Assembly: GCF_017302985.1 (NCBI RefSeq)
Contig: NZ_JAFIMU010000015.1
Location: forward strand, 62,001-126,000
DNA from: Corallococcus macrosporus
Lineage (GTDB): Bacteria; Myxococcota; Myxococcia; Myxococcales; Myxococcaceae
Length of the DNA: 64,000 nt
Direction of reading: 5' to 3'
Positions 1 through 64,000 of the stretch are shown here, piece after piece (position 1 is the stretch's first letter; every line of letters begins with the position of its first letter). Both the position numbers and the translations under genes were made by a program. The notes under the pieces are model-generated. The model was given only the letters and a program-made list of their open reading frames with translations, was not told the DNA's origin and ran no database searches.

Positions 1-2
1 AC

Positions 3-725
3 GGCAGCTCCAACGTGCTGGGGCTCGTCGCCATGGGCGTCGCGTCGCAGCCAGCGGACGCGGACCACCCCTACGGCCACGGCAAGTTCGAGGCGCTCGC
101 GTCGCTGGGCATCGGCGCGATGATTGGCGTGGGCATGCTGGAGCTGGGGCGCATGGCGTTCGACTCGCTCCTGCACGACAAGCACCCCACGGTGTCGCTG
201 ACGATGGCGGCGGTGATGGTCTTCACGCTCGTCATCAACCTCATCGTCACGCGCGTGGAGCGGCACTACGGGCAGAAGTACAAGAGCTCGCTCTTGCTCG
301 CGGACGCGCAGCACACGCTGTCGGACGTGTTCGTGAGCATCGCGGTGCTCATCTCCATTGGCCTCGTCGCGCTGGGCTTCCCGCGCGCGGACGGGCTGGT
401 GGCGCTGGCCGTGATGCTCTTCGTGGCGCGGGTGGCCTACGGCATCGTCCGGCAGGCGGTGGGCATCCTCTCCGACACCGCGCGCCTGGACCCGGCGCAG
501 GTCTCCCAGCACACGCTCGCCGTGGCGGGCGTGCGCTCGTGCCGCGACGTGCGCAGCCGGGGCATGGAGGAGAGCGTCTACGTGGACCTGAAGATTGAAG
601 TCGATCCGCAGCTCACCACCGCGCAGGCCCACGAGGTCGCGGACAAGGTGGAGGAGACGCTGCACGGCGCCTATCCCCAGGTGGTGGACGTGGTGGTGCA
701 CGTGGAGCCCGCGAAGGCCCGCTGA
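3..725 (+). CDS. Cation diffusion facilitator (CDF) transporter, 5' end missing
   Basis: Partial gene: the reading frame is open to the window edge, so the first transmembrane segments lie upstream. The visible part has the CDF signature HPYGHGKFE (about residues 19-27), where conserved His and Asp residues of the family bind metal. Hydrophobic helices follow, around 'ASLGIGAMIGVGML', 'AAVMVFTLVINLIV' and 'VFVSIAVLISIGLVAL', then 'DAQHTLSD', which matches the second metal-binding HxxxD of the family. The last 80 residues form the cytoplasmic ferredoxin-like domain. CDF proteins export Zn, Fe, Mn or Co by proton antiport; the metal cannot be told here. The gene converges on gcvP. Confidence 0.9.
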   Translation, partial: GSSNVLGLVAMGVASQPADADHPYGHGKFEALASLGIGAMIGVGMLELGRMAFDSLLHDKHPTVSLTMAAVMVFTLVINLIVTRVERHYGQKYKSSLLLADAQHTLSDVFVSIAVLISIGLVALGFPRADGLVALAVMLFVARVAYGIVRQAVGILSDTARLDPAQVSQHTLAVAGVRSCRDVRSRGMEESVYVDLKIEVDPQLTTAQAHEVADKVEETLHGAYPQVVDVVVHVEPAKAR

Positions 726-734
726 GAAACACGA

Positions 735-766
735 GGGCCGCCTTCCGATGCACTGGAAGACGGCCC
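735..766. terminator. Bidirectional hairpin between CDF gene and gcvP
   Basis: The stem GGGCCG (735-740) pairs with CGGCCC (761-766). After one mismatch, CTTCC (742-746) pairs with GGAAG (755-759) around an 8-nt loop. It sits between two converging genes, as expected of a shared terminator, but neither side has a clear T-tract. Confidence 0.5.
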
Positions 767-793
767 CGGTGATGCGTCCGTGGACTGGGAGCG

Positions 794-3697
794 CTACGCG
801 ACCTTCTGCTCGGGCGTGTCGTAGTCCTCGATGGGAGGGCACGAGCACACGAGCTTGCGGTCACCCAGCACGTTGTTCAGGCGTCCCACGGACGGCCAGA
901 ACTTGTTGTCGCGCACCCACGGCGTGGGGAACACGGCCTGCTCGCGGGTGTACGGGCGGTTCCACTCCGGCGCGGTCAGCGTGCGCGCGGTGTGGGGCGC
1001 GTTCTTCAGGACGTTGTTGTCCTTGGGCGCGCGGCCCTCCTCCACGTCGCGGATCTCCTGGCGGATGGCGATCATCGCGTCGCAGAAGCGGTCCAGCTCC
1101 GCCTTGGACTCGGACTCCGTGGGCTCGATCATCAGCGTGCCCGCCACCGGGAACGACACGGTGGGCGCGTGGAAGCCGTAGTCCATGAGGCGCTTGGCCA
1201 CGTCCTCCACCTCCACGCCCGCGGTCTTCTTGAGCGGGCGCAGGTCCACGATGCACTCGTGGGCCACCCGGCCGCGCTTGCCCCGGTACAGCACCGGGTA
1301 GTGCGGCTGGAGCCGCTCCGCGACGTAGTTGGCGTTGAGGATGGCCAGCTTCGTGGCCTGCGTCAGGCCCTCGCCGCCCATCATCTGCACGTACATCCAG
1401 GAGATGAGCAGGATGCTGGCGCTGCCCCACGGCGCCGCGGAGATGGCGCCGATGGCGTCCGAGCCGCCCGTCTGGATGACCGGGTGTCCGGGGAGGAACT
1501 TCACCAGGTGGGGCGCCACGCAGATGGGGCCCATGCCCGGGCCGCCACCGCCGTGCGGGATGCAGAACGTCTTGTGCAGGTTGATGTGGCAGACGTCCGC
1601 GCCGACGAGGCCCGGCGCGGTGAGGCCCACCTGCGCGTTGAGGTTGGCGCCGTCCATGTACACCTGGCCGCCGCGCTCGTGGATGGTGGAGCAGATCTCG
1701 CGGATCTCCTCCTCGAACACGCCGTGCGTGGACGGGTACGTCACCATCAGCGCGGCGAGCTTGTCCTTGTGCTCGTCCGCCTTGGCGCGCAGGTCGCCCA
1801 GGTCGATGTTGCCGTTCTCGTCGCACTTGGTGACGACGACGCGGTAGCCCGCCATCACCGCGGAGGCCGGGTTGGTGCCGTGCGCGGAGGACGGGATGAG
1901 GCACACGTCGCGGTGCCCCTGCCCGCGCGCCTGGTGGTAGGCGCGAATCACCAGCAGGCCCGCGTACTCACCCTGGCTGCCCGCGTTGGGCTGCAGCGAG
2001 CACCCGGCGAAGCCCGTCACCTGCGACAGGGCGTTCTCCAACTGCTCGAAGACGACCTTGTAGCCGGCCGCCTGCGACGTGGGCGCGAACGGGTGCAGCT
2101 TGCTGAACTGGGGCCACGTCACCGGGATCATCTCCGCGGTGGCGTTGAGCTTCATGGTGCAGCTGCCCAGCGGAATCATGGAGTGCGTGAGGGACAGGTC
2201 CTTCGCCTCCAGCCGGCGCACGTACCGCAGCATCTCCGTCTCGGAGTGGTAGCGGTTGAAGACCGGGTGCGTGAGGTACGCGCTCGTGCGGCGCAGCTCG
2301 GGGGCGAGCGGGCTCTCCAGCCCCTCGGCGACCTCGTCCAGGTTCACCGGGGCCGCGGACTTGTTCGCGCCCTGGATGAAGGCCGCGAGGATGTCCTGCA
2401 CGTCGCTCGGGCGCGTCGTCTCGTCCAGCGCCAGGCCCAGCGTCTTCTCGTCGATGCGACGGAAGTTCATCTTCGCGGCTTCCGCGGCGGCCAGCACCCC
2501 GCGCACCTGCGGCGGCGTCAGCTCCACGCGCAGCGTGTCGAAGAACTGGTCGTGCTTGGGCTTGAAGCCCAGCTTCGCCAGGCCCCGCGACAGCACCACC
2601 GTGAGCCCGTGCACGCGCTCCGCGATGGCCTTGAGCCCTTCCGGCCCGTGGTAGACGGCGTACATGCCGGCCATCACGGCCAGTAGCACCTGCGCGGTGC
2701 AGATGTTGCTCGTGGCCTTCTCACGGCGGATGTGCTGCTCGCGCGTCTGCAGCGCCATGCGCAGCGCGGGCCGGCCCTGCGAGTCCTCGGACACGCCGAT
2801 GAGGCGGCCCGGCATCACGCGGGTGTAGGCGTTCTTCGTGGCGAAGAAGGCGGCGTGCGGGCCGCCGTAGCCCAGCGGCACGCCGAAGCGCTGCGCGCTG
2901 CCCACCACCGCGTCCGCGCCGAACTCGCCCGGGGGCGTGAGCAGCGTGAGGCCCAGCAGGTCCGCCGCGACGACGAACAGGCCGCCCGCCGCGTGCACCT
3001 TCTCACCGAAGGCGCGGTAGTCGTGCACCACGCCGTCCGTGGCCGGGTACTGCACCAGCGCGCCAAAGAACTTCTTCGCGGACAGGTCCACCGTGCGGTG
3101 GTCGCCCACGACGACCTCCACGCCCAGGGGGATGGCGCGCGTGCGCACCACGTCCACCGTCTGCGGGTGGCAGGCGTCGGAGACGAAGAACGCGCCGCCG
3201 GTGCCGTCGCCCTTGGCGTGCATGGCCAGCGCCATGGCCTCCGCCGCGGCGGTGCCCTCGTCCAGCAGGGAGGCGTTCGCCACCTCCATGCCGGTGAGGT
3301 CCGTCACCATCGTCTGGAAGTTGAGCAGCGCTTCCAGCCGGCCCTGGGCGATCTCCGCCTGGTAGGGCGTGTACTGGGTGTACCAGCCCGGGTTCTGGAA
3401 GATGTTGCGCAGGATGACGTTGGGGACGTGGGTGTCGCTGTAGCCCATGCCGATGAAGGACCGGAACACCTGGTTCTTCGCCGCGATGGCCTCCAGCTGC
3501 GCCAGCACCTCGTTCTCGCCGCGGCCGGCGGGCAGGCGCAGGGGCTCCTGGGAGCGGATGGCGGGGGGCACGGCGCTCTCGATGAAGGCATCGAGCGAGG
3601 TGACGCCCAGCGTGGACAGCATCTGCTTCACTTCAGGCGTCTCAGGGCCGATGTGCCGGCCGGCGAAGGACTCCTGGTACTTCCAGTTGAGGGACAT
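794..3697 (-). CDS. gcvP: Glycine dehydrogenase (decarboxylating), P-protein
   Basis: This is the PLP-dependent P-protein of the glycine cleavage system, which decarboxylates glycine and passes the aminomethyl group to lipoyl-GcvH. At 967 aa it matches the single-chain form (about 950-970 aa). The N-terminal half carries 'RHIGPE' and the C-terminal half has the PLP-lysine motif '[16 protein letters not shown]' with its Lys near residue 708, followed by the Gly-rich loop. I chose the ATG at 3697, where homology begins (MSLNWKYQ); a TTG ten codons upstream is also in frame. It is the last gene of gcvT-gcvH-gcvP, 114 nt after gcvH. Confidence 0.97.
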
Positions 3698-3811
3698 GGT
3701 CGGAAGGGCTCGCGTGAGGTGCGTCAAGAAGGTCGGCGTCCGAGCGGGCTCGGCGCCCCATGGAGCGTCTCTAACAACCGGGACGCGCGACTTCTTGCGT
3801 TCGCGGGGTGG

Positions 3812-4195
3812 CTACTTCAGCAGCGCCCCATAGGCGGCGGCGTCCAGCAGCTTGCCTACCTGCCCGGCGTCCGAGGGCTCGACCTCCACGATCCACCCCT
3901 GCCCGTACGGGTCGGAGTTGATGAGGGAGGGGTTGTTCGTCAGCTCGTCGTTCACCTTCACCACCGTGCCGGTGATGGGCGCGAAGAGGTCCGACACGGC
4001 CTTGGTGGACTCGATGACGCCGAAGTTCTTGCCCTCGGTGATGGTGGCGCCCAGCTTGGGCAGCTCCACGTAGACCACGTCACCCAGCGACTCCTGGGCG
4101 TGGGCCGTGACACCGACCACGATGGTCTTGCCCGTGGTGCGGGCCCACTCGTGCTCCTTCGTGTACTTCAGGTCCTGCGGGATGTTGTCAGACAT
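3812..4195 (-). CDS. gcvH: Glycine cleavage system H protein
   Basis: The lipoyl carrier that shuttles the aminomethyl intermediate between GcvP, GcvT and lipoamide dehydrogenase. It has 127 aa, normal for the family. The lipoylated lysine lies in 'ESTKAVSDL' near residue 64, and the N-terminal 'KYTKEHEW' is typical. The start is the ATG at 4195, preceded by GAGGAG at a normal distance; an in-frame start six codons upstream would bury that ribosome site. It lies 38 nt downstream of gcvT and is presumably co-transcribed. Confidence 0.97.
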   Translation of the reverse strand: MSDNIPQDLKYTKEHEWARTTGKTIVVGVTAHAQESLGDVVYVELPKLGATITEGKNFGVIESTKAVSDLFAPITGTVVKVNDELTNNPSLINSDPYGQGWIVEVEPSDAGQVGKLLDAAAYGALLK

Positions 4196-4233
4196 GGAGG
4201 CGGCTCCTCGCAACGGGTGCGAACGGGAGGGAA

Positions 4234-5319
4234 TCAGGACTTCTTGAGGAAGGGGGTCTTCACGACGACCGCGGGCACGGCGCGGCCGCGGATCTCCACG
4301 TCGAAGGTGGAGCCTTCGGTGGCCAGGTTCGTGGGCACGTAACCCATGCCGATGGGCTTCTTCACCGAGGGGCCCTGCGTGCCGCTGGTGACTTCACCCA
4401 CGCGCACGCCGTCCTTGAGGATGGGGTAGCCGTGGCGCGGGATGCCGGCGCCGGTGAGCTCGAAGCCCACGAGCTTGCGCGGGATGCCCGCGGCCTTCTG
4501 CGCCACGAGCGCGTCCTTGCCGATGAAGCCGCCCGCCTTGTCCAGCTTGACGATCCAGCCCAGGCCCGCCTCCAGGGCGGTGTGCGCGTCGTCGATGTCG
4601 TTGCCGTAGAGCGCGTACTTCATCTCCGTGCGCAGCGAGTCGCGGGCGCCCAGGCCACAGGGCTTCACCCCGTCCGGCTGCCCGGCCTCCAGGAGCGCGT
4701 CCCAGAGCTTCACGGCGTCGCCGGTGGCGCAATACAGCTCGAAGCCGTCCTCACCGGTGTAGCCCGTGCGGGAGATGATGGACTTCACACCGGCCACCTC
4801 CCCTTCCGTGAAGCGGTAGGTGCCCACCTGGGACAGGTCCGCCTTCGTCAGGCGCTGCACCAGCCCCACGGCCTTGGGGCCCTGGACGGCGATCTGCGCG
4901 TACTCGTCCCCGCGGTCCACGGGGGTGACGCCTTCCGCGCGCGCCTTCATCCAGGCGAAGTCCTTCTCGCGGTTGCTGGAGTTGACGCAGATGAGGATGC
5001 GCTCGGGGCTGAAGCGGTAGGCGACGACGTCGTCCACGAAGCCGCCCAGGTCGTTGAGCAGGCCCGCGTAGACGGCCTGGCCGTCCTGGCAGCGGGCCAG
5101 GTCGTTGGAGATGAGCCGGTTCACGGTCTCCAGCGCGCCGGGGCCGTTGAACTCGATCTCCCCCATGTGGGAGACGTCGAACAGGCCGACGGCGTTGCGC
5201 ACGGCCTCGTGCTCGGCGATGACGGACGAGTACTGCACCGGCATGTCCCAACCCACGAAGTCGACCATGCGGGCCCCAAGCTTGCGGTGGGCCTCGTTGA
5301 GGGGCGTACGCCGGGTCAT
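4234..5319 (-). CDS. gcvT: Aminomethyltransferase, T-protein
   Basis: The tetrahydrofolate-dependent T-protein releases ammonia from lipoyl-GcvH and forms 5,10-methylene-THF. From the ATG at 5319 it has 361 aa, close to the usual 360-370. It starts 'MTRRTPLNEAHRKLGARMVDF' in family fashion, includes 'GLFDVSHMGE' and ends in the C-terminal barrel. I preferred 5319 because GGAG lies six bases before it. The open frame extends to 5379, but a promoter-like element at 5365-5392 makes a start that far up unlikely. It is first in the operon and divergent from metF, which reduces the product, methylene-THF. Confidence 0.96.
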   Translation of the reverse strand: MTRRTPLNEAHRKLGARMVDFVGWDMPVQYSSVIAEHEAVRNAVGLFDVSHMGEIEFNGPGALETVNRLISNDLARCQDGQAVYAGLLNDLGGFVDDVVAYRFSPERILICVNSSNREKDFAWMKARAEGVTPVDRGDEYAQIAVQGPKAVGLVQRLTKADLSQVGTYRFTEGEVAGVKSIISRTGYTGEDGFELYCATGDAVKLWDALLEAGQPDGVKPCGLGARDSLRTEMKYALYGNDIDDAHTALEAGLGWIVKLDKAGGFIGKDALVAQKAAGIPRKLVGFELTGAGIPRHGYPILKDGVRVGEVTSGTQGPSVKKPIGMGYVPTNLATEGSTFDVEIRGRAVPAVVVKTPFLKKS

Positions 5320-5364
5320 TGACTTCTCCATGGGCAGGGAAAGGGGGGTGGCGAAACGGCGCGG

Positions 5365-5392
5365 ACTATAGCGGCGCACCTTCTCCGATCAA
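5365..5392 (-). promoter_or_regulatory. Sigma-70-like promoter of the gcvTHP operon
   Basis: On the minus strand TTGATC (5387-5392) and TATAGT (5365-5370) are 16 bp apart, a close match to the housekeeping consensus. Transcription would begin near 5358 and leave a leader of about 40 nt before gcvT. That leader is too short for a glycine riboswitch. Confidence 0.55.
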
Positions 5393-5425
5393 GGCCGACG
5401 CGGAAGGGACTAAACTCCTCCCGAC

Positions 5426-6298
5426 ATGAAGATTCGCAATTGCCTCAATCCCTCCCGGCCAAGCTTCTCCTTCGAGTTTTTTCCTCCCAAGACGGACGCG
5501 GGCGTGGCCTCGCTCCTGCGCACGGTGGAGGAGCTTGCGCCGCTGGAGCCGGGGTTCGTGTCGGTGACGTACGGGGCGGGCGGGAGCACGCGCGACCGGA
5601 CGGTGGAGTTGGTCACGCACATCAAGCAGCAGACCGGCATCGAGGCGATGGCGCACCTGACCTGCGTGGGGCACACCCGCGACGAGCTTCGTGACGTGCT
5701 GCGCCGGCTCGACGCGGCAGGCATCGAGAACGTGCTCCTGCTTCGCGGGGACCCGCCGCAGGGCCAGACGACGTTCGAGCCGGTGCCCGGGGGCTTCCGC
5801 TACGCGGAGGAGCTGGTCCGATTCGTCCGAGAAGAGGATTTCAACTTCTGCATCGGGGGTGCGTGCTATCCGGAGGGCCACGTGGAGACGGCGTCTCGCG
5901 AGGACGACCTCAAACACCTGAAGGCCAAGGTGGATGCGGGGATGGACTTCGTGGTGACGCAGCTCTTCTTCGACAACGCCTTCTACTTCGACTTCGTGGA
6001 GCGGGCGCGGCGGGTGGGCATCAACGTCCCCATCGTCCCCGGCATCATGCCCATCACCAACTACGAGCAGGTGCAGCGCTTCACGCGCATGTGCGGCGCG
6101 ACGGTGCCCATGCGGCTGGCGCTCCAGATGGAGCGCGTGAAGGACCAGCCGGACGCCGTCGTGCAACTGGGCGTGGCGCACGCCACGGTGCAGTGCATGG
6201 AGCTGTTGTCGCGCGGCGTGCCGGGCATCCACTTCTACACGCTGAACAAGTCCCCCGCGACGCGGATGATCGTGGGCGCGCTGAAGGGGCGGTCATGA
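5426..6298 (+). CDS. metF: 5,10-methylenetetrahydrofolate reductase
   Basis: This FAD enzyme reduces 5,10-methylene-THF to 5-methyl-THF for methionine synthesis. It has 290 aa, the bacterial MetF length. Family motifs are 'FSFEFFPPKT' at the N-terminus, 'VSVTYGAGGSTRDRT', 'HLTCVGHT', 'LLRGDPP', 'DFVVTQLFFDN' and 'VPGIMPITN'. It is divergent from the glycine cleavage operon, whose product is its substrate. It overlaps the next gene by ATGA. No Shine-Dalgarno is evident; TAAACT lies nine bases before the ATG. Confidence 0.97.
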   Translation: MKIRNCLNPSRPSFSFEFFPPKTDAGVASLLRTVEELAPLEPGFVSVTYGAGGSTRDRTVELVTHIKQQTGIEAMAHLTCVGHTRDELRDVLRRLDAAGIENVLLLRGDPPQGQTTFEPVPGGFRYAEELVRFVREEDFNFCIGGACYPEGHVETASREDDLKHLKAKVDAGMDFVVTQLFFDNAFYFDFVERARRVGINVPIVPGIMPITNYEQVQRFTRMCGATVPMRLALQMERVKDQPDAVVQLGVAHATVQCMELLSRGVPGIHFYTLNKSPATRMIVGALKGRS

Positions 6299-6717
6299 GC
6301 GGCCCGGGTCCGCAGCTGTCGCCGGGCGATCCGCGCCTCAAGATCTTCCAGATCGTGCGCTTCCCGGCCTTCTTCCTGCTCATCGTCGGCGTGCTGCACG
6401 TCGCGTTCAGCCTGCTGGGCGCGACGCTGGCGGCGCTGAAGGTGGCCTCGCCCTTCGGGACGCCGGGACAGGCGCCGGTGACGCTGGAGTTCACGACGGG
6501 TTTCTCGCTGGCCATCCTGGGCGGCATCCTCTGCGGGCTGCTGGCCATCTGGGGCGCGTGGAACGCGATGAACCTCAAGGGCTACGGCCTGGCGACGGTG
6601 GGCGCCATCTGCGCGATGTACACGCTGACGCCGGGGTGTTTCATCGGCGTGCCGGTGGCGGTGTGGATGCTCTTCACGCTGCGCCGCGACGGCGTGCGCG
6701 AGGCCTTCGCACCATGA
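6295..6717 (+). CDS. Small integral membrane protein
   Basis: A 140-aa protein whose ATG overlaps the metF stop (ATGA), so it is probably translationally coupled. After a Pro/Gly-rich start it shows a hydrophobic segment at about residues 22-48. Two or three more follow, at about 68-90 and 98-128 ('AILGGILCGLLAIWGAW', 'GLATVGAICAMYTL', 'CFIGVPVAVWMLFTL'). I recognise no named family. It lies between metF and a homoserine dehydrogenase, but nothing in it indicates a metabolic role. Confidence 0.85.
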   Translation: MSGPGPQLSPGDPRLKIFQIVRFPAFFLLIVGVLHVAFSLLGATLAALKVASPFGTPGQAPVTLEFTTGFSLAILGGILCGLLAIWGAWNAMNLKGYGLATVGAICAMYTLTPGCFIGVPVAVWMLFTLRRDGVREAFAP

Positions 6718-7769
6718 ACCCGCGCGCCGTCCGCACGGTGCGCTTCGTGCTCACGGGCCTGGGCAACGTGGGCGTGCCGCTGCTGGAGATCCTCCAGTCG
6801 CGCGCGTCGCTCCTGATGGAGCGCTACCGGCTGGAGCTGTTGCCGGTGGGCCTGGCGGACTCGGGCGGCGCGGCGGTGTCGCCGAACGGGCTGGACGTGG
6901 CGGCGGTGCTGGCGGTGAAGCGGGCGAAGCACTCGGTGGCATCGCTGCCGGTGGTGGGCCGCCCGGGGATGAGCGGGTGCCAGTTGGTGCGCGAGGTGAA
7001 GGCGGACCTCTTGCTGGAGGCCACGCCCACGAGCTTCAAGGACGGACAGCCTGGCCTGGACATCACGCGGGATGCCTTGTCGAGAGGCATGGCGGCGGTG
7101 CTCGCGAGCAAGGGACCGCTGGTGCTGGGGTTCCAGGAGCTGGCGGGCCTGAGCGACCTGGAGTCGCCGGGCCGCCCTCCCCTGCGCTTCAGCGCCGCGG
7201 TGGGCGCGTCCATGCCGCTGGTGAACGTGGGCCGCCGGGATCTGGCGCTCGGGAAGCTGGGCCGGTTCGAGGGCGTGCTCAACAGCACCAGCCACCTGCT
7301 GCTGTGCCGCATGGCGGAGGGCAAGACGTACGAGGCCGCGCTGGCGGAGGCGCAGGCGCTGGGCATCGCGGAGACGGACCCCACGCTGGACGTGGACGGC
7401 TGGGACTCGGCGGGCAAGCTGGTCATCCTGGCCAACGCGGTGATGCGCGTGCCCACGGCGCTGAAGGACGTGTCCGTGACGGGCATGCGCGGCGTGACGC
7501 GCGCACAGCTGGACGCGGCGAAGGCGAGGGGCGGCCAGGTGCTGCTGCTGGCACGCGGCGAGCCCCTGGGCGCGGACCGGTGGGAGTGGAGCGTGCGGCC
7601 CACCGCCGTGGACGCGTCCCATCCCCTGGCCCGGCTGGGCGCGATGGAGATGGGCGCGGTGTTCCGCAGCGACCTGCACGGCGTGAACACCGTCATCAAC
7701 GGTGAGCAGGGCGCCCGGGGCACGGGCGCGGCGATGTTGAAGGACGTGCTCGAAATCTTCCCGGACTGA
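6714..7769 (+). CDS. Homoserine dehydrogenase
   Basis: An NAD(P)-dependent oxidoreductase of 351 aa. The N-terminal Rossmann motif is 'LTGLGNVGVPLLEIL' (about residues 14-28), and 'KADLLLEATPTSFKDG' follows. The homoserine dehydrogenase catalytic signature is 'DPTLDVDGWDSAGKLVILA', with the expected Asp and Lys residues. It lacks the C-terminal ACT domain of long forms and resembles the short enzymes; the fold also fits a general aspartate/homoserine dehydrogenase. It interconverts aspartate semialdehyde and homoserine on the way to threonine and methionine. It overlaps the previous gene by ATGA, forming metF - membrane protein - dehydrogenase. Confidence 0.85.
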   Translation: MNPRAVRTVRFVLTGLGNVGVPLLEILQSRASLLMERYRLELLPVGLADSGGAAVSPNGLDVAAVLAVKRAKHSVASLPVVGRPGMSGCQLVREVKADLLLEATPTSFKDGQPGLDITRDALSRGMAAVLASKGPLVLGFQELAGLSDLESPGRPPLRFSAAVGASMPLVNVGRRDLALGKLGRFEGVLNSTSHLLLCRMAEGKTYEAALAEAQALGIAETDPTLDVDGWDSAGKLVILANAVMRVPTALKDVSVTGMRGVTRAQLDAAKARGGQVLLLARGEPLGADRWEWSVRPTAVDASHPLARLGAMEMGAVFRSDLHGVNTVINGEQGARGTGAAMLKDVLEIFPD

Positions 7770-7774
7770 GGACT

Positions 7775-8710
7775 TCAGCCCAGGGACTTCATGAGCCGCT
7801 CCAGCAGCGGCTCCACCAGCTCCTGTCCGCGCAGTTGTGAGCGCCAGCGGTGCGGAATGCCGTTCAGGCCGTGGATGAGGCCCGCGATGCCGCCCGCCAC
7901 GCAAGCCGTGGTGTCCGTGTCGTGGCCCAGCCGGATGGCGGATTTGACGACCTCTTCGTAGGACTTGCCGTTCGCCACGCAGGCACGAGCGGAGCGCAGG
8001 CAGTCCACGACGTAGCCTCCGCCCGTTCCGGGTGCCGGGTCGTCCGGGCGGATGTGGGCTTCCAATTCCTCCCGCGCTGGAGAGCCCTCCGCGTACAGGC
8101 CTCGGAAGGTGGCCACGGCTTCGGCCCAGGGATCCGCAGCGCCCTCCAGGATGCGGCGGGCCCAGAGGCAGTACAGCGCGCAGCACACCTGGGCGCGCAC
8201 GTGACCGTGCGTCACGCGCGACTGCGCCATGGCGTCCGAGACAAGAGCGGCATCCTTGCCCTGATGCCAGAGGGCCAATGGCAGGACACGCATCAGTGAG
8301 CCATTGCCGTTGTCCATGGTGCCATTGGGACCCGCGAGCATCGCGGGCGTGCCCTCGCGCAGCCGGCGCAGGGCCGTGCTGGTCTGGATGCCCACGTCGA
8401 ACACGTCACCCTCCACGGCGAGGTAGCCCCAGTCCTGCCAGTTCACCAGCCGCCGGCCCAGGTCTTCGCAATCCAGCCGCTTCTGATGTGTCAGCGAATC
8501 CAGCAGGCACAGCGCATGCGCGCCGTCGTCCGACCACGTCCCCGGTGGGACGCGATCATGCGCGCGGTCGAAGCCCGGCGGTGGGCCGTATTCGATGACC
8601 TCTGGAGACGGAATCACCTCCGGCCGGTGGAACTCATAGGGCACCCCAAGCGCGTCTCCGATGAGCAACCCATACAGTCCTCCAGCGATGCGCTCCTCGC
8701 GACTCACCAT
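7775..8710 (-). CDS. ADP-ribosylglycohydrolase family protein
   Basis: A 311-aa member of the DraG/ARH family, which hydrolyses ADP-ribose from proteins or other targets using two metal ions. Visible motifs are 'GLLIGDALGVPYEF' near the N-terminus, 'WSDDGAHALCL' (the metal-binding DD, normally TDDT), 'DNGNGSLMRVLPLALW' and the C-terminal 'LGHDTDTTACVAGGIAGLIHG' with its DTDT metal ligands. All key Asp residues are present, so it is probably active. No ADP-ribosyltransferase partner is adjacent. An inverted repeat lies 24 bp upstream of the start. The gene converges on the homoserine dehydrogenase. Confidence 0.9.
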   Translation of the reverse strand: MVSREERIAGGLYGLLIGDALGVPYEFHRPEVIPSPEVIEYGPPPGFDRAHDRVPPGTWSDDGAHALCLLDSLTHQKRLDCEDLGRRLVNWQDWGYLAVEGDVFDVGIQTSTALRRLREGTPAMLAGPNGTMDNGNGSLMRVLPLALWHQGKDAALVSDAMAQSRVTHGHVRAQVCCALYCLWARRILEGAADPWAEAVATFRGLYAEGSPAREELEAHIRPDDPAPGTGGGYVVDCLRSARACVANGKSYEEVVKSAIRLGHDTDTTACVAGGIAGLIHGLNGIPHRWRSQLRGQELVEPLLERLMKSLG

Positions 8711-8733
8711 ATCCCGGCCTCCCGCGTCCGGCC

Positions 8734-8754
8734 ATAGTGTACTGCGGACACTAT
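8734..8754. promoter_or_regulatory. Operator-like inverted repeat before the ADP-ribosylglycohydrolase
   Basis: ATAGTGT (8734-8740) and ACACTAT (8748-8754) form a perfect 7-7-7 inverted repeat. It begins 24 bp upstream of the start at 8710, in the short gap after the OmpA-type gene. On the minus strand TATAGT lies inside one arm, so a bound repressor could block a promoter here. The regulator is unknown. Confidence 0.4.
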
Positions 8755-8772
8755 AGCCGTGTCTTGGCGTTA

Positions 8773-10320
8773 TTACTGAGGCGGAGTCGCGGGGATGGAG
8801 CGGTCCGAAGCGGGAGCACCCAGGATCAACAGCAGCTCCGCGCGGCGGTTCTCGCCTCGGCCTGACTGCGTTCCATTGGAGCTCGCGGGCCGGCGCGCAC
8901 CGAGGCCTCGGGCATCCAGCCGGTGGGCCGGGACGCCCTTTCGCAGGAGGTAGTCGCGTACGGCTTCCGCGCGGGCCAGGGACAGGCGCTGATTGGAGGT
9001 GGAGGAGCCTTCGGCGTCCGTGTGCCCTTCGATGACGACGCGCTCTACTTCCGGATGTTCCAGGAGCACGCGCGCCACCTCATCCAGCACGCGTGAACGG
9101 CCCGGCAGCGTCGTCGCGCCGACCTCGAAGAAGACCTGGCCGTGGAGGACAAGGCGCTCGCGGGTCAGCGTGACGAGCGGGTCGCTGGACTCGGGGCAGC
9201 CGCCGTGCTCCCGGGTTCCCTGCTCATGGATGCAGGCGTTCAGCACGTCCACGACACCGTCTCCATCCGTGTCGGTTTCGGTGACTGACACGTCCCTCGC
9301 AGGCTCGGGAGGCGGGGGTTCGGAGGGCGTGGGTTCAGGCTCGAGCTGCGGTTCGGCGGGAGCACGAGGCAGGCCCTGGACGATCTCGTAGACGATGTCC
9401 TCTGGTGGCGGAGGCGGCGGCTTGTCGAAGAGCAAAGCCAATCCCGCGAGCACCCGGAAGCGAGGCGACCCCGGCTCCGAGCCCAGACCCGCCCCGCCCA
9501 GGGCGAAGAACTCCCAGGGCCGGACGGGTGCATAGCGAAGGCCGCCCAGCAACTCGCCGCTGACGCGTTGCTGTCGCCAGGAATACGCGCCGAGCGCGGA
9601 CACCTCCGCGCGCAGGGCGTAACCCACCGTGAGCCCTATCCCGGCCCGCAGCTCATTGCCCACGCCGTTGATGCGCTCCACGTCGGAGCCCGACACCGCG
9701 CGACGCAGGAGCACACCCAGTTCCAGCGCCGGTGCCACGAGGCCCCAACGCTTGCCCATCATGAGCCGCCCCTGGCCGCGAACACCCTGGTCACGAGCGA
9801 GCGCGCCCGAACCACCCACGGGCAACCGGACGTCCAGGTCGAGGGCCAGGTGGAAGGCCTCGGGGGCGGAGGTCCCCAGCAATCCCAGTCGGGCCGCGAT
9901 CCGCGGCGCCCCCAGCCCGCTGCGTGAAGGCGAGGCGATGGACAGCGAGGTGCTCAGGTCCGCACCGCTCTGGTGAATGACCCCAGGAAGCTGGGCCTGA
10001 AGCTCCAGCCAGGACAGCACGCCGACGGCTAACGACACCACTCCGGTGGTCCGGGACAGGACGAGCGAGGGTTCCAGCAATCCGTTCGGGATCCGCAGCG
10101 GCGACCGCTGGTAGTGCGCCATCAGGGAGACGCGCACCGCCCCAGGCGCCAGCAGTTCACCGTTCCCGAGCGCCAACGGCCCCAGGCCCGGGTTCGGATC
10201 CAGCCGCTCCAGGGAGAACGTGGGCAGGGGCGTGGCGTCCTGGGCACGCGCGGAGGACGCGAGCAGCAGCAGTCCCAGCGCGGCCCCGCCCACTGCGCAT
10301 CGGTGCAAGGCCGGACCCAT
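8773..10320 (-). CDS. OmpA-family outer-membrane protein
   Basis: A 515-aa secreted protein. A signal peptide (residues 1-26, ending 'SSARAQ') precedes about 280 residues of alternating hydrophobic strands resembling an outer-membrane beta-barrel. A Pro/Glu-rich linker ('EPTPSEPPPPEPARD') and one calcium-binding thrombospondin-3-type motif ('DTDGDGVVDVLNAC') follow. The C-terminal OmpA domain (about 385-505) has the peptidoglycan-binding core 'VVIEGHTDAEGS' and 'NQRLSLARAEAVRDYL'. This architecture ties the outer membrane to the cell wall. The ligand or transport role of the barrel cannot be inferred. Confidence 0.9.
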   Translation of the reverse strand: MGPALHRCAVGGAALGLLLLASSARAQDATPLPTFSLERLDPNPGLGPLALGNGELLAPGAVRVSLMAHYQRSPLRIPNGLLEPSLVLSRTTGVVSLAVGVLSWLELQAQLPGVIHQSGADLSTSLSIASPSRSGLGAPRIAARLGLLGTSAPEAFHLALDLDVRLPVGGSGALARDQGVRGQGRLMMGKRWGLVAPALELGVLLRRAVSGSDVERINGVGNELRAGIGLTVGYALRAEVSALGAYSWRQQRVSGELLGGLRYAPVRPWEFFALGGAGLGSEPGSPRFRVLAGLALLFDKPPPPPPEDIVYEIVQGLPRAPAEPQLEPEPTPSEPPPPEPARDVSVTETDTDGDGVVDVLNACIHEQGTREHGGCPESSDPLVTLTRERLVLHGQVFFEVGATTLPGRSRVLDEVARVLLEHPEVERVVIEGHTDAEGSSTSNQRLSLARAEAVRDYLLRKGVPAHRLDARGLGARRPASSNGTQSGRGENRRAELLLILGAPASDRSIPATPPQ

Positions 10321-10387
10321 GCCCGCATCTTCCGTCAGGTCCGTCCCAAGGCGAAGGAAGATGGTGGACTGCCGTTTGCTCGTCAGC

Positions 10388-10414
10388 GCAGTGCAACGCG
10401 CTCAAGTGCACTGC
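10388..10414. repeat. Inverted repeat upstream of the OmpA-type gene
   Basis: GCAGTGCA (10388-10395) and TGCACTGC (10407-10414) are perfect inverted arms around 11 bases. It lies about 70 bp upstream of the OmpA-type start and about 80 bp before the transposase remnant. It could be an operator or a border of the lost element. Confidence 0.35.
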
Positions 10415-10492
10415 CAAATAGGACTCCAACAGCACCTAACGAAAGTCATGGCTGGGCTGGCCGTTAGCAGGGGCGTCCTCCGCTTGGGGGAC

Positions 10493-11040
10493 ATGGTCCG
10501 TGAACTCGTCCCCGACGCCTTCTGGCAGCGCGTGGCGCCGCTGCGGCCTCCGCCTCGGCCCAAGAGAGAAGATGGGCCGCCCTCGTGCGGACGACCGGCG
10601 GCGCTGGAGGCCATCGTCTTCGTGCTGAGGAGCGGCATCCCTTGGGAGATGCTGCCTCGCAAGCAGTTCGGCCTGTCGGGCATGACAGCCTGGCGCAGGT
10701 TGGAGGAATGGACCCGGGCCGGCGTGTGGCAACAGCTTCAGGACTGCCGCTCACCGAGTCCGTGACGGCCGCCAACGTCCACGACATGCACGAACTCTTC
10801 CCACTCATCGACTCCGTGCCTGCGGTGAGGATGCCTTCGGGACAGCGAAGACTGCGCCCCACCAAGCTGCACGCCGACAAAGCCTATGCCTCCGGAAAGA
10901 AACGGCAGGGGCTGCGCCTGCGAGGCATCGTCGCTCGCATCGCGCGTCCAGGCGTCGAGTCCAAGGAGCGACTGGGGCGCTATCGCTGGGTCGTGGAACG
11001 CACGCTGGCTTGGAAGAACCAGTTGCGCCGTCCTCGCACA
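10493..11040 (+). pseudogene. IS5-type transposase remnant, internally deleted and frameshifted
   Basis: The N-terminal part, from the ATG at 10493 with GGGGG before it, reads 'MVRELVPDAFWQRVAPL', then 'GIPWEMLPRKQFGLSGMTAWRRL' split as 'GIPWEMLPRKQ' and 'GMTAWRRLEEW', typical of IS5/IS427-group transposases. At about 10740 the frame shifts. Roughly 80 residues carrying the first catalytic Asp appear to be missing. Matching sequence resumes in another frame as 'ESVTAANVHDMHELFPLID', 'LHADKAYASGKKR' and 'RYRWVVERTLAWKNQLRR', with the last catalytic Glu region. The usual C-terminus is lost near 11040. No terminal inverted repeats were recognised. It cannot be active. Confidence 0.85.
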
Positions 11041-11151
11041 GGCCTTTCTTGAGCACTCAACAGGGTCATCCTGGATGCGGTGCGAGTGGAGCTGGCGGAG
11101 AAGGACCTCACGGCCTACGAGCGCACCACCGGCACGGTGCTTCCGGACACG

Positions 11152-12144
11152 TCACCGCTTCCCATTCTCTTTGGCTTTCTTGAACGCCTCGTAGGCTTTG
11201 TCACTCCGCTTACGGATCGTCTCAGCCGTGTCTGTTATCATGATGTGCACGGGTGGAAGCCTGCCGTCCTTGCTGGTCCCGACGTTGACCAGTCGCCGTG
11301 GGCCTCGGCACGCCATGCAGGGGCAGTAGGGCTCACGCGCCGAGCCCTTCCAGACAGGTATCAAATCGGGATTGAGCCCGCGGACGTCCAAATCAATCTC
11401 CAGATCCTGGGTGATGGGACGTACTTTTTGAGGGCGCTGGAAGATGGCCCGAAAGCCCGCGAGCGTTGGAGGGACCTCCCGGTTTTCGAACAGGCTCGCG
11501 GTGAGTTCCGCTTGCTGTTTCTGGGTCAAGGAGCTGATGGAGCGATGGCGTATCCCTTCCGCGATCTTTCTCAGGTGCTCCCGGTCCGTCGCGAAGTTGC
11601 ATTGGGCCGAATTCAGCTTCGCGCTGACCAGCGCCCTGACGCGCCGCCTGTTGTCCACCACCATGAAGTCCAGCTCGGCGAGGTTGCCGCCCAGGAGGAT
11701 GCTGCCGGCATTGACAGGGTAGACCTCAACGTTCGTGTAGATGGTACAGGTCGAACTCACCCACCGGCCGAAGACCCGCTCGACTGCCTCCGAGACGCCC
11801 GGCAGCAAGGCCTCCTCCACAAGATCTCCCGCGATCTTGTCCCGCGTGCCGGGGTCGAGCTTTTCCTTGAGATTGCCCTCCGTGCCGTACTTTGCAGCCA
11901 GCGTCGCTTGGATGAGCCCTTCGCCGCCATGGCTGATGGGGCGCGGCTGGCGTCGGCGGGGACGTTTGACGAAGGGCTGCAGGACGAAGCCGCCCCCAGA
12001 CTCGGGGACCTCCTCCTCGTCTTCGTCATCGTCATAGCCGCCTTCCCGGGGCGGCTCCTCCACGAACTCGACCTGCTGGTTCAACTTCGGCGCCAACCAG
12101 ACGCAGAACAAGCAGCGGTCCAAGTTGTGAAGGGCACACTTCAT
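11152..12144 (-). CDS. Unrecognised protein with nuclease-like core, candidate toxin
   Basis: A 330-aa protein I cannot assign to a named family. The start at 12144 has AAGGAG seven bases upstream. It has no signal peptide. It contains an acidic run (residues 38-45) and a basic Arg-rich patch (60-68). A stretch 'AELDFMVVD' (156-164) followed by 'RVRALVSAKLN' (168-178) resembles the core of PD-(D/E)XK nucleases, with the usual second acidic residue replaced by Ser174 before Ala-Lys176. Near the end is 'CPCMAC' (274-279), a possible metal site, and a Lys-rich tail. It lies 125 nt downstream of a SUFU-like gene. The nuclease reading is inference. Confidence 0.6.
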   Translation of the reverse strand: MKCALHNLDRCLFCVWLAPKLNQQVEFVEEPPREGGYDDDEDEEEVPESGGGFVLQPFVKRPRRRQPRPISHGGEGLIQATLAAKYGTEGNLKEKLDPGTRDKIAGDLVEEALLPGVSEAVERVFGRWVSSTCTIYTNVEVYPVNAGSILLGGNLAELDFMVVDNRRRVRALVSAKLNSAQCNFATDREHLRKIAEGIRHRSISSLTQKQQAELTASLFENREVPPTLAGFRAIFQRPQKVRPITQDLEIDLDVRGLNPDLIPVWKGSAREPYCPCMACRGPRRLVNVGTSKDGRLPPVHIMITDTAETIRKRSDKAYEAFKKAKENGKR

Positions 12145-12269
12145 TGCGGACTCCTTCAGCGCCGATGTCTGGAGTTTGAGGCGAAGCTCCAATCCCCCAG
12201 TACTTTGCGGATGCCAGCGTAGATTCGCCGCAGGGTCGGGTCAATTGCGTTTCGCCCAGCCCCCTTGAT

Positions 12270-13577
12270 CTATTTCCTGCCCTCGTTCGTGGCCAGGGCA
12301 TCCCATCGCTGCTCGACAAGATGAATGTCTCGTCGGGTCTCACGATCTTCAATCCATTGGCCCTGGGATTCTGGGTTCGCGCGGAACTGCCGCAGCTCTT
12401 CCGTGGTCAGTGGGAGCAATACCCAAAGCTCGACACGGCGGGTGGGTTCCGGCTGCAGGTGGCCGAACGGCCAGAACATGACCGCGGCAATCCCTTGCAT
12501 CGGTGCGGGCAGGACAAACCGGTCGAACGCACGGAACGGCCGAGCACCGTCGTGGGCGTGGAAGCTCTGACCTGCCCATGCGAGCACATTGCCTGCCCAG
12601 GCCCCCAACCGCCCCGCGTGCACCACCAGCTCGACGTGGGTGTTCTGGTCTTCTGGGCTTCCACCCGGCTGAGCAACATCACTCACGCCGTTGGTCATCG
12701 CGTAGCACTCACCGTTAAGGAAGAAATGCTCCTGCGCGCCGTGCTGCGCGCCGCGGGCAAGATGGTAGTGACTATGCGGGCCGATCAGCGCAGCCAGCGC
12801 GCGCTTTCGCCCCACGCACGCCCGGGCATGAGCGGCCGCCTCCAGCCCGGGCACGGGTTTCGTGGGCTGGAGCCAAACCGCGCCAGACAGCTCCGCCTCG
12901 ACCCGGAACTCGCCGGCCTGCGACCCGAACACCGTGCCCAAAGGCAACGGTCCATTCGAAATCATCGCCTGCATGACCGCGTAGGCAGTTGACTCAAAGA
13001 GTTCCTGTCGCGACGGGTCCATGGGCATCGCAATCTCAGGTAACCCGAAACCAACAAGGCCTGAGCTTTCAATCCACCCGGAAGCACGACCCAGATGATA
13101 CGTCCAGAGGGGTCCGGGGTTCAATTTCGCGATGTAGTCTTTTGCATCGGCAACGAAGGCGCCGATGGGGAAAGCCATGTAGCCGGCCAGGGGCTGGATT
13201 ACGGCGGTCACAAGCGCGGCGAGCTTGCACACCATCGCGGTGAGCTGGAGATAGCGATCCGCCGTGATGGATGCGCTCAACCCCTTGAAGCCCATCGCAG
13301 ACATGAGTTCCGGCGAAGTGTTCCGGCCAAGCCAGCCCTCGTGGGGTGCGAGGATCTCCACGCTCGTCGTGCCAATGGGCGCCGTGCTCGACGCGTAGCT
13401 CCAATCCAACCGGCTGGGAACCTGCGTGGCAGCGACCCGGACATGGAAGAAATCAGAGATGCGGAGGGTCTGACCTTCAAGTCTTGGATTGAAGTCAGCG
13501 AGTGCCGCGGCGACAGCCTCGAGTCCTACCTTTGAGTTCAAAGGAAGAACAGCCCAGGTCAGCAGATGGCCCGTCAT
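12270..13577 (-). CDS. SUFU-like (suppressor-of-fused) domain protein, putative immunity protein
   Basis: A 435-aa protein. The C-terminal part (about 310-430) reads like a bacterial SUFU domain: 'NTHVELVVHAGRLGAWAGNVL', split here as 'THVELVVHAGRLG' and 'AWAGNVLAW', then 'FDRFVLPAP' and 'VELWVLLPLTTEELRQFR'. The N-terminal 250 residues resemble DUF4261 ('VLPLNSKVGLEAVAAAL'), with lower certainty. SUFU-superfamily proteins are known as immunity proteins to nuclease toxins in polymorphic toxin systems. The downstream neighbour (11152-12144) has a nuclease-like core and is probably in the same transcript. No good ribosome-binding site precedes the ATG. Confidence 0.65.
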   Translation of the reverse strand: MTGHLLTWAVLPLNSKVGLEAVAAALADFNPRLEGQTLRISDFFHVRVAATQVPSRLDWSYASSTAPIGTTSVEILAPHEGWLGRNTSPELMSAMGFKGLSASITADRYLQLTAMVCKLAALVTAVIQPLAGYMAFPIGAFVADAKDYIAKLNPGPLWTYHLGRASGWIESSGLVGFGLPEIAMPMDPSRQELFESTAYAVMQAMISNGPLPLGTVFGSQAGEFRVEAELSGAVWLQPTKPVPGLEAAAHARACVGRKRALAALIGPHSHYHLARGAQHGAQEHFFLNGECYAMTNGVSDVAQPGGSPEDQNTHVELVVHAGRLGAWAGNVLAWAGQSFHAHDGARPFRAFDRFVLPAPMQGIAAVMFWPFGHLQPEPTRRVELWVLLPLTTEELRQFRANPESQGQWIEDRETRRDIHLVEQRWDALATNEGRK

Positions 13578-13664
13578 CGGAGGAAACCTTGAGAACGTGT
13601 GGAGGGTGGACGCGGCGTTCGCGTATACACGGCGCCCTCATCCAGGAGAAGAACGAGACAACTC

Positions 13665-14135
13665 ATGGTCCAGCACGATGAACGCGACGGAAACATCGGA
13701 CCGCTCTACACGCTGACGGAAACCACGCTGCGCAGGCAGAGCAAGGGCCGGGTCGGACCCGGGATTGACGAGTCGTTCCCAGTCGCCAGCATCGATGGTT
13801 TCTATGCGGTCGCGTACGACGTCAAGTCACTGACCGGTGTGGTGAAGAGTCAACCCGATCAGTTCCTGTTCTCGTGGCGCACTCCCGACGGGAAGCGACG
13901 CACCGAGGTCTGGATGGTCGCGGTTCGGACCGCCAGCTTCCAGCAGTTCCTCGCGGAGCTCGCGCGCCTGCGGCCCGAGGCAGACCTGCGCAAGCTCCAG
14001 ATCAACGAGGCCCACAAGCGCCTGGGCAAGACGAGCCTCACCAAGGTTGCGGTGATCACCGTCGCGGCCGTCCTGGTGCTCAGTTGCCTCGGCATCCCGG
14101 CCGTCATCGCGCTCGTCGCCGCACTCGGCAACTAG
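13665..14135 (+). CDS. Small protein with C-terminal membrane anchor
   Basis: A 156-aa protein from the ATG at 13665. About 125 residues form a soluble alpha/beta region ('FYAVAYDVKSL', 'PDQFLFSWRTPDGKRRTEVWMVAV'), ending in a helix rich in charged residues. One hydrophobic helix of about 25 residues ('KVAVITVAAVLVLSCLGIPA') sits at the extreme C-terminus, so it looks tail-anchored, with the body in the cytoplasm. I recognise no family. It is divergent from the SUFU-like gene and could belong to the same accessory island, but nothing proves this. Confidence 0.75.
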   Translation: MVQHDERDGNIGPLYTLTETTLRRQSKGRVGPGIDESFPVASIDGFYAVAYDVKSLTGVVKSQPDQFLFSWRTPDGKRRTEVWMVAVRTASFQQFLAELARLRPEADLRKLQINEAHKRLGKTSLTKVAVITVAAVLVLSCLGIPAVIALVAALGN

Positions 14136-14149
14136 CGGCACCCTCTCCA

Positions 14150-14178
14150 CCTCCCTGTCTTCACATGAGACAGGGAGG
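14150..14178. terminator. Hairpin between converging genes
   Basis: CCTCCCTGTCT (14150-14160) and AGACAGGGAGG (14168-14178) form a perfect 11-bp stem with a 7-nt loop, between the small anchored protein and folD. It probably ends transcription from both sides, although no T-tract follows. Confidence 0.65.
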
Positions 14179-14192
14179 CCCGGAGTTCCGGC

Positions 14193-15044
14193 CTACTTCC
14201 CAGCGCGCTGAGCCGCTTCCAGCGTGTTCTTCATCAGCATCGCGATGGTCATCGGGCCCACGCCACCGGGCACCGGTGTGATGAACGACGCGCGCTCCGC
14301 CGCGGCGGCGAACTCCACGTCACCCACCAGCTTGCCGTCGGCCTTGCGGTTCATGCCCACGTCAATCACCACCGCGCCGGGCTTGATCCACGCGCCCTTC
14401 ACCAGCTCCGGCACGCCCACCGCCACCACCAGGATGTCCGCCTGGGCCACCTCCGACGGCAGGTCGCTCTTGCGGTGACACACCGTCACCGTCGCGTCCT
14501 TCTGGAGCAGCATCAGCGCCTGCGGCTTGCCCACGATGTTGCTGCGGCCCACCACCACCGCGCGCTTGCCGGCCGGATTGCACCCGACCTCTTCCAGCAG
14601 CCGCATCACTCCGTACGGCGTGCACGCGCGCGTCGCCGGGCGGCCCAGGAGCAGGTTGCCCGCGTTCATCGGGTGGAAGCCGTCCGCGTCCTTCTCCGGC
14701 TTCACCGCCGCGATGATGGTGTCCGCGTCGATGTGCTTGGGCAGGGGCAGCTGCACCAGGATGCCGTGCACGGCCGGGTCCTCGTTCAGCCGGTGCACCA
14801 GCGCCAGCAGCTCCTCTTGGGTGATGGTCTCGTCCGGGTGGTGCTCCCAGGAGTTGAAGCCCACCTCCTCGGCGGCCTTCTTCTTCCCCGTCACGTAGAT
14901 CTTCGACGCCGGGTCCTCTCCCACGCGCACCACGGCGAGCCCCGGGGTGATGCCGCGCTCCGCCTTCAGGCGCACCACCTCCTCCTTGATCTCCGCCCGC
15001 ACGCGCGCCGCCACTGCCTTGCCGTCAATCAACTGAGCCGTCAT
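14193..15044 (-). CDS. folD: Methylene-THF dehydrogenase / methenyl-THF cyclohydrolase
   Basis: The bifunctional FolD enzyme interconverts 5,10-methylene-THF and 10-formyl-THF with NADP. From the ATG at 15044 ([12 protein letters not shown]) it has 283 aa, the usual length. Motifs include '[13 protein letters not shown]' with the catalytic Lys, '[13 protein letters not shown]', '[12 protein letters not shown]', '[12 protein letters not shown]' (Rossmann loop) and the C-terminal '[15 protein letters not shown]'. The open frame extends another 143 codons upstream, but that part is only the shadow of the next gene. With gcvTHP and metF it gives three one-carbon steps within 15 kb. Confidence 0.97.
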
Positions 15045-15095
15045 GAGCGCCACCTTATGCAAGACTGGCCCGGCACAAGGGAGCGAAGCGAAGGC

Positions 15096-15932
15096 ATGGG
15101 CGCGGGAAAAGTTCTCGGGGCGATGTTGGGTCTCATGGCCGGCCTCCTCATCGGCGGGCCCTGGGCCATCGTGCTCGCGCTCATCGCGGGCACGGCCGTG
15201 GGCCATTACTTCGACGAACAGCACGCCGCGCCCCCGGACTTCCCCGAAATCTTCAGCGACTTCCCGGCCTCCTTCGAACCGCCGCCCCGGCAGGCTCCCC
15301 TCGCCCAGGGCCCGGGCGAGTTCCCCATCGTCCAGACCCCGGACGAGGACCCGCTCGACCGCGACATCACCGCCCTCTTCGTGGACGTGGCCCGCGCCGA
15401 CGGCGACATGCGCAGAGAGGAGGTCCGCGAGGTCCGCCGCTACTTCGAGGAGGTCCTCCGCGCCGACGCCCACACCGTCCAGTGCGTGCGCGGCTACCTC
15501 AAGGACTTCCTCAGCCGCCCCGCCACCCTGGACGCCCCCGCTGCCCTCGCCTCCTGCCTGGACTCCCTGCCTTCAGCCGAACGGCTCCGCCTGCTCGACG
15601 CGCTCTATGAGATGGCGCTCGCGGACGGGCCCCTCCAGCGCTCGGAGCGAGAGGCCCTGAAGCGCATGGCCGAGGGCCTGGACGTCCCGGACGCCAAGGT
15701 CCAGTCCCTGGCCGAACAACACCTGGGCGACGCCACCGCCCACTACGCCACCCTGGGCCTGCCGCCGGACGCCACCGACGCGGAGGTGAAGAGCGCCTAC
15801 CGCAAGCTCGCCGCCCGCTTCCACCCGGACAAGGCCAGCCACCTCGCACCCAAGGCCGCCGAGCAGGCCGCACGCCGGTTCCAGGCCGTCCGCGACGCCT
15901 ACGAGGAAATCCGCAGGCTGCGCGGCCTGTAG
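15096..15932 (+). CDS. DjlA-like J-domain protein with TerB-type domain
   Basis: A 278-aa protein. Residues about 3-36 form a Gly-rich membrane segment. A Pro-rich linker follows, then an all-helical TerB-like domain (about 85-200, '[20 protein letters not shown]', '[16 protein letters not shown]'). The C-terminal J domain (about 213-275) carries the HPD motif in 'FHPDKAS'. This is the order of DjlA, a membrane co-chaperone that stimulates DnaK. An in-frame ATG 13 codons upstream (15057) is an alternative start. It is divergent from folD; the Smr gene follows 24 nt after it. Confidence 0.85.
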
Positions 15933-15956
15933 CCCGGGTTAGAAGACAGGAATCCC

Positions 15957-16664
15957 ATGAGCCAGCGTCCCCCGAAGAAGAAGGAAGCGGAGTTCCAGAA
16001 CAACCCGTTCAAGTCCGCCATCAAGACGCTCCAGGACCAGGAGAAGCAGGAGAAGGCGGCTGCCGCCGCCGCCGCGGAGACCGCGAAGAAGAAGGCCGCC
16101 GTGCAGAAGCCCACGAAGGCCCCCAAGGCCCGGCCGGAGGACGACGACGTGGGCCTCTTCTTCTCCGCCATGGACGGCGTGCAGCAGATCACGAACCGCG
16201 GTGAGGCCCCCAAGACGAACCCGCGCCTGCCGGAAATCATCGACGACAACGCGGAGGCGCTCGCGCAGCTCTCCGACCTGGTCGCGGTGGACGGGCCCCT
16301 GTCCTTCACCGGCTCGGACACGTCCTTCGAGGGCGCCTCCCCCGGCACCGACCCCAACCTGCTGCGTTCGCTGCGCCGGGGTGACTTCTCCGTGCAGGAC
16401 CGGCTGGACCTCCACGGCAAGACGCAGAAGGAGGCCCAGGCCACCGTGGAGCGCTTCCTGTCCGACAGCCGCCGGGCCAAGCGCCGCTGCGTGCTCATCG
16501 TCCACGGGCGCGGTTTGAATTCCAAGGACCAGATCCCGGTGCTCAAGGACGCGGTCAGGGACCTGCTGTCGCAGAAGCGGCTGGAGCGGATGGTGCTGGC
16601 GTTCTCCACCGCACGCCCGCAGGACGGCGGAGCCGGCGCCGTCTACGTGCTGCTGCGCCGATAG
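15957..16664 (+). CDS. Smr-domain protein
   Basis: A 235-aa protein. A Lys/Ala-rich, probably coiled N-terminus (about residues 20-55) is followed by a linker. The C-terminal Smr domain (about 145-235) has 'LDLHGKTQKEA' and 'VLIVHGRGLNS', with the LDLHG and HGxG signatures. Stand-alone Smr domains of this type can nick nucleic acids; in Escherichia coli SmrB cleaves mRNA at collided ribosomes. The role here is not established. AGGA lies before the start. It follows the DjlA-like gene closely and precedes the deaminase-like gene. Confidence 0.88.
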   Translation: MSQRPPKKKEAEFQNNPFKSAIKTLQDQEKQEKAAAAAAAETAKKKAAVQKPTKAPKARPEDDDVGLFFSAMDGVQQITNRGEAPKTNPRLPEIIDDNAEALAQLSDLVAVDGPLSFTGSDTSFEGASPGTDPNLLRSLRRGDFSVQDRLDLHGKTQKEAQATVERFLSDSRRAKRRCVLIVHGRGLNSKDQIPVLKDAVRDLLSQKRLERMVLAFSTARPQDGGAGAVYVLLRR

Positions 16665-16700
16665 CTTTACGCGTGGCCGTGGCTGTGCATACATGCCGCC

Positions 16701-17693
16701 ATGGTTCGCGACCTCATTGACCTCCACATCCACGTGGGTGGCGCGGTGGCCCCGCACATCCTGTGGTCCATTGCCCACCAGCAGGGCTTCAAGCTCCCCG
16801 TCAAGAACTACTTCGACTTCGTCGAGCTCATCACCTCCCGTCCGGGCAAGGTGGGCAGCCTCGACGACTACCTGAAGATCCTCCACACCTGGACGGAGAA
16901 GATCCAATCCTCTCCCAGCGCCATCGAGCGCTCCGTCTACGAGGTGATTGGCAAGGAGTACCGGGGCAGCCGCGTCACTCAGATTGAACTGCGCTTCAAC
17001 CCGATGAAGCGCAACCTCTCCAGCGAGCTGGACCTGGACCACATCATCCACGCGGCGCTGCGGGGCATGGACCGCGCGACGCTGGAGTACGGCGTGAAGG
17101 TGGGGCTCATCTTCTGCCTGGCCCGCGAGTTCGACCACCGGCTCAACAGCATCATCGTGGAGAAGGCCATCAAGTACCGCTCGCGCGGCGTGTACGGCAT
17201 CGACCTGGCCGGCACGGAGCGCGATGCGATGGAGCACAAGGCCTCGCTGTCGGAGTACGAGGACCTCTACGCCCGCGCGCGCAAGGCGGGGCTCAAGTGC
17301 ACCGTGCACACCGGCGAGACGGCTGGCACGGGCGCCAATGGCCTGATGTCGGCGGTGGAGAAGCTCAAGCCCCACCGCATCGGCCACGGCATCCGCGCCG
17401 CGTACGACGAGTCCGCGATGAAGGTCCTGCGCGAGAACAACATCACGCTGGAGCTGTGCCCGACCTCCAACATCCACACCAAGGCGGTGTCGGACCTGCA
17501 GGAGCTCAAGCACATCATGCAGACGTTCTGGGACCGCAAGGTGAAGTTCACCATCAACACGGACGGCCCCTACCTGCTGGAGACGGACATGCGGCGGGAG
17601 ATTGAAATCGTCGAGTCCAACGGCCTGCTCTCCACCGAGCAGGTGGACCAGGCGCTGGCGTGGGCGCGTGAGGCGTCCTTCATCCCGGCCTGA
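16701..17693 (+). CDS. Adenosine deaminase-like hydrolase
   Basis: A 330-aa zinc hydrolase of the adenosine/AMP deaminase family. The metal ligands H9 and H11 ('DLHIHVGGA'), the HxGE motif ('VHTGETAGTG', near residue 202), 'HRIGHGIRA', 'ELCPTSNIHT' and D288 ('TINTDGPYL') are present. Two normally conserved residues differ: the Asp after HxH is Gly13, and the second Asp of the terminal DD pair, which contacts the purine in ADA, is Gly289. The chemistry is probably kept but the substrate may not be adenosine. It is 3 nt upstream of pyrD, so co-transcription is likely. Confidence 0.85.
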   Translation: MVRDLIDLHIHVGGAVAPHILWSIAHQQGFKLPVKNYFDFVELITSRPGKVGSLDDYLKILHTWTEKIQSSPSAIERSVYEVIGKEYRGSRVTQIELRFNPMKRNLSSELDLDHIIHAALRGMDRATLEYGVKVGLIFCLAREFDHRLNSIIVEKAIKYRSRGVYGIDLAGTERDAMEHKASLSEYEDLYARARKAGLKCTVHTGETAGTGANGLMSAVEKLKPHRIGHGIRAAYDESAMKVLRENNITLELCPTSNIHTKAVSDLQELKHIMQTFWDRKVKFTINTDGPYLLETDMRREIEIVESNGLLSTEQVDQALAWAREASFIPA

Positions 17694-17696
17694 CGC

Positions 17697-18794
17697 ATGT
17701 ACGGCCTGACTCGCGCATTGCTGTTCAGCCTGGCCCCGGAGCCCGCGCACCGGCTGGGCATGACGGGGCTCGCGGCCCTGGGGAAGTGGAACGCCCGCTG
17801 CCGCGCCATGCGCGAGCACACGCTGCGCCGCGCTCCCATGGACCTGTCCGTGGAGCTGGCGGGGCTGAAGTTCGCCCACCCGGTGGCGCTCGCCGCCGGG
17901 CTGGACAAGGACGCGGAGGCCGTGGACGGGCTGTTCGCCTGCGGCTTCTCCGCGGTGGAGATTGGCACCGTCACGCCGAAGCCCCAGCCCGGCAACCCGA
18001 AGCCGCGCCTGTTCCGGCTGCCGGAGCACCGCGCGGTCATCAACCGCATGGGCTTCAACAACCACGGCGCGGCCACCGCGGCGGAGCGCCTCAAGGGCCG
18101 CACGTGGAAGCCCGGCCCGCTGGGCGTGAACATCGGCAAGAACAAGGACACGCCGCTGGAGCGCGCGGTGGATGACTACGTGGCGTGCGTGGACGCGCTC
18201 GCGCCGCTGGGGGACTACGTCGTCGTCAACGCGTCGTCGCCCAACACGCCGGGCCTGCGCAAGCTCCAGGAGCCGGAGCAGCTCTCCGCGCTGCTGCTCG
18301 CGGTGCGCGAGCGCATGGAGGCCGTGGCTCCGGGCACGCCGCTGTTCCTGAAGATCGCCCCGGACCTTACGCCCGAGGCCGTGGATGAAGTGGTGGACGT
18401 GGCCATGGAGCGCGGCCTGTCCGGGCTCATCGCCACCAACACCACCCTCACCCGCCCCTTCGAGCACGAGCACGCGAAGGAGGCCGGCGGCCTGTCCGGC
18501 GCCCCCGTGCGGGAGCTGGCCAACGCCGTCATCCGCCGCGCCTATCAGCGCAGCCGGGGCGCCCTGCCCCTCATCGGCGTGGGCGGCGTGTTCACCGCGC
18601 AGGACGTCTACGAGAAGCTGCGCGCGGGCGCCACCGTGGTGCAGGTGTACACGGGCTTCATCTACGAGGGCCCGGGCATGGTGGACCGCATCCTCCCGGA
18701 GCTGGGCGCGCTGCTCACCCGGGACGGCTTCGCATCCGTGCGGGACGTGATTGGCGTGGATGCCCACACGGGCACGCCCGCCGTCCCCGCGTAG
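17697..18794 (+). CDS. pyrD: Dihydroorotate dehydrogenase (quinone), class 2
   Basis: A flavoenzyme of pyrimidine synthesis that oxidises dihydroorotate to orotate and passes electrons to membrane quinone. At 365 aa it has the N-terminal helix pair of class 2 ('MYGLTRALLFSLAPEPAHRL'). The catalytic-loop Ser region is 'VVNASSPNTPGLRKLQ'; other motifs are 'NRMGFNNHG', 'LKIAPDLT', 'ATNTT' and the FMN phosphate loop 'LIGVGGVFTAQDVYEKL'. It begins 3 nt after the deaminase-like gene, forming a small nucleotide-metabolism operon. Confidence 0.97.
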   Translation: MYGLTRALLFSLAPEPAHRLGMTGLAALGKWNARCRAMREHTLRRAPMDLSVELAGLKFAHPVALAAGLDKDAEAVDGLFACGFSAVEIGTVTPKPQPGNPKPRLFRLPEHRAVINRMGFNNHGAATAAERLKGRTWKPGPLGVNIGKNKDTPLERAVDDYVACVDALAPLGDYVVVNASSPNTPGLRKLQEPEQLSALLLAVRERMEAVAPGTPLFLKIAPDLTPEAVDEVVDVAMERGLSGLIATNTTLTRPFEHEHAKEAGGLSGAPVRELANAVIRRAYQRSRGALPLIGVGGVFTAQDVYEKLRAGATVVQVYTGFIYEGPGMVDRILPELGALLTRDGFASVRDVIGVDAHTGTPAVPA

Positions 18795-18901
18795 CCAGCG
18801 GCTCTCCGTCGGCTTTCGAGCACCAGACCTGTCCCGCGGGGCAGCTTCACGCGTGTCCACCTCGCAGCACCTTCCTCGCATCTGGGGGCAGGGAGGCGGA
18901 C

Positions 18902-20515
18902 ATGCGGACGAGGTCGTGGTGGTGCGCGGTGGCGGCGGCGGGCAGCTTGATGGGGTGCGGTGCCGGACCGGAGGCCGGGGACTCCGGGAGGACTCCGGAG
19001 GTGGCGGAGGTCCAGGCGCGGATGGACGCCGCGTGGGGCACGCGGGAGGTGAAACAGGTGCTCCCTGACGGCCGGACTCCGGGGACGCAGCTGGACAAGG
19101 AGCCCCGTCCCGACCTCCTGACGAACGTCGCGGGCACGCTCTACTTCGTGGTGCAGGAGGAGGATCAGCGCATCGCGCTGTGGAAGAGCGACGGGACACC
19201 CGGGGGCACCGTCGTGGTGAAGGCGTTCAAGCCGACGAACGCGCTGCTGGGGGGCCTGCGCATCACCGGCATGACGCCGCTGGGTTCGCGGCTGTTCTTC
19301 CACCTGTACGAGCCGGAGCTGGGCTGGGAGCTCTGGGTGAGCGATGGCACCCCCGAGGGCACCCGGCCCGTCGAGGACCTGGCGGCGGGGCCCGCGGACT
19401 CGAACCTGTTCAATTTCACGCAGCTCAACGGCGCGCTGTCCTTCTTCCGGCACGCGCCCTACGGCCAGGGCTTCACGCAGCTGTGGCGCTCGGATGGCAC
19501 CGCGGCCGGCACGGTCATGCTGCGGGACTTTGGCCGCTTCACCAGCACCTCCGGTGAGGTGCTCCCCTCCTCCGGCCTCCGCGTGTTCCTCACCGAGGAC
19601 TTCGAGGAGACCGTGCGGCTGTGGCGCACGGACGGCACGGCGGCCGGGACGTTCCAGCTCAAGGACTTCGGCATCCCGGGGCTGTACACGGGCACGGTCG
19701 TGTGGACCCGGCAGGTGGGGGACTCGATGCTGTTCGTCCTCCGCGACGCGGAGAACGGCACGCGGCTGTGGCGGACGGACGGCACCGTCGCGGGGACGCG
19801 GATGTTGAAGCGGCTGGATGCGTCCTGGGACGTGTCCATGGGCGTCCCCCAGGTCGTGGACGGCACGGTGGTCTTCACCCTCACCGACGCCGGCCCCAGC
19901 CTGGAGGTCTGGAAGACGGACGGGACGGAGGCCGGCACGGCGCGGCTGGACGCGTTCGGCCGGGACGGCCGGCTGCTGGGTGTCGTGGATTCCTCCGTCA
20001 CGGTGCTCACGCTCACCGACGACGCGCGTTACCTGAAGCTGTGGCGGCTGCCGCTGGCCGGAGGCCTCAAGCAGGGCGTCACGGTCCTCTCCAATCCCTA
20101 CGCGGATGATCCGAAGGCGGTGCCGGGCCTGCGCAACGCGGTGACGGTGGGCCATCGCATCTACTTCGCCCAGACGCTGGGCGCCCGCGTCCAGACGCCT
20201 CGGGACGTGGAGCTGTGGGTGACGGATGGCACGGCGGGCGGCACACGGCGTCTGTCCTCCGGTCTCACCCGGCCGGATGTGTTTCATTCGCCGCTCATCG
20301 CGCTGGACTCCGGCGGTCTGCTGTTCTCCGCGAAGGGCAATGTCTGGGTCACGGACGGAACGGTCCAGGGCACCCGCGCGGTGGATTCGCTGACCGCGAA
20401 CAAGTCTCCGATGGAGGCGGCTGCCTTCACCCGCGTGGGGGAAGACATCTTCTTCCGCGCCCTCCCCGGCGCCCCTGGCTTCTCGCTGTGGGCCGTTCCC
20501 GCTACGAGGCCTTGA
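18902..20515 (+). CDS. ELWxxDGT-repeat lipoprotein
   Basis: A 537-aa lipoprotein with a signal peptide ending at the lipobox 'SLMGC' (Cys19). About eight repeats of the ELWxxDGT type follow through the whole length, for example 'LWKSDGTPGGT', 'LWVSDGTPEGT', 'LWRSDGTAAGT', 'VWKTDGTEAGT' and 'LWVTDGTAGGT'. Each repeat is probably one blade of a beta-propeller. Such proteins are abundant in myxobacteria and are exported to the cell surface or periplasm; their functions are unknown. GGGAGG precedes the ATG. The gene stands alone. Confidence 0.9.
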   Translation: MRTRSWWCAVAAAGSLMGCGAGPEAGDSGRTPEVAEVQARMDAAWGTREVKQVLPDGRTPGTQLDKEPRPDLLTNVAGTLYFVVQEEDQRIALWKSDGTPGGTVVVKAFKPTNALLGGLRITGMTPLGSRLFFHLYEPELGWELWVSDGTPEGTRPVEDLAAGPADSNLFNFTQLNGALSFFRHAPYGQGFTQLWRSDGTAAGTVMLRDFGRFTSTSGEVLPSSGLRVFLTEDFEETVRLWRTDGTAAGTFQLKDFGIPGLYTGTVVWTRQVGDSMLFVLRDAENGTRLWRTDGTVAGTRMLKRLDASWDVSMGVPQVVDGTVVFTLTDAGPSLEVWKTDGTEAGTARLDAFGRDGRLLGVVDSSVTVLTLTDDARYLKLWRLPLAGGLKQGVTVLSNPYADDPKAVPGLRNAVTVGHRIYFAQTLGARVQTPRDVELWVTDGTAGGTRRLSSGLTRPDVFHSPLIALDSGGLLFSAKGNVWVTDGTVQGTRAVDSLTANKSPMEAAAFTRVGEDIFFRALPGAPGFSLWAVPATRP

Positions 20516-20554
20516 GCATCCATCCCGCTGGCCGCTGGCCCAAGGGGACGTTGA

Positions 20555-20627
20555 ACCCCGCCGTTCTCCACAAGGCCCCGCGCGACCTCCCCGGTGGCGA
20601 GTAGCGGCCAGTCGGGAACGGCGGGGT
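20555..20627. repeat. Twelve-base perfect inverted repeat after the ELWxxDGT gene
   Basis: ACCCCGCCGTTC (20555-20566) and GAACGGCGGGGT (20616-20627) pair perfectly around 49 nt that can themselves fold. It begins 40 bp after the stop codon. It could be a large terminator, although no T-tract follows. Confidence 0.45.
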
Positions 20628-20673
20628 GTCTGCCTTTGGACGGTGACGCGCTGCATTACAGACGCCACTTCGG

Positions 20674-20695
20674 GTTTCCTGGAATCTGAGGAAAC
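20674..20695. repeat. Short inverted repeat in the leader of the Gly/Ser-rich gene
   Basis: GTTTCCT (20674-20680) and AGGAAAC (20689-20695) are inverted around an 8-nt loop, 57 bp before the GTG start at 20752. It could be an operator or an RNA hairpin. Confidence 0.35.
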
Positions 20696-20751
20696 TCGGA
20701 GCGGGCTGGGGCCGATGATGGTTCCAGGAACTCCGCCGCCCGAGGTGCTTC

Positions 20752-21255
20752 GTGAAGCTCCACCGTCCGCTGTCGAGCCCCCCGAAGCCCGAGCAGCCCA
20801 CCCCGCCTCCGGCCGTCCACCGTGCCTCCGGACAGAGCATCCTCGGCGGTGGCCGGGGCAGCAGCACCAGCGCCCAGGGCTGCAAGTCTCCGCCGGGCCC
20901 CCAGGATGACCACTTCCATCACCGCGACGGCGGTGCGCGGCCCTGCGCCTCCGGCTCCAGCGTGAGGGGCGGCGGCGGCGGGCACTCCGGCAACGTCTCG
21001 TGCAGCTTCGTCCCCCCGGACGGCTCCGCGTCTGGGAAAACCCAGCCGAAGCCGTTCGAGAAGCTGGCGGAGAAGCTCCGCGACCTGTTCAAGCGGCTGT
21101 TCGGGGACGCGCCGGTCGCCCACTCTCCGGGCCGCGTGGCGACGGGCGACAGCAGCCGGACCTCGGGGTCCTCGCACTCCGGCAGTGGCCAGGGCCGCAT
21201 TGGCGTCGAGGAGGAACTCCAGGCCGGCGCCTCCACGGCCCGGTCCGCGCGCTGA
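20752..21255 (+). CDS. Low-complexity Gly/Ser/Pro-rich protein
   Basis: A 167-aa protein with no recognised domain. The start is GTG with GAGG upstream. Third positions are nearly all G or C, like neighbouring genes, which supports real coding. It has no signal peptide. It is rich in Pro at the start, Gly/Ser/His in the middle and Ser/Gly near the end. One amphipathic, Lys/Leu-rich helix lies at about residues 102-116 ('FEKLAEKLRDLFKRLFG') and could bind a membrane or a partner. It lies 53 bp upstream of a kinase gene in the same direction and might be a substrate or partner of it. Confidence 0.65.
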   Translation: MKLHRPLSSPPKPEQPTPPPAVHRASGQSILGGGRGSSTSAQGCKSPPGPQDDHFHHRDGGARPCASGSSVRGGGGGHSGNVSCSFVPPDGSASGKTQPKPFEKLAEKLRDLFKRLFGDAPVAHSPGRVATGDSSRTSGSSHSGSGQGRIGVEEELQAGASTARSAR

Positions 21256-21308
21256 GCCGCGGCCCGTTCCTGCGCTCCGGGCGCGAGTGACGGTAGGCTT
21301 GCCCCGGA

Positions 21309-22469
21309 ATGAACGACGTCCAGCGATTCGGGCCGTACCGCGTGCTGCGGGACATCGGCGAAGGCGGCATGGGGCGCGTCTCGCTCGCGGAGCGCGAGGG
21401 CTGGGAAGAGCCGGTCGTCCTCAAGCGCATCCACTCCGAGCACGCCGCCGACGCCCGCTTCCGCCGCCGGCTGCTGCGCGAGGCCGAGGTCGCCGCCGGG
21501 CTGCACCACCTCAACGTGGTGCGGGTGCTGGAGACGGGCGTCATCGACGACCAGGTGTACCTGTCCATGGAGTACGTCGCGGGCTCCAGCCTCGCGCACG
21601 TCCACGCGGCGAGCCGGCCGGAGCTGCTGCCCCTGGGGCCCATCCTGGATGCCATCGCGCAGGCCTGTGACGGGCTCGCGTACGTGCACCGCTTCGTCAA
21701 CCCGGAGTCGGGCAAGTGGATGGAGTTGATCCACCGCGATGTGTCGCTGGACAACCTGCTGCTGTCCTTCACGGGCACGGTGAAGATCGCCGACTTCGGC
21801 ATCGTGAAGACGTCCGAGGGCACGCAGACCACGTCCGGCGTGGTGATGGGGAAGCTGGCGTACATGTCCCCGGAGCAGATCCGCGACGAGGTGCTGGACG
21901 CGCGGGCGGACCTGTACTCGCTGGGTGTCTGTCTTTATGAGCTGCTGGCCGGACGGCGGCCGTTTCCCATCCAGCGGGGCCGCGCGGTGATGGAGTCGGT
22001 GCTGTATGACGCCCCGCCGCCGCTGCCGTCACAGCGTCCGGGCATCCCGGCGTCGCTGGTGTCCCTGGTGGAAGCGCTGCTCGCCAAGGACCGCAAGGCC
22101 CGGCCCACGGAGGCCACCGCCGTGGCGAAGGAGCTGCGCGCGGAGCTGGCCCGCCTGGGCGAGTCACCCCTCTTCCCGTCCCGGCTGATGGAGCCGCCCA
22201 CGGGCGTTCCCGAGAAGAAGCCCCGGAGGCTGCGCCCGGCGATGCCGGAGCAGCCGTCGCCCGTCGAGCCCACGGAGGTGATGAAGCCGGAGGTGCCGCC
22301 CACCCTGCCCCTGGAGCCCGCGCCCCCGCTCCGCTCGGAGGCGCCGACCCAGGCGCTGAGGCCCGCTTCGCCCGCGAAGCGGTTCCGGCCTTCCGAGCCG
22401 GCACCGTCCTCGCGTGCTCCGTGGTTCAAGTGGGTGGTGGAGCTGATCAGCAGCCGCAGGCGCCGTTGA
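21309..22469 (+). CDS. Soluble Ser/Thr protein kinase (Hanks type)
   Basis: A 386-aa kinase. The domain spans about residues 8-280: glycine loop 'IGEGGMGRVSLA', ATP-binding Lys39 in 'VVLKRI', catalytic loop 'IHRDVSLDNLLL', 'IADFGIVK' (DFG) and 'GKLAYMSPEQ'. The usual Lys of the HRDxKxxN loop is Ser, which is common in myxobacterial kinases. The last 100 residues are Pro/Glu-rich and end in a short hydrophobic-basic tail, with no clear membrane segment, so it is probably cytoplasmic. TAGGCT lies nine bases before the ATG and no ribosome site is obvious. It converges on a second kinase gene. Confidence 0.92.
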   Translation: MNDVQRFGPYRVLRDIGEGGMGRVSLAEREGWEEPVVLKRIHSEHAADARFRRRLLREAEVAAGLHHLNVVRVLETGVIDDQVYLSMEYVAGSSLAHVHAASRPELLPLGPILDAIAQACDGLAYVHRFVNPESGKWMELIHRDVSLDNLLLSFTGTVKIADFGIVKTSEGTQTTSGVVMGKLAYMSPEQIRDEVLDARADLYSLGVCLYELLAGRRPFPIQRGRAVMESVLYDAPPPLPSQRPGIPASLVSLVEALLAKDRKARPTEATAVAKELRAELARLGESPLFPSRLMEPPTGVPEKKPRRLRPAMPEQPSPVEPTEVMKPEVPPTLPLEPAPPLRSEAPTQALRPASPAKRFRPSEPAPSSRAPWFKWVVELISSRRRR

Positions 22470-22593
22470 CTGACTGATATTGATATTCCGTGTGCGTGTA
22501 GTTGCCCGCCGCGTCGAAGCACACGCGGTAGCTGGACTGCTCGATGAGGGTGCCCGGCTTGTCGTAAACGGTCAAATCCAAACGCAGTGGCAA
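22447..22593 (-). pseudogene. Orphan 48-codon C-terminal fragment after the TPR kinase
   Basis: Directly after the TGA of the TPR-kinase and in the same frame, 48 codons stay open to a TGA at 22447. They read as a normal protein tail ('LTVYDKPGTLIEQSSYRVCF', 'GNYTHTEYQYQSVNGACGC') with several Tyr and three Cys. There is only a TTG at its start and no ribosome site. It looks like the end of a gene whose front was lost, or a short readthrough tail. It overlaps the end of the opposite-strand kinase. Confidence 0.45.
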
Positions 22594-25506
22594 TCAACGG
22601 CTGGCAATCCATTGCTTCACCGCCGCCAGCTCGCGCCGGGTCATGGGGCCGCCCTGGGTAAAGCCTTGCTCCGCCTGCTTCGCCAGCGTCATCGCCCGCG
22701 CGTGCTCCGCCGGCTGACTCCAGAGCGCCTGCGCGAGCGCGAAGTGTGTCATCGCCGCGTCCACCGGATTCCAGCCCAATGGCGCCAGCACCCGCTCGGA
22801 CGTCTCCAGTAGTTCTCGCGCGCTGTCGCCCTGCCCCAGTTGAAAGTACGCGAGCCCCAGCGCCGTGCGGCTGTGGATGGTGCGCGCATGCTCCGCGCCC
22901 AGCGCGCGCGACTTGGACTCCAGCGCCGCGCGCAGCAGCGGCACCGCCTCCTTCGGCCGCCCCTGCGCCACCATCAGCCGTCCGACGTCCTCCTCCAGCG
23001 TGTCGACCGCGAACTCCTCCGGCGGCAACACCTTGCGCTGGAGCGCCAGCCCTTCCTGGAAGTGCGTTAGCGCGTCCGCGTCCCGCTCCAGCCGCTCCTC
23101 CGCGCCCGCCAGGGCCTTCAGCGAATCAATGGCCTCACGGCTCTCCGCGCCGAATCCCTGACGCATGCCCTCCAGCGCCTGCCGATGCAGCGCGAGCGCC
23201 CGGTCCGGCGCGCCCAACGACTCCTGCACCAGCGCGAGGTCATGCAGCAGCAACAATGTCTGGGAATTGAGCGGCCCCAGGGTCTGCTGCCGCAGCGTGT
23301 AGGCGCGTTGCAGCCACTCCAGCGCCTTGGGCAGGTTCCCCGCCTCCTGCTCCGCGAAGCCCAGGTTGGTGAGCGTGCCCGCGAGCAGCGGATGCTCCGG
23401 CCCCAGCCGCTCCTCGTAGATGGCGAGCGCCTTCTGGTACAGCGCGGTGGCCTCCGCCTTCTTGCCCTGGCGCAGCATCACCATGCCCAGGTTGTTGAAG
23501 ACCTTCCCCGTGTCCACGTGCGTGGGCCCCAGGGTGCGCTCGCGCAGCGCCAGGGCCCGCGTGTAGTGCCCCAGCGCGGCGTCGAGCCCGCCCTCGTTCA
23601 TCGCGAGGATGCCCTCGTGGTTGGCGAGCCGACCTTCCAGGTCCGGCGCGGAGCCCAGCCGTTCGATGAGCGCGTGCGCCTGTGCGATCCACAGGTGGGC
23701 CTCGGGGAACCACTCGGGCTCGTTGCTCAGGCCGAGCACCAGCTCCGTGGCCACCTGGAGCGCCACCTCGTCATGCCGTCCCGCCGTGGCCGCGGCCATG
23801 GCCTCGTGCCACGTGGCGCGCGCGTCGCGCGACTGGTTCATGCGGTGGTGGGCCCAGCCCAGGACGTGGAGCGCCTCCGCCTCCACGGGCCGGTAGTGCG
23901 TCGCGTGCGCGGCCTCCACCGCCGCCTGGGCCACGGGCACCGCCTGCGCGTAGCGGCCCGTGTCGAGCAGCGCCTGCGCATGCGTCACGTCCTGGCGCAC
24001 GGCCTCCACGCGGGCACGGGCCGCCGCGTCCTCCGGCGGGGGCACCGCGGCGGAGAGCGCCTCCACGTTCGCGCAGCCCGACACGCCTCGCAGTGCATCC
24101 ACCGCCTCCGCGCTGCGCTGCACCAGCGCCACGTCCGCGTGGGCCAGCTCCGCCCCCAGCGCGTCCACCGCCCGCAGGCGCCGGTCCAGGCACGCCATGC
24201 GCAGCGCCAGGTGCGCCTCCGGCTGCTCGCCCGTCACGCGCGTGGCCTCGCAGGCCTGGCGGTGCATGCGGCTCCACTCCGTCGCGTACGCATCCAGCGC
24301 GCGCTCCACGCGGTCGAAGGCGCCGTCCGCGTCCTTCGCGCCGCTCTTCTCGAAGGCCTCCGCCACCGCCGCCTTCTGCTCGGGGCCCCACACGCGCGCG
24401 AACAACTTGGGCGAGCCGCTGCACGGCGTGGGCCTCACCCACGCCACACCCACGCCGAGGAAGAGCCCGGCCACCACCGCGAGCGAACGTCCCGCGAGCT
24501 TCTTCCGTCCAGCCTCCGGGTCGTTCTCCAGCGCCGCCAGCAGCGCCTCCATGGAGGCGAAGCGCTGCTCCGGCGCGACGGACAGGCCCTGCGCGAGCAC
24601 GCGGTGCACCCAGCCCGGGACGGCCGGATGCGCGGGCGGCTCCAGCTCCACCCGGGGCACCACCGCGCCCTGTGGGGCCCGCTGCGAGTCCAGCAGCGTC
24701 ACCGCCATGCGCCGCAGCGTCCCCTCCTCGAAGGGGCGCTGACCGGTGAGCGCCTCGTAGACGGACACGCAATAGCTGAACTGATCCGCGCGCGCGTCCG
24801 GGCCCCGTCCGGCGTACTGCTCCGGCGCCATGTACGCGGGCGTTCCCACCAGCGCTCCCGTCGCCGTGAGCCGCGTGTCCAGCGGCCCCTCCAGCAGCGC
24901 CGCCGGCGGCACCGCGGCTCCGGCCTCCGTGCTCACGCCCGCGTCGGACGCGATGCCGAAGTCCGTCACCCAGACACCACCGTCGCGGCCCAGGAGCACG
25001 TTGTCTGGCTTGAAGTCGCGGTGGACGAGCCCCGCCGCGTGCGCCGCCGCCAGTCCCTGTCCCATCGCGCGGCACACGGCCAGCACCTGGCGCTGGGGAT
25101 GCGGCCCCTCGCGCAGCCACTGCCGCAGCGTGCCGCCCTCCACGCGGGCCATGGCGATGAACACCCGCCCCTCGTGCGTGCCCACGTCATGCACCGTGAG
25201 CACGTTTGGATGCGACAGGCGCGCCATCGCCTGGGCCTCGCGCACCAGCCGCAGCGCGCGGGCGTTCTCCTCCTCGTCCGGCAGGCGCCGCTCGTTCAGC
25301 AGCTTGATGGCGACGGTGCGACGCAGCTCCGGGTCGAACGCCTCGAAGACCTCGCCCATGCCGCCGCGTCCCAGCCGCGCCAGCAGCACGTAGCGGCCCA
25401 CGCGCGTCGCATGGAGCGGACGCTCCGGTCCGCTGGAGTCACCCGTCGGGTGCCCGGTGTTCGGCGCCTGGGAGGCGGTGTCTTGTGAGGGCCGGGAGGT
25501 CTTCAT
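22594..25506 (-). CDS. Ser/Thr kinase with transmembrane segment and TPR region
   Basis: A 970-aa protein. The N-terminal kinase domain (about 38-310) has 'LGRGGMGEVFEA', 'VAIKLL', 'VHRDFKPDNVLL', 'VTDFGIAS' and 'GTPAYMAPEQ', all active-site residues included. One membrane segment follows ('LAVVAGLFLGVGVAWV', about 345-360). Some 600 outer residues contain helical repeats, among them clear TPRs ('TGKVFNNLGMVMLRQGKKAE', 'LAGTLTNLGFAEQEAGNLPK'). This is the myxobacterial and planctomycete kinase-TPR design, in which the TPRs are thought to sense or recruit partners. Cognate substrates are unknown. Confidence 0.93.
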   Translation of the reverse strand: MKTSRPSQDTASQAPNTGHPTGDSSGPERPLHATRVGRYVLLARLGRGGMGEVFEAFDPELRRTVAIKLLNERRLPDEEENARALRLVREAQAMARLSHPNVLTVHDVGTHEGRVFIAMARVEGGTLRQWLREGPHPQRQVLAVCRAMGQGLAAAHAAGLVHRDFKPDNVLLGRDGGVWVTDFGIASDAGVSTEAGAAVPPAALLEGPLDTRLTATGALVGTPAYMAPEQYAGRGPDARADQFSYCVSVYEALTGQRPFEEGTLRRMAVTLLDSQRAPQGAVVPRVELEPPAHPAVPGWVHRVLAQGLSVAPEQRFASMEALLAALENDPEAGRKKLAGRSLAVVAGLFLGVGVAWVRPTPCSGSPKLFARVWGPEQKAAVAEAFEKSGAKDADGAFDRVERALDAYATEWSRMHRQACEATRVTGEQPEAHLALRMACLDRRLRAVDALGAELAHADVALVQRSAEAVDALRGVSGCANVEALSAAVPPPEDAAARARVEAVRQDVTHAQALLDTGRYAQAVPVAQAAVEAAHATHYRPVEAEALHVLGWAHHRMNQSRDARATWHEAMAAATAGRHDEVALQVATELVLGLSNEPEWFPEAHLWIAQAHALIERLGSAPDLEGRLANHEGILAMNEGGLDAALGHYTRALALRERTLGPTHVDTGKVFNNLGMVMLRQGKKAEATALYQKALAIYEERLGPEHPLLAGTLTNLGFAEQEAGNLPKALEWLQRAYTLRQQTLGPLNSQTLLLLHDLALVQESLGAPDRALALHRQALEGMRQGFGAESREAIDSLKALAGAEERLERDADALTHFQEGLALQRKVLPPEEFAVDTLEEDVGRLMVAQGRPKEAVPLLRAALESKSRALGAEHARTIHSRTALGLAYFQLGQGDSARELLETSERVLAPLGWNPVDAAMTHFALAQALWSQPAEHARAMTLAKQAEQGFTQGGPMTRRELAAVKQWIASR

Positions 25507-25601
25507 CCCCGCCAGCCTATCGCTTCCCGGTTATTCCCATCTAACCCAGTTTGGCGGAGCCTGCTTGCTATTCAACCTGCCGTCCGTGTCACACTGGCCG
25601 G

Positions 25602-27944
25602 ATGAATCGCGTCCTACTTCTGGCCGCACTGGTGAGCCTCGTCGCGTGCAAGGGCAACATCGGGCCAAGCACCAACAACGGAGGCCCCAACGACGGAGGC
25701 CCCAACAACCCCGGGGAGCCCGTTGAGCCCGGGGGAAACCAGGCCGCCGCGTGCGTGGTGCAGTCCGCGCTCGCCAACCGTTGCGCCAGTTGTCACGGCG
25801 CGATGCCGACACAGGGGGCGACGATGCCGCTGCGCACCCTGCACGACATGCGGGTGAGCTCGGCGGTGGATGGGAAGCTCAGCAACGCCCAGCGCGCGCT
25901 CATCCGCATGCGCGACGACACGTCTCCGATGCCGCCGGCCCCGCATGAGCGCGCGAGCTCGGCCGAGCGCACCGCGCTCGAGACCTGGATCAAGGAGGGG
26001 ATGCCCCTCTGCAGTGGCACGGACGGCCCGCCCGTGACCGTGGTGGCCGAGCCCAACCTGCTCGATCAGTCCGCGCTCTTCTCCTGCACCGAAGGCGTGC
26101 GCTCGGATGCGCCGACGCGCATCCGCCGCATGAACCGGCGCGAGTTCACCCGCAACGTCGGTGGCTCGGTCGAGCGCAGCTGGACAGGGTTCAGCTTCTA
26201 CGACAACCCGCTCGATCCCAGCGCCATCGAGCAGTACAGCTCCTGGGCCTCGGACGAGACGCTGGACGAGGCCACGGTGGAGCTCTTCCTGCCGGTGGTC
26301 GGCGCGGCCGCCGCGCCGTGGACGATGAACTACCCGGACGGCAACCGGATGGAGCGCGTCTATACCGACCGCCGCTTCAGCTGCATGTTCAACGACGCGA
26401 ACCCGAGCGACACCTGCAAGCGCTTCCACCTGGGCCAGATGCTCGAGTTCGGCGTCTTCTTCCGGCCGCCCACCGAGGATGAGCTCACCCGCCTCACCGC
26501 CTTCGCCACCGCGGTCATCGCGCAGGAACCGAGCTACTCCGCGCAGATCCGCGCGGACTCCATCACGCGGATCTCCAACGCCGCGTGGATGATGACCGGC
26601 GCCATGTTCCGCCGCGAGATGGGTGGCAAGCCAGCCGACGGTCGCGTGGAGCTGAGCAGCCTGGAGCTGGGCTCGCAGCTGGCCTACGCGCTGGGAGGTC
26701 GCGCGCCCTCGGCCACACCGAGCTTCGTGTATCCGTACTACTCCGCGCCCCTGGAGGGCCATCTGGCGGACGTGGCCCTTGCCGCGAAGGATGGCTCGCT
26801 CACGCAGGATGCGACGACCGCCGCCTTGATCAAGAAGCACCTGGGCGGCGTCGACACCCAGGAGAACGGGACACCGCGCTTCGATCTGGTGCAGGACTAC
26901 AACGAGGACCAGCGCTCCAAGCGCGGGCAGTACTGGCTGGGTGACGGCGTCGCGGGCTTCTTCCGCGAGTGGCTCGGCTACGGGCACGTGTCCGCGGTGT
27001 TCAAGGAGTCTCCGGCGGCGACCTCGCGCTTCGAGCTCGAGGGGCTCGGCTACATCAGCTCGGTTTCGTACGACAACCTGCTCACCAACTTCCATCCGCT
27101 GGAGCCGACCTTCATCCAGCAGTTCGACGATCTGATCGCGCGGGTGGTCGTCGAGGATCAGGACGTGCTGGCGAACCTGCTCACCACGCGCACGTTCTAC
27201 GTGCCCTCCATGCAGAACGCGGCGTACGACTCGCACAAGGGCCTCTCGTTCCCCTACAACGTCAGCGAGATCCTCCCGGCGACCGTCGCGGGCCGCTGGA
27301 AGACGCTGCCTGCCACGGAGCGCGCGGGCGTGCTGACCCACCCGGTGTGGCTGGCCGCGCATGGCGGCAACTTCGAGGACGATCCGTCCATCGTCCACCG
27401 CGGCAAGTGGGTGCGCGAGAAGCTGCTGTGCGGCTTCGTCCCGCCGCTCAGCAGCGTGCAGGTGGCGGCCCAGGTCGGCGCTCACGCCGCCGACAAGAAC
27501 GCGCGCCGCCGCCTGCAGGAGGCCACCGCCGGAGCGCAGTGTCAGGGCTGTCACCGTCTGATGGAACCGCTCGGCCTGCCCTTCGAGATCTACAACCACG
27601 CGGGCTTCCTGCGCGCGCAGGATCACTCGCCCAGCGGAGGCTGGACCACGCCGGACGGCAGCTCGACGCTCACGTCGATGCCGGACCCCGCGCTGGACGG
27701 CCCGGTGCGCGACGCGGTGGAGCTGAGCGAGCGGCTGGCGGCCTCGGGGCACGTGAAGCGCTGCTTCGTGCGACAGGCGTTCCGCTACTTCATGGGCCGC
27801 CCGGAGAACCTGACCGACGCCTGCACGCTGACGCGGATGGAGCAGGCCTATGATCAGAACAAGGGCTCGTTCTCCAAGATGCTGACCACGCTGATGACCA
27901 GCGACACCTGGAAGACGCGGCGCGTGCCGCAGGCTGGAGAGTGA
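25602..27944 (+). CDS. DUF1592/DUF1588-type lipoprotein with cytochrome-like Cys motifs
   Basis: A 780-aa lipoprotein from the ATG at 25602; the lipobox 'SLVAC' gives Cys16. A heme-type motif 'CASCH' (61-65) sits in a region like planctomycete cytochrome C domains, and a second, 'CQGCH', lies near the C-terminus. Between them is the layout of the DUF1587/DUF1592/DUF1588/DUF1585 series ('IRRMNRREFTRNV', 'HPVWLAAHGG', 'RGKWVREKLLCG', 'RCFVRQAFRYFMGR'). Such proteins are nearly always paired with a DUF1552 or DUF1501 protein, as here; the stop overlaps the next start region (GTGA). The biochemical role is unknown. Confidence 0.88.
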   Translation: MNRVLLLAALVSLVACKGNIGPSTNNGGPNDGGPNNPGEPVEPGGNQAAACVVQSALANRCASCHGAMPTQGATMPLRTLHDMRVSSAVDGKLSNAQRALIRMRDDTSPMPPAPHERASSAERTALETWIKEGMPLCSGTDGPPVTVVAEPNLLDQSALFSCTEGVRSDAPTRIRRMNRREFTRNVGGSVERSWTGFSFYDNPLDPSAIEQYSSWASDETLDEATVELFLPVVGAAAAPWTMNYPDGNRMERVYTDRRFSCMFNDANPSDTCKRFHLGQMLEFGVFFRPPTEDELTRLTAFATAVIAQEPSYSAQIRADSITRISNAAWMMTGAMFRREMGGKPADGRVELSSLELGSQLAYALGGRAPSATPSFVYPYYSAPLEGHLADVALAAKDGSLTQDATTAALIKKHLGGVDTQENGTPRFDLVQDYNEDQRSKRGQYWLGDGVAGFFREWLGYGHVSAVFKESPAATSRFELEGLGYISSVSYDNLLTNFHPLEPTFIQQFDDLIARVVVEDQDVLANLLTTRTFYVPSMQNAAYDSHKGLSFPYNVSEILPATVAGRWKTLPATERAGVLTHPVWLAAHGGNFEDDPSIVHRGKWVREKLLCGFVPPLSSVQVAAQVGAHAADKNARRRLQEATAGAQCQGCHRLMEPLGLPFEIYNHAGFLRAQDHSPSGGWTTPDGSSTLTSMPDPALDGPVRDAVELSERLAASGHVKRCFVRQAFRYFMGRPENLTDACTLTRMEQAYDQNKGSFSKMLTTLMTSDTWKTRRVPQAGE

Positions 27945-27949
27945 CTGCC

Positions 27950-29347
27950 ATGTTCTCGCGACGAACCGTCCTGAAGGGCATGGCCGCCGGCCTCTTCGCG
28001 CCCTACTTCCGCGACGTCTACGCCCAGTCGTCCAAGTTGCCAGCGCGCCTGGTGCTGGTCCTCGAGTGCAATGGCGTCTACCCCCGCGCGCTCCTGAGCG
28101 CGGGCACCCGCGCGGCGCTGGGTGGCGCCGCCAACAGCTCCGAGCGCATCTTCTGGGACGCGTACAAGGACACGCCGCTGGTGCGTCAGGGCGACAACCT
28201 CGCCAGCGCGATCAGCCTCGGGCCGCTGGCGGCGTCCACCGGCAACATCGACCTGGTGAACCGCTCCGCCGTGCTGCTGGGGCTCTCCAACCTCATCGCG
28301 GGCGGCGGGCACTCCAGCGGGACGGGCGGGCTGAGCTGCGCGGTGAACGGCGCGGGCGCGACCTTCGACTCGGTCATCGCACCGCGCCTGCGCCGGGGTG
28401 CACCGTTCGACGTGCTTCGCCTGGGCACCAGCTCCGCGCGCGTATCCATCGTGTACGAAACCTGCGCGCTCGGCCCCCGCAAGCCCGCGGGCATCATCGT
28501 CAACCCGTCGCTCGCGTTCGACAGCACCTTCGGCTCGCTGCTCGGCGGCTCGACGAATGGGCGCGATCGCAAGATGCTCTTCGACTTCGCGCTGGCCGAC
28601 TCGCGCAAGGCGCTGGCGGAGTTCAGCGGCAACTCCAACGAGCGGCTGAAGCTGGAGCGCTACGTCTCCTCGCTCGAGTCCCTGCGCACGCGGGAGGATC
28701 AGCTCACGGGCATGGCGGACCGCGTGCGGCCCTACCTGCCGCCAGCGCCGAAGGACAACCCGCTGCTCACCTCGGCGGGCTCACCGCCCGACTCGCTGAA
28801 GTGGTTCGAGGCGCAGTTCCAGATCGCCACGGCGTCCCTCCTGGGCGGGCTGACGAACACGGTCGTGCTGGCGACGGGCACCTCGGGCTTCGACGTGGCC
28901 TATGGCCCGGACGTGAGCGACGTCGCGCGACACAACCTGCAGCACGGCCTGGATGCGGGGCAGAACTGGGAGAAGGTCGCCGAGGTCACCCGCCGCCACG
29001 TGCAACTGGTGGCGAAGCTGGCGAGGACGCTGGCCGCCACGCCCGAGGTTGGCGCGAGCGGCTCGATGCTGGATCACACCGCGATCGTCTTCATGTCCGA
29101 CAACGGCGAGCAGCACCACTCCACCTCGCGGGAGTGGCCGAAGCTGGTGGTGGGCGGCAACGCGCTGGGCCTGAAGACCGACGGGCGCACGGTCGTGTAC
29201 CCGAAGTACGACGCGGCCCGGAACCGGCAGGTCTCCAACCTCTTCAACACGCTCGGCCACGCGTTCGGAGACGCGGACTTCAACACCTTCGGGCAGGAGG
29301 GCAGCACGCGCATCGCGCCGGGACCGCTGAGCGAGCTGTACGGCTGA
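27950..29347 (+). CDS. DUF1552 family protein with Tat-type signal
   Basis: A 465-aa protein. The start 'MFSRRTVLKGMAAGLFAPYF' has a twin-arginine motif (SRRTVLK), so it is probably exported folded. Later segments such as 'LNLIAGGGHSSGTGG' (as 'LIAGGGHSSGTGG'), 'YETCALGPRKPAG', 'LDHTAIVFMSDNGEQHH' and 'LFNTLGHAFG' match the DUF1552 family, related to the DUF1501/alkaline-phosphatase-like group. An upstream in-frame GTG at 27941 is possible. It is coupled to the DUF1592 lipoprotein and the two probably act together in the periplasm. No substrate is known. Confidence 0.88.
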   Translation: MFSRRTVLKGMAAGLFAPYFRDVYAQSSKLPARLVLVLECNGVYPRALLSAGTRAALGGAANSSERIFWDAYKDTPLVRQGDNLASAISLGPLAASTGNIDLVNRSAVLLGLSNLIAGGGHSSGTGGLSCAVNGAGATFDSVIAPRLRRGAPFDVLRLGTSSARVSIVYETCALGPRKPAGIIVNPSLAFDSTFGSLLGGSTNGRDRKMLFDFALADSRKALAEFSGNSNERLKLERYVSSLESLRTREDQLTGMADRVRPYLPPAPKDNPLLTSAGSPPDSLKWFEAQFQIATASLLGGLTNTVVLATGTSGFDVAYGPDVSDVARHNLQHGLDAGQNWEKVAEVTRRHVQLVAKLARTLAATPEVGASGSMLDHTAIVFMSDNGEQHHSTSREWPKLVVGGNALGLKTDGRTVVYPKYDAARNRQVSNLFNTLGHAFGDADFNTFGQEGSTRIAPGPLSELYG

Positions 29348-29458
29348 CACGGCTGCGGTCAACTGCCCGCCTGCCCTCCAGCCGGCCGGGCCCCGCAAGC
29401 CTCACCCGGAGGCCTGCCCATATTCACCCGCGTTCCTTCACACCCACGAGGAAGCGCG

Positions 29459-30475
29459 ATGGCCAGGAAGATGAAGGCAGTGCAGGTGAAGCAGGCCCGG
29501 GGACCGCTCGAGACCGTCGAGCGGGACGTCCCCGAGCCCGGCCCGGGGCAGGTGCTCATCGCCGTGGACGCCTGCGGCGTCTGTCATAGCGATGCCATCA
29601 CCAAGGAGGGCTGGATGCCCGTGAAGTACCCCCGGGTTCCTGGCCACGAGGTGGTGGGCCGCATCGACAAGGTGGGGCCCGGGGTGACGGCGTGGAAGGC
29701 GGGCCAGCACGTCGGGGTGGGTTGGCATGGCGGCCACTGCGGACAGTGCCCCGCGTGCCGCGTGGGCGACTTCGTCACCTGCGACTTCCAGCAGATCTGC
29801 GGCATCAGCTACGACGGCGGCTACGCGGAGTTCATGCTGGCGCCCCAGGAGGCGCTCGCCCGCGTCCCGGAGGGCATGAGCTCCGAGGACGCCGCCCCGC
29901 TGCTGTGCGCGGGCGTGACGACCTTCAACTCGCTGCGGAACATGGGCGCGAAGCCGGGGGATCTGGTCGCGGTCCAGGGCATCGGCGGCCTGGGGCACCT
30001 GGCCATCCAGTTCGCGCGCAAGCTGGGCTACCGCACCGTGGCCATCTCGCGCGGCGGGGACAAGCGGCAGCTCGCGATGGAGCTGGGCGCGCACGAGTAC
30101 ATCGACACGGAGAAGGGCCCCGCGGCCAAGGCGCTCCAGGCCATGGGCGGCGCGCGCGTCGTCATGATGACCGCGTCGAGCAGCAGCCTCGCGGGAGAGC
30201 TCATCGGCGGCCTGGGCCGTGACGGCGTCCTGCTCCTGTTGGGCGCGGGCGCGGAGCCCATCCCCGTCACCAGCCTCCAGCTCATCTCGAAGCGGCAGCG
30301 GGTCCAGGGCTGGCCCAGCGGCATCCCGCAGGACTCCCAGGACACCATGGACTTCAGCGCGCTGGCCGGCGTGCGCTCGCGCAACGAGGTCTTTCCCCTG
30401 GAGCGCGCGGCGGAGGCCTTCGAGCGGATGATGAGCAACCATGCCCGCTTCCGCGTGGTGCTGAAGATGCGCTGA
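29459..30475 (+). CDS. Zinc-dependent alcohol dehydrogenase
   Basis: A 338-aa medium-chain dehydrogenase. The catalytic zinc site has Cys in 'ACGVCHSD' and 'GHEVVGRI'. The structural zinc site is the four-Cys run 'CGQCPACRVGDFVTC'. The NAD(P)-binding loop is 'VQGIGGLGHLAIQFAR'. The sequence fits the AdhP/AdhT class that oxidises simple alcohols or reduces aldehydes with NAD. GAGGAA lies upstream of the ATG. It stands alone between the DUF1552 gene and an ornithine-cyclodeaminase-like gene. Confidence 0.93.
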   Translation: MARKMKAVQVKQARGPLETVERDVPEPGPGQVLIAVDACGVCHSDAITKEGWMPVKYPRVPGHEVVGRIDKVGPGVTAWKAGQHVGVGWHGGHCGQCPACRVGDFVTCDFQQICGISYDGGYAEFMLAPQEALARVPEGMSSEDAAPLLCAGVTTFNSLRNMGAKPGDLVAVQGIGGLGHLAIQFARKLGYRTVAISRGGDKRQLAMELGAHEYIDTEKGPAAKALQAMGGARVVMMTASSSSLAGELIGGLGRDGVLLLLGAGAEPIPVTSLQLISKRQRVQGWPSGIPQDSQDTMDFSALAGVRSRNEVFPLERAAEAFERMMSNHARFRVVLKMR

Positions 30476-30502
30476 AGCGCGCCTTCAATCACAGACATGC
30501 CT

Positions 30503-30531
30503 GCCCGCCGAGCGAAGTGCCTGCGGCGGGC
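30503..30531 (+). terminator. Hairpin after the alcohol dehydrogenase
   Basis: GCCCGCCG (30503-30510) pairs with CGGCGGGC (30524-30531) around 13 nt, 28 bp after the stop codon. No T-tract follows, so it is at best a weak intrinsic terminator. Confidence 0.4.
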
Positions 30532-30550
30532 ACTTGGGCAGTGACAGTCC

Positions 30551-30579
30551 TTGGGTGGCATTGCGTTCTTGGGTATAGC
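30551..30579 (+). promoter_or_regulatory. Promoter placed for leaderless transcription of the cyclodeaminase-like gene
   Basis: TTGGGT (30551-30556) and TATAGC (30574-30579) are 17 bp apart, a fair sigma-70 match. The ATG at 30587 lies only seven bases after the -10, so the transcript would begin at or next to the start codon. No ribosome-binding site is present, which agrees. Confidence 0.5.
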
Positions 30580-30586
30580 GGCGCGC

Positions 30587-31549
30587 ATGCCCACCCTCCT
30601 CCTCAGCGCGAAGGACCTGCGCGGCCTCTACACCGTCGAGCTCGGTCTGGAAGCCGTCGAGCGTGCGTTCCTGGCCCATGGCCGCGGCGACGCGCTCATG
30701 CCCCCCAAGGTGTACCTGTCCCTGCCGAAGTACGAAGGCGACTTCCGCGCCATGCCCGCGTTCCTCGACGGCGCGGCCGGCGTGAAGTGGGTCAACGCCC
30801 ATCCCCACAACCCGCGCAAGCACGGCCTGCCCACGGTGCGCGCCGTCTACGTCCTCAGCGACCCCGACACCGCGTCCCCGCTGGCCATCCTGGACGGCAC
30901 GCTGCTGACGGCGTGGCGCACCGGCGCCGCGGGCGGCATCGCGTCCAAGTACCTGGCCCGGAAGAAGCCCCGCACGCTGGGCCTCGTCGGCTGCGGCGTG
31001 CAGGCGCGAGTCCTCATCGACGCGCACCGCGCCCTCTTCGGGGAGCTGGAGCTGCTCATGGCGGACGTGTCCGCCCAGGCCGCCGAGGCTCTGCAGAAGG
31101 AGAAGGGCGGCCGCGTGGTGAGCCTCCAGGAGGCCTCCGGCGCGGACATCGTCTGCTCCGCCACGCCCGCGCGCGCCCCGGTGGTCCGCCGCGAGTGGGT
31201 CCAGGCCGGCGCCCACATCAACGCCATGGGCGCGGACGCCCCCGGCAAGCAGGAGCTGGATCCGCGCCTGCTCGTGGACGGGCGCGTCTTCATCGACGAC
31301 GCGGAGCAGGCCCTCCACTCCGGCGAGGTGAACGTTCCGCTGCACGACGGCCTCATCCAGGCCGGGCAGCTCGCCGGCACCCTGGGAGAGGTTGTCGCCG
31401 GCCGCAAGCCCGGCCGCACCGGCAACGAGGTCACCGTCTTCGACTCCACCGGCCTCGCCGTGCAGGACGTGGCCCTGGCCCGCGCGCTCTACGACGTCGC
31501 CCTCGCGAAGGGCGTGGGCCAGAAGTTCGACCTGGTCGAAGACGCCTGA
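30587..31549 (+). CDS. Ornithine cyclodeaminase / alanine dehydrogenase family protein
   Basis: A 320-aa NAD(P)-binding enzyme of the ornithine cyclodeaminase/mu-crystallin family. Family features are 'GVKWVNAHPHNP', 'LLTAWRTGAAGGIASKYLA', the Rossmann loop 'LGLVGCGVQARVLIDAHR', 'ADIVCSATPARAPVV' and 'INAMGADAPGKQELDP'. The family includes ornithine cyclodeaminases, archaeal-type alanine dehydrogenases and ketimine reductases, which cannot be told apart here. I chose the ATG at 30587, at the start of homology and next to a promoter-like element; a frame opens 12 codons earlier. Confidence 0.88.
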   Translation: MPTLLLSAKDLRGLYTVELGLEAVERAFLAHGRGDALMPPKVYLSLPKYEGDFRAMPAFLDGAAGVKWVNAHPHNPRKHGLPTVRAVYVLSDPDTASPLAILDGTLLTAWRTGAAGGIASKYLARKKPRTLGLVGCGVQARVLIDAHRALFGELELLMADVSAQAAEALQKEKGGRVVSLQEASGADIVCSATPARAPVVRREWVQAGAHINAMGADAPGKQELDPRLLVDGRVFIDDAEQALHSGEVNVPLHDGLIQAGQLAGTLGEVVAGRKPGRTGNEVTVFDSTGLAVQDVALARALYDVALAKGVGQKFDLVEDA

Positions 31550-31558
31550 AGCACGGCT

Positions 31559-31587
31559 CCTGGCCGCGCCTCCACGGCGCGGCCAGG
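31559..31587. terminator. Hairpin between converging cyclodeaminase-like and SDR genes
   Basis: CCTGGCCGCGC (31559-31569) and GCGCGGCCAGG (31577-31587) form a perfect 11-bp stem with a 7-nt loop, between the two stop codons (31549 and 31591). A shared terminator is likely. Confidence 0.65.
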
Positions 31588-31590
31588 CTG

Positions 31591-32415
31591 TCAGTCACAG
31601 TCGGTGGACAGCGCGACCTCGCGCTGCGACTCCAGTTCGTCCAGCCGCTGCCGCAACGCACGCTGGACCGAGTGGTAGGCCGTGCTCCCGAGCGTCCGTC
31701 GCCGTGGCGCCGGAGTCTCCTCGGCCACGTCGATGATGGCCCGCGCGGTCTTGTCGGCATCCCCGTTGATCTCGAAGGAGCCGTTCGCCAGGGCCGCGCG
31801 CACCGCTCCGACCGGTGTCGGTGCGTAGACGGCCAGCTCCCGGGTCCTCACCAGGTTGTCGCCGAAGTTCGTCCGCGTCGGTCCAGGCTCCACCAGGGTG
31901 AGGGCAATCCCGAACGGCGCGACCTCCTGCGCGACGGACTCGACGTACCCTTCGATGCCCCACTTCGACGCGTGATAGGCGCTGAAGGCCGGGTAGGCCA
32001 TCTGCCCGCCCTCCGAGGAGACCTGGAGGATGTGGCCGCCCCCCTGCTCCCGCAGGCGCGGGATGAAGGCGCGGATCAGGTGGATGGAGCCGAGCAGGTT
32101 TGTGTCCAGCACCCGGCGCAGCTGCGCGTCCTCCGTCTCCTCCGCCGCGCCAAACACGCCGTAGCCCGCGTTGCTGACCACCACGTCAACCCGCCCCAGC
32201 TCCGTGAACGCCCTGCCGACGACGGCCTCGACCTGCGCCGCGTCCGTCACGTCGAGCCGGGCAACCCAGAGCCGTTCGCCATGCTTCGCCTTCAAGGCGT
32301 CGAGCACCTCCGTCCGCCGGAGCGTCGCGGCCACGCGGTGGCCCTGCGCGAGGAGTTGTTCCGTGAGGATCCGGCCAATGCCCGAGGACGCGCCCGTGAT
32401 GAACCAGGTTTTCAT
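31591..32415 (-). CDS. Short-chain dehydrogenase/reductase
   Basis: A 274-aa classical SDR. The cofactor loop is 'FITGASSGIGRIL' (about 5-17), 'VVSNAGYGVFG' holds the NAG motif, and the active-site Tyr-Lys is in 'YHASKWG', preceded by the Ser of 'LQVSSEGG'. All catalytic residues are present. The Arg in 'ATLRRTEV' after the second strand suggests NADP. The substrate is unknown. It is divergent from a LysR regulator across 71 bp, the classic arrangement for a regulator and its target. Confidence 0.92.
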   Translation of the reverse strand: MKTWFITGASSGIGRILTEQLLAQGHRVAATLRRTEVLDALKAKHGERLWVARLDVTDAAQVEAVVGRAFTELGRVDVVVSNAGYGVFGAAEETEDAQLRRVLDTNLLGSIHLIRAFIPRLREQGGGHILQVSSEGGQMAYPAFSAYHASKWGIEGYVESVAQEVAPFGIALTLVEPGPTRTNFGDNLVRTRELAVYAPTPVGAVRAALANGSFEINGDADKTARAIIDVAEETPAPRRRTLGSTAYHSVQRALRQRLDELESQREVALSTDCD

Positions 32416-32486
32416 GTGCCCATAGGTAGCCCCCGCGATTGGTGAACAGAAGCGCACGGTTCCGCATAGGCTCGTGAAGAGTCGCC

Positions 32487-33392
32487 ATGAATGAACCCCG
32501 CCCCGACGTCGCCGAACTGACCTTCTTCACGACGGTCGCCAGCCTCCGCAGCTTCCGGAAGGCGGCGGACGAGCTCCGGGTTTCGCCGTCGACCCTGAGC
32601 CATGGGGTCCGCAGGCTCGAGGAGCGCATGGGGGTCCGCCTGCTCAACCGCACCACGCGGAGTGTCGCCCCCACGGAGGCTGGCGAAGCCCTGCTGGAGC
32701 GGGTGCTTCCCCTGCTTCAGGGCCTCCGGGGTGCGCTCGCGGAGGTCTCCGAAGGGGGCGGTCCACCGCGCGGCTCACTGCGGATCAACACGAACATCGT
32801 CGGAGCCCGGGTCCTGCTGCGTGACGTGGTCCCGGTGTTCCGCACGCGCTGCCCGGACGTCCATGTCGACCTGGTCATCGAGGGCCGCCTCGTGGACATC
32901 GTGGCCCAGGGATTCGACGCCGGGGTCCGGCTGAGAGAGGCCATTCCCCGGGACATGGTCGCCGTGAGCTTTGGAGGGGACACCCGGTTCGTCGCGGTCG
33001 CGTCCCCGAAGTACCTGGAGCGCCACCCGGCCCCCCGGACCCCTCACGACCTCTTGAAGCACGAGTGCATCCGCTACCGGTTCAAGAGCGGCAAGCTCTA
33101 CCGCTGGGAGTTCGAGCGCCGGGGACAGGCCCTCTCCATCGACGTGAACGGACCGCTCACGCTCAACGACGACGACCTGATGGTGCAGGCCGCGGTCGCC
33201 GGACACGGCATCGCGTACGTCGCAGAGCCGTTCGCGCAGCGCGACATCCAGGAAGGGAGGCTCGTCGTGGTGCTCGGCGCCTGGCTGCCCCAGGTCTCCG
33301 GGCTCGCCCTCTACTACCCGGGGCACCGGCAGGTGCCCCCGGCCCTGCGCGCCTTCGTCAGCGTGCTCAAGGAGTCACGGGCAGGCGGATGA
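32487..33392 (+). CDS. LysR-family transcriptional regulator
   Basis: A 301-aa LTTR. The N-terminal winged helix-turn-helix (about 8-66) reads 'FFTTVASLRSFRKAADEL' then 'SPSTLSHGVRRLEERMGVRL' and 'NRTTRSVAPTEAG'. The effector-binding domain fills the rest (about 90-295, 'GSLRINTNIVGARVLL', 'GFDAGVRLRE'). This resembles the subgroup that controls nearby oxidoreductases. The divergent SDR gene is the probable target and the 71-bp gap should hold the operator. Confidence 0.93.
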   Translation: MNEPRPDVAELTFFTTVASLRSFRKAADELRVSPSTLSHGVRRLEERMGVRLLNRTTRSVAPTEAGEALLERVLPLLQGLRGALAEVSEGGGPPRGSLRINTNIVGARVLLRDVVPVFRTRCPDVHVDLVIEGRLVDIVAQGFDAGVRLREAIPRDMVAVSFGGDTRFVAVASPKYLERHPAPRTPHDLLKHECIRYRFKSGKLYRWEFERRGQALSIDVNGPLTLNDDDLMVQAAVAGHGIAYVAEPFAQRDIQEGRLVVVLGAWLPQVSGLALYYPGHRQVPPALRAFVSVLKESRAGG

Positions 33393-33476
33393 GGCACCTA
33401 CGGATGTCCCACCCGGTGCGTCCTCCGCACAGAGGAGACCCGTCAGGACGCCCGGGTGTGCAGCTGTAGCTGTGTG

Positions 33477-33525
33477 GCAAAAAAGAGAGCGCTCGCCGGC
33501 ACCTTGGAGTTTTACCGGCGAGCGC
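33477..33525 (-). terminator. Intrinsic terminator facing left
   Basis: GCGCTCGCCGG (33489-33499) and CCGGCGAGCGC (33515-33525) form a perfect 11-bp stem with a 15-nt loop. On the minus strand it is followed by TCTCTTTTTT. This is the best rho-independent terminator in the window. It lies 430 nt past the glycosyltransferase stop codon. Confidence 0.75.
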
Positions 33526-33910
33526 CCCGGGCCGCGTGCCGACTGGCAGGGCCTCGTAAAGTCGCGGGCGGATGCGGAGCGGATTGAAAGCCTGGCCCCA
33601 CGCCACCTTCATGTTTCCTGCCGTCCGCCCCGCGTCCCTTGTTCCGGGCCCCGCGCTCGACGTCCGTTTCCCTCAAAACCCCTGCGCACCCGCGGTGATT
33701 CCTGCACCCGCCTGATCCGCCACCACCAGGGTGGGCACTCGCCGTGTCACCGGCAACGCCCGAGGCGCCATTACCACACCCCGCTCACCAATCTCCACGA
33801 AAATCGTGCTATTCCCATCTATAACCTGCGCACACGCAGGTCCCTGCGAGGGAACCGCCTCCCCCTTCCTACGAACGCGCCCGCCCCCAATTGCTTGAGG
33901 ACGGGCGTGC
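33480..33910 (-). ncRNA. Candidate structured RNA or long 3' UTR
   Basis: On the minus strand GATAAT (33911-33916) could be a -10 element. It is followed at once by a hairpin, CGCCCG/CGGGCG (33878-33907). Three tight stem-loops come next: TCCCT/AGGGA (33841-33853), CCTGCG/CGCAGG (33825-33840) and CACGA/TCGTG (33796-33808). The stretch ends at an intrinsic terminator (33477-33525). No good -35 is seen. It could be an independent RNA of about 430 nt or the tail of the glycosyltransferase mRNA. I see no tmRNA, RNase P RNA or 6S hallmarks. Confidence 0.3.
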
Positions 33911-33955
33911 ATTATCCGGATCGGTCTGACATTTCCCGGCCCTGGAGGGCGGGTT

Positions 33956-35110
33956 TCAGAGGGGCGGCAGCCCTGCCACCTGGCGGTACAGCGCATCATG
34001 CCGCCGCACCAGCTTCTCCAGGGACAGCTCCCGGGCGACGAAGCCCCGGGCGGCCTTGCCCATCTTCCGGGCCTCCTGGGGGTTGGCCAGCAGCCGGCGG
34101 AAGGCCTGGGCCAGCTGGGCGGGCCGCTCCGGCTCCACCACCAGGCCGCGCTCGCCGTCCGTGATGAGGTCCGGATTGCCGCCCACCCGCGTCACCACCA
34201 TGGGCAGCCCGGCCGCCATGCCCTCCATCACGGCGTTGGACATGCCCTCCGCGGTGGAGCACAGGACGCCAAAAGTCGCCTGCCCGTAGAGGGCCGGGAC
34301 GTCGCGGCGGTGCCCCAGGAAGTGCACCGCGTCCGCCACCCCCAGCTCCTGCGCCAGCTTCTCCAGCTCCGGCCGGCGCGGACCGTCTCCCACGAGCCAG
34401 GCGTTCAGCTTCGTTCCCTCATGACGCAGCATGGCAATCGCGAGGAGCAGGTCCTCCTGCCGCTTCACGGGGTGGTTCATGTTGGCGACGTGGATCACGG
34501 TGGGCACGCCCCCCGTGTCCGGAATCGCGTCCTTGAGCCCCTCCGCCGCGCGCGCGTCGAAGCGCTGGAGGTCCAGGCCGTTGTGGATGACGGAGATGCG
34601 CGAGGCGGGCAGCCCCTCTTCCTGGATGAGCAGCTGGCGGATGGCCTCCGCGTTGGCGACGACGTGGTCCGCCATGCGCGTCATCCGCGCGTGCAGCATG
34701 CGGCGGGCCTTGCCCTGCCAGTGGGACAGGTCCAGCCGGCCGACGATGACCTTCGCGCCCGCGAGCTTCGCGGCCGGCACCGCGAGGATGCTGGAGTAGA
34801 AGTCGTGCACGTGCACCAGCTGCACGCGGTTGGCCTTGAACCAGCGGGACATCCGGTGGATCTGCAGCAGCGTGTTGGCCTTCAGCAGGGACCCCTCGAG
34901 GGAGAACACCTCCGGCGCGTGGCCCAGCTTCCAGACCGACTCCATCAGCGGCCCTTCGCTCTCCAGCACCGACACCTGCAACTGGTAGCTGGAGGGCAGG
35001 CCTCGCAGCAGCTCCAGCACCTGGACCTCGGTGCCGCCAATGTGGAACGACCGGGTGAACTGCACCAGGCGGAGGGGCTCCTGCCCCATCCGCGCATCCT
35101 CACGCCGCAT
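33956..35110 (-). CDS. Glycosyltransferase family 4
   Basis: A 384-aa GT-B glycosyltransferase. The N-terminal acceptor domain has the loop 'HIGGTEVQVLELLRGL' (about 23-38). The C-terminal donor domain has 'VIHVANMNHPVKRQEDLLLA', 'WLVGDGPRRPELE', 'VHFLGHRRDVPALY', and the nucleotide-sugar motif 'STAEGMSNAVMEGMAAGLPMV' split as 'STAEGMSNAVMEG' and 'MAAGLPMV', containing the EX7E glutamates. It probably adds a sugar during surface polysaccharide synthesis at the inner membrane. The start overlaps the upstream O-antigen-ligase-like gene by 11 bp; an alternative ATG lies at 35089. Confidence 0.93.
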   Translation of the reverse strand: MRREDARMGQEPLRLVQFTRSFHIGGTEVQVLELLRGLPSSYQLQVSVLESEGPLMESVWKLGHAPEVFSLEGSLLKANTLLQIHRMSRWFKANRVQLVHVHDFYSSILAVPAAKLAGAKVIVGRLDLSHWQGKARRMLHARMTRMADHVVANAEAIRQLLIQEEGLPASRISVIHNGLDLQRFDARAAEGLKDAIPDTGGVPTVIHVANMNHPVKRQEDLLLAIAMLRHEGTKLNAWLVGDGPRRPELEKLAQELGVADAVHFLGHRRDVPALYGQATFGVLCSTAEGMSNAVMEGMAAGLPMVVTRVGGNPDLITDGERGLVVEPERPAQLAQAFRRLLANPQEARKMGKAARGFVARELSLEKLVRRHDALYRQVAGLPPL

Positions 35111-36383
35111 GCCCAGACCCCTCCCACGTGGCCACCGGCGCGGGACTCATCGCCGGCTGCCTCCCCACCGCCAGGGCGCGCTCCCGTGCCTGCGCGATGC
35201 GGTGCGCGCTCGCGGCCAGGCCGAAGAGCACGTAGCAGTGCGCGGACAGGATGTAGCCCGAGAACAAGTCACAGATGAGGTAGCCCGCCACCGCCGCGGA
35301 GAGCGCTCTGGCGAGCCACCCCATTTCCGAGTCCGCCGACGCGGCCACCGCCCCGCCCACGGCCCCGCCCGAGAACACCAGGAAGCACAGGAGGCCAATC
35401 CACCCGAGCTCCCCGATGACGTCGAGGAAGATGTTGTGCGCCACGTAGGCGCGGTGCGCCTCCGGCGGCGCGTACTGGAACCAGGCGTAGCGGAAGCCGC
35501 CCGCGCCCACGCCCAGCAGCGGCTTGTCCAGGCTCATGCGGCTGGCCACCTGCCACGCGTAGACGCGGCCCATGGCGGACGCGTCCTCGTGGAACGTCGT
35601 CACCGTCTCATTGCGCTGCCAGAAGCTCTTGGGCGCGAACACCGCCAGGCCCAGCACGAACACGGTGCCCAGCACGATGGCCTGCATGCGGCGCTTCTCG
35701 CGGATGGCCCACATGGCCATCGCCACCGACAGACCGATGAAGCCGCCGCGCGAGTGCGACAGCACGATGGCCACCACCGCCAGCACCGCGGACACCGCGC
35801 ACAGCACGCGGAACAGCCACGGGGTGCTCTTGCGCGCGAGGAACGCCACCGCGAGCGGCACCACCAGCACCATGTTCATGGCCATGTGGTTGGGGTCCGC
35901 GTACACGCCGACCCAGCGCGAGCGGAAGCCCTCCACCATGTTCTCACCGACGAGGTACCAGTTGATGACGCCAATGGACGTCACGATGGCGCCCAGCACC
36001 ATGGCGCCGCACACCACCGCCAGCCGCTTCGCGCTGGTGATGACGTTGACGAGCGTCAGGTAGATGGCCGTCAGCTTCAACAGCTCCACGCCCTGGAAGC
36101 GCGTCACCTCCGGGTTCACGCTCCACGCCACCGAGCAGAACGCCAGCGACGAGAACGCCAGCAGCGCGATGCCCCGCGCGCCGTCGAAGAAGATGGGCTC
36201 CGCCTTGCCAATGCGGCGCATCACCATCAAACCCGCGCCCAGCCCTGACGTCAGCAGCGCGAGCCGCAGCGGCTCCAGCGCGGGGATCCACTCACCCGGC
36301 ACCGCGTACATCACCGCCGCGAACCCCGCGAGCATGTAGAACGCCAGTACGTCGCGACGCTGCCCCTCCGCGCCCGGTCCCAT
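35100..36383 (-). CDS. O-antigen ligase / Wzy-type polymerase-like membrane protein
   Basis: A 427-aa polytopic protein with about ten or more hydrophobic segments from residue 12 to 400. The larger outer loop carries 'DPNHMAMNMVLVVPLAVAFL', 'LSHSRGGFIGLSVAM' and 'GVGAGGFRYAW', typical of the O-antigen ligase/Wzy family, including the Arg in SRGG and the later H in 'VAHNIFLDVIGELG'. Such proteins join or polymerise lipid-linked glycans. I chose the ATG at 36383; the open frame begins 29 codons earlier without homology. It overlaps the glycosyltransferase gene, so the two likely serve one polysaccharide pathway. Confidence 0.88.
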   Translation of the reverse strand: MGPGAEGQRRDVLAFYMLAGFAAVMYAVPGEWIPALEPLRLALLTSGLGAGLMVMRRIGKAEPIFFDGARGIALLAFSSLAFCSVAWSVNPEVTRFQGVELLKLTAIYLTLVNVITSAKRLAVVCGAMVLGAIVTSIGVINWYLVGENMVEGFRSRWVGVYADPNHMAMNMVLVVPLAVAFLARKSTPWLFRVLCAVSAVLAVVAIVLSHSRGGFIGLSVAMAMWAIREKRRMQAIVLGTVFVLGLAVFAPKSFWQRNETVTTFHEDASAMGRVYAWQVASRMSLDKPLLGVGAGGFRYAWFQYAPPEAHRAYVAHNIFLDVIGELGWIGLLCFLVFSGGAVGGAVAASADSEMGWLARALSAAVAGYLICDLFSGYILSAHCYVLFGLAASAHRIAQARERALAVGRQPAMSPAPVATWEGSGHAA

Positions 36384-36452
36384 GTACCCCACTCCTTCGC
36401 TGTCGGTCGCTCGTCCCGTCACACGCGTGCCCCTGGCCGTCGTCGAATCCCG

Positions 36453-36475
36453 GCCGTTTGCGGTTCGCAAACGGC
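36453..36475. promoter_or_regulatory. Inverted repeat upstream of the Wzy-like gene
   Basis: GCCGTTTGC (36453-36461) and GCAAACGGC (36467-36475) are perfect 9-bp arms around five bases, 70 bp upstream of the start at 36383. It could be an operator or a weak terminator of the gene on the far side. Confidence 0.4.
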
Positions 36476-36597
36476 ATACAGCTAGCGGGCAAGGGGCAAA
36501 GCAGCGCGCGTGCCAGGGGATGGCAGCGAAGAAGGCCCGTGTCTTCGGGCGGTTGCGGGATCACCCCGGACCGCCGGGCCGGGCAAGGCTGAAAAAG

Positions 36598-38259
36598 CTA
36601 CGGGACCGGCGCGCTCTCCATCGGTAGCACCGCGGAGGCGATCACATCCAGGCGCCCCTCGCGCAGCCACGCCGGGCCCAGCTCCGACAGCAGCCGCGCC
36701 AGCGTGACGTTCACCACCCGACGCAGCTCCTCGCGCGCCGCCTCCGGCACCGAGGGCGCCAGCGCCGCCACCGCGCGCTCCGCCGCGCTCGCCCTCAGGC
36801 GCGGGGACTCCGGGGTGCCCTCGAAGAGGCGCTGCCCCAGCTCCACCGTGCGCCCCAGCGGCACGGGCCGCACGTCCACGCGCTCCTCCAGCACGGCCAT
36901 GGACACGCCCGCCGCCCACAGCCGCTCCACGCCCAGCACGTCCAGCGACACGCCGAAGCGCGCCAGCACCGTGCGCGCCGCGTCCTCGTTGCCCCCCAAA
37001 AGCGCGCCCAGCGCCGCCACCTGCGCTTCCGCGCGCGCGAGCAGCACCTCCGAGGCGGCCACCTCCCGCAGCGAGCGGAACGGCACGGCCTCCGCGCCGG
37101 GGACGCGCAGGGCCCGGCGGGGACGCTTGCGGCGCAGGGCCTCCAGCGCGGCGGCCTCCTCCGGGAGCACCAGCGGCACGTCGTCCAGCTTCACGAAGGG
37201 CGCCTTGAAGAGGCGGTCCGCGCGGTACTTGAGCTGGAGCGTCAGCGTGAAGCCCACCTGGAAGACGCGGCGCAGGGGCGTGTCGCGCAGCACCTCCGGC
37301 GCCTTCGCGGGGTCGGCGCCCGTCAGGTGCTCCAGGCCCAGCGACAGGTAGTCGCGCACCCATTCACCCACGCGGCGCACGGCGTCCAGGTCGCCCGGGT
37401 CCCCCAGCTCCGCGACGAGCACCGCGTTGGCCACCTCGCGCAGCTCGTCCTCCGCGTTCATCCGCTCCACGTCGGACAGGTCCCGGAAGGCCGCCTCCAG
37501 GTAGTCCACGTGGTGGCCCGGGGCGGTGAGCGCGGGCGTCCCGGTGCCCGTGGGGCGCGGCGGCACGTCCACGCGGCTGAAGAGGGACAGGGCCTCCTCC
37601 AGCGAGGGGAAGCCCAGGTCGGACAGGCGCGCGCGGCGGAACTGGAACGCGGTCTCCTCCAGTTCGGAGGGAATCTCCCAGCGCACCGCTTCGAAGAGGC
37701 GCACCGCCTCGAAGGGGTTCTCCGCGATGAGGTCGTTGAGGAGCGCGCGCATGGCGGACATCTCCACGCCCTCCACCTTCAGCTCCACCAGGTAGCGGCC
37801 CTCCGGGGTCTCCAGCGTCACGCCCTGCGGGTTGACGTCCGGGTTCTCCTCCAGGTCGTGGACGACGGTGAACTCCTTGAGGAGCGTCTCCACCACCTCC
37901 AGGTCCACCGCGTGCACCTTGCGCAGGAAGTCCTCCTGCTCGTCGCCGCGGGCGGCGCGCAGCCAGGTGAGGACGGCGTGCGGCTCCAGCTTGTCCTTCG
38001 CCCAGCCACCCAGGTCCACGAAGGTGCGGAACTGCGCGGGGGAGGCCAGCTGCACGAGCTCCGTCGTGTCCGCCAGCCCCACCTCTTGGATGGTGACGTA
38101 GAGGTCCTCCGCCGGCAGCGAGCGCACCAGCGCGGCCGTGTCCTCCGCGTCGAAGAGCGCCGCCACCCGCTGGCGCGGGGACAGCCGCATCAACCGCTGA
38201 CGCTCCTCGCGGGGCGCGAGGGGCGAAACACCACCGTTCGTCTTGCCGTTCTGGGACAC
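36598..38259 (-). CDS. DUF6178 family protein
   Basis: A 553-aa soluble protein with a GTG start. The N-terminal third ('LSPRQRVAALFDAEDTAALV', 'LPAEDLYVTIQEVGLADTTE', 'ASPAQFRTFVDLGGWAKDKL') matches the DUF6178 family of delta-proteobacteria, and the length fits. It is rich in Leu, Ala and charged residues and appears all-helical, with no membrane segment. Its function is unknown. It lies 39 bp downstream of engB in the same direction. Confidence 0.78.
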   Translation of the reverse strand: MSQNGKTNGGVSPLAPREERQRLMRLSPRQRVAALFDAEDTAALVRSLPAEDLYVTIQEVGLADTTELVQLASPAQFRTFVDLGGWAKDKLEPHAVLTWLRAARGDEQEDFLRKVHAVDLEVVETLLKEFTVVHDLEENPDVNPQGVTLETPEGRYLVELKVEGVEMSAMRALLNDLIAENPFEAVRLFEAVRWEIPSELEETAFQFRRARLSDLGFPSLEEALSLFSRVDVPPRPTGTGTPALTAPGHHVDYLEAAFRDLSDVERMNAEDELREVANAVLVAELGDPGDLDAVRRVGEWVRDYLSLGLEHLTGADPAKAPEVLRDTPLRRVFQVGFTLTLQLKYRADRLFKAPFVKLDDVPLVLPEEAAALEALRRKRPRRALRVPGAEAVPFRSLREVAASEVLLARAEAQVAALGALLGGNEDAARTVLARFGVSLDVLGVERLWAAGVSMAVLEERVDVRPVPLGRTVELGQRLFEGTPESPRLRASAAERAVAALAPSVPEAAREELRRVVNVTLARLLSELGPAWLREGRLDVIASAVLPMESAPVP

Positions 38260-38298
38260 GCCGCGGGTGCTACCACAGCCCGCCCGGCCCCGGCAGCC

Positions 38299-38919
38299 TC
38301 AGACGCGGGTGGCCTTGCCGAAGGTGTCCAGCAGCGTGCCCCAGACCTCCTCCACGCCCAGCTTCTCCGTGGAGGAGAACGGGATGACCGCCTCGCGGGG
38401 CAGCTCCAGCTGGTCCGCCAGCTTGTGCAGCCGGGGCTTGCGCTGCGCCTTCGTCAGCCGGTCCACCTTGGTGGCCACGACGAGGATGCGGCGGTTGTGC
38501 TCCTGGAGGTAGTCCAGCGTCTGCATGTCCTCCGGCGTGGGCCCCACCTCCGCGTCGATGATGCTCACCACCACCTCCAGCCGGTGCCGGTTCTTGAGGT
38601 AGGTGGTGATCATCTCCTGCCACTGGGCCTTGTCCGCCTTGCTCGCCTTGGCGAAGCCGTAGCCGGGCAGGTCCGCCAGGCGCACCGTGTGGCGCACGCC
38701 GTCGCGGTCCAGGTCCACGTCGAAGAAGTTGAGCGTGCGGGTGCGCCCCGGCGTGTTGGACACGCGCACCAGCTTCCGCCGGTTCGTCAGGGCGTTGATC
38801 ATGGACGACTTGCCGACGTTGGAGCGGCCGACGAAGGCCACCTCCGCGCCGTGGTCCGTGGGCAGCCCCTTGAGCTCCACGGCGGTGGTGATGAAGCGGG
38901 CGTCGAGGATCTTGATCAA
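38299..38919 (-). CDS. engB: Ribosome biogenesis GTPase EngB/YsxC
   Basis: A 206-aa GTPase needed for large-subunit assembly. The G motifs are 'GRSNVGKSS' (P-loop, about 31-39), 'TPGRTRTLNFF' (switch I), 'DLPGYGFAKAS' (G3) and 'TKVDRL' (G4). The start codon is TTG at 38919, where family homology begins ('MIKILDARFITTAVEL'). It lies 11 nt after a tetraheme cytochrome gene and ahead of the DUF6178 gene; all three run in the same direction. Confidence 0.95.
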   Translation of the reverse strand: MIKILDARFITTAVELKGLPTDHGAEVAFVGRSNVGKSSMINALTNRRKLVRVSNTPGRTRTLNFFDVDLDRDGVRHTVRLADLPGYGFAKASKADKAQWQEMITTYLKNRHRLEVVVSIIDAEVGPTPEDMQTLDYLQEHNRRILVVATKVDRLTKAQRKPRLHKLADQLELPREAVIPFSSTEKLGVEEVWGTLLDTFGKATRV

Positions 38920-38930
38920 GCGGAGGTCAC

Positions 38931-39446
38931 TTACTTCTTCGCCGTGGCGGGAGCCGGCGTCGTGGGTGCAGGGGTGGCGTCCGCGCGGGTCTGCTTGCGG
39001 GCGCGCTCGGCGGACCAGTGGTCGATGGCCTTCAGCGCTTCCTTGAAGTCGAACGGGCGCAGGGACGGCGACGAGGCGTCATGGCAGGTGCGGCACTGCT
39101 TCTCGGAGGGGTCCACCAGCCCCACCAGCCGCGCCAGCTCCGGGTCCTTCATGACGTAGGACGGCGAGTAGTACTGCCCGCCGCCGTGGCACGTCTCACA
39201 GGTGACGGCCGCCAGCTGCTGCTCGGCCTGGTCCGGCGCGTGGCAGGACAGGCAGCGCGCGTCCTTCTTCTGCCCCTCCGCCAGCGTCTCCGTCGCACGG
39301 GCGTGCTTGGACTTCATCCACGCGTCGTACGCCTCCGGGTGGCAGCCCTTGCAGCTGTCGGGACCCGTGAAGTCCGCGGCGCCAGCGATGCCACCCCACA
39401 CGGCGAGCAGGAGGGCGGAAAAGACCCGGAAGGCACGAGAAGACAT
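38931..39446 (-). CDS. Periplasmic tetraheme cytochrome c
   Basis: A 171-aa protein with a signal peptide (1-23, 'LLLAVWGGIAGAA'). Four heme-attachment motifs follow: 'CKGCH', 'CLSCH', 'CETCH' and 'CRTCH', with other His residues that may be axial ligands ('SKHARA', 'DHWSAER'). It resembles the cytochrome c554/c' family of multiheme proteins. It ends in an Ala/Pro/Thr-rich tail. It probably carries electrons in the periplasm; the partner is unknown. The open frame continues far upstream but only as the shadow of coaE and the next gene, so the ATG at 39446 is the real start. Confidence 0.9.
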   Translation of the reverse strand: MSSRAFRVFSALLLAVWGGIAGAADFTGPDSCKGCHPEAYDAWMKSKHARATETLAEGQKKDARCLSCHAPDQAEQQLAAVTCETCHGGGQYYSPSYVMKDPELARLVGLVDPSEKQCRTCHDASSPSLRPFDFKEALKAIDHWSAERARKQTRADATPAPTTPAPATAKK

Positions 39447-39581
39447 GCCTTGAGCACGTAGCAGAGGCCCCTGGAGGGGGCAAGGCGTCTCGTTCGTGAT
39501 TGAATACCGGGTGGACAGGTGCGTGGCTTGAGGTAACGGACCTTGAGGCGCGCCTGCCTGATCCGCTAGGGAGGAGTCGAG

Positions 39582-40064
39582 ATGCGGACCCCCGTGATTG
39601 CCGTCCTGTTCGCCGTTGCCGTCCTTGCCGTCTCCCTGCCTGCTTCCGCCAAGCCGTGGCAGGGCATCGAGCCCGGGTCCTCCAAGAAGGAGGACGTGGT
39701 GAAGAAGTTCGGGGAGCCGTCCCGGACCATGAGCCAGGAGGGCAAGGAGATCCTGGCCTACTTCGCCAAGGAAGCCATCAAGGGCACCACCCAGGCCCAG
39801 TTCAAGGTGGACCCGGCCACCCAGTTGGTGGAGCGCATCGACGTGTTCCCCGCGCCCGTCATCGAGAAGGACACCATCGAGAACAGCTACGGCCCCGCCT
39901 GCCCGGCTGGCGCCATGCCCGCCACGCCCTGCTACCTGCGCAAGCTCACGGACGACTTCCGCACCTACTTCCTCTACGTGAAGCTGGGCGTGGCCATCTT
40001 CTTCAACGAGGACGGCAAGACGGTGCAGTCCTTCGTCTTCACCACGCCCAAGGCCGCGAAGTAG
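39582..40064 (+). CDS. Small secreted BamE-like protein
   Basis: A 160-aa protein with a signal peptide (1-23, ending 'LPASA'). The mature part begins 'WQGIEPGSSKKEDVVKKFGE', the pattern of the BamE/SmpA 'I.PG.s...V...lG.P' motif seen in outer-membrane-associated proteins. The rest is beta-rich ('VFVFTTPK', 'FFNEDGK'). Two Cys (near 107 and 115) may form a disulfide. No lipobox is seen. GGGAGGAG lies right before the ATG. It is 3 nt upstream of coaE, probably co-transcribed, with no functional link apparent. Confidence 0.75.
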   Translation: MRTPVIAVLFAVAVLAVSLPASAKPWQGIEPGSSKKEDVVKKFGEPSRTMSQEGKEILAYFAKEAIKGTTQAQFKVDPATQLVERIDVFPAPVIEKDTIENSYGPACPAGAMPATPCYLRKLTDDFRTYFLYVKLGVAIFFNEDGKTVQSFVFTTPKAAK

Positions 40065-40067
40065 CCC

Positions 40068-40664
40068 GTGCACGTCTTCGGCCTGACGGGCGGCATCGCC
40101 TCCGGCAAGAGCACCGTGAGCCGGATGCTGCGGGAGCTGGGCGCGCGCGTGCTGGACGCGGACGTGCTCGCCCGGGAAGTGGTGGAGCCCGGCACGCCCG
40201 GCCTCCAGCGCATCGCGGAGCGCTTCCCCGGCGTGGTGGGCCCCGACGGCCGCCTGGACCGGGTGAAGCTGGGCGCGCACATCTTCGCGAACGCCGAGGA
40301 GCGGGCCGCCCTCAACGCCATCGTGCACCCGGAGGTGCGCGCCCTCTTCCTCCAAAAGCTCCAGGCGCTGGAGGCCGAAGGCATCACCCACGCCGTCTAC
40401 GACGTACCGCTCCTGATTGAAACGGGGCTGCACCAGGCGATGGCGGGCGTGGCCGTGGTGTGGGTGCCGCGCGACGTGCAGAAGGCGCGGCTGATGGCGC
40501 GCGACGGCCTGGACGCGGCCCAGGCGGAGGCGCGGCTCCAGGCGCAGATGGCGCTGGACGACAAGCGCGCGCACGCGACGTGGGTCATCGACAACAGCGG
40601 AACCCCTGAGTCCACCCGTCCCCAGGTAGCGGCGGTGTGGCGGGCGATGCTCGCGCACGGCTGA
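40068..40664 (+). CDS. coaE: Dephospho-CoA kinase
   Basis: The last enzyme of coenzyme A synthesis, which phosphorylates dephospho-CoA with ATP. It has 198 aa and a GTG start. The P-loop 'GLTGGIASGKSTVSRML' lies at the very N-terminus. Other family motifs are 'VLDADVLAREVV', 'HPEVRALF', 'YDVPLLIETGLH' and 'RDGLDAAQAEARLQAQM', and a final 'DNSGTPEST' matches the usual C-terminal strand. It is co-directional with the secreted protein gene upstream. Confidence 0.96.
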   Translation: MHVFGLTGGIASGKSTVSRMLRELGARVLDADVLAREVVEPGTPGLQRIAERFPGVVGPDGRLDRVKLGAHIFANAEERAALNAIVHPEVRALFLQKLQALEAEGITHAVYDVPLLIETGLHQAMAGVAVVWVPRDVQKARLMARDGLDAAQAEARLQAQMALDDKRAHATWVIDNSGTPESTRPQVAAVWRAMLAHG

Positions 40665-40687
40665 CGGGCGGTTATGCTGCGCCGCGC

Positions 40688-41854
40688 ATGAGCGAGACGT
40701 CCACGACGCGGAACAAGCCTGGCACCTACTTCATCACCGGCTACCCGGGGTTCATCGGCAAGCGGCTGGTGGAGCACATCGCGCGGGAGGACCCGGCAGG
40801 GCACATCTACGCGCTGGTGCAGCCCAAGGCCTTCAAGGAGGCGCAGGCGCTCGCCGCGAAGGTGGAGGGCGCGCGCGTGGAGCTGCTCACCGGTGACGCG
40901 GTGGACATGCACCTGGGCCTGTCCGGCGAGGAGTACCAGCGCCTGTGCGAACAGGTGACGGACATCTTCCACCTGGCCGCCGTCTCGCAGCTGGGCGTGC
41001 CCAAGGAGACCGCGTGGCGCGTCAACGTGGACGGCACGCGCAACCTGCTGGAGCTGGCGCGCGACTGCGAGAACCTCTCGCGCTTCAACTACTTCTCCAC
41101 CTGCTACGTGTCCGGCGACCGCGTGGGCGTCATCGCCGAGGACGAGCTGGACCGGGGCCAGTCCTTCCGCAACGCCTACGAGGAGACGAAGTTCCAGGCG
41201 GAGCGGCTGGTGCAGCGCGCGGCGGCCACCCTCCCCGTCACCATCTTCCGGCCGTCCAGCGTGGTGGGTGACTCGCGCACGGGCGAAATCGATCGCTTCG
41301 AGGGCCCCTACTACCTGGGCATCCTGCTCGTCACGTCCCCGCTGGTGGTGCCGCTGCCCTTGCCGGGCAACGGCGTCGCGCCGCTCAACGTCGTGCCGGT
41401 GGACTTCGTGGTGCAGGCCGTGTGGCGGCTGTCGCGCGACGCGCGGGCCCAGGGGCGCACCTTCCACCTGGTGGACCCCAACCCCATGAGCGCGCGGCGC
41501 GTGTACGAGCTCATCGCGGAGAAGGCCCACAAGCGGCTGCCGCGCTTCAACCTGTCCGCGCGCGCCGCGGACGTGATGCTGCGGCTGCCCGTGCTGGAGA
41601 AGCTGGCGCGGCCGCAGCGCGCCGCCATCAGCTACGTGAACCACCTGGCCATCTACAACTGCCACAACACGCTGGAGCTGCTCGACGGCACCGGCGTGCG
41701 CTGCCCGCCGCTGTCGTCGTATCTGGATCAGCTCGTCGCCTACGTGCGTGAGCAGTACAAGCAGCGCAAGGAAGGCGCGGAGGTGGAGGATCCGCTCGAC
41801 CACGGACCGCTGCCCTCGCACGACGAAGCGCCGGCGCCGCGCTCGCGGCGCTGA
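40688..41854 (+). CDS. Extended SDR / fatty acyl-CoA reductase-like protein
   Basis: A 388-aa NAD(P)-binding protein. The N-terminal loop 'FITGYPGFIGKRLVEH' (about 16-31) and the active-site 'NAYEETKFQAERL' (Tyr...Lys) mark an extended SDR. 'DIFHLAAVSQLG' and 'RVNVDGTRNLLELA' resemble the male-sterility/acyl-CoA reductase NAD-binding domain, but a specific substrate cannot be assigned. I chose the ATG at 40688; TATGCT lies nine bases before it and no ribosome site is seen. Confidence 0.87.
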   Translation: MSETSTTRNKPGTYFITGYPGFIGKRLVEHIAREDPAGHIYALVQPKAFKEAQALAAKVEGARVELLTGDAVDMHLGLSGEEYQRLCEQVTDIFHLAAVSQLGVPKETAWRVNVDGTRNLLELARDCENLSRFNYFSTCYVSGDRVGVIAEDELDRGQSFRNAYEETKFQAERLVQRAAATLPVTIFRPSSVVGDSRTGEIDRFEGPYYLGILLVTSPLVVPLPLPGNGVAPLNVVPVDFVVQAVWRLSRDARAQGRTFHLVDPNPMSARRVYELIAEKAHKRLPRFNLSARAADVMLRLPVLEKLARPQRAAISYVNHLAIYNCHNTLELLDGTGVRCPPLSSYLDQLVAYVREQYKQRKEGAEVEDPLDHGPLPSHDEAPAPRSRR

Positions 41855-41861
41855 GCAGGGT

Positions 41862-41877
41862 TTGCGCCCGGGCGCAA
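41862..41877. terminator. Sixteen-base palindrome after the SDR gene
   Basis: TTGCGCCCGGGCGCAA is a perfect palindrome beginning 7 bp after the stop codon. Without a loop or T-tract it may be a weak terminator or a protein-binding site. Confidence 0.35.
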
Positions 41878-42020
41878 GGTGCGGCGCGGCGCCCGGTTCA
41901 CGCTCACGACCGCCCGGCTGCTACGGCTTATTCCAGACTGACAATTGTTACTGGATTGCTAACGCAGAGTTGCAGGGCCCCCCTCTTTTCAACGAAACAG
42001 TGTCCTGGTTAGCATGCGCT

Positions 42021-42067
42021 CCCACTGAACCTGGCGCGGTGAACACAACCGCGCCTGCGAGAGTGGG
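42021..42067 (+). promoter_or_regulatory. Two-tier hairpin in the leader of the M36 protease
   Basis: The outer stem CCCACT (42021-42026)/AGTGGG (42062-42067) and inner stem GGCGCGG (42033-42039)/CCGCGCC (42049-42055) are separated by a symmetric 6/6 internal loop and close on a 9-nt A-rich loop. Such regular geometry suggests a folded RNA, but function is unknown. Confidence 0.35.
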
Positions 42068-42397
42068 TTGGAGAGCAGCGCTTGCCGGTGACCGTTGACA
42101 GTGGATTCAAGTGGGCCGCCCCGGGTTCGGGTGTCGCGGCCCCGCTGTCCGGCCCGTCGAAGCGCTCCGCGCCCATCCTGTTCGTGTTTCACGTCAAGCC
42201 ATTCCACGCGGGTCCCCGCCGTCGCGTCGTGCATGCGACCTCTGGCGTTGGGAAGCGTTCCCTATCGGGCTGTTGTTCCTCCGCGGCCCGCAATCCGTAG
42301 GGCGAGGCCCGCCGCCCCCGGCGGTCCTCTCCTCATCGCAGTCGTCGTCTCGCAGTCCCCTCGTCCGGCAGTTCATTACCCCCAAGAAGGAAGGCGC

Positions 42398-45300
42398 ATG
42401 CGTCTCAGGGAAAAGCTGTTGACCAGCCTGCTGCTGGTGCCCGTCGCGGGTACCAGTGCGTGGGCCAAGGAGCGGTCGAACTTCGACGCGTTCCTGGAGC
42501 AGCGGGAGTCCCGCCCGCTGTCCGTGGATTCCGCGGCGGCGGCGTCGCGCGGTCTCCGCATCGAGCAGACCGAGCAGCGGCTCGGCGTGCCCACGTTCGC
42601 GTGGGCGGCCCAGGACGGTGCGCAGTCCAAGTCGGTCATCCGCTCCGGCATGACGGCGGAAGCCGCGGCGCGCGCGCACCTGCAGAACGTGGCGGACAGC
42701 TACCGGCTGTCGCGCACGGACGTCGCGGGCGCCACGCTGCGCTCGCTGCATGACACGGGCAAGGGCGCGGTCGTCGCCACGTTCCACCAGACGGTGAACG
42801 GCATCCCGGTCTTCCGCAACGAGGTCAAGGTCATCATGGGCCAGGACCAGCGCCTGGTGGCCGTGAGCGGCTACCTGGCCCCGTCCGAGCTCACGCAGGC
42901 CGCGCGCGCCAAGTCCCGCACCGGCGCCTTCAGCCTGGGTGCCGCGGACGCGGTCGCCTCCGCGTTCAAGGACATGACGGGCACCAGCGCGCCGGCGGCG
43001 TCGTTCGTCAACGCCGGCACGAAGGGGGACCACACCTTCTTCGCGCTGAACCCTGCCGCGAAGGCCGCACTGCCGCAGGACCTGGTCTCCCCGGCCCGCG
43101 CCCGCCAGGTGTTCTTCACGATGGCGGACGGGCTGGAGCCCGCCTGGTACGTGGAGGTCAACGCCGGCCCCAAGGCCGCGCGCTCCAGCGACTACTTCGG
43201 CTACGTCATCTCCGCGACCACCGGCCAGGTGCTCTTCCGCAACAACCTGACCGTGGACGTGGCCGCCGAGCCCTTCACGTACAAGGTCTACGCGGACGCG
43301 GCGGCGCCGTACATTCCCGAGGACGGTCCCCAGGGCAATGACATGACGCCCCACCCCACGGGCCTCCCGGACGGCTCGCAGGCTCCGCTGGGCCGCGCGG
43401 CGAAGGACATCTCGATCACGAACATCCCGTTCACGCACAACGACCCGTGGCTGCCGAACAACGCCACGGCGACCACGGGCAACAACGTGGACGCGTACGC
43501 GGACCTGGAGCTGCCGGACGGCTACCAGCCCAACTCGGGGGACATCCGGCCGACCGTCACCTCGGAGCGGACCTTCGGGTACGTCTACGACACCTCCCTG
43601 GCCCCGGACGCGAACACCACGCAGGCCAAGGCGGCGGTGGTCAACCTCTTCTACGTCAACAACTTCCTGCACGACTGGTTCTACGACGCCGGCTTCGACG
43701 AGGCCTCGGGCAACGCCCAGTCCGTCAACTACGGCCGTGGCGGCGTGGAGGGAGACCCCATCCAGGCGCAGGGCCTGGACGTCGGCGGCCGCAACAACGC
43801 GAACATGAGCACCCCGTCCGACGGTGCCTCGCCGCGCATGCAGATGTACCTCTTCACGGGCACGCCGGAGCTGTCCGTGAAGTCCCCGGCGGCCATCGCG
43901 GGCGTCTACGAGGCGTCCTCGGCCAGCTATGGCCCCGCGAGCTACGACGTCACGGGTGACATCAAGAGTCCTGCCGCGGACGACACCAACAAGCTCGGCT
44001 GCGACCCCTTCCCCGCGGACACCTTCAAGGGGAAGATCGCCCTCATCGACCGCGGCACGTGCAACTTCGTCGTGAAGTCGCGCAACGCCGAGGCAGCGGG
44101 CGCGCTCGCCACCATCATCGGCAACAACACCACGGGCAGCCCCATCGCCATGGGCGGCAACGGCGTGGACGACGCGTTCGTCACGACGCCGTCGCTGATG
44201 ATCACCCAGGCAGCGGCCGCGGCCTGGCGGGCGCAGCTGGCGAACGGCGAGGTCAACGTGACGCTGCGCAAGTCCCCCAAGGAGGACCGCGACGGCACGC
44301 TGGACAACGCGGTCATCGCGCACGAGTGGGGCCACTACATCTCCAACCGCCTCATCGGCAACGCGGCCGGCCTGTCGAACAACCAGGGCCGCTCCATGGG
44401 CGAGGGCTGGGGCGACTTCACCGCCATGCTGATGCAGGTGCGTGAGGAGGACCGCAACAAGGCCGGCAACAACCAGTTCCAGGGCGTCTACGGCGACGCG
44501 GGCTGGGTCAGCAGCGGCGGCAAGAACCAGGGCTACTACTACGGCCTGCGCCGGCTGCCCTACACGACGGACCTGACCAAGAACGGCCTGTCGCTGCGGC
44601 ACATCGCCAACGGCACCGCGCTGCCCGCCAACGCGAACACGTCCGCGCTGACCGGCGCCAGCAACAGCGAGGTCCACAACGCCGGTGAAATCTGGGCGTC
44701 CATGCTGTGGGAGTCCTACGCGAGCCTCCTCAACGCCTACCCGTTCGCGGAGGCCCAGGACCGGATGAAGCGCTACATCGTCGCCGCGTACAAGGCGACG
44801 CCGAACGCGCCCACCTTCCTGGAGGCGCGCGACGCCCTCCTCGCGGTGGCGGCGGCCAACGACCCGGCCGACTACAGCCGCTTCGTGGCGGCCTTCGCCA
44901 AGCGCGGCGCGGGCTTCGGCGCCAAGGTGCCGGACCGCAACTCGTGGGACCACTTCGGCGTGGTGGAGAGCAAGGTCACCGGCAACACGATCGAGGTCAC
45001 CGGCCTGAGCCTGGATGACAGCAAGTCGGGCTGCGACAAGGACGGCGTGCTCGACGTGGGCGAGGAAGGCCTGCTGCACCTGACCGTGCGCAACGTGGGC
45101 GGCGGCGCGATCGGGGCCTTCACGGGCACCGTCAGCACCAGCAGCACCACCGCGACGCTGGCCTTCTCGGGCAGCCCGACCGCGACCGTGTCCGTGCCGG
45201 CGCTGGCGCGCGGCGCGGAGGCGAAGATCACCGTGCCGGTGTCCCTGACCGCCGTGTCCGGGGCCGGTGCCACCGCCAAGCTGAAGATCGTCTTCGACGA

Positions 45301-47260
45301 GGCCAGCCTGCCGGCGGCGGTGAAGACGGTGTCGTTCGATCCGCGCGTCAACTACGACGACGTGCCGACGTCCGGCACGACGGAGTTCTTCAAGAACGGC
45401 CTGAGCGCGTGGACGGTGTCGGAGAACTACACCGCGGGCGGTGACTGGAAGGTCATCCAGCTGGGCACCGACAGCATCGCGCACGCTGACGACGCCAACG
45501 CTCCGGGCGAGATGACCCTCACGAGCCCCTGGCTGTCGCTGAGCGCCACGGAAGGCTTCTACTTCGCCTACTACTTCCGCCACTCCTTCGAGTCTGACTA
45601 CACGGCGGCCGCGACCCCGTTCGACGGTGCCACGGTGGAGTACAGCACCAACGGCGTGTCGTGGGCGAACCTGAACACGCTCACCGCGAAGCTGCCGACC
45701 GTCGCGCCGAAGTACCACACGGTCGCCATCTCCACGGGCGGCGGCAACCCCATCGAGGGGCAGCGCGCCTACGCCCGCGCGTCCGCCGGGTTCCCGGGCT
45801 TCAACGTGGAGGAGTTCGACTTCAAGGACTACTTCCAGAAGCAGGGCATCATGCGCGTCAAGCTGCGCTTCCGCGTGGGTGCGGACGCGGGCCAGGGTGC
45901 GTACGGCATCGACATCGCGGAGCCCACGCTCGAGGGCGTGACCCCGGTGTTCTCGTCGCAGGTGGATCAGCCGGCGGCCGCGGGCGAGTGCAACCAGCGT
46001 CCGGTGGCGAACGCCGGCGTCCCGCAGGTGGTGTCCGAGTTCACGACCGTGAACGGCCAGCAGCAGCGCACCACGGTGACCCTCAACGGCACGGGCAGCT
46101 TCGATCCGGACGCCGCGTCGGGTGACGTGCTCACGTACCAGTGGACGCAGGTGGGCGGCCAGGCTCCGGTGACGCTGACCGGCGCGGACACCGCCACGCC
46201 GACCTTCGTGACGGACGTCGCCTTCACCCAGTACCTCACATTCCAGCTGGTGGTGACGGACGCCAAGGGCAAGACGAGCCTCCCGAAGACGGTCGACATC
46301 GGCGTGAACAACGTCAACCGCGCGCCGGTCGTCGTCGCCACCGCGACGGAGACGGTGAACGAGGGCGGCACGGCGGAGCTGGACGCTTCCGGCTCCACGG
46401 ATCCGGACGGCCAGGCGCTGACCTACGCCTGGGCGCAGACGGCCGGCGACGTGAAGGCGACGCTGACCAACGCCAACACGGCCAAGGCCACGTTCACGGC
46501 TCCGGAAGTGACGGAGGACACGCAGCTGACCTTCACGGTCACGGTGTCCGACGGCGCGGCCTCCACCAAGCAGTCGGTGGCGGTGACGGTGAAGAACGTC
46601 AACCGTCCGCCGGTGGTGGACGCTGGCGCGGATCAGGAAGTGGCGGCCCGTGCGGAGGTGACGCTGTCCGGCACCGCCTCGGACGCCGAGGGTGACGCCA
46701 TCACCTACGCCTGGACCCAGGTGAGCGGCACGTCGGTGACGCTGTCCGGTGCCGACACGGCCACCGCGAAGTTCACCGCCCCCAACGTGGCCGCGGACGA
46801 GGAGCTGTCGTTCCGCCTCACCGTGACGGCCGGTGGCGAGTCCGCCTCCGACCTGGTCAACGTGAAGGTCAGCGTGGACAACCGCGCGCCGACGGTGTCC
46901 GGCACCACCAGCACCGCGACCGAGGGCGACAAGGTGAGCATCACCACCAACGCCAAGGATCCGGACGGTGACGCCCTCACCTACGCGTGGACCCAGACGG
47001 GCGGCCCGTCCGTGACCCTCACGGGCGCCAACACGGCCAAGCTGGAGTTCACCGCGCCGAGCGTGAAGGCCGACACGGACCTCACCTTCAGCCTCACGGT
47101 CACGGACACCCACGGTGCTTCCGCGGGCCCTGCGACCTACACGGTGAAGGTGAAGAACAAGGGCGGTGGCTGCTCGTCCACGGGCGGCTCCGCGGGCGGC
47201 ATGGCGCCGCTGATGGCGCTGTTCGCGGCGATGGCGCTGGCGCGCCGTCGCAAGGCGTAA
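42398..47260 (+). CDS. M36 family metalloprotease with PKD-like repeats and MYXO-CTERM
   Basis: A 1620-aa secreted protease. It has a signal peptide (1-23, 'SLLLVPVAGTSAWA') and a propeptide with an FTP-type domain ('GAVVATFHQTVNGIPVFRNE'). The fungalysin-like catalytic region has the zinc motif 'HEWGH' (H642, E643, H646) and 'MGEGWGDF'; a PA-type insertion ('FKGKIALIDRGTCNFVVKS') lies before it. A beta-rich region and four Ig/PKD/REJ-like repeats follow (about 1200-1580, e.g. 'TYAWTQVSGTSVTLSGA'). The tail 'GGCSSTGGSAGG', a hydrophobic helix and 'RRRKA' form a MYXO-CTERM sorting signal. GAAGGAAGG precedes the ATG. It probably digests proteins at or outside the cell surface. Confidence 0.94.
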   Translation: MRLREKLLTSLLLVPVAGTSAWAKERSNFDAFLEQRESRPLSVDSAAAASRGLRIEQTEQRLGVPTFAWAAQDGAQSKSVIRSGMTAEAAARAHLQNVADSYRLSRTDVAGATLRSLHDTGKGAVVATFHQTVNGIPVFRNEVKVIMGQDQRLVAVSGYLAPSELTQAARAKSRTGAFSLGAADAVASAFKDMTGTSAPAASFVNAGTKGDHTFFALNPAAKAALPQDLVSPARARQVFFTMADGLEPAWYVEVNAGPKAARSSDYFGYVISATTGQVLFRNNLTVDVAAEPFTYKVYADAAAPYIPEDGPQGNDMTPHPTGLPDGSQAPLGRAAKDISITNIPFTHNDPWLPNNATATTGNNVDAYADLELPDGYQPNSGDIRPTVTSERTFGYVYDTSLAPDANTTQAKAAVVNLFYVNNFLHDWFYDAGFDEASGNAQSVNYGRGGVEGDPIQAQGLDVGGRNNANMSTPSDGASPRMQMYLFTGTPELSVKSPAAIAGVYEASSASYGPASYDVTGDIKSPAADDTNKLGCDPFPADTFKGKIALIDRGTCNFVVKSRNAEAAGALATIIGNNTTGSPIAMGGNGVDDAFVTTPSLMITQAAAAAWRAQLANGEVNVTLRKSPKEDRDGTLDNAVIAHEWGHYISNRLIGNAAGLSNNQGRSMGEGWGDFTAMLMQVREEDRNKAGNNQFQGVYGDAGWVSSGGKNQGYYYGLRRLPYTTDLTKNGLSLRHIANGTALPANANTSALTGASNSEVHNAGEIWASMLWESYASLLNAYPFAEAQDRMKRYIVAAYKATPNAPTFLEARDALLAVAAANDPADYSRFVAAFAKRGAGFGAKVPDRNSWDHFGVVESKVTGNTIEVTGLSLDDSKSGCDKDGVLDVGEEGLLHLTVRNVGGGAIGAFTGTVSTSSTTATLAFSGSPTATVSVPALARGAEAKITVPVSLTAVSGAGATAKLKIVFDEASLPAAVKTVSFDPRVNYDDVPTSGTTEFFKNGLSAWTVSENYTAGGDWKVIQLGTDSIAHADDANAPGEMTLTSPWLSLSATEGFYFAYYFRHSFESDYTAAATPFDGATVEYSTNGVSWANLNTLTAKLPTVAPKYHTVAISTGGGNPIEGQRAYARASAGFPGFNVEEFDFKDYFQKQGIMRVKLRFRVGADAGQGAYGIDIAEPTLEGVTPVFSSQVDQPAAAGECNQRPVANAGVPQVVSEFTTVNGQQQRTTVTLNGTGSFDPDAASGDVLTYQWTQVGGQAPVTLTGADTATPTFVTDVAFTQYLTFQLVVTDAKGKTSLPKTVDIGVNNVNRAPVVVATATETVNEGGTAELDASGSTDPDGQALTYAWAQTAGDVKATLTNANTAKATFTAPEVTEDTQLTFTVTVSDGAASTKQSVAVTVKNVNRPPVVDAGADQEVAARAEVTLSGTASDAEGDAITYAWTQVSGTSVTLSGADTATAKFTAPNVAADEELSFRLTVTAGGESASDLVNVKVSVDNRAPTVSGTTSTATEGDKVSITTNAKDPDGDALTYAWTQTGGPSVTLTGANTAKLEFTAPSVKADTDLTFSLTVTDTHGASAGPATYTVKVKNKGGGCSSTGGSAGGMAPLMALFAAMALARRRKA

Positions 47261-47294
47261 GCCGGCGCTTCGTCCTGAAGCCCTGAAGTGACCG

Positions 47295-47335
47295 GGGGCG
47301 GTCCTCACGCGAGTGGGGGCCGCCCCTTCTTCGTT
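47295..47335 (+). terminator. Intrinsic terminator of the M36 protease gene
   Basis: GGGGCGG (47295-47301) pairs with CCGCCCC (47320-47326) around 18 nt, followed by TTCTTCGTTT. It is 34 bp after the stop codon. Confidence 0.65.
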
Positions 47336-47359
47336 TCCTGCGGTAGGCTTCCGCGCCTC

Positions 47360-47755
47360 ATGGCACGCACGTTCCAGGTGGGAGACACCTTCACCCACGT
47401 CCGCCAGTGCGACCGGCTGCGGCCGGTGTATTACGCGGGCGCTTCCGGGGACTACAACCCCATCCACATCGACCCGGAGGTGGGGAAGCTCGCCGGCTTC
47501 AACGGCGTCATCCTCCAGGGGCTCTGCACGCTGGGCTGGGCCGTGGAGGCCGTGGCCGTCTTCGTGGGCGACCCGGGCCGGGTGCGCCGCGTGAAGGTGC
47601 GCTTCTCCCGGCCGGTGCTCCCTGAAGACACCGTCACCTTCCAGGGCCGCGTCACCGCCGTCGCGGACGGCCGGCTGACGACGGAAGTCACCGCCACCAA
47701 CCAGCGCGGCGAGCCCGTCCTCCGGGGCGCCGTCGTCGAAACCTCGCTCGGATAG
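47360..47755 (+). CDS. MaoC-like (R)-hydratase, HadB-type
   Basis: A 131-aa hot-dog enzyme. It carries the hydratase-2 motif with the catalytic Asp and His: 'YYAGASGDYNPIHIDPEVGK', followed by 'GLCTLGWAVEAV'. Such small MaoC proteins dehydrate (3R)-hydroxyacyl-CoA or -ACP, and in mycobacteria HadB pairs with HadA. The next gene, 2 nt away, is the probable HadA-like partner. TAGGCT lies ten bases before the ATG and no ribosome site is clear. Confidence 0.85.
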   Translation: MARTFQVGDTFTHVRQCDRLRPVYYAGASGDYNPIHIDPEVGKLAGFNGVILQGLCTLGWAVEAVAVFVGDPGRVRRVKVRFSRPVLPEDTVTFQGRVTAVADGRLTTEVTATNQRGEPVLRGAVVETSLG

Positions 47756-47757
47756 CC

Positions 47758-48240
47758 ATGGCCCTGGACCCCAAGTTCGTCGGCCGTGCGTACGGCCCCT
47801 TCACCTACGAAATCGGCCGGGAGAAGCTGCGCGAGTTCTCCCTCATCCTGGGCGGCGCCGTGCCGTCCGCGGGCACCTTCGGCGAGCCGCCGGAGCACGT
47901 GAGCCCCCTGCTCTACTCGCAGGAGGCGGCCCAGGCGGGCCCCTACGGCGACGTCATCGCCTTCCCCAGCTTCGCGGTGGTGTTCGCCATCCGCCCCTTC
48001 AGCGCCGCCATCGCGGACCCGGAGCTGGGCGTGGACCGCGTGCGGCTGGTGCACGGGGAGCAGGAGCTGGAGTTCCTGGGCGTCATGCGCCCCGGGGACG
48101 TGCTCACCACCACCGGCTCCATCACGGAGCTGTACCGCAAGGCCGGGATGGACTTCCTCGTCGTCACCACGGAGACGCGCAACGCGAAGGGCGAGCCCGT
48201 GGTGCGCGGCGTCTGGACGGCCGTCATCCGCCCCGCGTGA
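47758..48240 (+). CDS. FAS1-type N-terminal dehydratase-like protein, HadA-type
   Basis: A 160-aa hot-dog protein of the MaoC N-terminal/FAS1-like dehydratase type. It opens 'KFVGRAYGPFTYEIGREKLR' and has 'AFPSFAVVFAIRPF' and 'RLVHGEQELEFLGVMRPGD', as in the non-catalytic HadA-type subunit. It begins 2 nt after the HadB-type gene, so the pair is likely a heterodimer acting in fatty-acid elongation or degradation. The C-terminus ends in 'GVWTAVIRP'. Confidence 0.83.
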   Translation: MALDPKFVGRAYGPFTYEIGREKLREFSLILGGAVPSAGTFGEPPEHVSPLLYSQEAAQAGPYGDVIAFPSFAVVFAIRPFSAAIADPELGVDRVRLVHGEQELEFLGVMRPGDVLTTTGSITELYRKAGMDFLVVTTETRNAKGEPVVRGVWTAVIRPA

Positions 48241-48258
48241 CGCAAGAAGCGCGGCGGC

Positions 48259-49041
48259 CTACTCGCCGGGGGCGATGATGCCCTCGTCGAGCAGCTGCGC
48301 GAGGATGCGCGCGGTGTCCAGGCGCGACATGCCCGACAGCGCGAAGAGGTCGTCGAAGCTCACCGCGCCGTCAATCTGCGCCAGCACGAAGCCCGCGCGG
48401 TGGTCCAGGTTGAGCCAGATGATGTCATCCGGTTGCAACCGCACGCGCGGCATGCGGTTCAGGTCTCCCAGCCGGGCCTCCAGCATGGACACCAGGATGC
48501 GCTCGCTGCGGTCGCGCAGCGCCTCCACGCGCGGGTTCTCCGGCGCCAGCGACTGCGCCCGGCGCAGCAGCTCCACCGCGCCGGAGTGGTCATCCAGCGC
48601 CAGCAGGTCCTCCGCGCCGCGCAGCAGGCTCTCCACCTCCGACCCCTCCGGCAATCCCCCCGCCGGGGTGAAGGTGTCCGGCAGCCCGAACTCCTGCGTG
48701 CGGTGCGCCTCCGCGATGAGGTCCAGCGCGTCGCCGCGCATGCCCGTGCCCTCGGGCAGGCTCACGGACTCGCGCAGGGGCGCGGCCACCGGGCCCGGCG
48801 TGGAGGGACCGGCCCAGGCGCCCCAGTCCACCTCCTGATCGGGGCTCGCCAGGTTCCAGCCGGTGTCCCCGCTGCCGCCCTGCTCCGCCGGACCGTCGCG
48901 GCCCAGCAGCCGGCGCGCGCGCACGTTGCCGGGGTCCAGCTCCAGCGCCCGCGCGAACAGCTTCTCCGCGCCGGCCATGTCGCCACTCAGCCGCAACAGC
49001 AACCCGGCTTCGACCAACGCCTTGGCCCGGATCGCGTTCAT
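48259..49041 (-). CDS. TPR protein with C-terminal winged-helix-like module
   Basis: A 260-aa protein. The N-terminus has a TPR pair ('AKALVEAGLLLRLSGDMAGA', 'FARALELDPGNVRARRLLGR'). A Gly/Pro-rich linker and a second helical stretch ('AVELLRRAQSLAPENPRVEA') follow. The C-terminal 65 residues ('PDDIIWLNLDHRAGFVLAQI', 'DLFALSGMSRLDTARILAQL') form a small helical module ending 'LLDEGIIAPGE'. A similar module occurs at the N-terminus of the J-TPR protein upstream. It starts 3 nt after the Hsp70 gene, as the last gene of the chaperone operon. Confidence 0.8.
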   Translation of the reverse strand: MNAIRAKALVEAGLLLRLSGDMAGAEKLFARALELDPGNVRARRLLGRDGPAEQGGSGDTGWNLASPDQEVDWGAWAGPSTPGPVAAPLRESVSLPEGTGMRGDALDLIAEAHRTQEFGLPDTFTPAGGLPEGSEVESLLRGAEDLLALDDHSGAVELLRRAQSLAPENPRVEALRDRSERILVSMLEARLGDLNRMPRVRLQPDDIIWLNLDHRAGFVLAQIDGAVSFDDLFALSGMSRLDTARILAQLLDEGIIAPGE

Positions 49042-49044
49042 GGG

Positions 49045-50892
49045 CTACCTCCCCGGCGTCCCGCGCAAGCCGGCCGAGCGCAACAGCGGCAGGCTCTGGG
49101 CCAGGGCCTCGCAGGCCCGCGTGAGCGCGCCCACGTCCTCCGTGCCGCGCGCCTGACGCGCATGGTCCAGGGCGGCCTCCGCGCGGGCGATGACGTCCGG
49201 CGACAGCCCTCCGGCCCCGGGCATGAGCCGCACGCGGGAGAGCGCGTCCACCAGGTCGCGCGCCAGGGTGTCCAGCTCCACGCGCTTGGACTTCAGCTCC
49301 TCCGTGTTGCGCGCCGCCACCAGCCAGTCGCGCTGCTCGTCCATGATGCGGCGCAGCTCGTCCTCGGTGAGGCCGCTGGAGGCGGTGACGGTGATGGACT
49401 GGCGCAGCCCCGTGTCGCGGTCGCGCGCGGACACCGACACGATGCCCTCCGCGTTGATGTCGAACGTCACTTCAATCTCCACCTGTCCGCGCGGCGCCTC
49501 GCGCAGGCCGGTGAGGAGGAACTCGCCCAGCAGCTCGTTGTGGTGGGCCAGCTCGTGCTCGCCCTGGAGCACCATGATCTTCACCGTGCGCTGGAAGTCC
49601 TTGGAGGTGGCGAACACCTCCGTGGCGGACGTGGGCACGGTGGTGTTGCGCGGAATGAGCCTGCGCACGTAGCCGCCCGCGATGGCCACGCCCATGCTCT
49701 GCGGCGTGACGTCCAGCAGGAGCAGCTCGCTCTGCTGCCCCACCAGCGCGTGCGCCTGGATGGCGGCGCCCAGGGCGACGACCTCCTCCGCGTGCACGCC
49801 CTTGCAGGGCTCGCGGCGGAAGTACTGGCGCACCTGTTCGATGATGCGGGGCATGCGCGACATGCCCCCCACGAGGATGACCTCCTTGAGCTCCGAGGGG
49901 CGCACCTTCGCCTCGCCCAGCACCTCCGAGGTGATGCCCACCAGGCGCTCGCCCAGGTCCGCGGTGAGCTCCTCCAGCTTCTCGCGCGTGAGCGTGGACT
50001 GCAGGTGCAGCGCGGCGCCTCCGCCCGGCGGCGTGCAGATGAAGGGCAGGTGCAGCTGCGTCTCCTTCACCGACGACAGCTCCACCTTCGCCTTCTCCGC
50101 GGCGTCCTTCAGCCGCTGCAGCGCCATGCGGTCCTTGCGCAGGTCGATGCCGTGCTCCTTGGCGAAGCCGAACACCATCCACTCGATGATGCGGTGGTCC
50201 CAGTCCTCGCCGCCGAGGAAGGTGTCACCGCCGGTGGCCACCACGTCGAAGATGCCGTTGTTGATCTCCAGCACCGACACGTCGAAGGTGCCGCCGCCCA
50301 GGTCCAGCACGGCGATCTTCCCGTTCACCGTGCGCCCGAAGCCGTAGGCCAGCGCCGCCGCGGTGGGCTCGTTGATGATGCGCAGGACTTCCAGCCCGGC
50401 GATGCGGCCCGCGTCCTTGGTGGCCTGGCGCTGGCCGTCGTTGAAGTAGGCCGGCACGGTGATGACGGCCTGGGTGACGGGCCGACCGAAGTGCGCCTCC
50501 GCGTCCGCCTTCAGCTCCGCCAGAATCATGGCGCTGACCTCCGGCACGGCGAGGTCGCGGCCCGCCAGCCGGATGCGCACGTCGTCGTGCGCGCCGCACA
50601 CCACCTGGTACGTGAGCGCGCGCATCGCGTCCTGCACCGGGTGCGAGGAGAACTTGCGGCCGATGAGGCGCTTCGCCGCGGACACCGTCTCCTGCGGGTT
50701 GGTGATGGCCTGCCGCTTGGCGATGCCGCCCACCAGCCGCTTGCCGTTCTTCGACACCGCCACCACGGACGGGGTGAGAGGCTGGCCGGTGCGGTTCTTG
50801 ATGATGATGGGCTGACCGTCCTGCACCGTGGCGACGAGGCTGTTCGTCGTCCCCAGGTCGATGCCAATCAGCGGTTCGGGCTCAGCAGCCAT
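49045..50892 (-). CDS. Hsp70 (DnaK-type) chaperone
   Basis: A 615-aa Hsp70. The ATPase domain opens '[17 protein letters not shown]' and has '[20 protein letters not shown]', '[16 protein letters not shown]', '[16 protein letters not shown]' and '[14 protein letters not shown]'. The substrate domain follows ('[18 protein letters not shown]'), as does a helical lid. It lacks the acidic, disordered tail of housekeeping DnaK and ends '[10 protein letters not shown]', so it looks like a specialised paralogue rather than the main DnaK. It lies 18 nt after the J-TPR gene, which could supply its co-chaperone. Confidence 0.93.
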
Positions 50893-50910
50893 GGGGATGC
50901 CTGCACCTCA

Positions 50911-52227
50911 TCACGTGAACGTCCAGCGCAGCTTCTTGAGGGCGGCGCGAGCGTCGGCGTTGTCCGGATCCAGGCGCACGACCTCCTCGAAGTGGTGCTT
51001 GGCCTGCTTCTTCTGCCCCGCCACCAGGAGCAGCTGGCCCAGCAGCAGCTGGTAGTCCGCGCGCCCCGGCTTCAGCTCCACCGCGCGCTGCGCGAGCTTC
51101 AGCACCTCCTGCGGATCCTGCGTCAGCTCCCGCCCCACGCGCGCCGCCTGGAAGGCCGCCTCCGGATTGTCCGCGTTGAGCGACACGGCCAGCCGGTACG
51201 CCGCCTGCGCGCCGGCGAAGTCGCCGCGCATCTCCAGCTCCTGACCGCGCGTCACCTCCGCCTGCGCGCGGTGCAGGTCGTGCTTGCGGCGCGCCTCCAC
51301 CAGCAGCTGCGCGACCTCGCGGTTCTTCGGATCCAGGCCCAGCACGTGGTTGAAGTCCTGGTAGGCCCGCTCGAAGTCCCCGCGCGCGGTGGCCGCCTTG
51401 CCCCGGGCGATGAGTTCCGTGAGCTTGTGGCTGCGCGCCATGTACGGGTGGCGCGCGAGGCGGGCCTGGCGCTCGGCGCGGCGGGCCTCGGACTCCGGAT
51501 CGTCCGCGGGCGCGGCGGCCGGAGGCGGCACCGCGGCGAAGGCCCCCGACGGCGGACGCGCGCCCGAAGGCGCAGGCGGAGTCACCGCCGCGAAGGTGCC
51601 GGACGGCGCGCGCGGGGCGGCAGGAGGCGGCGTGGCCGGAGCGCGTGCGGCCGGGGCCGGGGGCGCGGCGGGCGCGCGCGGCGGCTCCTGGCGGCTGAGG
51701 GCGTTGTGGGCGTCCGTGAGGCGCTTGAAGATGCGCTCCAGCCGGGCGCGGAAGCTGCCCAGGTTCTTGCCGAAGTAGCGGTCCGGGTGGAAGCGGCGGG
51801 AGGCGTTGTAATAGGCCTGCTTCACCTCCTGGGGGCTGGCGCCCCGGGCCACGCCCAGCACCGCGTGGTGGTCCATCCCGTCCAGCGAGCGCTCCATCTC
51901 GATGATGTCGCGCTTCTGCTCGGGATCCAGGTCCACCTCCTCCGCCATGGCGGCGTCCACCGTGGGGGCGGCGGGAGGGGCGCGCTGCACCACCCGGGCG
52001 GGCACGATGGCCCCCTTGGCGCGCAGCGACAGCAGCACGGCGATGGTGCGGGCCTCGCCAAGAGAGGAGCGGGACAGGACGGCGTCGATGCGCTCGACGC
52101 GGCCCACCAGTGCCAGCACCGAGCCCTCCTCCGGGCTGAGCTGGAGTCGGGCCGGGTCCAGTTGGGGCACCGTCGCGATGTGGTCGGTCCTGCCCCCCAG
52201 GCCGACGATGGGGTTGGGCGCGCTCAA
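50911..52227 (-). CDS. J-domain protein with TPR repeats
   Basis: A 438-aa protein. The N-terminal part (about 25-85, 'LSPEEGSVLALVGRVERIDA', 'EARTIAVLLSLRAKGAIVPA') is a helical module like the C-terminus of the TPR protein in the same operon. The J domain (about 115-180) has 'FHPDRYFGKNLGSFRARLER' with the HPD motif. A Pro/Ala-rich linker and a C-terminal TPR array (about 265-435) follow. The start is a TTG at 52227, chosen because homology begins there. It heads the operon with Hsp70 and the TPR protein and should activate that Hsp70. Confidence 0.88.
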   Translation of the reverse strand: MSAPNPIVGLGGRTDHIATVPQLDPARLQLSPEEGSVLALVGRVERIDAVLSRSSLGEARTIAVLLSLRAKGAIVPARVVQRAPPAAPTVDAAMAEEVDLDPEQKRDIIEMERSLDGMDHHAVLGVARGASPQEVKQAYYNASRRFHPDRYFGKNLGSFRARLERIFKRLTDAHNALSRQEPPRAPAAPPAPAARAPATPPPAAPRAPSGTFAAVTPPAPSGARPPSGAFAAVPPPAAAPADDPESEARRAERQARLARHPYMARSHKLTELIARGKAATARGDFERAYQDFNHVLGLDPKNREVAQLLVEARRKHDLHRAQAEVTRGQELEMRGDFAGAQAAYRLAVSLNADNPEAAFQAARVGRELTQDPQEVLKLAQRAVELKPGRADYQLLLGQLLLVAGQKKQAKHHFEEVVRLDPDNADARAALKKLRWTFT

Positions 52228-52270
52228 GGTGTCACGTTCCGCAGGCTGGCGAATCCCCGAGTGTAGGTGT

Positions 52271-52298
52271 CCGGGAAGCGGGGCGTCAAACTTCCCGG
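52271..52298 (-). terminator. Hairpin between argD and the chaperone operon
   Basis: CCGGGAAG (52271-52278) and CTTCCCGG (52291-52298) pair around 12 nt. It lies 23 bp past the argD stop on the minus strand and probably ends that operon. Confidence 0.45.
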
Positions 52299-52320
52299 GT
52301 CCGAAAGGCCCCGCCCCCTT

Positions 52321-53547
52321 CTACAGCGTGGAGAGCACACGCTGGAGGATGCCCAGCGCTTCGTCCAGTTCCTTCTGGGAGATGATGAGCGGCGGCGCGA
52401 AGCGCAGGGTGGTGTCCCCGGCGGCGTTCACCAGCAGGCCGGCCTCGCGCAGCTTCGCGATGACGGGGGCGACCTCCCGGTCCAGCTCGACGCCCAGCAG
52501 CAGCCCCTGCCCGCGCACGGCCTTGACGCGGCCTTCCGGCAGCGAGGCCTGGAGCGCGCGCGCCCCGGCGAGGAAGTGCTCGCCCTTGGCCTGCACGTCC
52601 GCCAGGAAGCCGGGCTGGCGCAACAGGCGCATCACGACATTGCCAGCGGCGGCGGACACCAGGTTGCCGCCAAAGGTGGAGCCGTGGGTGCCCGGGGAGA
52701 GGCTGACCGCCAGCTCCTCGCGGCACAGCATGGCGCCGATGGGCAGCCCGTTGCCCAGGGCCTTGGCCAGGCTGATGGCGTCCGGCCGGATGCCGTGGTG
52801 CATGAAGCCGAAGGGCTGGCCGGTGCGTCCCATGCCCGTCTGGACCTCGTCCACGAGCAGCAGCAGCCCCTGCTCGTCACAGAGGGCGCGCAGCCCCTGG
52901 AAGAAGCCCGGAGGCGCCAGGCGCACGCCGCCCTCGCCCTGGATGGGCTCCACCAGGATGGCGGCGGTGTTCGGCCCGATGGCGCGGCGGACCGCGTCCA
53001 CGTCGCCGTAGGGCAGGTGCCGGAAGCCCTGGGGCAGCGGCTCGAAGCCGGCGTGGTACTTCGGCTGGCCGGTGGCGGTGACGGTGGCCAGCGTGCGGCC
53101 GTGGAAGCCCTTCTCGAAGGAGAGGATCTCGAAGCGCTCCGGCGTGCCCCGGTCCTTCATCACCTTGCGCGTGAGCTTGATGAGGGCCTCGTTGGCCTCC
53201 GCGCCCGAGTTGCAGAAGAACGCGCGCGGCAGCCCGGCCCAGGCGGTGAGCTGCTCGGCCAGGTCGATCTGCGGCTGCGAGTAGAAGGCGTTGGAGACGT
53301 GCCACAGCGTGTCCAGCTGCGCCTTGGCCGCCGCGACCATCTCCGGGTGGCAGTGGCCCAGGGCGCACACGGCGATGCCGCCGATGCAGTCCAGGTACGC
53401 CTTGCCATCCGCGTCCCACACCCGGGTGCCCTGCCCGCGCACGAGCGCGATGGGTTGCTGCTTGTAGTTCTGCAGCAGGTGCTGCTTCGCCTTCTGGATG
53501 AGGGGCTCGTTGCCAGGGGCGGAGGCGGGGGACGGCGGCGCTTGCAA
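52321..53547 (-). CDS. argD: Acetylornithine/succinylornithine aminotransferase-type transaminase
   Basis: A 408-aa class-III PLP aminotransferase. Motifs are 'YLDCIGGIAVCALGHCHPEM', 'FFCNSGAEANEALIKL', 'FHGRTLATVTATGQPK', 'EPIQGEGGV', 'LLVDEVQTGMGRTG' and the PLP Lys in 'SLAKALGNGLPIGAML'. This pattern is closest to ArgD, which acts in arginine (and lysine) synthesis; close relatives act on other omega-amino acids, so the specific substrate is likely but not certain. It follows hslU by 58 nt. Confidence 0.88.
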   Translation of the reverse strand: MQAPPSPASAPGNEPLIQKAKQHLLQNYKQQPIALVRGQGTRVWDADGKAYLDCIGGIAVCALGHCHPEMVAAAKAQLDTLWHVSNAFYSQPQIDLAEQLTAWAGLPRAFFCNSGAEANEALIKLTRKVMKDRGTPERFEILSFEKGFHGRTLATVTATGQPKYHAGFEPLPQGFRHLPYGDVDAVRRAIGPNTAAILVEPIQGEGGVRLAPPGFFQGLRALCDEQGLLLLVDEVQTGMGRTGQPFGFMHHGIRPDAISLAKALGNGLPIGAMLCREELAVSLSPGTHGSTFGGNLVSAAAGNVVMRLLRQPGFLADVQAKGEHFLAGARALQASLPEGRVKAVRGQGLLLGVELDREVAPVIAKLREAGLLVNAAGDTTLRFAPPLIISQKELDEALGILQRVLSTL

Positions 53548-53605
53548 GGTGGTGTACCTCTCTCTTCGTATGACGCGGTGGGACGACGCGGCGGACCCTA
53601 CCGCG

Positions 53606-55003
<1,398 letters not shown>

Positions 55004-55015
55004 GGGGCGGTCCTC

Positions 55016-55543
55016 TCAGAGCTCTTCGTAGGTGACGTTGGAGTTCGTGTAGACGCAGATGTCCGCGGCGATGGCCATGGCCTGCGTGCAGATGTCGCGG
55101 GCGGACAATTGCGAGTGCGCCTGGAGGGCGCGCGCGGCGGCCAGCGCGTAGTGGCCACCGGAGCCCACGGCGGCGATGCCGTGGTCGGGTTCGATGACGT
55201 CGCCCGCGCCGGACAGGATGAAGGTCTTCTCCTTGTCCGCGACGATGAGCAGCGCCTCCAGGCGGCGGAGGAAGCGGTCGGTGCGCCAGTCCTTCCCCAG
55301 CTCCACGCAGGCGCGGGCGAGGTTCTTCTGGTGCTCCTTGAACTTGGCCTCGAAGCGCTCGAAGAGCGTGAACGCGTCCGCGGTGCTGCCCGCGAAGCCG
55401 GCGATGATCTGTCCCTCGCCGATGCGGCGCACCTTGCGCGCCGTGTTCTTCATGATGGTCTTGTCGAGGCTGACCTGACCGTCGCCCGCGATGACGACCT
55501 TCCCATCGCGGCGGACGCAGAGGATGGTGGTTCCGTGGAACAT
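55016..55543 (-). CDS. hslV: Protease subunit HslV
   Basis: A 175-aa threonine peptidase that forms a dodecameric chamber with HslU caps. The N-terminus '[10 protein letters not shown]' shows a four-residue propeptide before the catalytic Thr (T5), as in Bacillus ClpQ. '[20 protein letters not shown]' and '[17 protein letters not shown]' follow. '[13 protein letters not shown]' and the C-terminal '[15 protein letters not shown]' are typical. It shares an operon with hslU and the genes upstream. Confidence 0.96.
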
Positions 55544-55622
55544 GCCGGGGGTTTAACAAGCCGGACCGCTCCGGACTTGGAAAAACCGCCTGGCTGTCCG
55601 CTCCCTCACCCTGGGGACGCGC

Positions 55623-56012
55623 TCAGGTCGCGGTGGCCTTCATCCAGCGGCCCACCAGCTTCACCAGGGTGGCCTTCTTCGCCTTCACCGTCTTCGCGTC
55701 TGGCAGCGTCACGACGCCCCGGTCCGGCGCCAGCCACTCCACGAGCCCGGAGTCGTCCTCGAAGGCGAAGCCCTTCGTGTCCTTCACCTTCGCGCCCCGG
55801 TGGAGGATGACCTGGAAGATGCCCTTGGGGGCCAGGCGGAACGTGACGCGGTCATCACCCGAGTGCACGAAGCTGGGCGCCTTCCACTTGATGCGCTCCG
55901 TGATGCTCGTGTCGGAGGCCAGGATGGCCGTGCGCACGGCTTCAATCTCCGCCTTCAGCGGGTGCTCGAGTTCCGCCATGTACTGGTCGACTTCGTCGCT
56001 GCGGTTCGCCAT
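55623..56012 (-). CDS. DUF1801 family protein
   Basis: A 129-aa protein of the DUF1801/YdhG-like fold. It opens 'DEVDQYMAELEHPLKAEIEA' and has 'ERIKWKAPSF' and 'FRLAPKGIFQVILHRGAKVK', as in that family. The function is unknown. The ATG at 56012 has AAGGGG and AGGGG just upstream. An alternative GTG at 56030 would overlap the xerC stop (GTGA). It lies between xerC and hslV in the operon. Confidence 0.85.
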   Translation of the reverse strand: MANRSDEVDQYMAELEHPLKAEIEAVRTAILASDTSITERIKWKAPSFVHSGDDRVTFRLAPKGIFQVILHRGAKVKDTKGFAFEDDSGLVEWLAPDRGVVTLPDAKTVKAKKATLVKLVGRWMKATAT

Positions 56013-56026
56013 CCCCTGCCCCTTCG

Positions 56027-56929
56027 TCACGCGCGCGGATGCGCGGCGTCGTAGACCTCTTGCAGCTGCTCGAAGGTCACGTGGGTGTACTTCTGCGTGG
56101 TGGAGAGGCTCGCGTGGCCTAGCAGCTCCTGGATGCTGCGGATGTCCGCGCCGCCGCCCAGCAGGTGCGTGGCGAATGAGTGGCGCATCGCGTGCGGGCT
56201 CACCTTGCGCGCCAGGGCCAGCTTGAGCACGTACGCGTCCAGGTGCCTGGCGATGCTCCGGGGCGTCAGGCGCCCGCCGCGGAAGTTGAGGAACAGCGCG
56301 TCCGGGTCCTGGCCGTCATGCACCGTGGCCAGCAACTCGCCGCGCCGGGCAAGGTACGCCTCCAGGGACTGGATGGCCTTCGCGTTGAGCGGGACGAGCC
56401 GCTCCTTACTGCCCTTGCCCATCACCCGGACAATGCGGCTGCTTCGCTCCACGCCCAGGAGGTCCAGCCCGCACAGCTCGCTGATGCGCAGGCCGCCGCC
56501 GTACAGCATCTCCAGGATGGCCTTGTCGCGAAGCCCCAGCACCGTCTTCACGTCCGGCATGTCGAGGATAGCGAAGACCTCCTCCACCGGCAGCACCTTG
56601 GGCAGCGACTTCGGCAGCTTGGGGCTCTTCACCAGCTTGGCGGGGCTCGCGGACAGCAGCTTCTGCCGCACGAGGTACTTGTAGAACGACTTGATGCTCG
56701 CCAGCCGCCGCGCGCGGCTCGAGGGCGCGTGGTCCACCGCCAGCGTGCCCAGGTAGCCGCGGATGGCCGCGTGCGTACCCGCGAGCAGCGACAGCTTCAT
56801 CCGCTCCACCAGGTAGCGCTCGTAGTCCACCAGGTCGATGAGGTAGTTGCGCACCGTGTGAGGGGATGCGCCCTTCTCGCCTTCGAGGTGGACCTTGAAC
56901 TGCTCCAGCAGCGGGGACAGGGTCGACAT
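56027..56929 (-). CDS. xerC: Tyrosine recombinase XerC
   Basis: A 300-aa site-specific recombinase that resolves chromosome dimers with XerD at dif. It has an N-terminal SAM-like domain ('FKVHLEGEKGASPHTVRNYL') and a catalytic domain with Arg in 'YGGGLRISELCGLD', and H246, R249, H272 and nucleophile Y281 in 'HAMRHSFATHLL' and 'GHASLSTTQKYTHV'. The full catalytic set is present. Its place upstream of hslVU is the conserved trmFO-xerC-hslV-hslU order known from Firmicutes. Confidence 0.93.
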   Translation of the reverse strand: MSTLSPLLEQFKVHLEGEKGASPHTVRNYLIDLVDYERYLVERMKLSLLAGTHAAIRGYLGTLAVDHAPSSRARRLASIKSFYKYLVRQKLLSASPAKLVKSPKLPKSLPKVLPVEEVFAILDMPDVKTVLGLRDKAILEMLYGGGLRISELCGLDLLGVERSSRIVRVMGKGSKERLVPLNAKAIQSLEAYLARRGELLATVHDGQDPDALFLNFRGGRLTPRSIARHLDAYVLKLALARKVSPHAMRHSFATHLLGGGADIRSIQELLGHASLSTTQKYTHVTFEQLQEVYDAAHPRA

Positions 56930-56991
56930 GGTCGGGGAAGACTAGGGGCCTCCCCGAGCCTCGCAAGATTCGCGTCGCTCCGCGAGCCCGC

Positions 56992-59262
56992 CTACTTCGC
57001 GGGCACGGGAGCGGGCGTGACCGGCACCACGGGAACGGCGCCCGCCGGCAGCTCCGTGGGCACCAGCTTGGGCAGCAGCACGCGGCACGCGTCCTCGGAC
57101 AGCCAGTGGTACGTGCACAGCCACTCGGTGACGGGCACGCGCACCTGCCAGCCCAGCACGAAGAGGATGAGCAGCGTGAGGCCCAGGCGGGCCCCCAGTG
57201 ACATGCGCTCGGCCTCGTCGTCGTCCTGCGTGTGGCGCAGCGCCCCGCGCACCAGGTCCACGCGGTCCACGCGCGCGCCCTTGGGCAGCCTTGGCTTGCG
57301 GGTGATGAGCGTGGCCACGCCGCGCGTGAGCATCAGCCGGTCGTTGAGCGCCCAGCCGGAGCCCTCCAGCAGCAGCGCCAGGTTGCGGCGGCGCAGCTTC
57401 AGCCACCCCAGCAACCCCGCGGGCGCCATCACCACGATGGCCAGGATGGTGGCCGCGGTGATGACGTCCACCAGCGTGAGCGACTTCACCTGCGTGAGGA
57501 TGAACGCCAGCGACGAGCCCAGCGCCGCGAACGCGATGCCGCCCGCCGCGAGCACGCCCGCGAGGCCGCCTCCCGCCGGAGCCGCCGCGGGCGCCGCACC
57601 CGCCGGAGCCGGAGCGGCCGGGGGCGGAGGCGCGGTCACCGTCTGCTTGTAGCCGGACTCCAGCGACGCATCGAAGTCCTTCTCACCGGAGGCGGCCAGC
57701 CCCTCCACCTTGCTGGTGATGAACGCGCCGATGCGCATGAACGGCATGGTCATCGACTCCCAGAGCGACACGGGCTGACGGACGACCTGCGTGACGATGG
57801 CGTCGGACTCCTTGCCGTCCACGTCGTAGAACACGCCGCGCTTGCCCACGACGAGCTCCGTGCTGCGCCCCGCGGTGACGGGCACCGCCACCTCGTAGGC
57901 GTCCGTCGCGTCGCGGGGCATCACCTTCACGTAGAGGATGCAGGTGGTCCCCTGCCCCGTCAGCGCCGCGTGCGCCGGGCGGTCCGTCACCAGCACGGAC
58001 AGCGTGTACTTGCGCCCGCCCAGGATGAGCGTGCCCTTCTCCATCAGCGCCCGCCGCTTGGGCAGGTACAGGTTGGGCATGCTGATGAAGTTGTTGGAGA
58101 ACAGCAGCAGCCAGCGCTGGTACAGCACCAGCCGCTCCAGCTCCGCGATGACGTCCAGCGTGGGCTTGAGCGACAGGTCCTCGCGGCTCACCGCTTCCAT
58201 CGCGTCCAGGTCCTCGTCGGACACCGCGCCCAGCGTGTCCGCCACCGCGTGCAGCGCGCTCGCGTCGCGCTTCGCCTGCCAGCCAAGGATGGCCTCCGCC
58301 TTCGCGGACAGCTCGCGCCACGCCGTGTCCGTCAGCTTCACGCCGTCGCCCAGCAGCGGCGTCGCCACCTCCTGGTGGAAGGCCTCCAGCTTCTCGTAGC
58401 CGGCGCCGCGGTACAGCCGCGCCCACACCAGCACGCCAGAGGGGTCCGGCGGCGCGATGGGCAGCTCGTTCGCGGCCTTGCCCATGGCGCCCAGGTCTCC
58501 CAGCGCGCCCTCCACGCGGTCCGCGCGCAGGCGCAGGCTGGCGGCGGCCTCCGGCTGCGCGGCCACCAGCCGGCACTGCACGAAGTAGCCGTCCAGCAGC
58601 GGCGCCACGTCGTGCACGCGCTTCGCCTGCTCCAGGCTCGCCGTGCCCCAGGTGAACACCGCGTCCCGGCCGCCCAGGTGCGCGAGCAGCGCCGTGCGTT
58701 CCTCGCGGAAGCGCTTCACCAGCCCCACGTCCACGCCCGCCAGGCCCGCGCGGTTCGTCAGCGGCGGGAAGGCCGCGATGATGGACTGGGCCAGGGGCCG
58801 CAGCCGCTCCGGCAGCGACACCGGCGCGATGATGCCGTCGCCATTCTTCCCCGCGTCGCGCAGCGCCTTGTCGCTGGTGCGCAGCTGCTCCAGCGACAGG
58901 CGCGTGGTGTCCGGCGCGTTGAGCGTGCGCAGCACCAGCTCCGCCGCGCCTCGGAGGTTGGATGCCGTGTCGGAGAGCGCTGAAAGCTCCAGCACGTCGC
59001 TGCCCGCGTCCGCGCCCTTGCGGTCCTTCAGCCGCGCCGCCGTCCAGTCCACCGCGGCGCGCAGCTCCTCCACCCGGATGCGGCGGTTGCCGTCCGCGTC
59101 CATCAGCGCGAGGAAGCGCGGATCACACGCGATGCCCTCCATGGGGCACGCGAGCGCCATCCACTGCGTGGCGGGGATCCTCACCGCCTCGGTGAGGGTG
59201 TTGAAGTCGGGGATGTCGACCTGGAGCGAGCCGCCATAGCGGCGATAGACGAGCTGTGCCAT
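56992..59262 (-). CDS. Large membrane protein with EF-hand-like loop
   Basis: A 756-aa protein from the ATG at 59262. Near the N-terminus 'LMDADGNRRIRVEELRAAV' (about residues 54-72) looks like one EF-hand calcium loop with D55, D57, N59 and E66. A long helical region (70-500) has no recognised domain. Near the C-terminus are an Ala/Pro-rich linker and three hydrophobic segments ('AAGGIAFAALGSSLAFILT', 'VITAATILAIVVMAPAGLLG', 'LGLTLLILFVLGW'). I recognise no family. It lies between the beta-propeller lipoprotein and xerC, in the same direction. Confidence 0.8.
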   Translation of the reverse strand: MAQLVYRRYGGSLQVDIPDFNTLTEAVRIPATQWMALACPMEGIACDPRFLALMDADGNRRIRVEELRAAVDWTAARLKDRKGADAGSDVLELSALSDTASNLRGAAELVLRTLNAPDTTRLSLEQLRTSDKALRDAGKNGDGIIAPVSLPERLRPLAQSIIAAFPPLTNRAGLAGVDVGLVKRFREERTALLAHLGGRDAVFTWGTASLEQAKRVHDVAPLLDGYFVQCRLVAAQPEAAASLRLRADRVEGALGDLGAMGKAANELPIAPPDPSGVLVWARLYRGAGYEKLEAFHQEVATPLLGDGVKLTDTAWRELSAKAEAILGWQAKRDASALHAVADTLGAVSDEDLDAMEAVSREDLSLKPTLDVIAELERLVLYQRWLLLFSNNFISMPNLYLPKRRALMEKGTLILGGRKYTLSVLVTDRPAHAALTGQGTTCILYVKVMPRDATDAYEVAVPVTAGRSTELVVGKRGVFYDVDGKESDAIVTQVVRQPVSLWESMTMPFMRIGAFITSKVEGLAASGEKDFDASLESGYKQTVTAPPPPAAPAPAGAAPAAAPAGGGLAGVLAAGGIAFAALGSSLAFILTQVKSLTLVDVITAATILAIVVMAPAGLLGWLKLRRRNLALLLEGSGWALNDRLMLTRGVATLITRKPRLPKGARVDRVDLVRGALRHTQDDDEAERMSLGARLGLTLLILFVLGWQVRVPVTEWLCTYHWLSEDACRVLLPKLVPTELPAGAVPVVPVTPAPVPAK

Positions 59263-59367
59263 TTCAGCGCGCGAAGACAGCACACCCCGTCCGGCCGTGC
59301 ACGCGGCAACGTCCGGCCGCGCCCGGGAAGGAGGGCCTGGGCGGCCCTCCCCTCCCTGGGTCACCCG

Positions 59368-60999
59368 CTACTGCGCGGTGGCGACGGCGCTGTAGACGCC
59401 GGGGTTCTGCCCCTGGCCGATGATGTAGACGGCCCGCGCGTCGTCCTTGCCCGCGAAGTACACGGGCACCTGCACGCCCTGGTCGAGCGTCTTGCGCGCC
59501 CCCGACTTCACGTCATAGACGGCCACGTCGTAGGTGTCCGAGTCCATGCGCGCGTACGTCGCGAGCACGCGCGCCCCGTCCTCCGAAATCTTGTAGCTGA
59601 AGATGCCCTGCATCCACGTCTTCGCCTCGGCCTGCTTCTCGCCCAGGTCCACGGCCTTGAAGTCACACGCGCGGCCGTTGCGGATGCAGTTGGTGCGGAA
59701 CACCACCGCGCTGTTGTTCGGCGCGAAGCCGTAGCCGAACACGCCCGGCTGCACCTTCTCCGCCTTCTCCTGGCCCAGCGCGTACAGCATCAGGTCCACG
59801 GAGAACACCGGCTTCACGAAGCGCGACAGGAACGCGACGTAGCGGCTGTCCGAGCCCCACACGAAGTTGGGCACCAGGCTGCCCACGCGCTTGGGCGCGC
59901 CGTCCGGCAGCGACGCCACCGCCAGGGAGCCCGCGCGCGACGGCTGGTCGTACTTCTCCAGGAAGGCCACCGCCTTGGAGTCCGGCGCGAACGCCACCTC
60001 CTCCACGGCCTCCCCCAGCTTGCGCCCCGCGCCGCCGGACGCCGGGCCCACGTACAGGTCACCCAGTTGCTCCGGCTTGCCGTTCTCCGTGCGCGCCAGC
60101 CACTGGCCATCCGGAGAGAAGGCGAAGGCCTTCGTCCCCGTCGCCAGCTTCGTGCCCTTCAGCGCGGGCACCTCCGCGAGGAACAAGTCGTACATGCCGC
60201 GCACGGCCTCGCTGCGCACCTGGTAGGCCACGTGCTTGCCGTCGGAGGACACCAGGTAGTCACCCACCTGATCCGCCAGCTTGCGCGGCGGCTCGTTGGC
60301 ACCCACCGTCACCGCCGCCAGCCCGCCCGCCGCGGACAGCCGGCGCTTGAAGAGCAGCGTCTTGCCGTCCGGGGTGAACTGCGCGGTGCTGACCTCGCCG
60401 GCCACGTCCTGGAACGGGCCCTGCGGCAGCTTGCCCAGCTTCAGCGTGCCCGCGTCCACGAACGCCACGTGCACGCCATCCGGGGACGGCAGCAGGTAAC
60501 TCACCGCCGTGCCCAGCTTCACCGGCTCCGCCGCCGCGTCCGCGAGCGACAGCACGTTCAGCTCACCGGACTGAGAGGCCGGGTTGTAGCCCGTCACGTA
60601 CAGGAGGTGCTTCGAGTCCTGGGAGAACAGCAGGCTGCCCGGCACGTTCGTCACGCCGTCGCCCAGCTCGCGCGACTTGCCGCCCGCCACCGGCACCACA
60701 TGCAGCTGCCCCACCAGCATCTGCGGCGGGATGCCGTCCAGCCGTGGCTTCTGGCCGTTGAGCAGGAACGTGGCGTACTGCCCGTCCGGCGACAGCCGCA
60801 GGTCCGCCGCGCGTCCCGGCGCGAGCAACTGCCCCTGCCCGCCCACCACCGCGGTGCCCTTCGCCGCGCTGCGGACCGTGTCGCCCTGCGCGGCGCTGCG
60901 CTGGGAGGGCGGCGCGTTGTTGTCCTCGCCCTTCTTGCACCCCGACACCGCCACCAGACCCAAAAGGCCCACCAGGCCCACCATCCCAGGTCGCTTCAT
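59368..60999 (-). CDS. Beta-propeller (TolB/WD40-like) lipoprotein
   Basis: A 543-aa lipoprotein. The signal peptide ends at the lipobox 'AVSGC' (Cys21). Repeated TolB/PD40-type motifs form a propeller, for example '[16 protein letters not shown]', '[15 protein letters not shown]' and '[16 protein letters not shown]'. Such propellers usually bind partner proteins in the periplasm or at the outer membrane. Its ATG overlaps the trmFO stop (ATGA), so it is probably translated from the trmFO transcript. Confidence 0.87.
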
Positions 61000-62360
61000 G
61001 CGCTCGTCTGTCCTTCCGTCTGGGCGACAACGCCCGCGAGTGGCAGCCAGGCCGCCAGGTCCTGCTTCGCCCGCGCCGAGTAGGCCGCGCGCTTGTCCGC
61101 CTTCTTCATCCGTCCCGACAGGGGCGGGAACAGGCCGTAGATGACGTTGGTGGGCTGGTGCGGATGATCCGGCGGGTGCGCTTCCCCGGTGAGGTGCCGG
61201 TACAGCGACCCCAGCGCCGTCGTCGCCGGAGGCGGCACGAACGGCGTGCCCGTCAGCCGCGCGTGCACCGCCAGCGCCACCATGTAGCCGCACGCCGCGC
61301 TCTCCACGTAGCCCTCCACGCCCGTCACCTGTCCCGCGAAGAACACCCGCCGCTCCGTCTTCAACGACAGGTCCTCCGCCAGCAGGCGGGGCGAGTCGAT
61401 GAACGTGTTGCGGTGGATCTGCCCCATCCGCAGGAACTCCGCATTCTGGAGCCCCGGGATGCACGTGCTGAAGATGCGCTTCTGTTCACCCCACGTCAGA
61501 CGCGTCTGGAAGCCCACCATGTTCCAGGCCGTGCCCGCCCGGTCCTCCATGCGCAGCTGCACCACCGCGTACGGGTCCGTCCCCGTGCGAGGGTCCTTCA
61601 GCCCCACCGGCTTCATGGGCCCGTAGGCCAGCGTGTCGTCTCCGCGCTCCGCCATCACCTCGATGGGAAGACACCCTTCGAAGTATTTGGGTTCTTCGAA
61701 ACTGTGCGGAACGACCTTCTGGCCCGCCTTCACCTCGTGGACGAAGCGGTAGTACTCGTCCTTCGTCATGGGCAGGTTGAGGTAGTCGTCCCCGCCGCCC
61801 TTGCCGTAGCGGCTCTGGCGGAAGGCGATGTCCATGTCGATGGAGTCGCCGGACAGGATGGGCGCGATGGAGTCGTAGAAGTAGAGCTTCGTGCCCACGT
61901 GGCGCTCCAGGTCCGCCGTGAGCGCCTCCGACGTCAGCGGCCCCGTCGCCACCACCACCACGCCGTCCTCCGGCAGCCGCTCCACCTCACCGCCCACCAG
62001 CTCCACGCCCGCGCCGGACACCAGCCGCGTGGTGATTTCGCGGGAGAAGCCCTCGCGCTCCACCGCCAGCGCGTCGCCCGCGGGCACGCGGTGCAGGTCC
62101 GCGCTGGAGAGCACCAGCGAGCCCAGCGCGCGCAGCTCCGCGTGCAGCAGGCCAATGGCGCTCTCCGGGTTGTCCGAGCGCAGCGAGTTGCTGCACACCA
62201 GCTCCGCGAGCGTGTCCGACTTGTGCGCGGGGGAGCGCTTCTGCGGCTTCATCTCCCGCAGCACCACCGGAACACCGCGCCGCGCCAGCTGATACGCGCA
62301 CTCCGTGCCGGCCAGGCCGCCACCAATCACCGTCACCCGCTGCTGCTTCACGTCCGACAT
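60996..62360 (-). CDS. trmFO: tRNA methyltransferase TrmFO (folate/FAD-dependent)
   Basis: A 454-aa flavoenzyme that makes 5-methyluridine at position 54 of tRNA with methylene-THF as carbon donor. The FAD motif is '[20 protein letters not shown]'. Other motifs are '[10 protein letters not shown]', '[10 protein letters not shown]', '[12 protein letters not shown]', 'GPMKPVGL' and '[20 protein letters not shown]'. I chose the ATG at 62360 (MSDVKQQ), where homology begins. It is the first gene of a minus-strand series leading to hslVU and draws on the same folate pool as gcvT, metF and folD. Confidence 0.95.
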
Positions 62361-62591
62361 GCATGCCTCCGGGCCCCCTCGTACCGGGTGCCCAAAGGGC
62401 CCTGTTAGCAGAGAGGCCACGCCCTTTCACGTCCGCCCGCCTGCCCTGCGTCCCACCATGCGTGCGGAACGGGAGGCGAGGTTTCCCCACCCCGGATCCA
62501 ACCCTACGTTTCTCGCGGTCTTCGCTCGGGACGGGGAAGCGTCCGGGCGAGCGCCCTTCAACCGCGAATCTGGGATGGGAGTGACGCAGCC

Positions 62592-62984
62592 ATGAGCCGA
62601 GCCAACGACTTGATGAAGATCCGGGGCCTGCTGCAGGAGCGCCGCAGGACGACCGAGACCGCCCAGGCGGGCGCCCGCCGCGAGCTGGCCGCGCTGAAGG
62701 ATCAGGAGCGGGACCCCGAGTACGAGGAACAGGCGCAGGCGGAGCTGGCGGACTACACGCTGTCCACGCTGATTGAAGCGCAGCGCCGGGAGATCATGCT
62801 CATCGACGCCGCGCTCAGCCGCATGGACAACGACGTGTTCGGCGAGTGCGTGGACTGCGGCAACGAAATCTCCCTGGACCGGCTGGAGGCCATGCCCTTC
62901 GCCATCCGCTGTGAGGAGGACGCCGCCCTCCACGAGCAGGAGACGCGCGAGGCCGCGCGCCACGTGGGCAGCCTGTCTCTCTGA
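62592..62984 (+). CDS. DksA/TraR-family zinc-finger protein
   Basis: A 130-aa protein with an N-terminal coiled-coil (about 3-80) carrying a DksA-like tip and a C-terminal finger. The finger has C86 and C89 ('FGECVDCGNEI') and C107 ('AIRCEEDAALHE'), but the fourth position of the usual CxxC pair is Asp110, so it has only three Cys. DksA proteins bind RNA polymerase's secondary channel with ppGpp. This one may bind Zn differently or not at all. It is divergent from trmFO. Confidence 0.88.
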   Translation: MSRANDLMKIRGLLQERRRTTETAQAGARRELAALKDQERDPEYEEQAQAELADYTLSTLIEAQRREIMLIDAALSRMDNDVFGECVDCGNEISLDRLEAMPFAIRCEEDAALHEQETREAARHVGSLSL

Positions 62985-63002
62985 GACGAAGCCGTCCAAG
63001 CC

Positions 63003-63033
63003 CTCCCCCGTGCGTCCATCCCGCGCGGGGGAG
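63003..63033. terminator. Hairpin between the DksA-like and ExbD genes
   Basis: CTCCCCCG (63003-63010) and CGGGGGAG (63026-63033) pair around 15 nt, between two converging genes. No T-tract follows. Confidence 0.5.
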
Positions 63034-63048
63034 TCGTGTGTCCGGCGG

Positions 63049-63627
63049 CTACTCGCTGTCGCGCTGGAGCACGATGAAGCGGTAGTTCTGTAGCTCGTTC
63101 ACGCCCGCCGTGTAGAGCACCGTGAGCAGCAGGTCGTACGGGACCATCTTGTCCGCGATGACCGACAGCTCGTGGGTGAAGGGCGCCGCCGGGTTGCGCT
63201 CGGCGATGAACTTGAGCTTCTGCACTTCCTTCTTCAGCTGCGCGTCCAGCCCGAGCACCAAACGCTCACCCTGGAGCTGGGCCTTCGGGATCTGACCGTT
63301 CTCCAGCCGCACCACCTCTTTGTCCCCCACCAGGATGTTCTTGGGGGTGATGGTGATGGCCACCGTGTCCTTGGGCGTGGCGCGCGTGGAGGACACCGGC
63401 GGCCGGACGTCCTCGGACGCGGTGATGGCCGCGGAGGACGACGCGAAGGACTTCAGGAGGAACACCAGGATGATGGTCATCATGTCCATCATCGCGGTGA
63501 TGTTGAGCTCCTTCACCTCGCTGGCGGCCTCGCGCTCCTTGCGCTTCTTGCGCGTGAGGGCCCGGCGGTAGCGCATGCGCGCGAGCTGCTCGGCTTCTTC
63601 GGCGGACAGGGGCGCGGGTTCGGTCAT
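63049..63627 (-). CDS. ExbD/TolR-type biopolymer transport protein
   Basis: A 192-aa protein. A cytoplasmic Arg/Lys-rich N-terminus precedes one membrane helix ('ELNITAMMDMMTIILVFLLK', about 40-59) with the Asp that ExbD and TolR use for proton conduction. The rest is periplasmic, with 'VAITITPKNILVGDKEVVRL' and a C-terminal 'YDLLLTVLYTAGVNELQNYR' region of the ExbD fold. It would energise an outer-membrane transporter or the Tol system with ExbB/TolQ. It starts 2 nt after another ExbD-like gene. Confidence 0.9.
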   Translation of the reverse strand: MTEPAPLSAEEAEQLARMRYRRALTRKKRKEREAASEVKELNITAMMDMMTIILVFLLKSFASSSAAITASEDVRPPVSSTRATPKDTVAITITPKNILVGDKEVVRLENGQIPKAQLQGERLVLGLDAQLKKEVQKLKFIAERNPAAPFTHELSVIADKMVPYDLLLTVLYTAGVNELQNYRFIVLQRDSE

Positions 63628-63629
63628 GG

Positions 63630-64000
63630 CTAGAGGACGCCCAGGGTGACGTCGGGGAAGAGCAGCTTGCGCTCGGCGGCGGTGCCGGCCGTCTCACGCA
63701 GGGCGTCCATCGTCTGGATCAGCGCCTCGTAGGGGATGTCCAGATCCGCCGCGACGATGACCTTCGTCTCCTGCGGGAAGGCGGCCTTGAGCTTCACCAT
63801 GCGCTCGGTGAGCGCCGCGTAGTCGTGCGTGCCGTCCGCGCGCACCGGCACCGTGGGCGCCCCACCCTCCGCGGGCGCGGCCTCCGGGCTGTTGCCCCGG
63901 ATGAAGAGCCCCTTGTGGGAGATGAGCACGGACAGGTTCAGCTTGGGCGCGTCCGCGTCCCCCTGCCCCGCGCCCGCCGTGGCGCCATAGCTGGGCGCGT
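63630..64000 (-). CDS. ExbD/TolR-type protein, N-terminus beyond the window
   Basis: The open frame runs off the window end, so the membrane helix is not visible. The visible 123 residues hold the periplasmic ExbD fold ('LNLSVLISHKGLFIRG', 'YAALTERMVKLKAAFPQETK', 'VIVAADLDIPYEALIQTMDA'). Two ExbD-like genes in a row are typical of myxobacterial Tol/Exb clusters; the ExbB/TolQ gene is probably just upstream. Confidence 0.87.
   Translation of the reverse strand, partial: APSYGATAGAGQGDADAPKLNLSVLISHKGLFIRGNSPEAAPAEGGAPTVPVRADGTHDYAALTERMVKLKAAFPQETKVIVAADLDIPYEALIQTMDALRETAGTAAERKLLFPDVTLGVL

Follow-up and report, generated by a model that had tools for sequence, protein, structure and literature searches.

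A terminator hairpin with an invariant loop beside a glycosyltransferase gene in Corallococcus macrosporus: a candidate small RNA that may outlive its gene

Main Finding

The gene-free gap between a glycosyltransferase gene and a LysR gene in Corallococcus macrosporus probably makes a small regulatory RNA. The favored reading of this gap in the window (the whole 64,000-nucleotide stretch of DNA that was analyzed), given a probability of about 0.55, is that of an undescribed small RNA (sRNA) that began as an mRNA 3′ end and whose terminator loop acts as a pairing seed. Comparison of genomes shows conservation, covariation, synteny, and repeated gene loss at the locus. With an invariant single-stranded loop, a covarying stem, and the reading frame gone, these features would most simply be explained by an RNA whose loop is its pairing site.

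The Gap and Its Neighbors

The gap (33393–33955) is flanked by the LysR gene on the plus strand and the group-1 glycosyltransferase gene on the minus strand. The initial annotation had described it as a gap without a gene, and the frames within it are indeed short or of poor quality only. The features discussed below are as follows.

32487–33392, plus strand: LysR-type regulator gene, convergent neighbor (open reading frame and domain annotation)
33956–35110, minus strand: glycosyltransferase gene (group 1), upstream neighbor on the same strand (open reading frame; Pfam Glyco_trans_1_4, 4e-36; syntenic in related loci)
33911–33931, minus strand: block TGTCAGACC..GGATAAT, ending in GATAAT (conserved in Corallococcus-like and Myxococcus-like genomes)
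33868–33894, minus strand: two-box promoter-like motif GCAAT-N16-CGTAGG, with the presumed transcription start just downstream (exact in 43 of 61 loci)
33788–33825, minus strand: strongly conserved block GTTATAGATGGGAATAGC.., matching the DUF4097 codons DGNS (sequence comparison)
33528–33556, minus strand: SL1, predicted hairpin preceding the terminator, kept in most lineages with varying sequence (predicted fold)
33487–33527, minus strand: SL2, terminator hairpin of 15 pairs with an 11-nt loop (alignment, covariation, and predicted fold)
33502–33510, minus strand: loop core ACUCCAAGG, the proposed pairing seed (invariant in 30 of 30)
33479–33484, minus strand: terminator T-run of six T (sequence; conservation stops right after it in Corallococcus-like genomes)

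Among named glycosyltransferase loci, the nearest belong to Corallococcus (C. exercitus at 96% identity), followed in order by Pyxidicoccus, Citreicoccus, Myxococcus, Archangium, and Hyalangium. The DNA of the gap is matched in 15 of the 16 genomes of the own-genus group (g1), the own genome counted, and its conservation in this group ends directly past the T-run. In most other matching genera, the match is confined to the terminator and at most some 95 nt of surrounding sequence.

A Two-Hairpin 3′ End With a Covarying Stem

On the minus strand, two hairpins span approximately 33556–33479, with the terminator last. The initial annotation had claimed a strong intrinsic terminator with a T-tract, an 11-bp stem, and a position 430 nt beyond the glycosyltransferase stop. 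The terminator and its distance hold (the 5′ foot lies about 430 nt past the stop), and the stem is longer, with 13 to 15 pairs when G-U is allowed. It is the sole strong intrinsic terminator in a scan of the 64-kb window (score 24 vs. 14 for the next site), whereas a generic tool counted one terminator-like site in 32500–35000 vs. 0.9 in shuffles, which is not above chance; the case therefore rests on comparison. Strong intrinsic terminators seem to be very rare in this genome, at one per 64 kb in the window scan.

The 476-nt minus-strand sequence folds with a z-score of −2.91 (1 of 100 shuffles equally stable), the last 89 nt with −3.69 (0 of 200), and the plus strand of the gap with −1.79 (4 of 100). 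In eight RNAs from relatives, the two-hairpin fold has z-scores of −3.9 to −6.5 (0 of 200 shuffles each), and the terminator hairpin forms in all nine RNAs folded, the window's included. SL1 is missing or folded differently in some lineages; at locus L066, for instance, the hairpin before the terminator is predicted at another place. The structure that had been proposed for the gap thus stands as a minus-strand element ending in a terminator, but its upstream hairpins do not share in this support: two-sided change was kept in 5 of 93 predicted pairs among 14 Corallococcus-like sequences, which gives no sign that these hairpins matter. For the 390-nt body, the consensus fold draws only −2.44 of its −109.81 kcal/mol from covariation.

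The terminator hairpin is identical in 14 sequences of the genus, so covariation becomes visible only across genera. An alignment of 30 terminators, selected from the matches listed across genera, has 98.2% of its stem cells paired, and both partners have changed in 7 of the 15 pairs; covarying base pairs, whose absence the initial annotation had named as grounds for giving up the RNA, are therefore present. Cells changed on both sides number 26 vs. 7.4 in shuffles. The covariation score is 0.275 vs. 0.165 in shuffles (0 of 500 as high) and lies at 0.035–0.091 with the partners slid. GC, CG, UA, and AU are all found at the innermost pair, and further pair types in the stem are not above shuffles (18 vs. 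16.6; 131 of 500). In the own genome, the loop-and-inner-stem pattern has one perfect match, the window hairpin itself.

Distribution of the Hairpin

The covariance model R1 scores at least 55 bits in 62 of 96 family genomes: 15 of 16 in g1, 6 of 6 in g3, 2 of 2 in g5, 4 of 4 in g6, 7 of 7 in g7, 1 of 1 in g8, 26 of 27 in g19, and 1 of 1 in g20. Other family matches, among those listed, reach at most 36.5 bits, and some of them represent the hairpin read on its opposite strand. In a phylum set of 195 genomes, matches outside the family occur in seven and do not exceed 27.2 bits; filtering was strict in the family search and in the phylum search, and both capped how many candidates were scored in each genome. 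The glycosyltransferase has no match at E 1e-60 or better in G027 (g1) or G074 (g19), so the whole locus seems to be missing from these two genomes.

Among 30 named loci, 23 carry the hairpin with a score of at least 68 bits. One of them is from M. xanthus AM003, in which the hairpin follows the glycosyltransferase at a distance of about 830 nt. As for the seven without a match, two (L172 and L194) stop at a contig end, three (L195, L197, and L198) hold more distant glycosyltransferases, and two (L187 and L192) have no hairpin in their stretches; in G005, apparently the same genome as L187, the hairpin lies further off. The sequence BNCN01000003.1 (L182), titled Comamonas sp. KCTC 72670, holds a myxobacterial locus (glycosyltransferase identity 78%, hairpin 77.6 bits), and its title is probably wrong.

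A second copy of the hairpin, with an identical loop, lies at another locus in four genomes (G035–G038). The gene ahead of it is one we take to be DUF47-like, and in L035, the one locus checked for frames, the copy faces a convergent frame.

This placement bears on the main alternative, itself rather unlikely, that the hairpin is simply the strong intrinsic terminator of the glycosyltransferase/DUF4097 unit, guarding the convergent neighbor and staying because an operon needs an end, with its loop kept for termination or folding. In the loci examined, the hairpin is always at a 3′ end and often faces a convergent gene, and both copies are placed where one gene ends and a convergent one faces it, which would suit a plain terminator too; a G+C-rich hairpin is followed by a T-run, as in any plain terminator. 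The loop of a plain terminator would, however, be free to vary, whereas here nine loop bases are fixed in 30 of 30 sequences while the stem changes, and a fixed 9-nt loop is unneeded for termination. Moreover, the five other terminator-like R1 matches examined in the family (L091–L095) are all without the loop core, and SL1 is extra structure. Conservation beyond that of a plain terminator, here the invariant loop core and the covarying stem, is instead what is expected of an sRNA from an mRNA 3′ end.

A Gene Kept, Eroded, or Lost

In other genera, the glycosyltransferase gene is followed by a gene for a DUF4097 protein (PF13349) and then by the hairpin, often with pyrD next on the opposite strand. 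Where DUF4097 is intact, the loop begins 42 to 78 nt past the end of the protein match on the same strand. The hairpin in these loci thus lies at an mRNA 3′ end and shares its terminator, as in 3′-end sRNAs; in the window, the gene is gone. With a match of E 1e-50 or better taken to mean an intact gene, 36 of the 62 hairpin genomes retain DUF4097 whole, and the other 26 have it eroded or lack it (15 in g1, 2 in g5, 6 in g7, 1 in g8, and 2 in g19). Two genomes outside the 62 also have the gene. In G001, it is followed by a divergent hairpin (29 bits), a terminator with a different stem and yet with CUCCAAGG in its loop; in G051, no hairpin is visible behind the gene.

Between the glycosyltransferase stop and the loop lie 786–847 nt in the intact loci listed and about 450–460 nt in g1 and g5. 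Elsewhere, this distance is 118–120 nt (G035–G038), 134 nt (G042), 301 nt (G067), 346 nt (G039), 371 nt (G056), or 513 nt (G040). A nucleotide profile built from 19 intact genes detects clear DUF4097 remnants in G040, G067, G056, and G039 (E 6e-43 to 1e-7). The profile also matches weakly, at about the same profile place, in 13 of 14 Corallococcus-like and both g5 sequences, with a best score of 3.3 bits vs. 4.0 for the best of 1000 shuffles. Because this score lies under the shuffle maximum, synteny and placement make a DUF4097 remnant in the window likely, and sequence leaves it unproven. The window genome is one of the 26 in which the gene is missing or eroded, and its gap is therefore probably the leftover of a DUF4097 transcription unit.

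A glycosyltransferase tree built from 53 of these loci requires the intact or lost label to change at least four times, with three of the changes forced by well-supported branches. Without regain, five or six losses of DUF4097 are counted, in a set of genomes gathered by hairpin presence, so that joint loss of gene and hairpin is visible only as in G027 and G074.

The ancestral state would be a hairpin forming the 3′ end of the DUF4097 mRNA, since the neighbors, the promoter-like motif, and the hairpin enclose DUF4097 in related genera. The Corallococcus-like and other lineages would then have lost the frame and retained the 3′ end, which suggests that the RNA itself is a selected product. The initial annotation had left the choice between an RNA of about 430 nt and a long, folded 3′ UTR; these look like two stages of one history, because the hairpin ends a DUF4097 unit elsewhere and the frame is gone here. 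A fuller proposal, somewhat short of even odds, is that a family-wide sRNA arose at the 3′ end of the DUF4097 mRNA and was more durable than the protein, and that repeated, independent decay of the frame left promoter and terminator hairpin as a pure RNA gene with the loop as seed.

It is improbable that the loop is bound by a protein, acts in cis (for instance, on mRNA stability), or serves as a sponge for another RNA. An invariant loop on a covarying stem would suit a protein site equally well, and in 36 of 62 genomes an mRNA continues to end in the hairpin, but a role confined to acting in cis on the DUF4097 mRNA leaves the hairpin's survival in the 26 genomes without an intact gene unexplained.

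Promoter-Like Motif and Other Conserved Blocks

The sequence GATAAT, which the initial annotation had taken for a −10 element, is present at 33911–33916 on the minus strand. It is doubtful as a promoter, given that the two-box motif downstream is conserved in more genera. The preceding TGTCAGACC followed by GGATA is common to several genera at the locus and occurs twice in the own genome (in the window and at G000:C7:1354082-1354099).

In the form G(A/C)AAT-N15-17-CGTANG, after the glycosyltransferase or before the second hairpin copy, an exact two-box motif is present in 43 of 61 loci vs. 1 of 61 in the control, the loci being related to each other and three genomes entered twice. The motif is exact before one of the four second copies and partial before the other three, and is absent from the main place in g7 and g8 loci. 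The motif resembles ECF-sigma promoters. The own genome has seven copies vs. one in the control, and the six copies other than the window's form no clear regulon. At L163, a GCAAT-N16-CGTAGG copy stands directly ahead of a frame with a signal-peptide-like start and is possibly served by the same sigma factor as the window motif.

The conserved GTTATAGATGGGAATAGC.. block is possibly a DUF4097 remnant or an internal promoter, and it is the site of a 15-codon frame (33771–33818) whose status is doubtful. In the intact DUF4097 genes of g19, synonymous conservation peaks at the codons GAT GCG GTA GAC GGG AAT .. GTG GTA (top window reached by 6 of 5000 permutations), and letters similar to this DAVDGN stretch recur in lineages without the gene; an internal promoter would be one possible reason. 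In L041:3574-4287 (minus strand) and its g19 orthologues, the DAVDGN..VV stretch combines unusually high synonymous conservation with codons ending in A or T, as if a second signal overlapped the frame.

That the gap codes for small peptides (15 codons at 33771–33818 on the minus strand, MGIARFSWRL....W, then an overlapping 32-codon frame) is very unlikely: all 14 Corallococcus-like sequences keep the first frame open and third positions make up three of the four variable sites in its first ten codons, but these four are all the informative sites, codons 11–15 vary 4, 4, and 3 times by position, the g5 counterpart carries a stop, and the 32-codon frame has indels between species.

Proposed Mechanism and Target Search

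The preferred reading, an sRNA with its terminator loop as seed, would make the gap a minus-strand transcription unit that is non-coding. Its RNA would start just after the two-box motif at 33868–33894 and end at the terminator (33479–33527), giving an RNA of about 380 nt that is perhaps cut to its last 75–90 nt (SL1 and SL2). Most likely, such an RNA would act in trans, its exposed ACUCCAAGG loop pairing with CCUUGGAG-like sites that hold a ribosome-binding core and so reducing translation of the target without Hfq. The loop core is complementary to CCUUGGAGU, which contains the core GGAG.

In eight genomes, CCTTGGAGT-N2-10-ATG occurs at 7 to 14 sites each vs. 1 to 5 for the reversed pattern. 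Among 30 loci examined from these 86 sites, an open frame of at least 200 codons spans the site in 28, although long frames across such sites are weak evidence either way in G+C-rich DNA, and these 30 loci yielded no shared or convincingly recurring start-site target. A string common to G018 and G063, followed on the G018 side (L116), was dropped as a target because its protein family is multi-copy and matched in 40 of 92 genomes. L116:1514-1711 and its relatives form a family of small proteins, matched as many as 24 times in a single genome (G005) and represented in 40 of 92 family genomes.

Relation to Known Small RNAs

Rfam 15 has no match at gathering score in the window. Six sub-threshold matches lie near the gap, the best being PhotoRC-I (E 0.0092; 20.4 bits vs. 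45). The element was not found in the literature searched (open-licence PubMed Central), where Pxr is the only characterized myxobacterial sRNA and nothing was found on Myxococcus xanthus with DUF4097. Cuckoo RNAs are sRNAs with C-rich loops directed against ribosome-binding sites; the window element likewise has a CUCC-containing single-stranded loop but differs from them in sequence and clade.

Pxr of Myxococcus xanthus is described as lying between nla19 and a NADH dehydrogenase gene, with a sigma-54 promoter and three predicted stem-loops (PMC5684412; PMC5568312). Like Pxr as so described, the window element is myxobacterial, has conserved stem-loops and paralogues in some genera, and would act without Hfq; unlike Pxr, it adjoins a glycosyltransferase gene and has two stem-loops (PMC5684412; PMC5568312). 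Identity with Pxr was rejected on gene context as these descriptions give it, the window neighbors being glycosyltransferase and LysR genes (PMC5684412; PMC5568312). Myxobacterial genomes have been reported to be without detectable Hfq homologues (PMC5568312).

Known sRNAs from mRNA 3′ ends include CpxQ, from the cpxP 3′ UTR, and MicX, from a promoter internal to an ORF; conservation is described as stronger in the CpxQ region than in the remainder of cpxP (PMC9438474). Similar to such sRNAs, the window element shares an mRNA terminator and is conserved beyond the needs of termination. In contrast to them, this candidate has its terminator loop as the most conserved part, and its reading frame has been lost in several lineages. 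The literature search, judged by titles and abstract openings, found no bacterial case of an sRNA surviving the decay of its gene, which is no proof of absence; the word 'pseudogene' does not occur in the review PMC9438474.

Significance

If the gap does encode an sRNA, it would be a second, family-wide myxobacterial one besides Pxr, with an exact candidate seed, and testable in M. xanthus. If the fuller proposal is true, the conversion of an mRNA into an sRNA would have been caught at several stages within one bacterial family. The locus offers a graded series of genomes, with the gene intact, eroded, or gone, for asking whether a regulatory RNA can outlive its protein gene.
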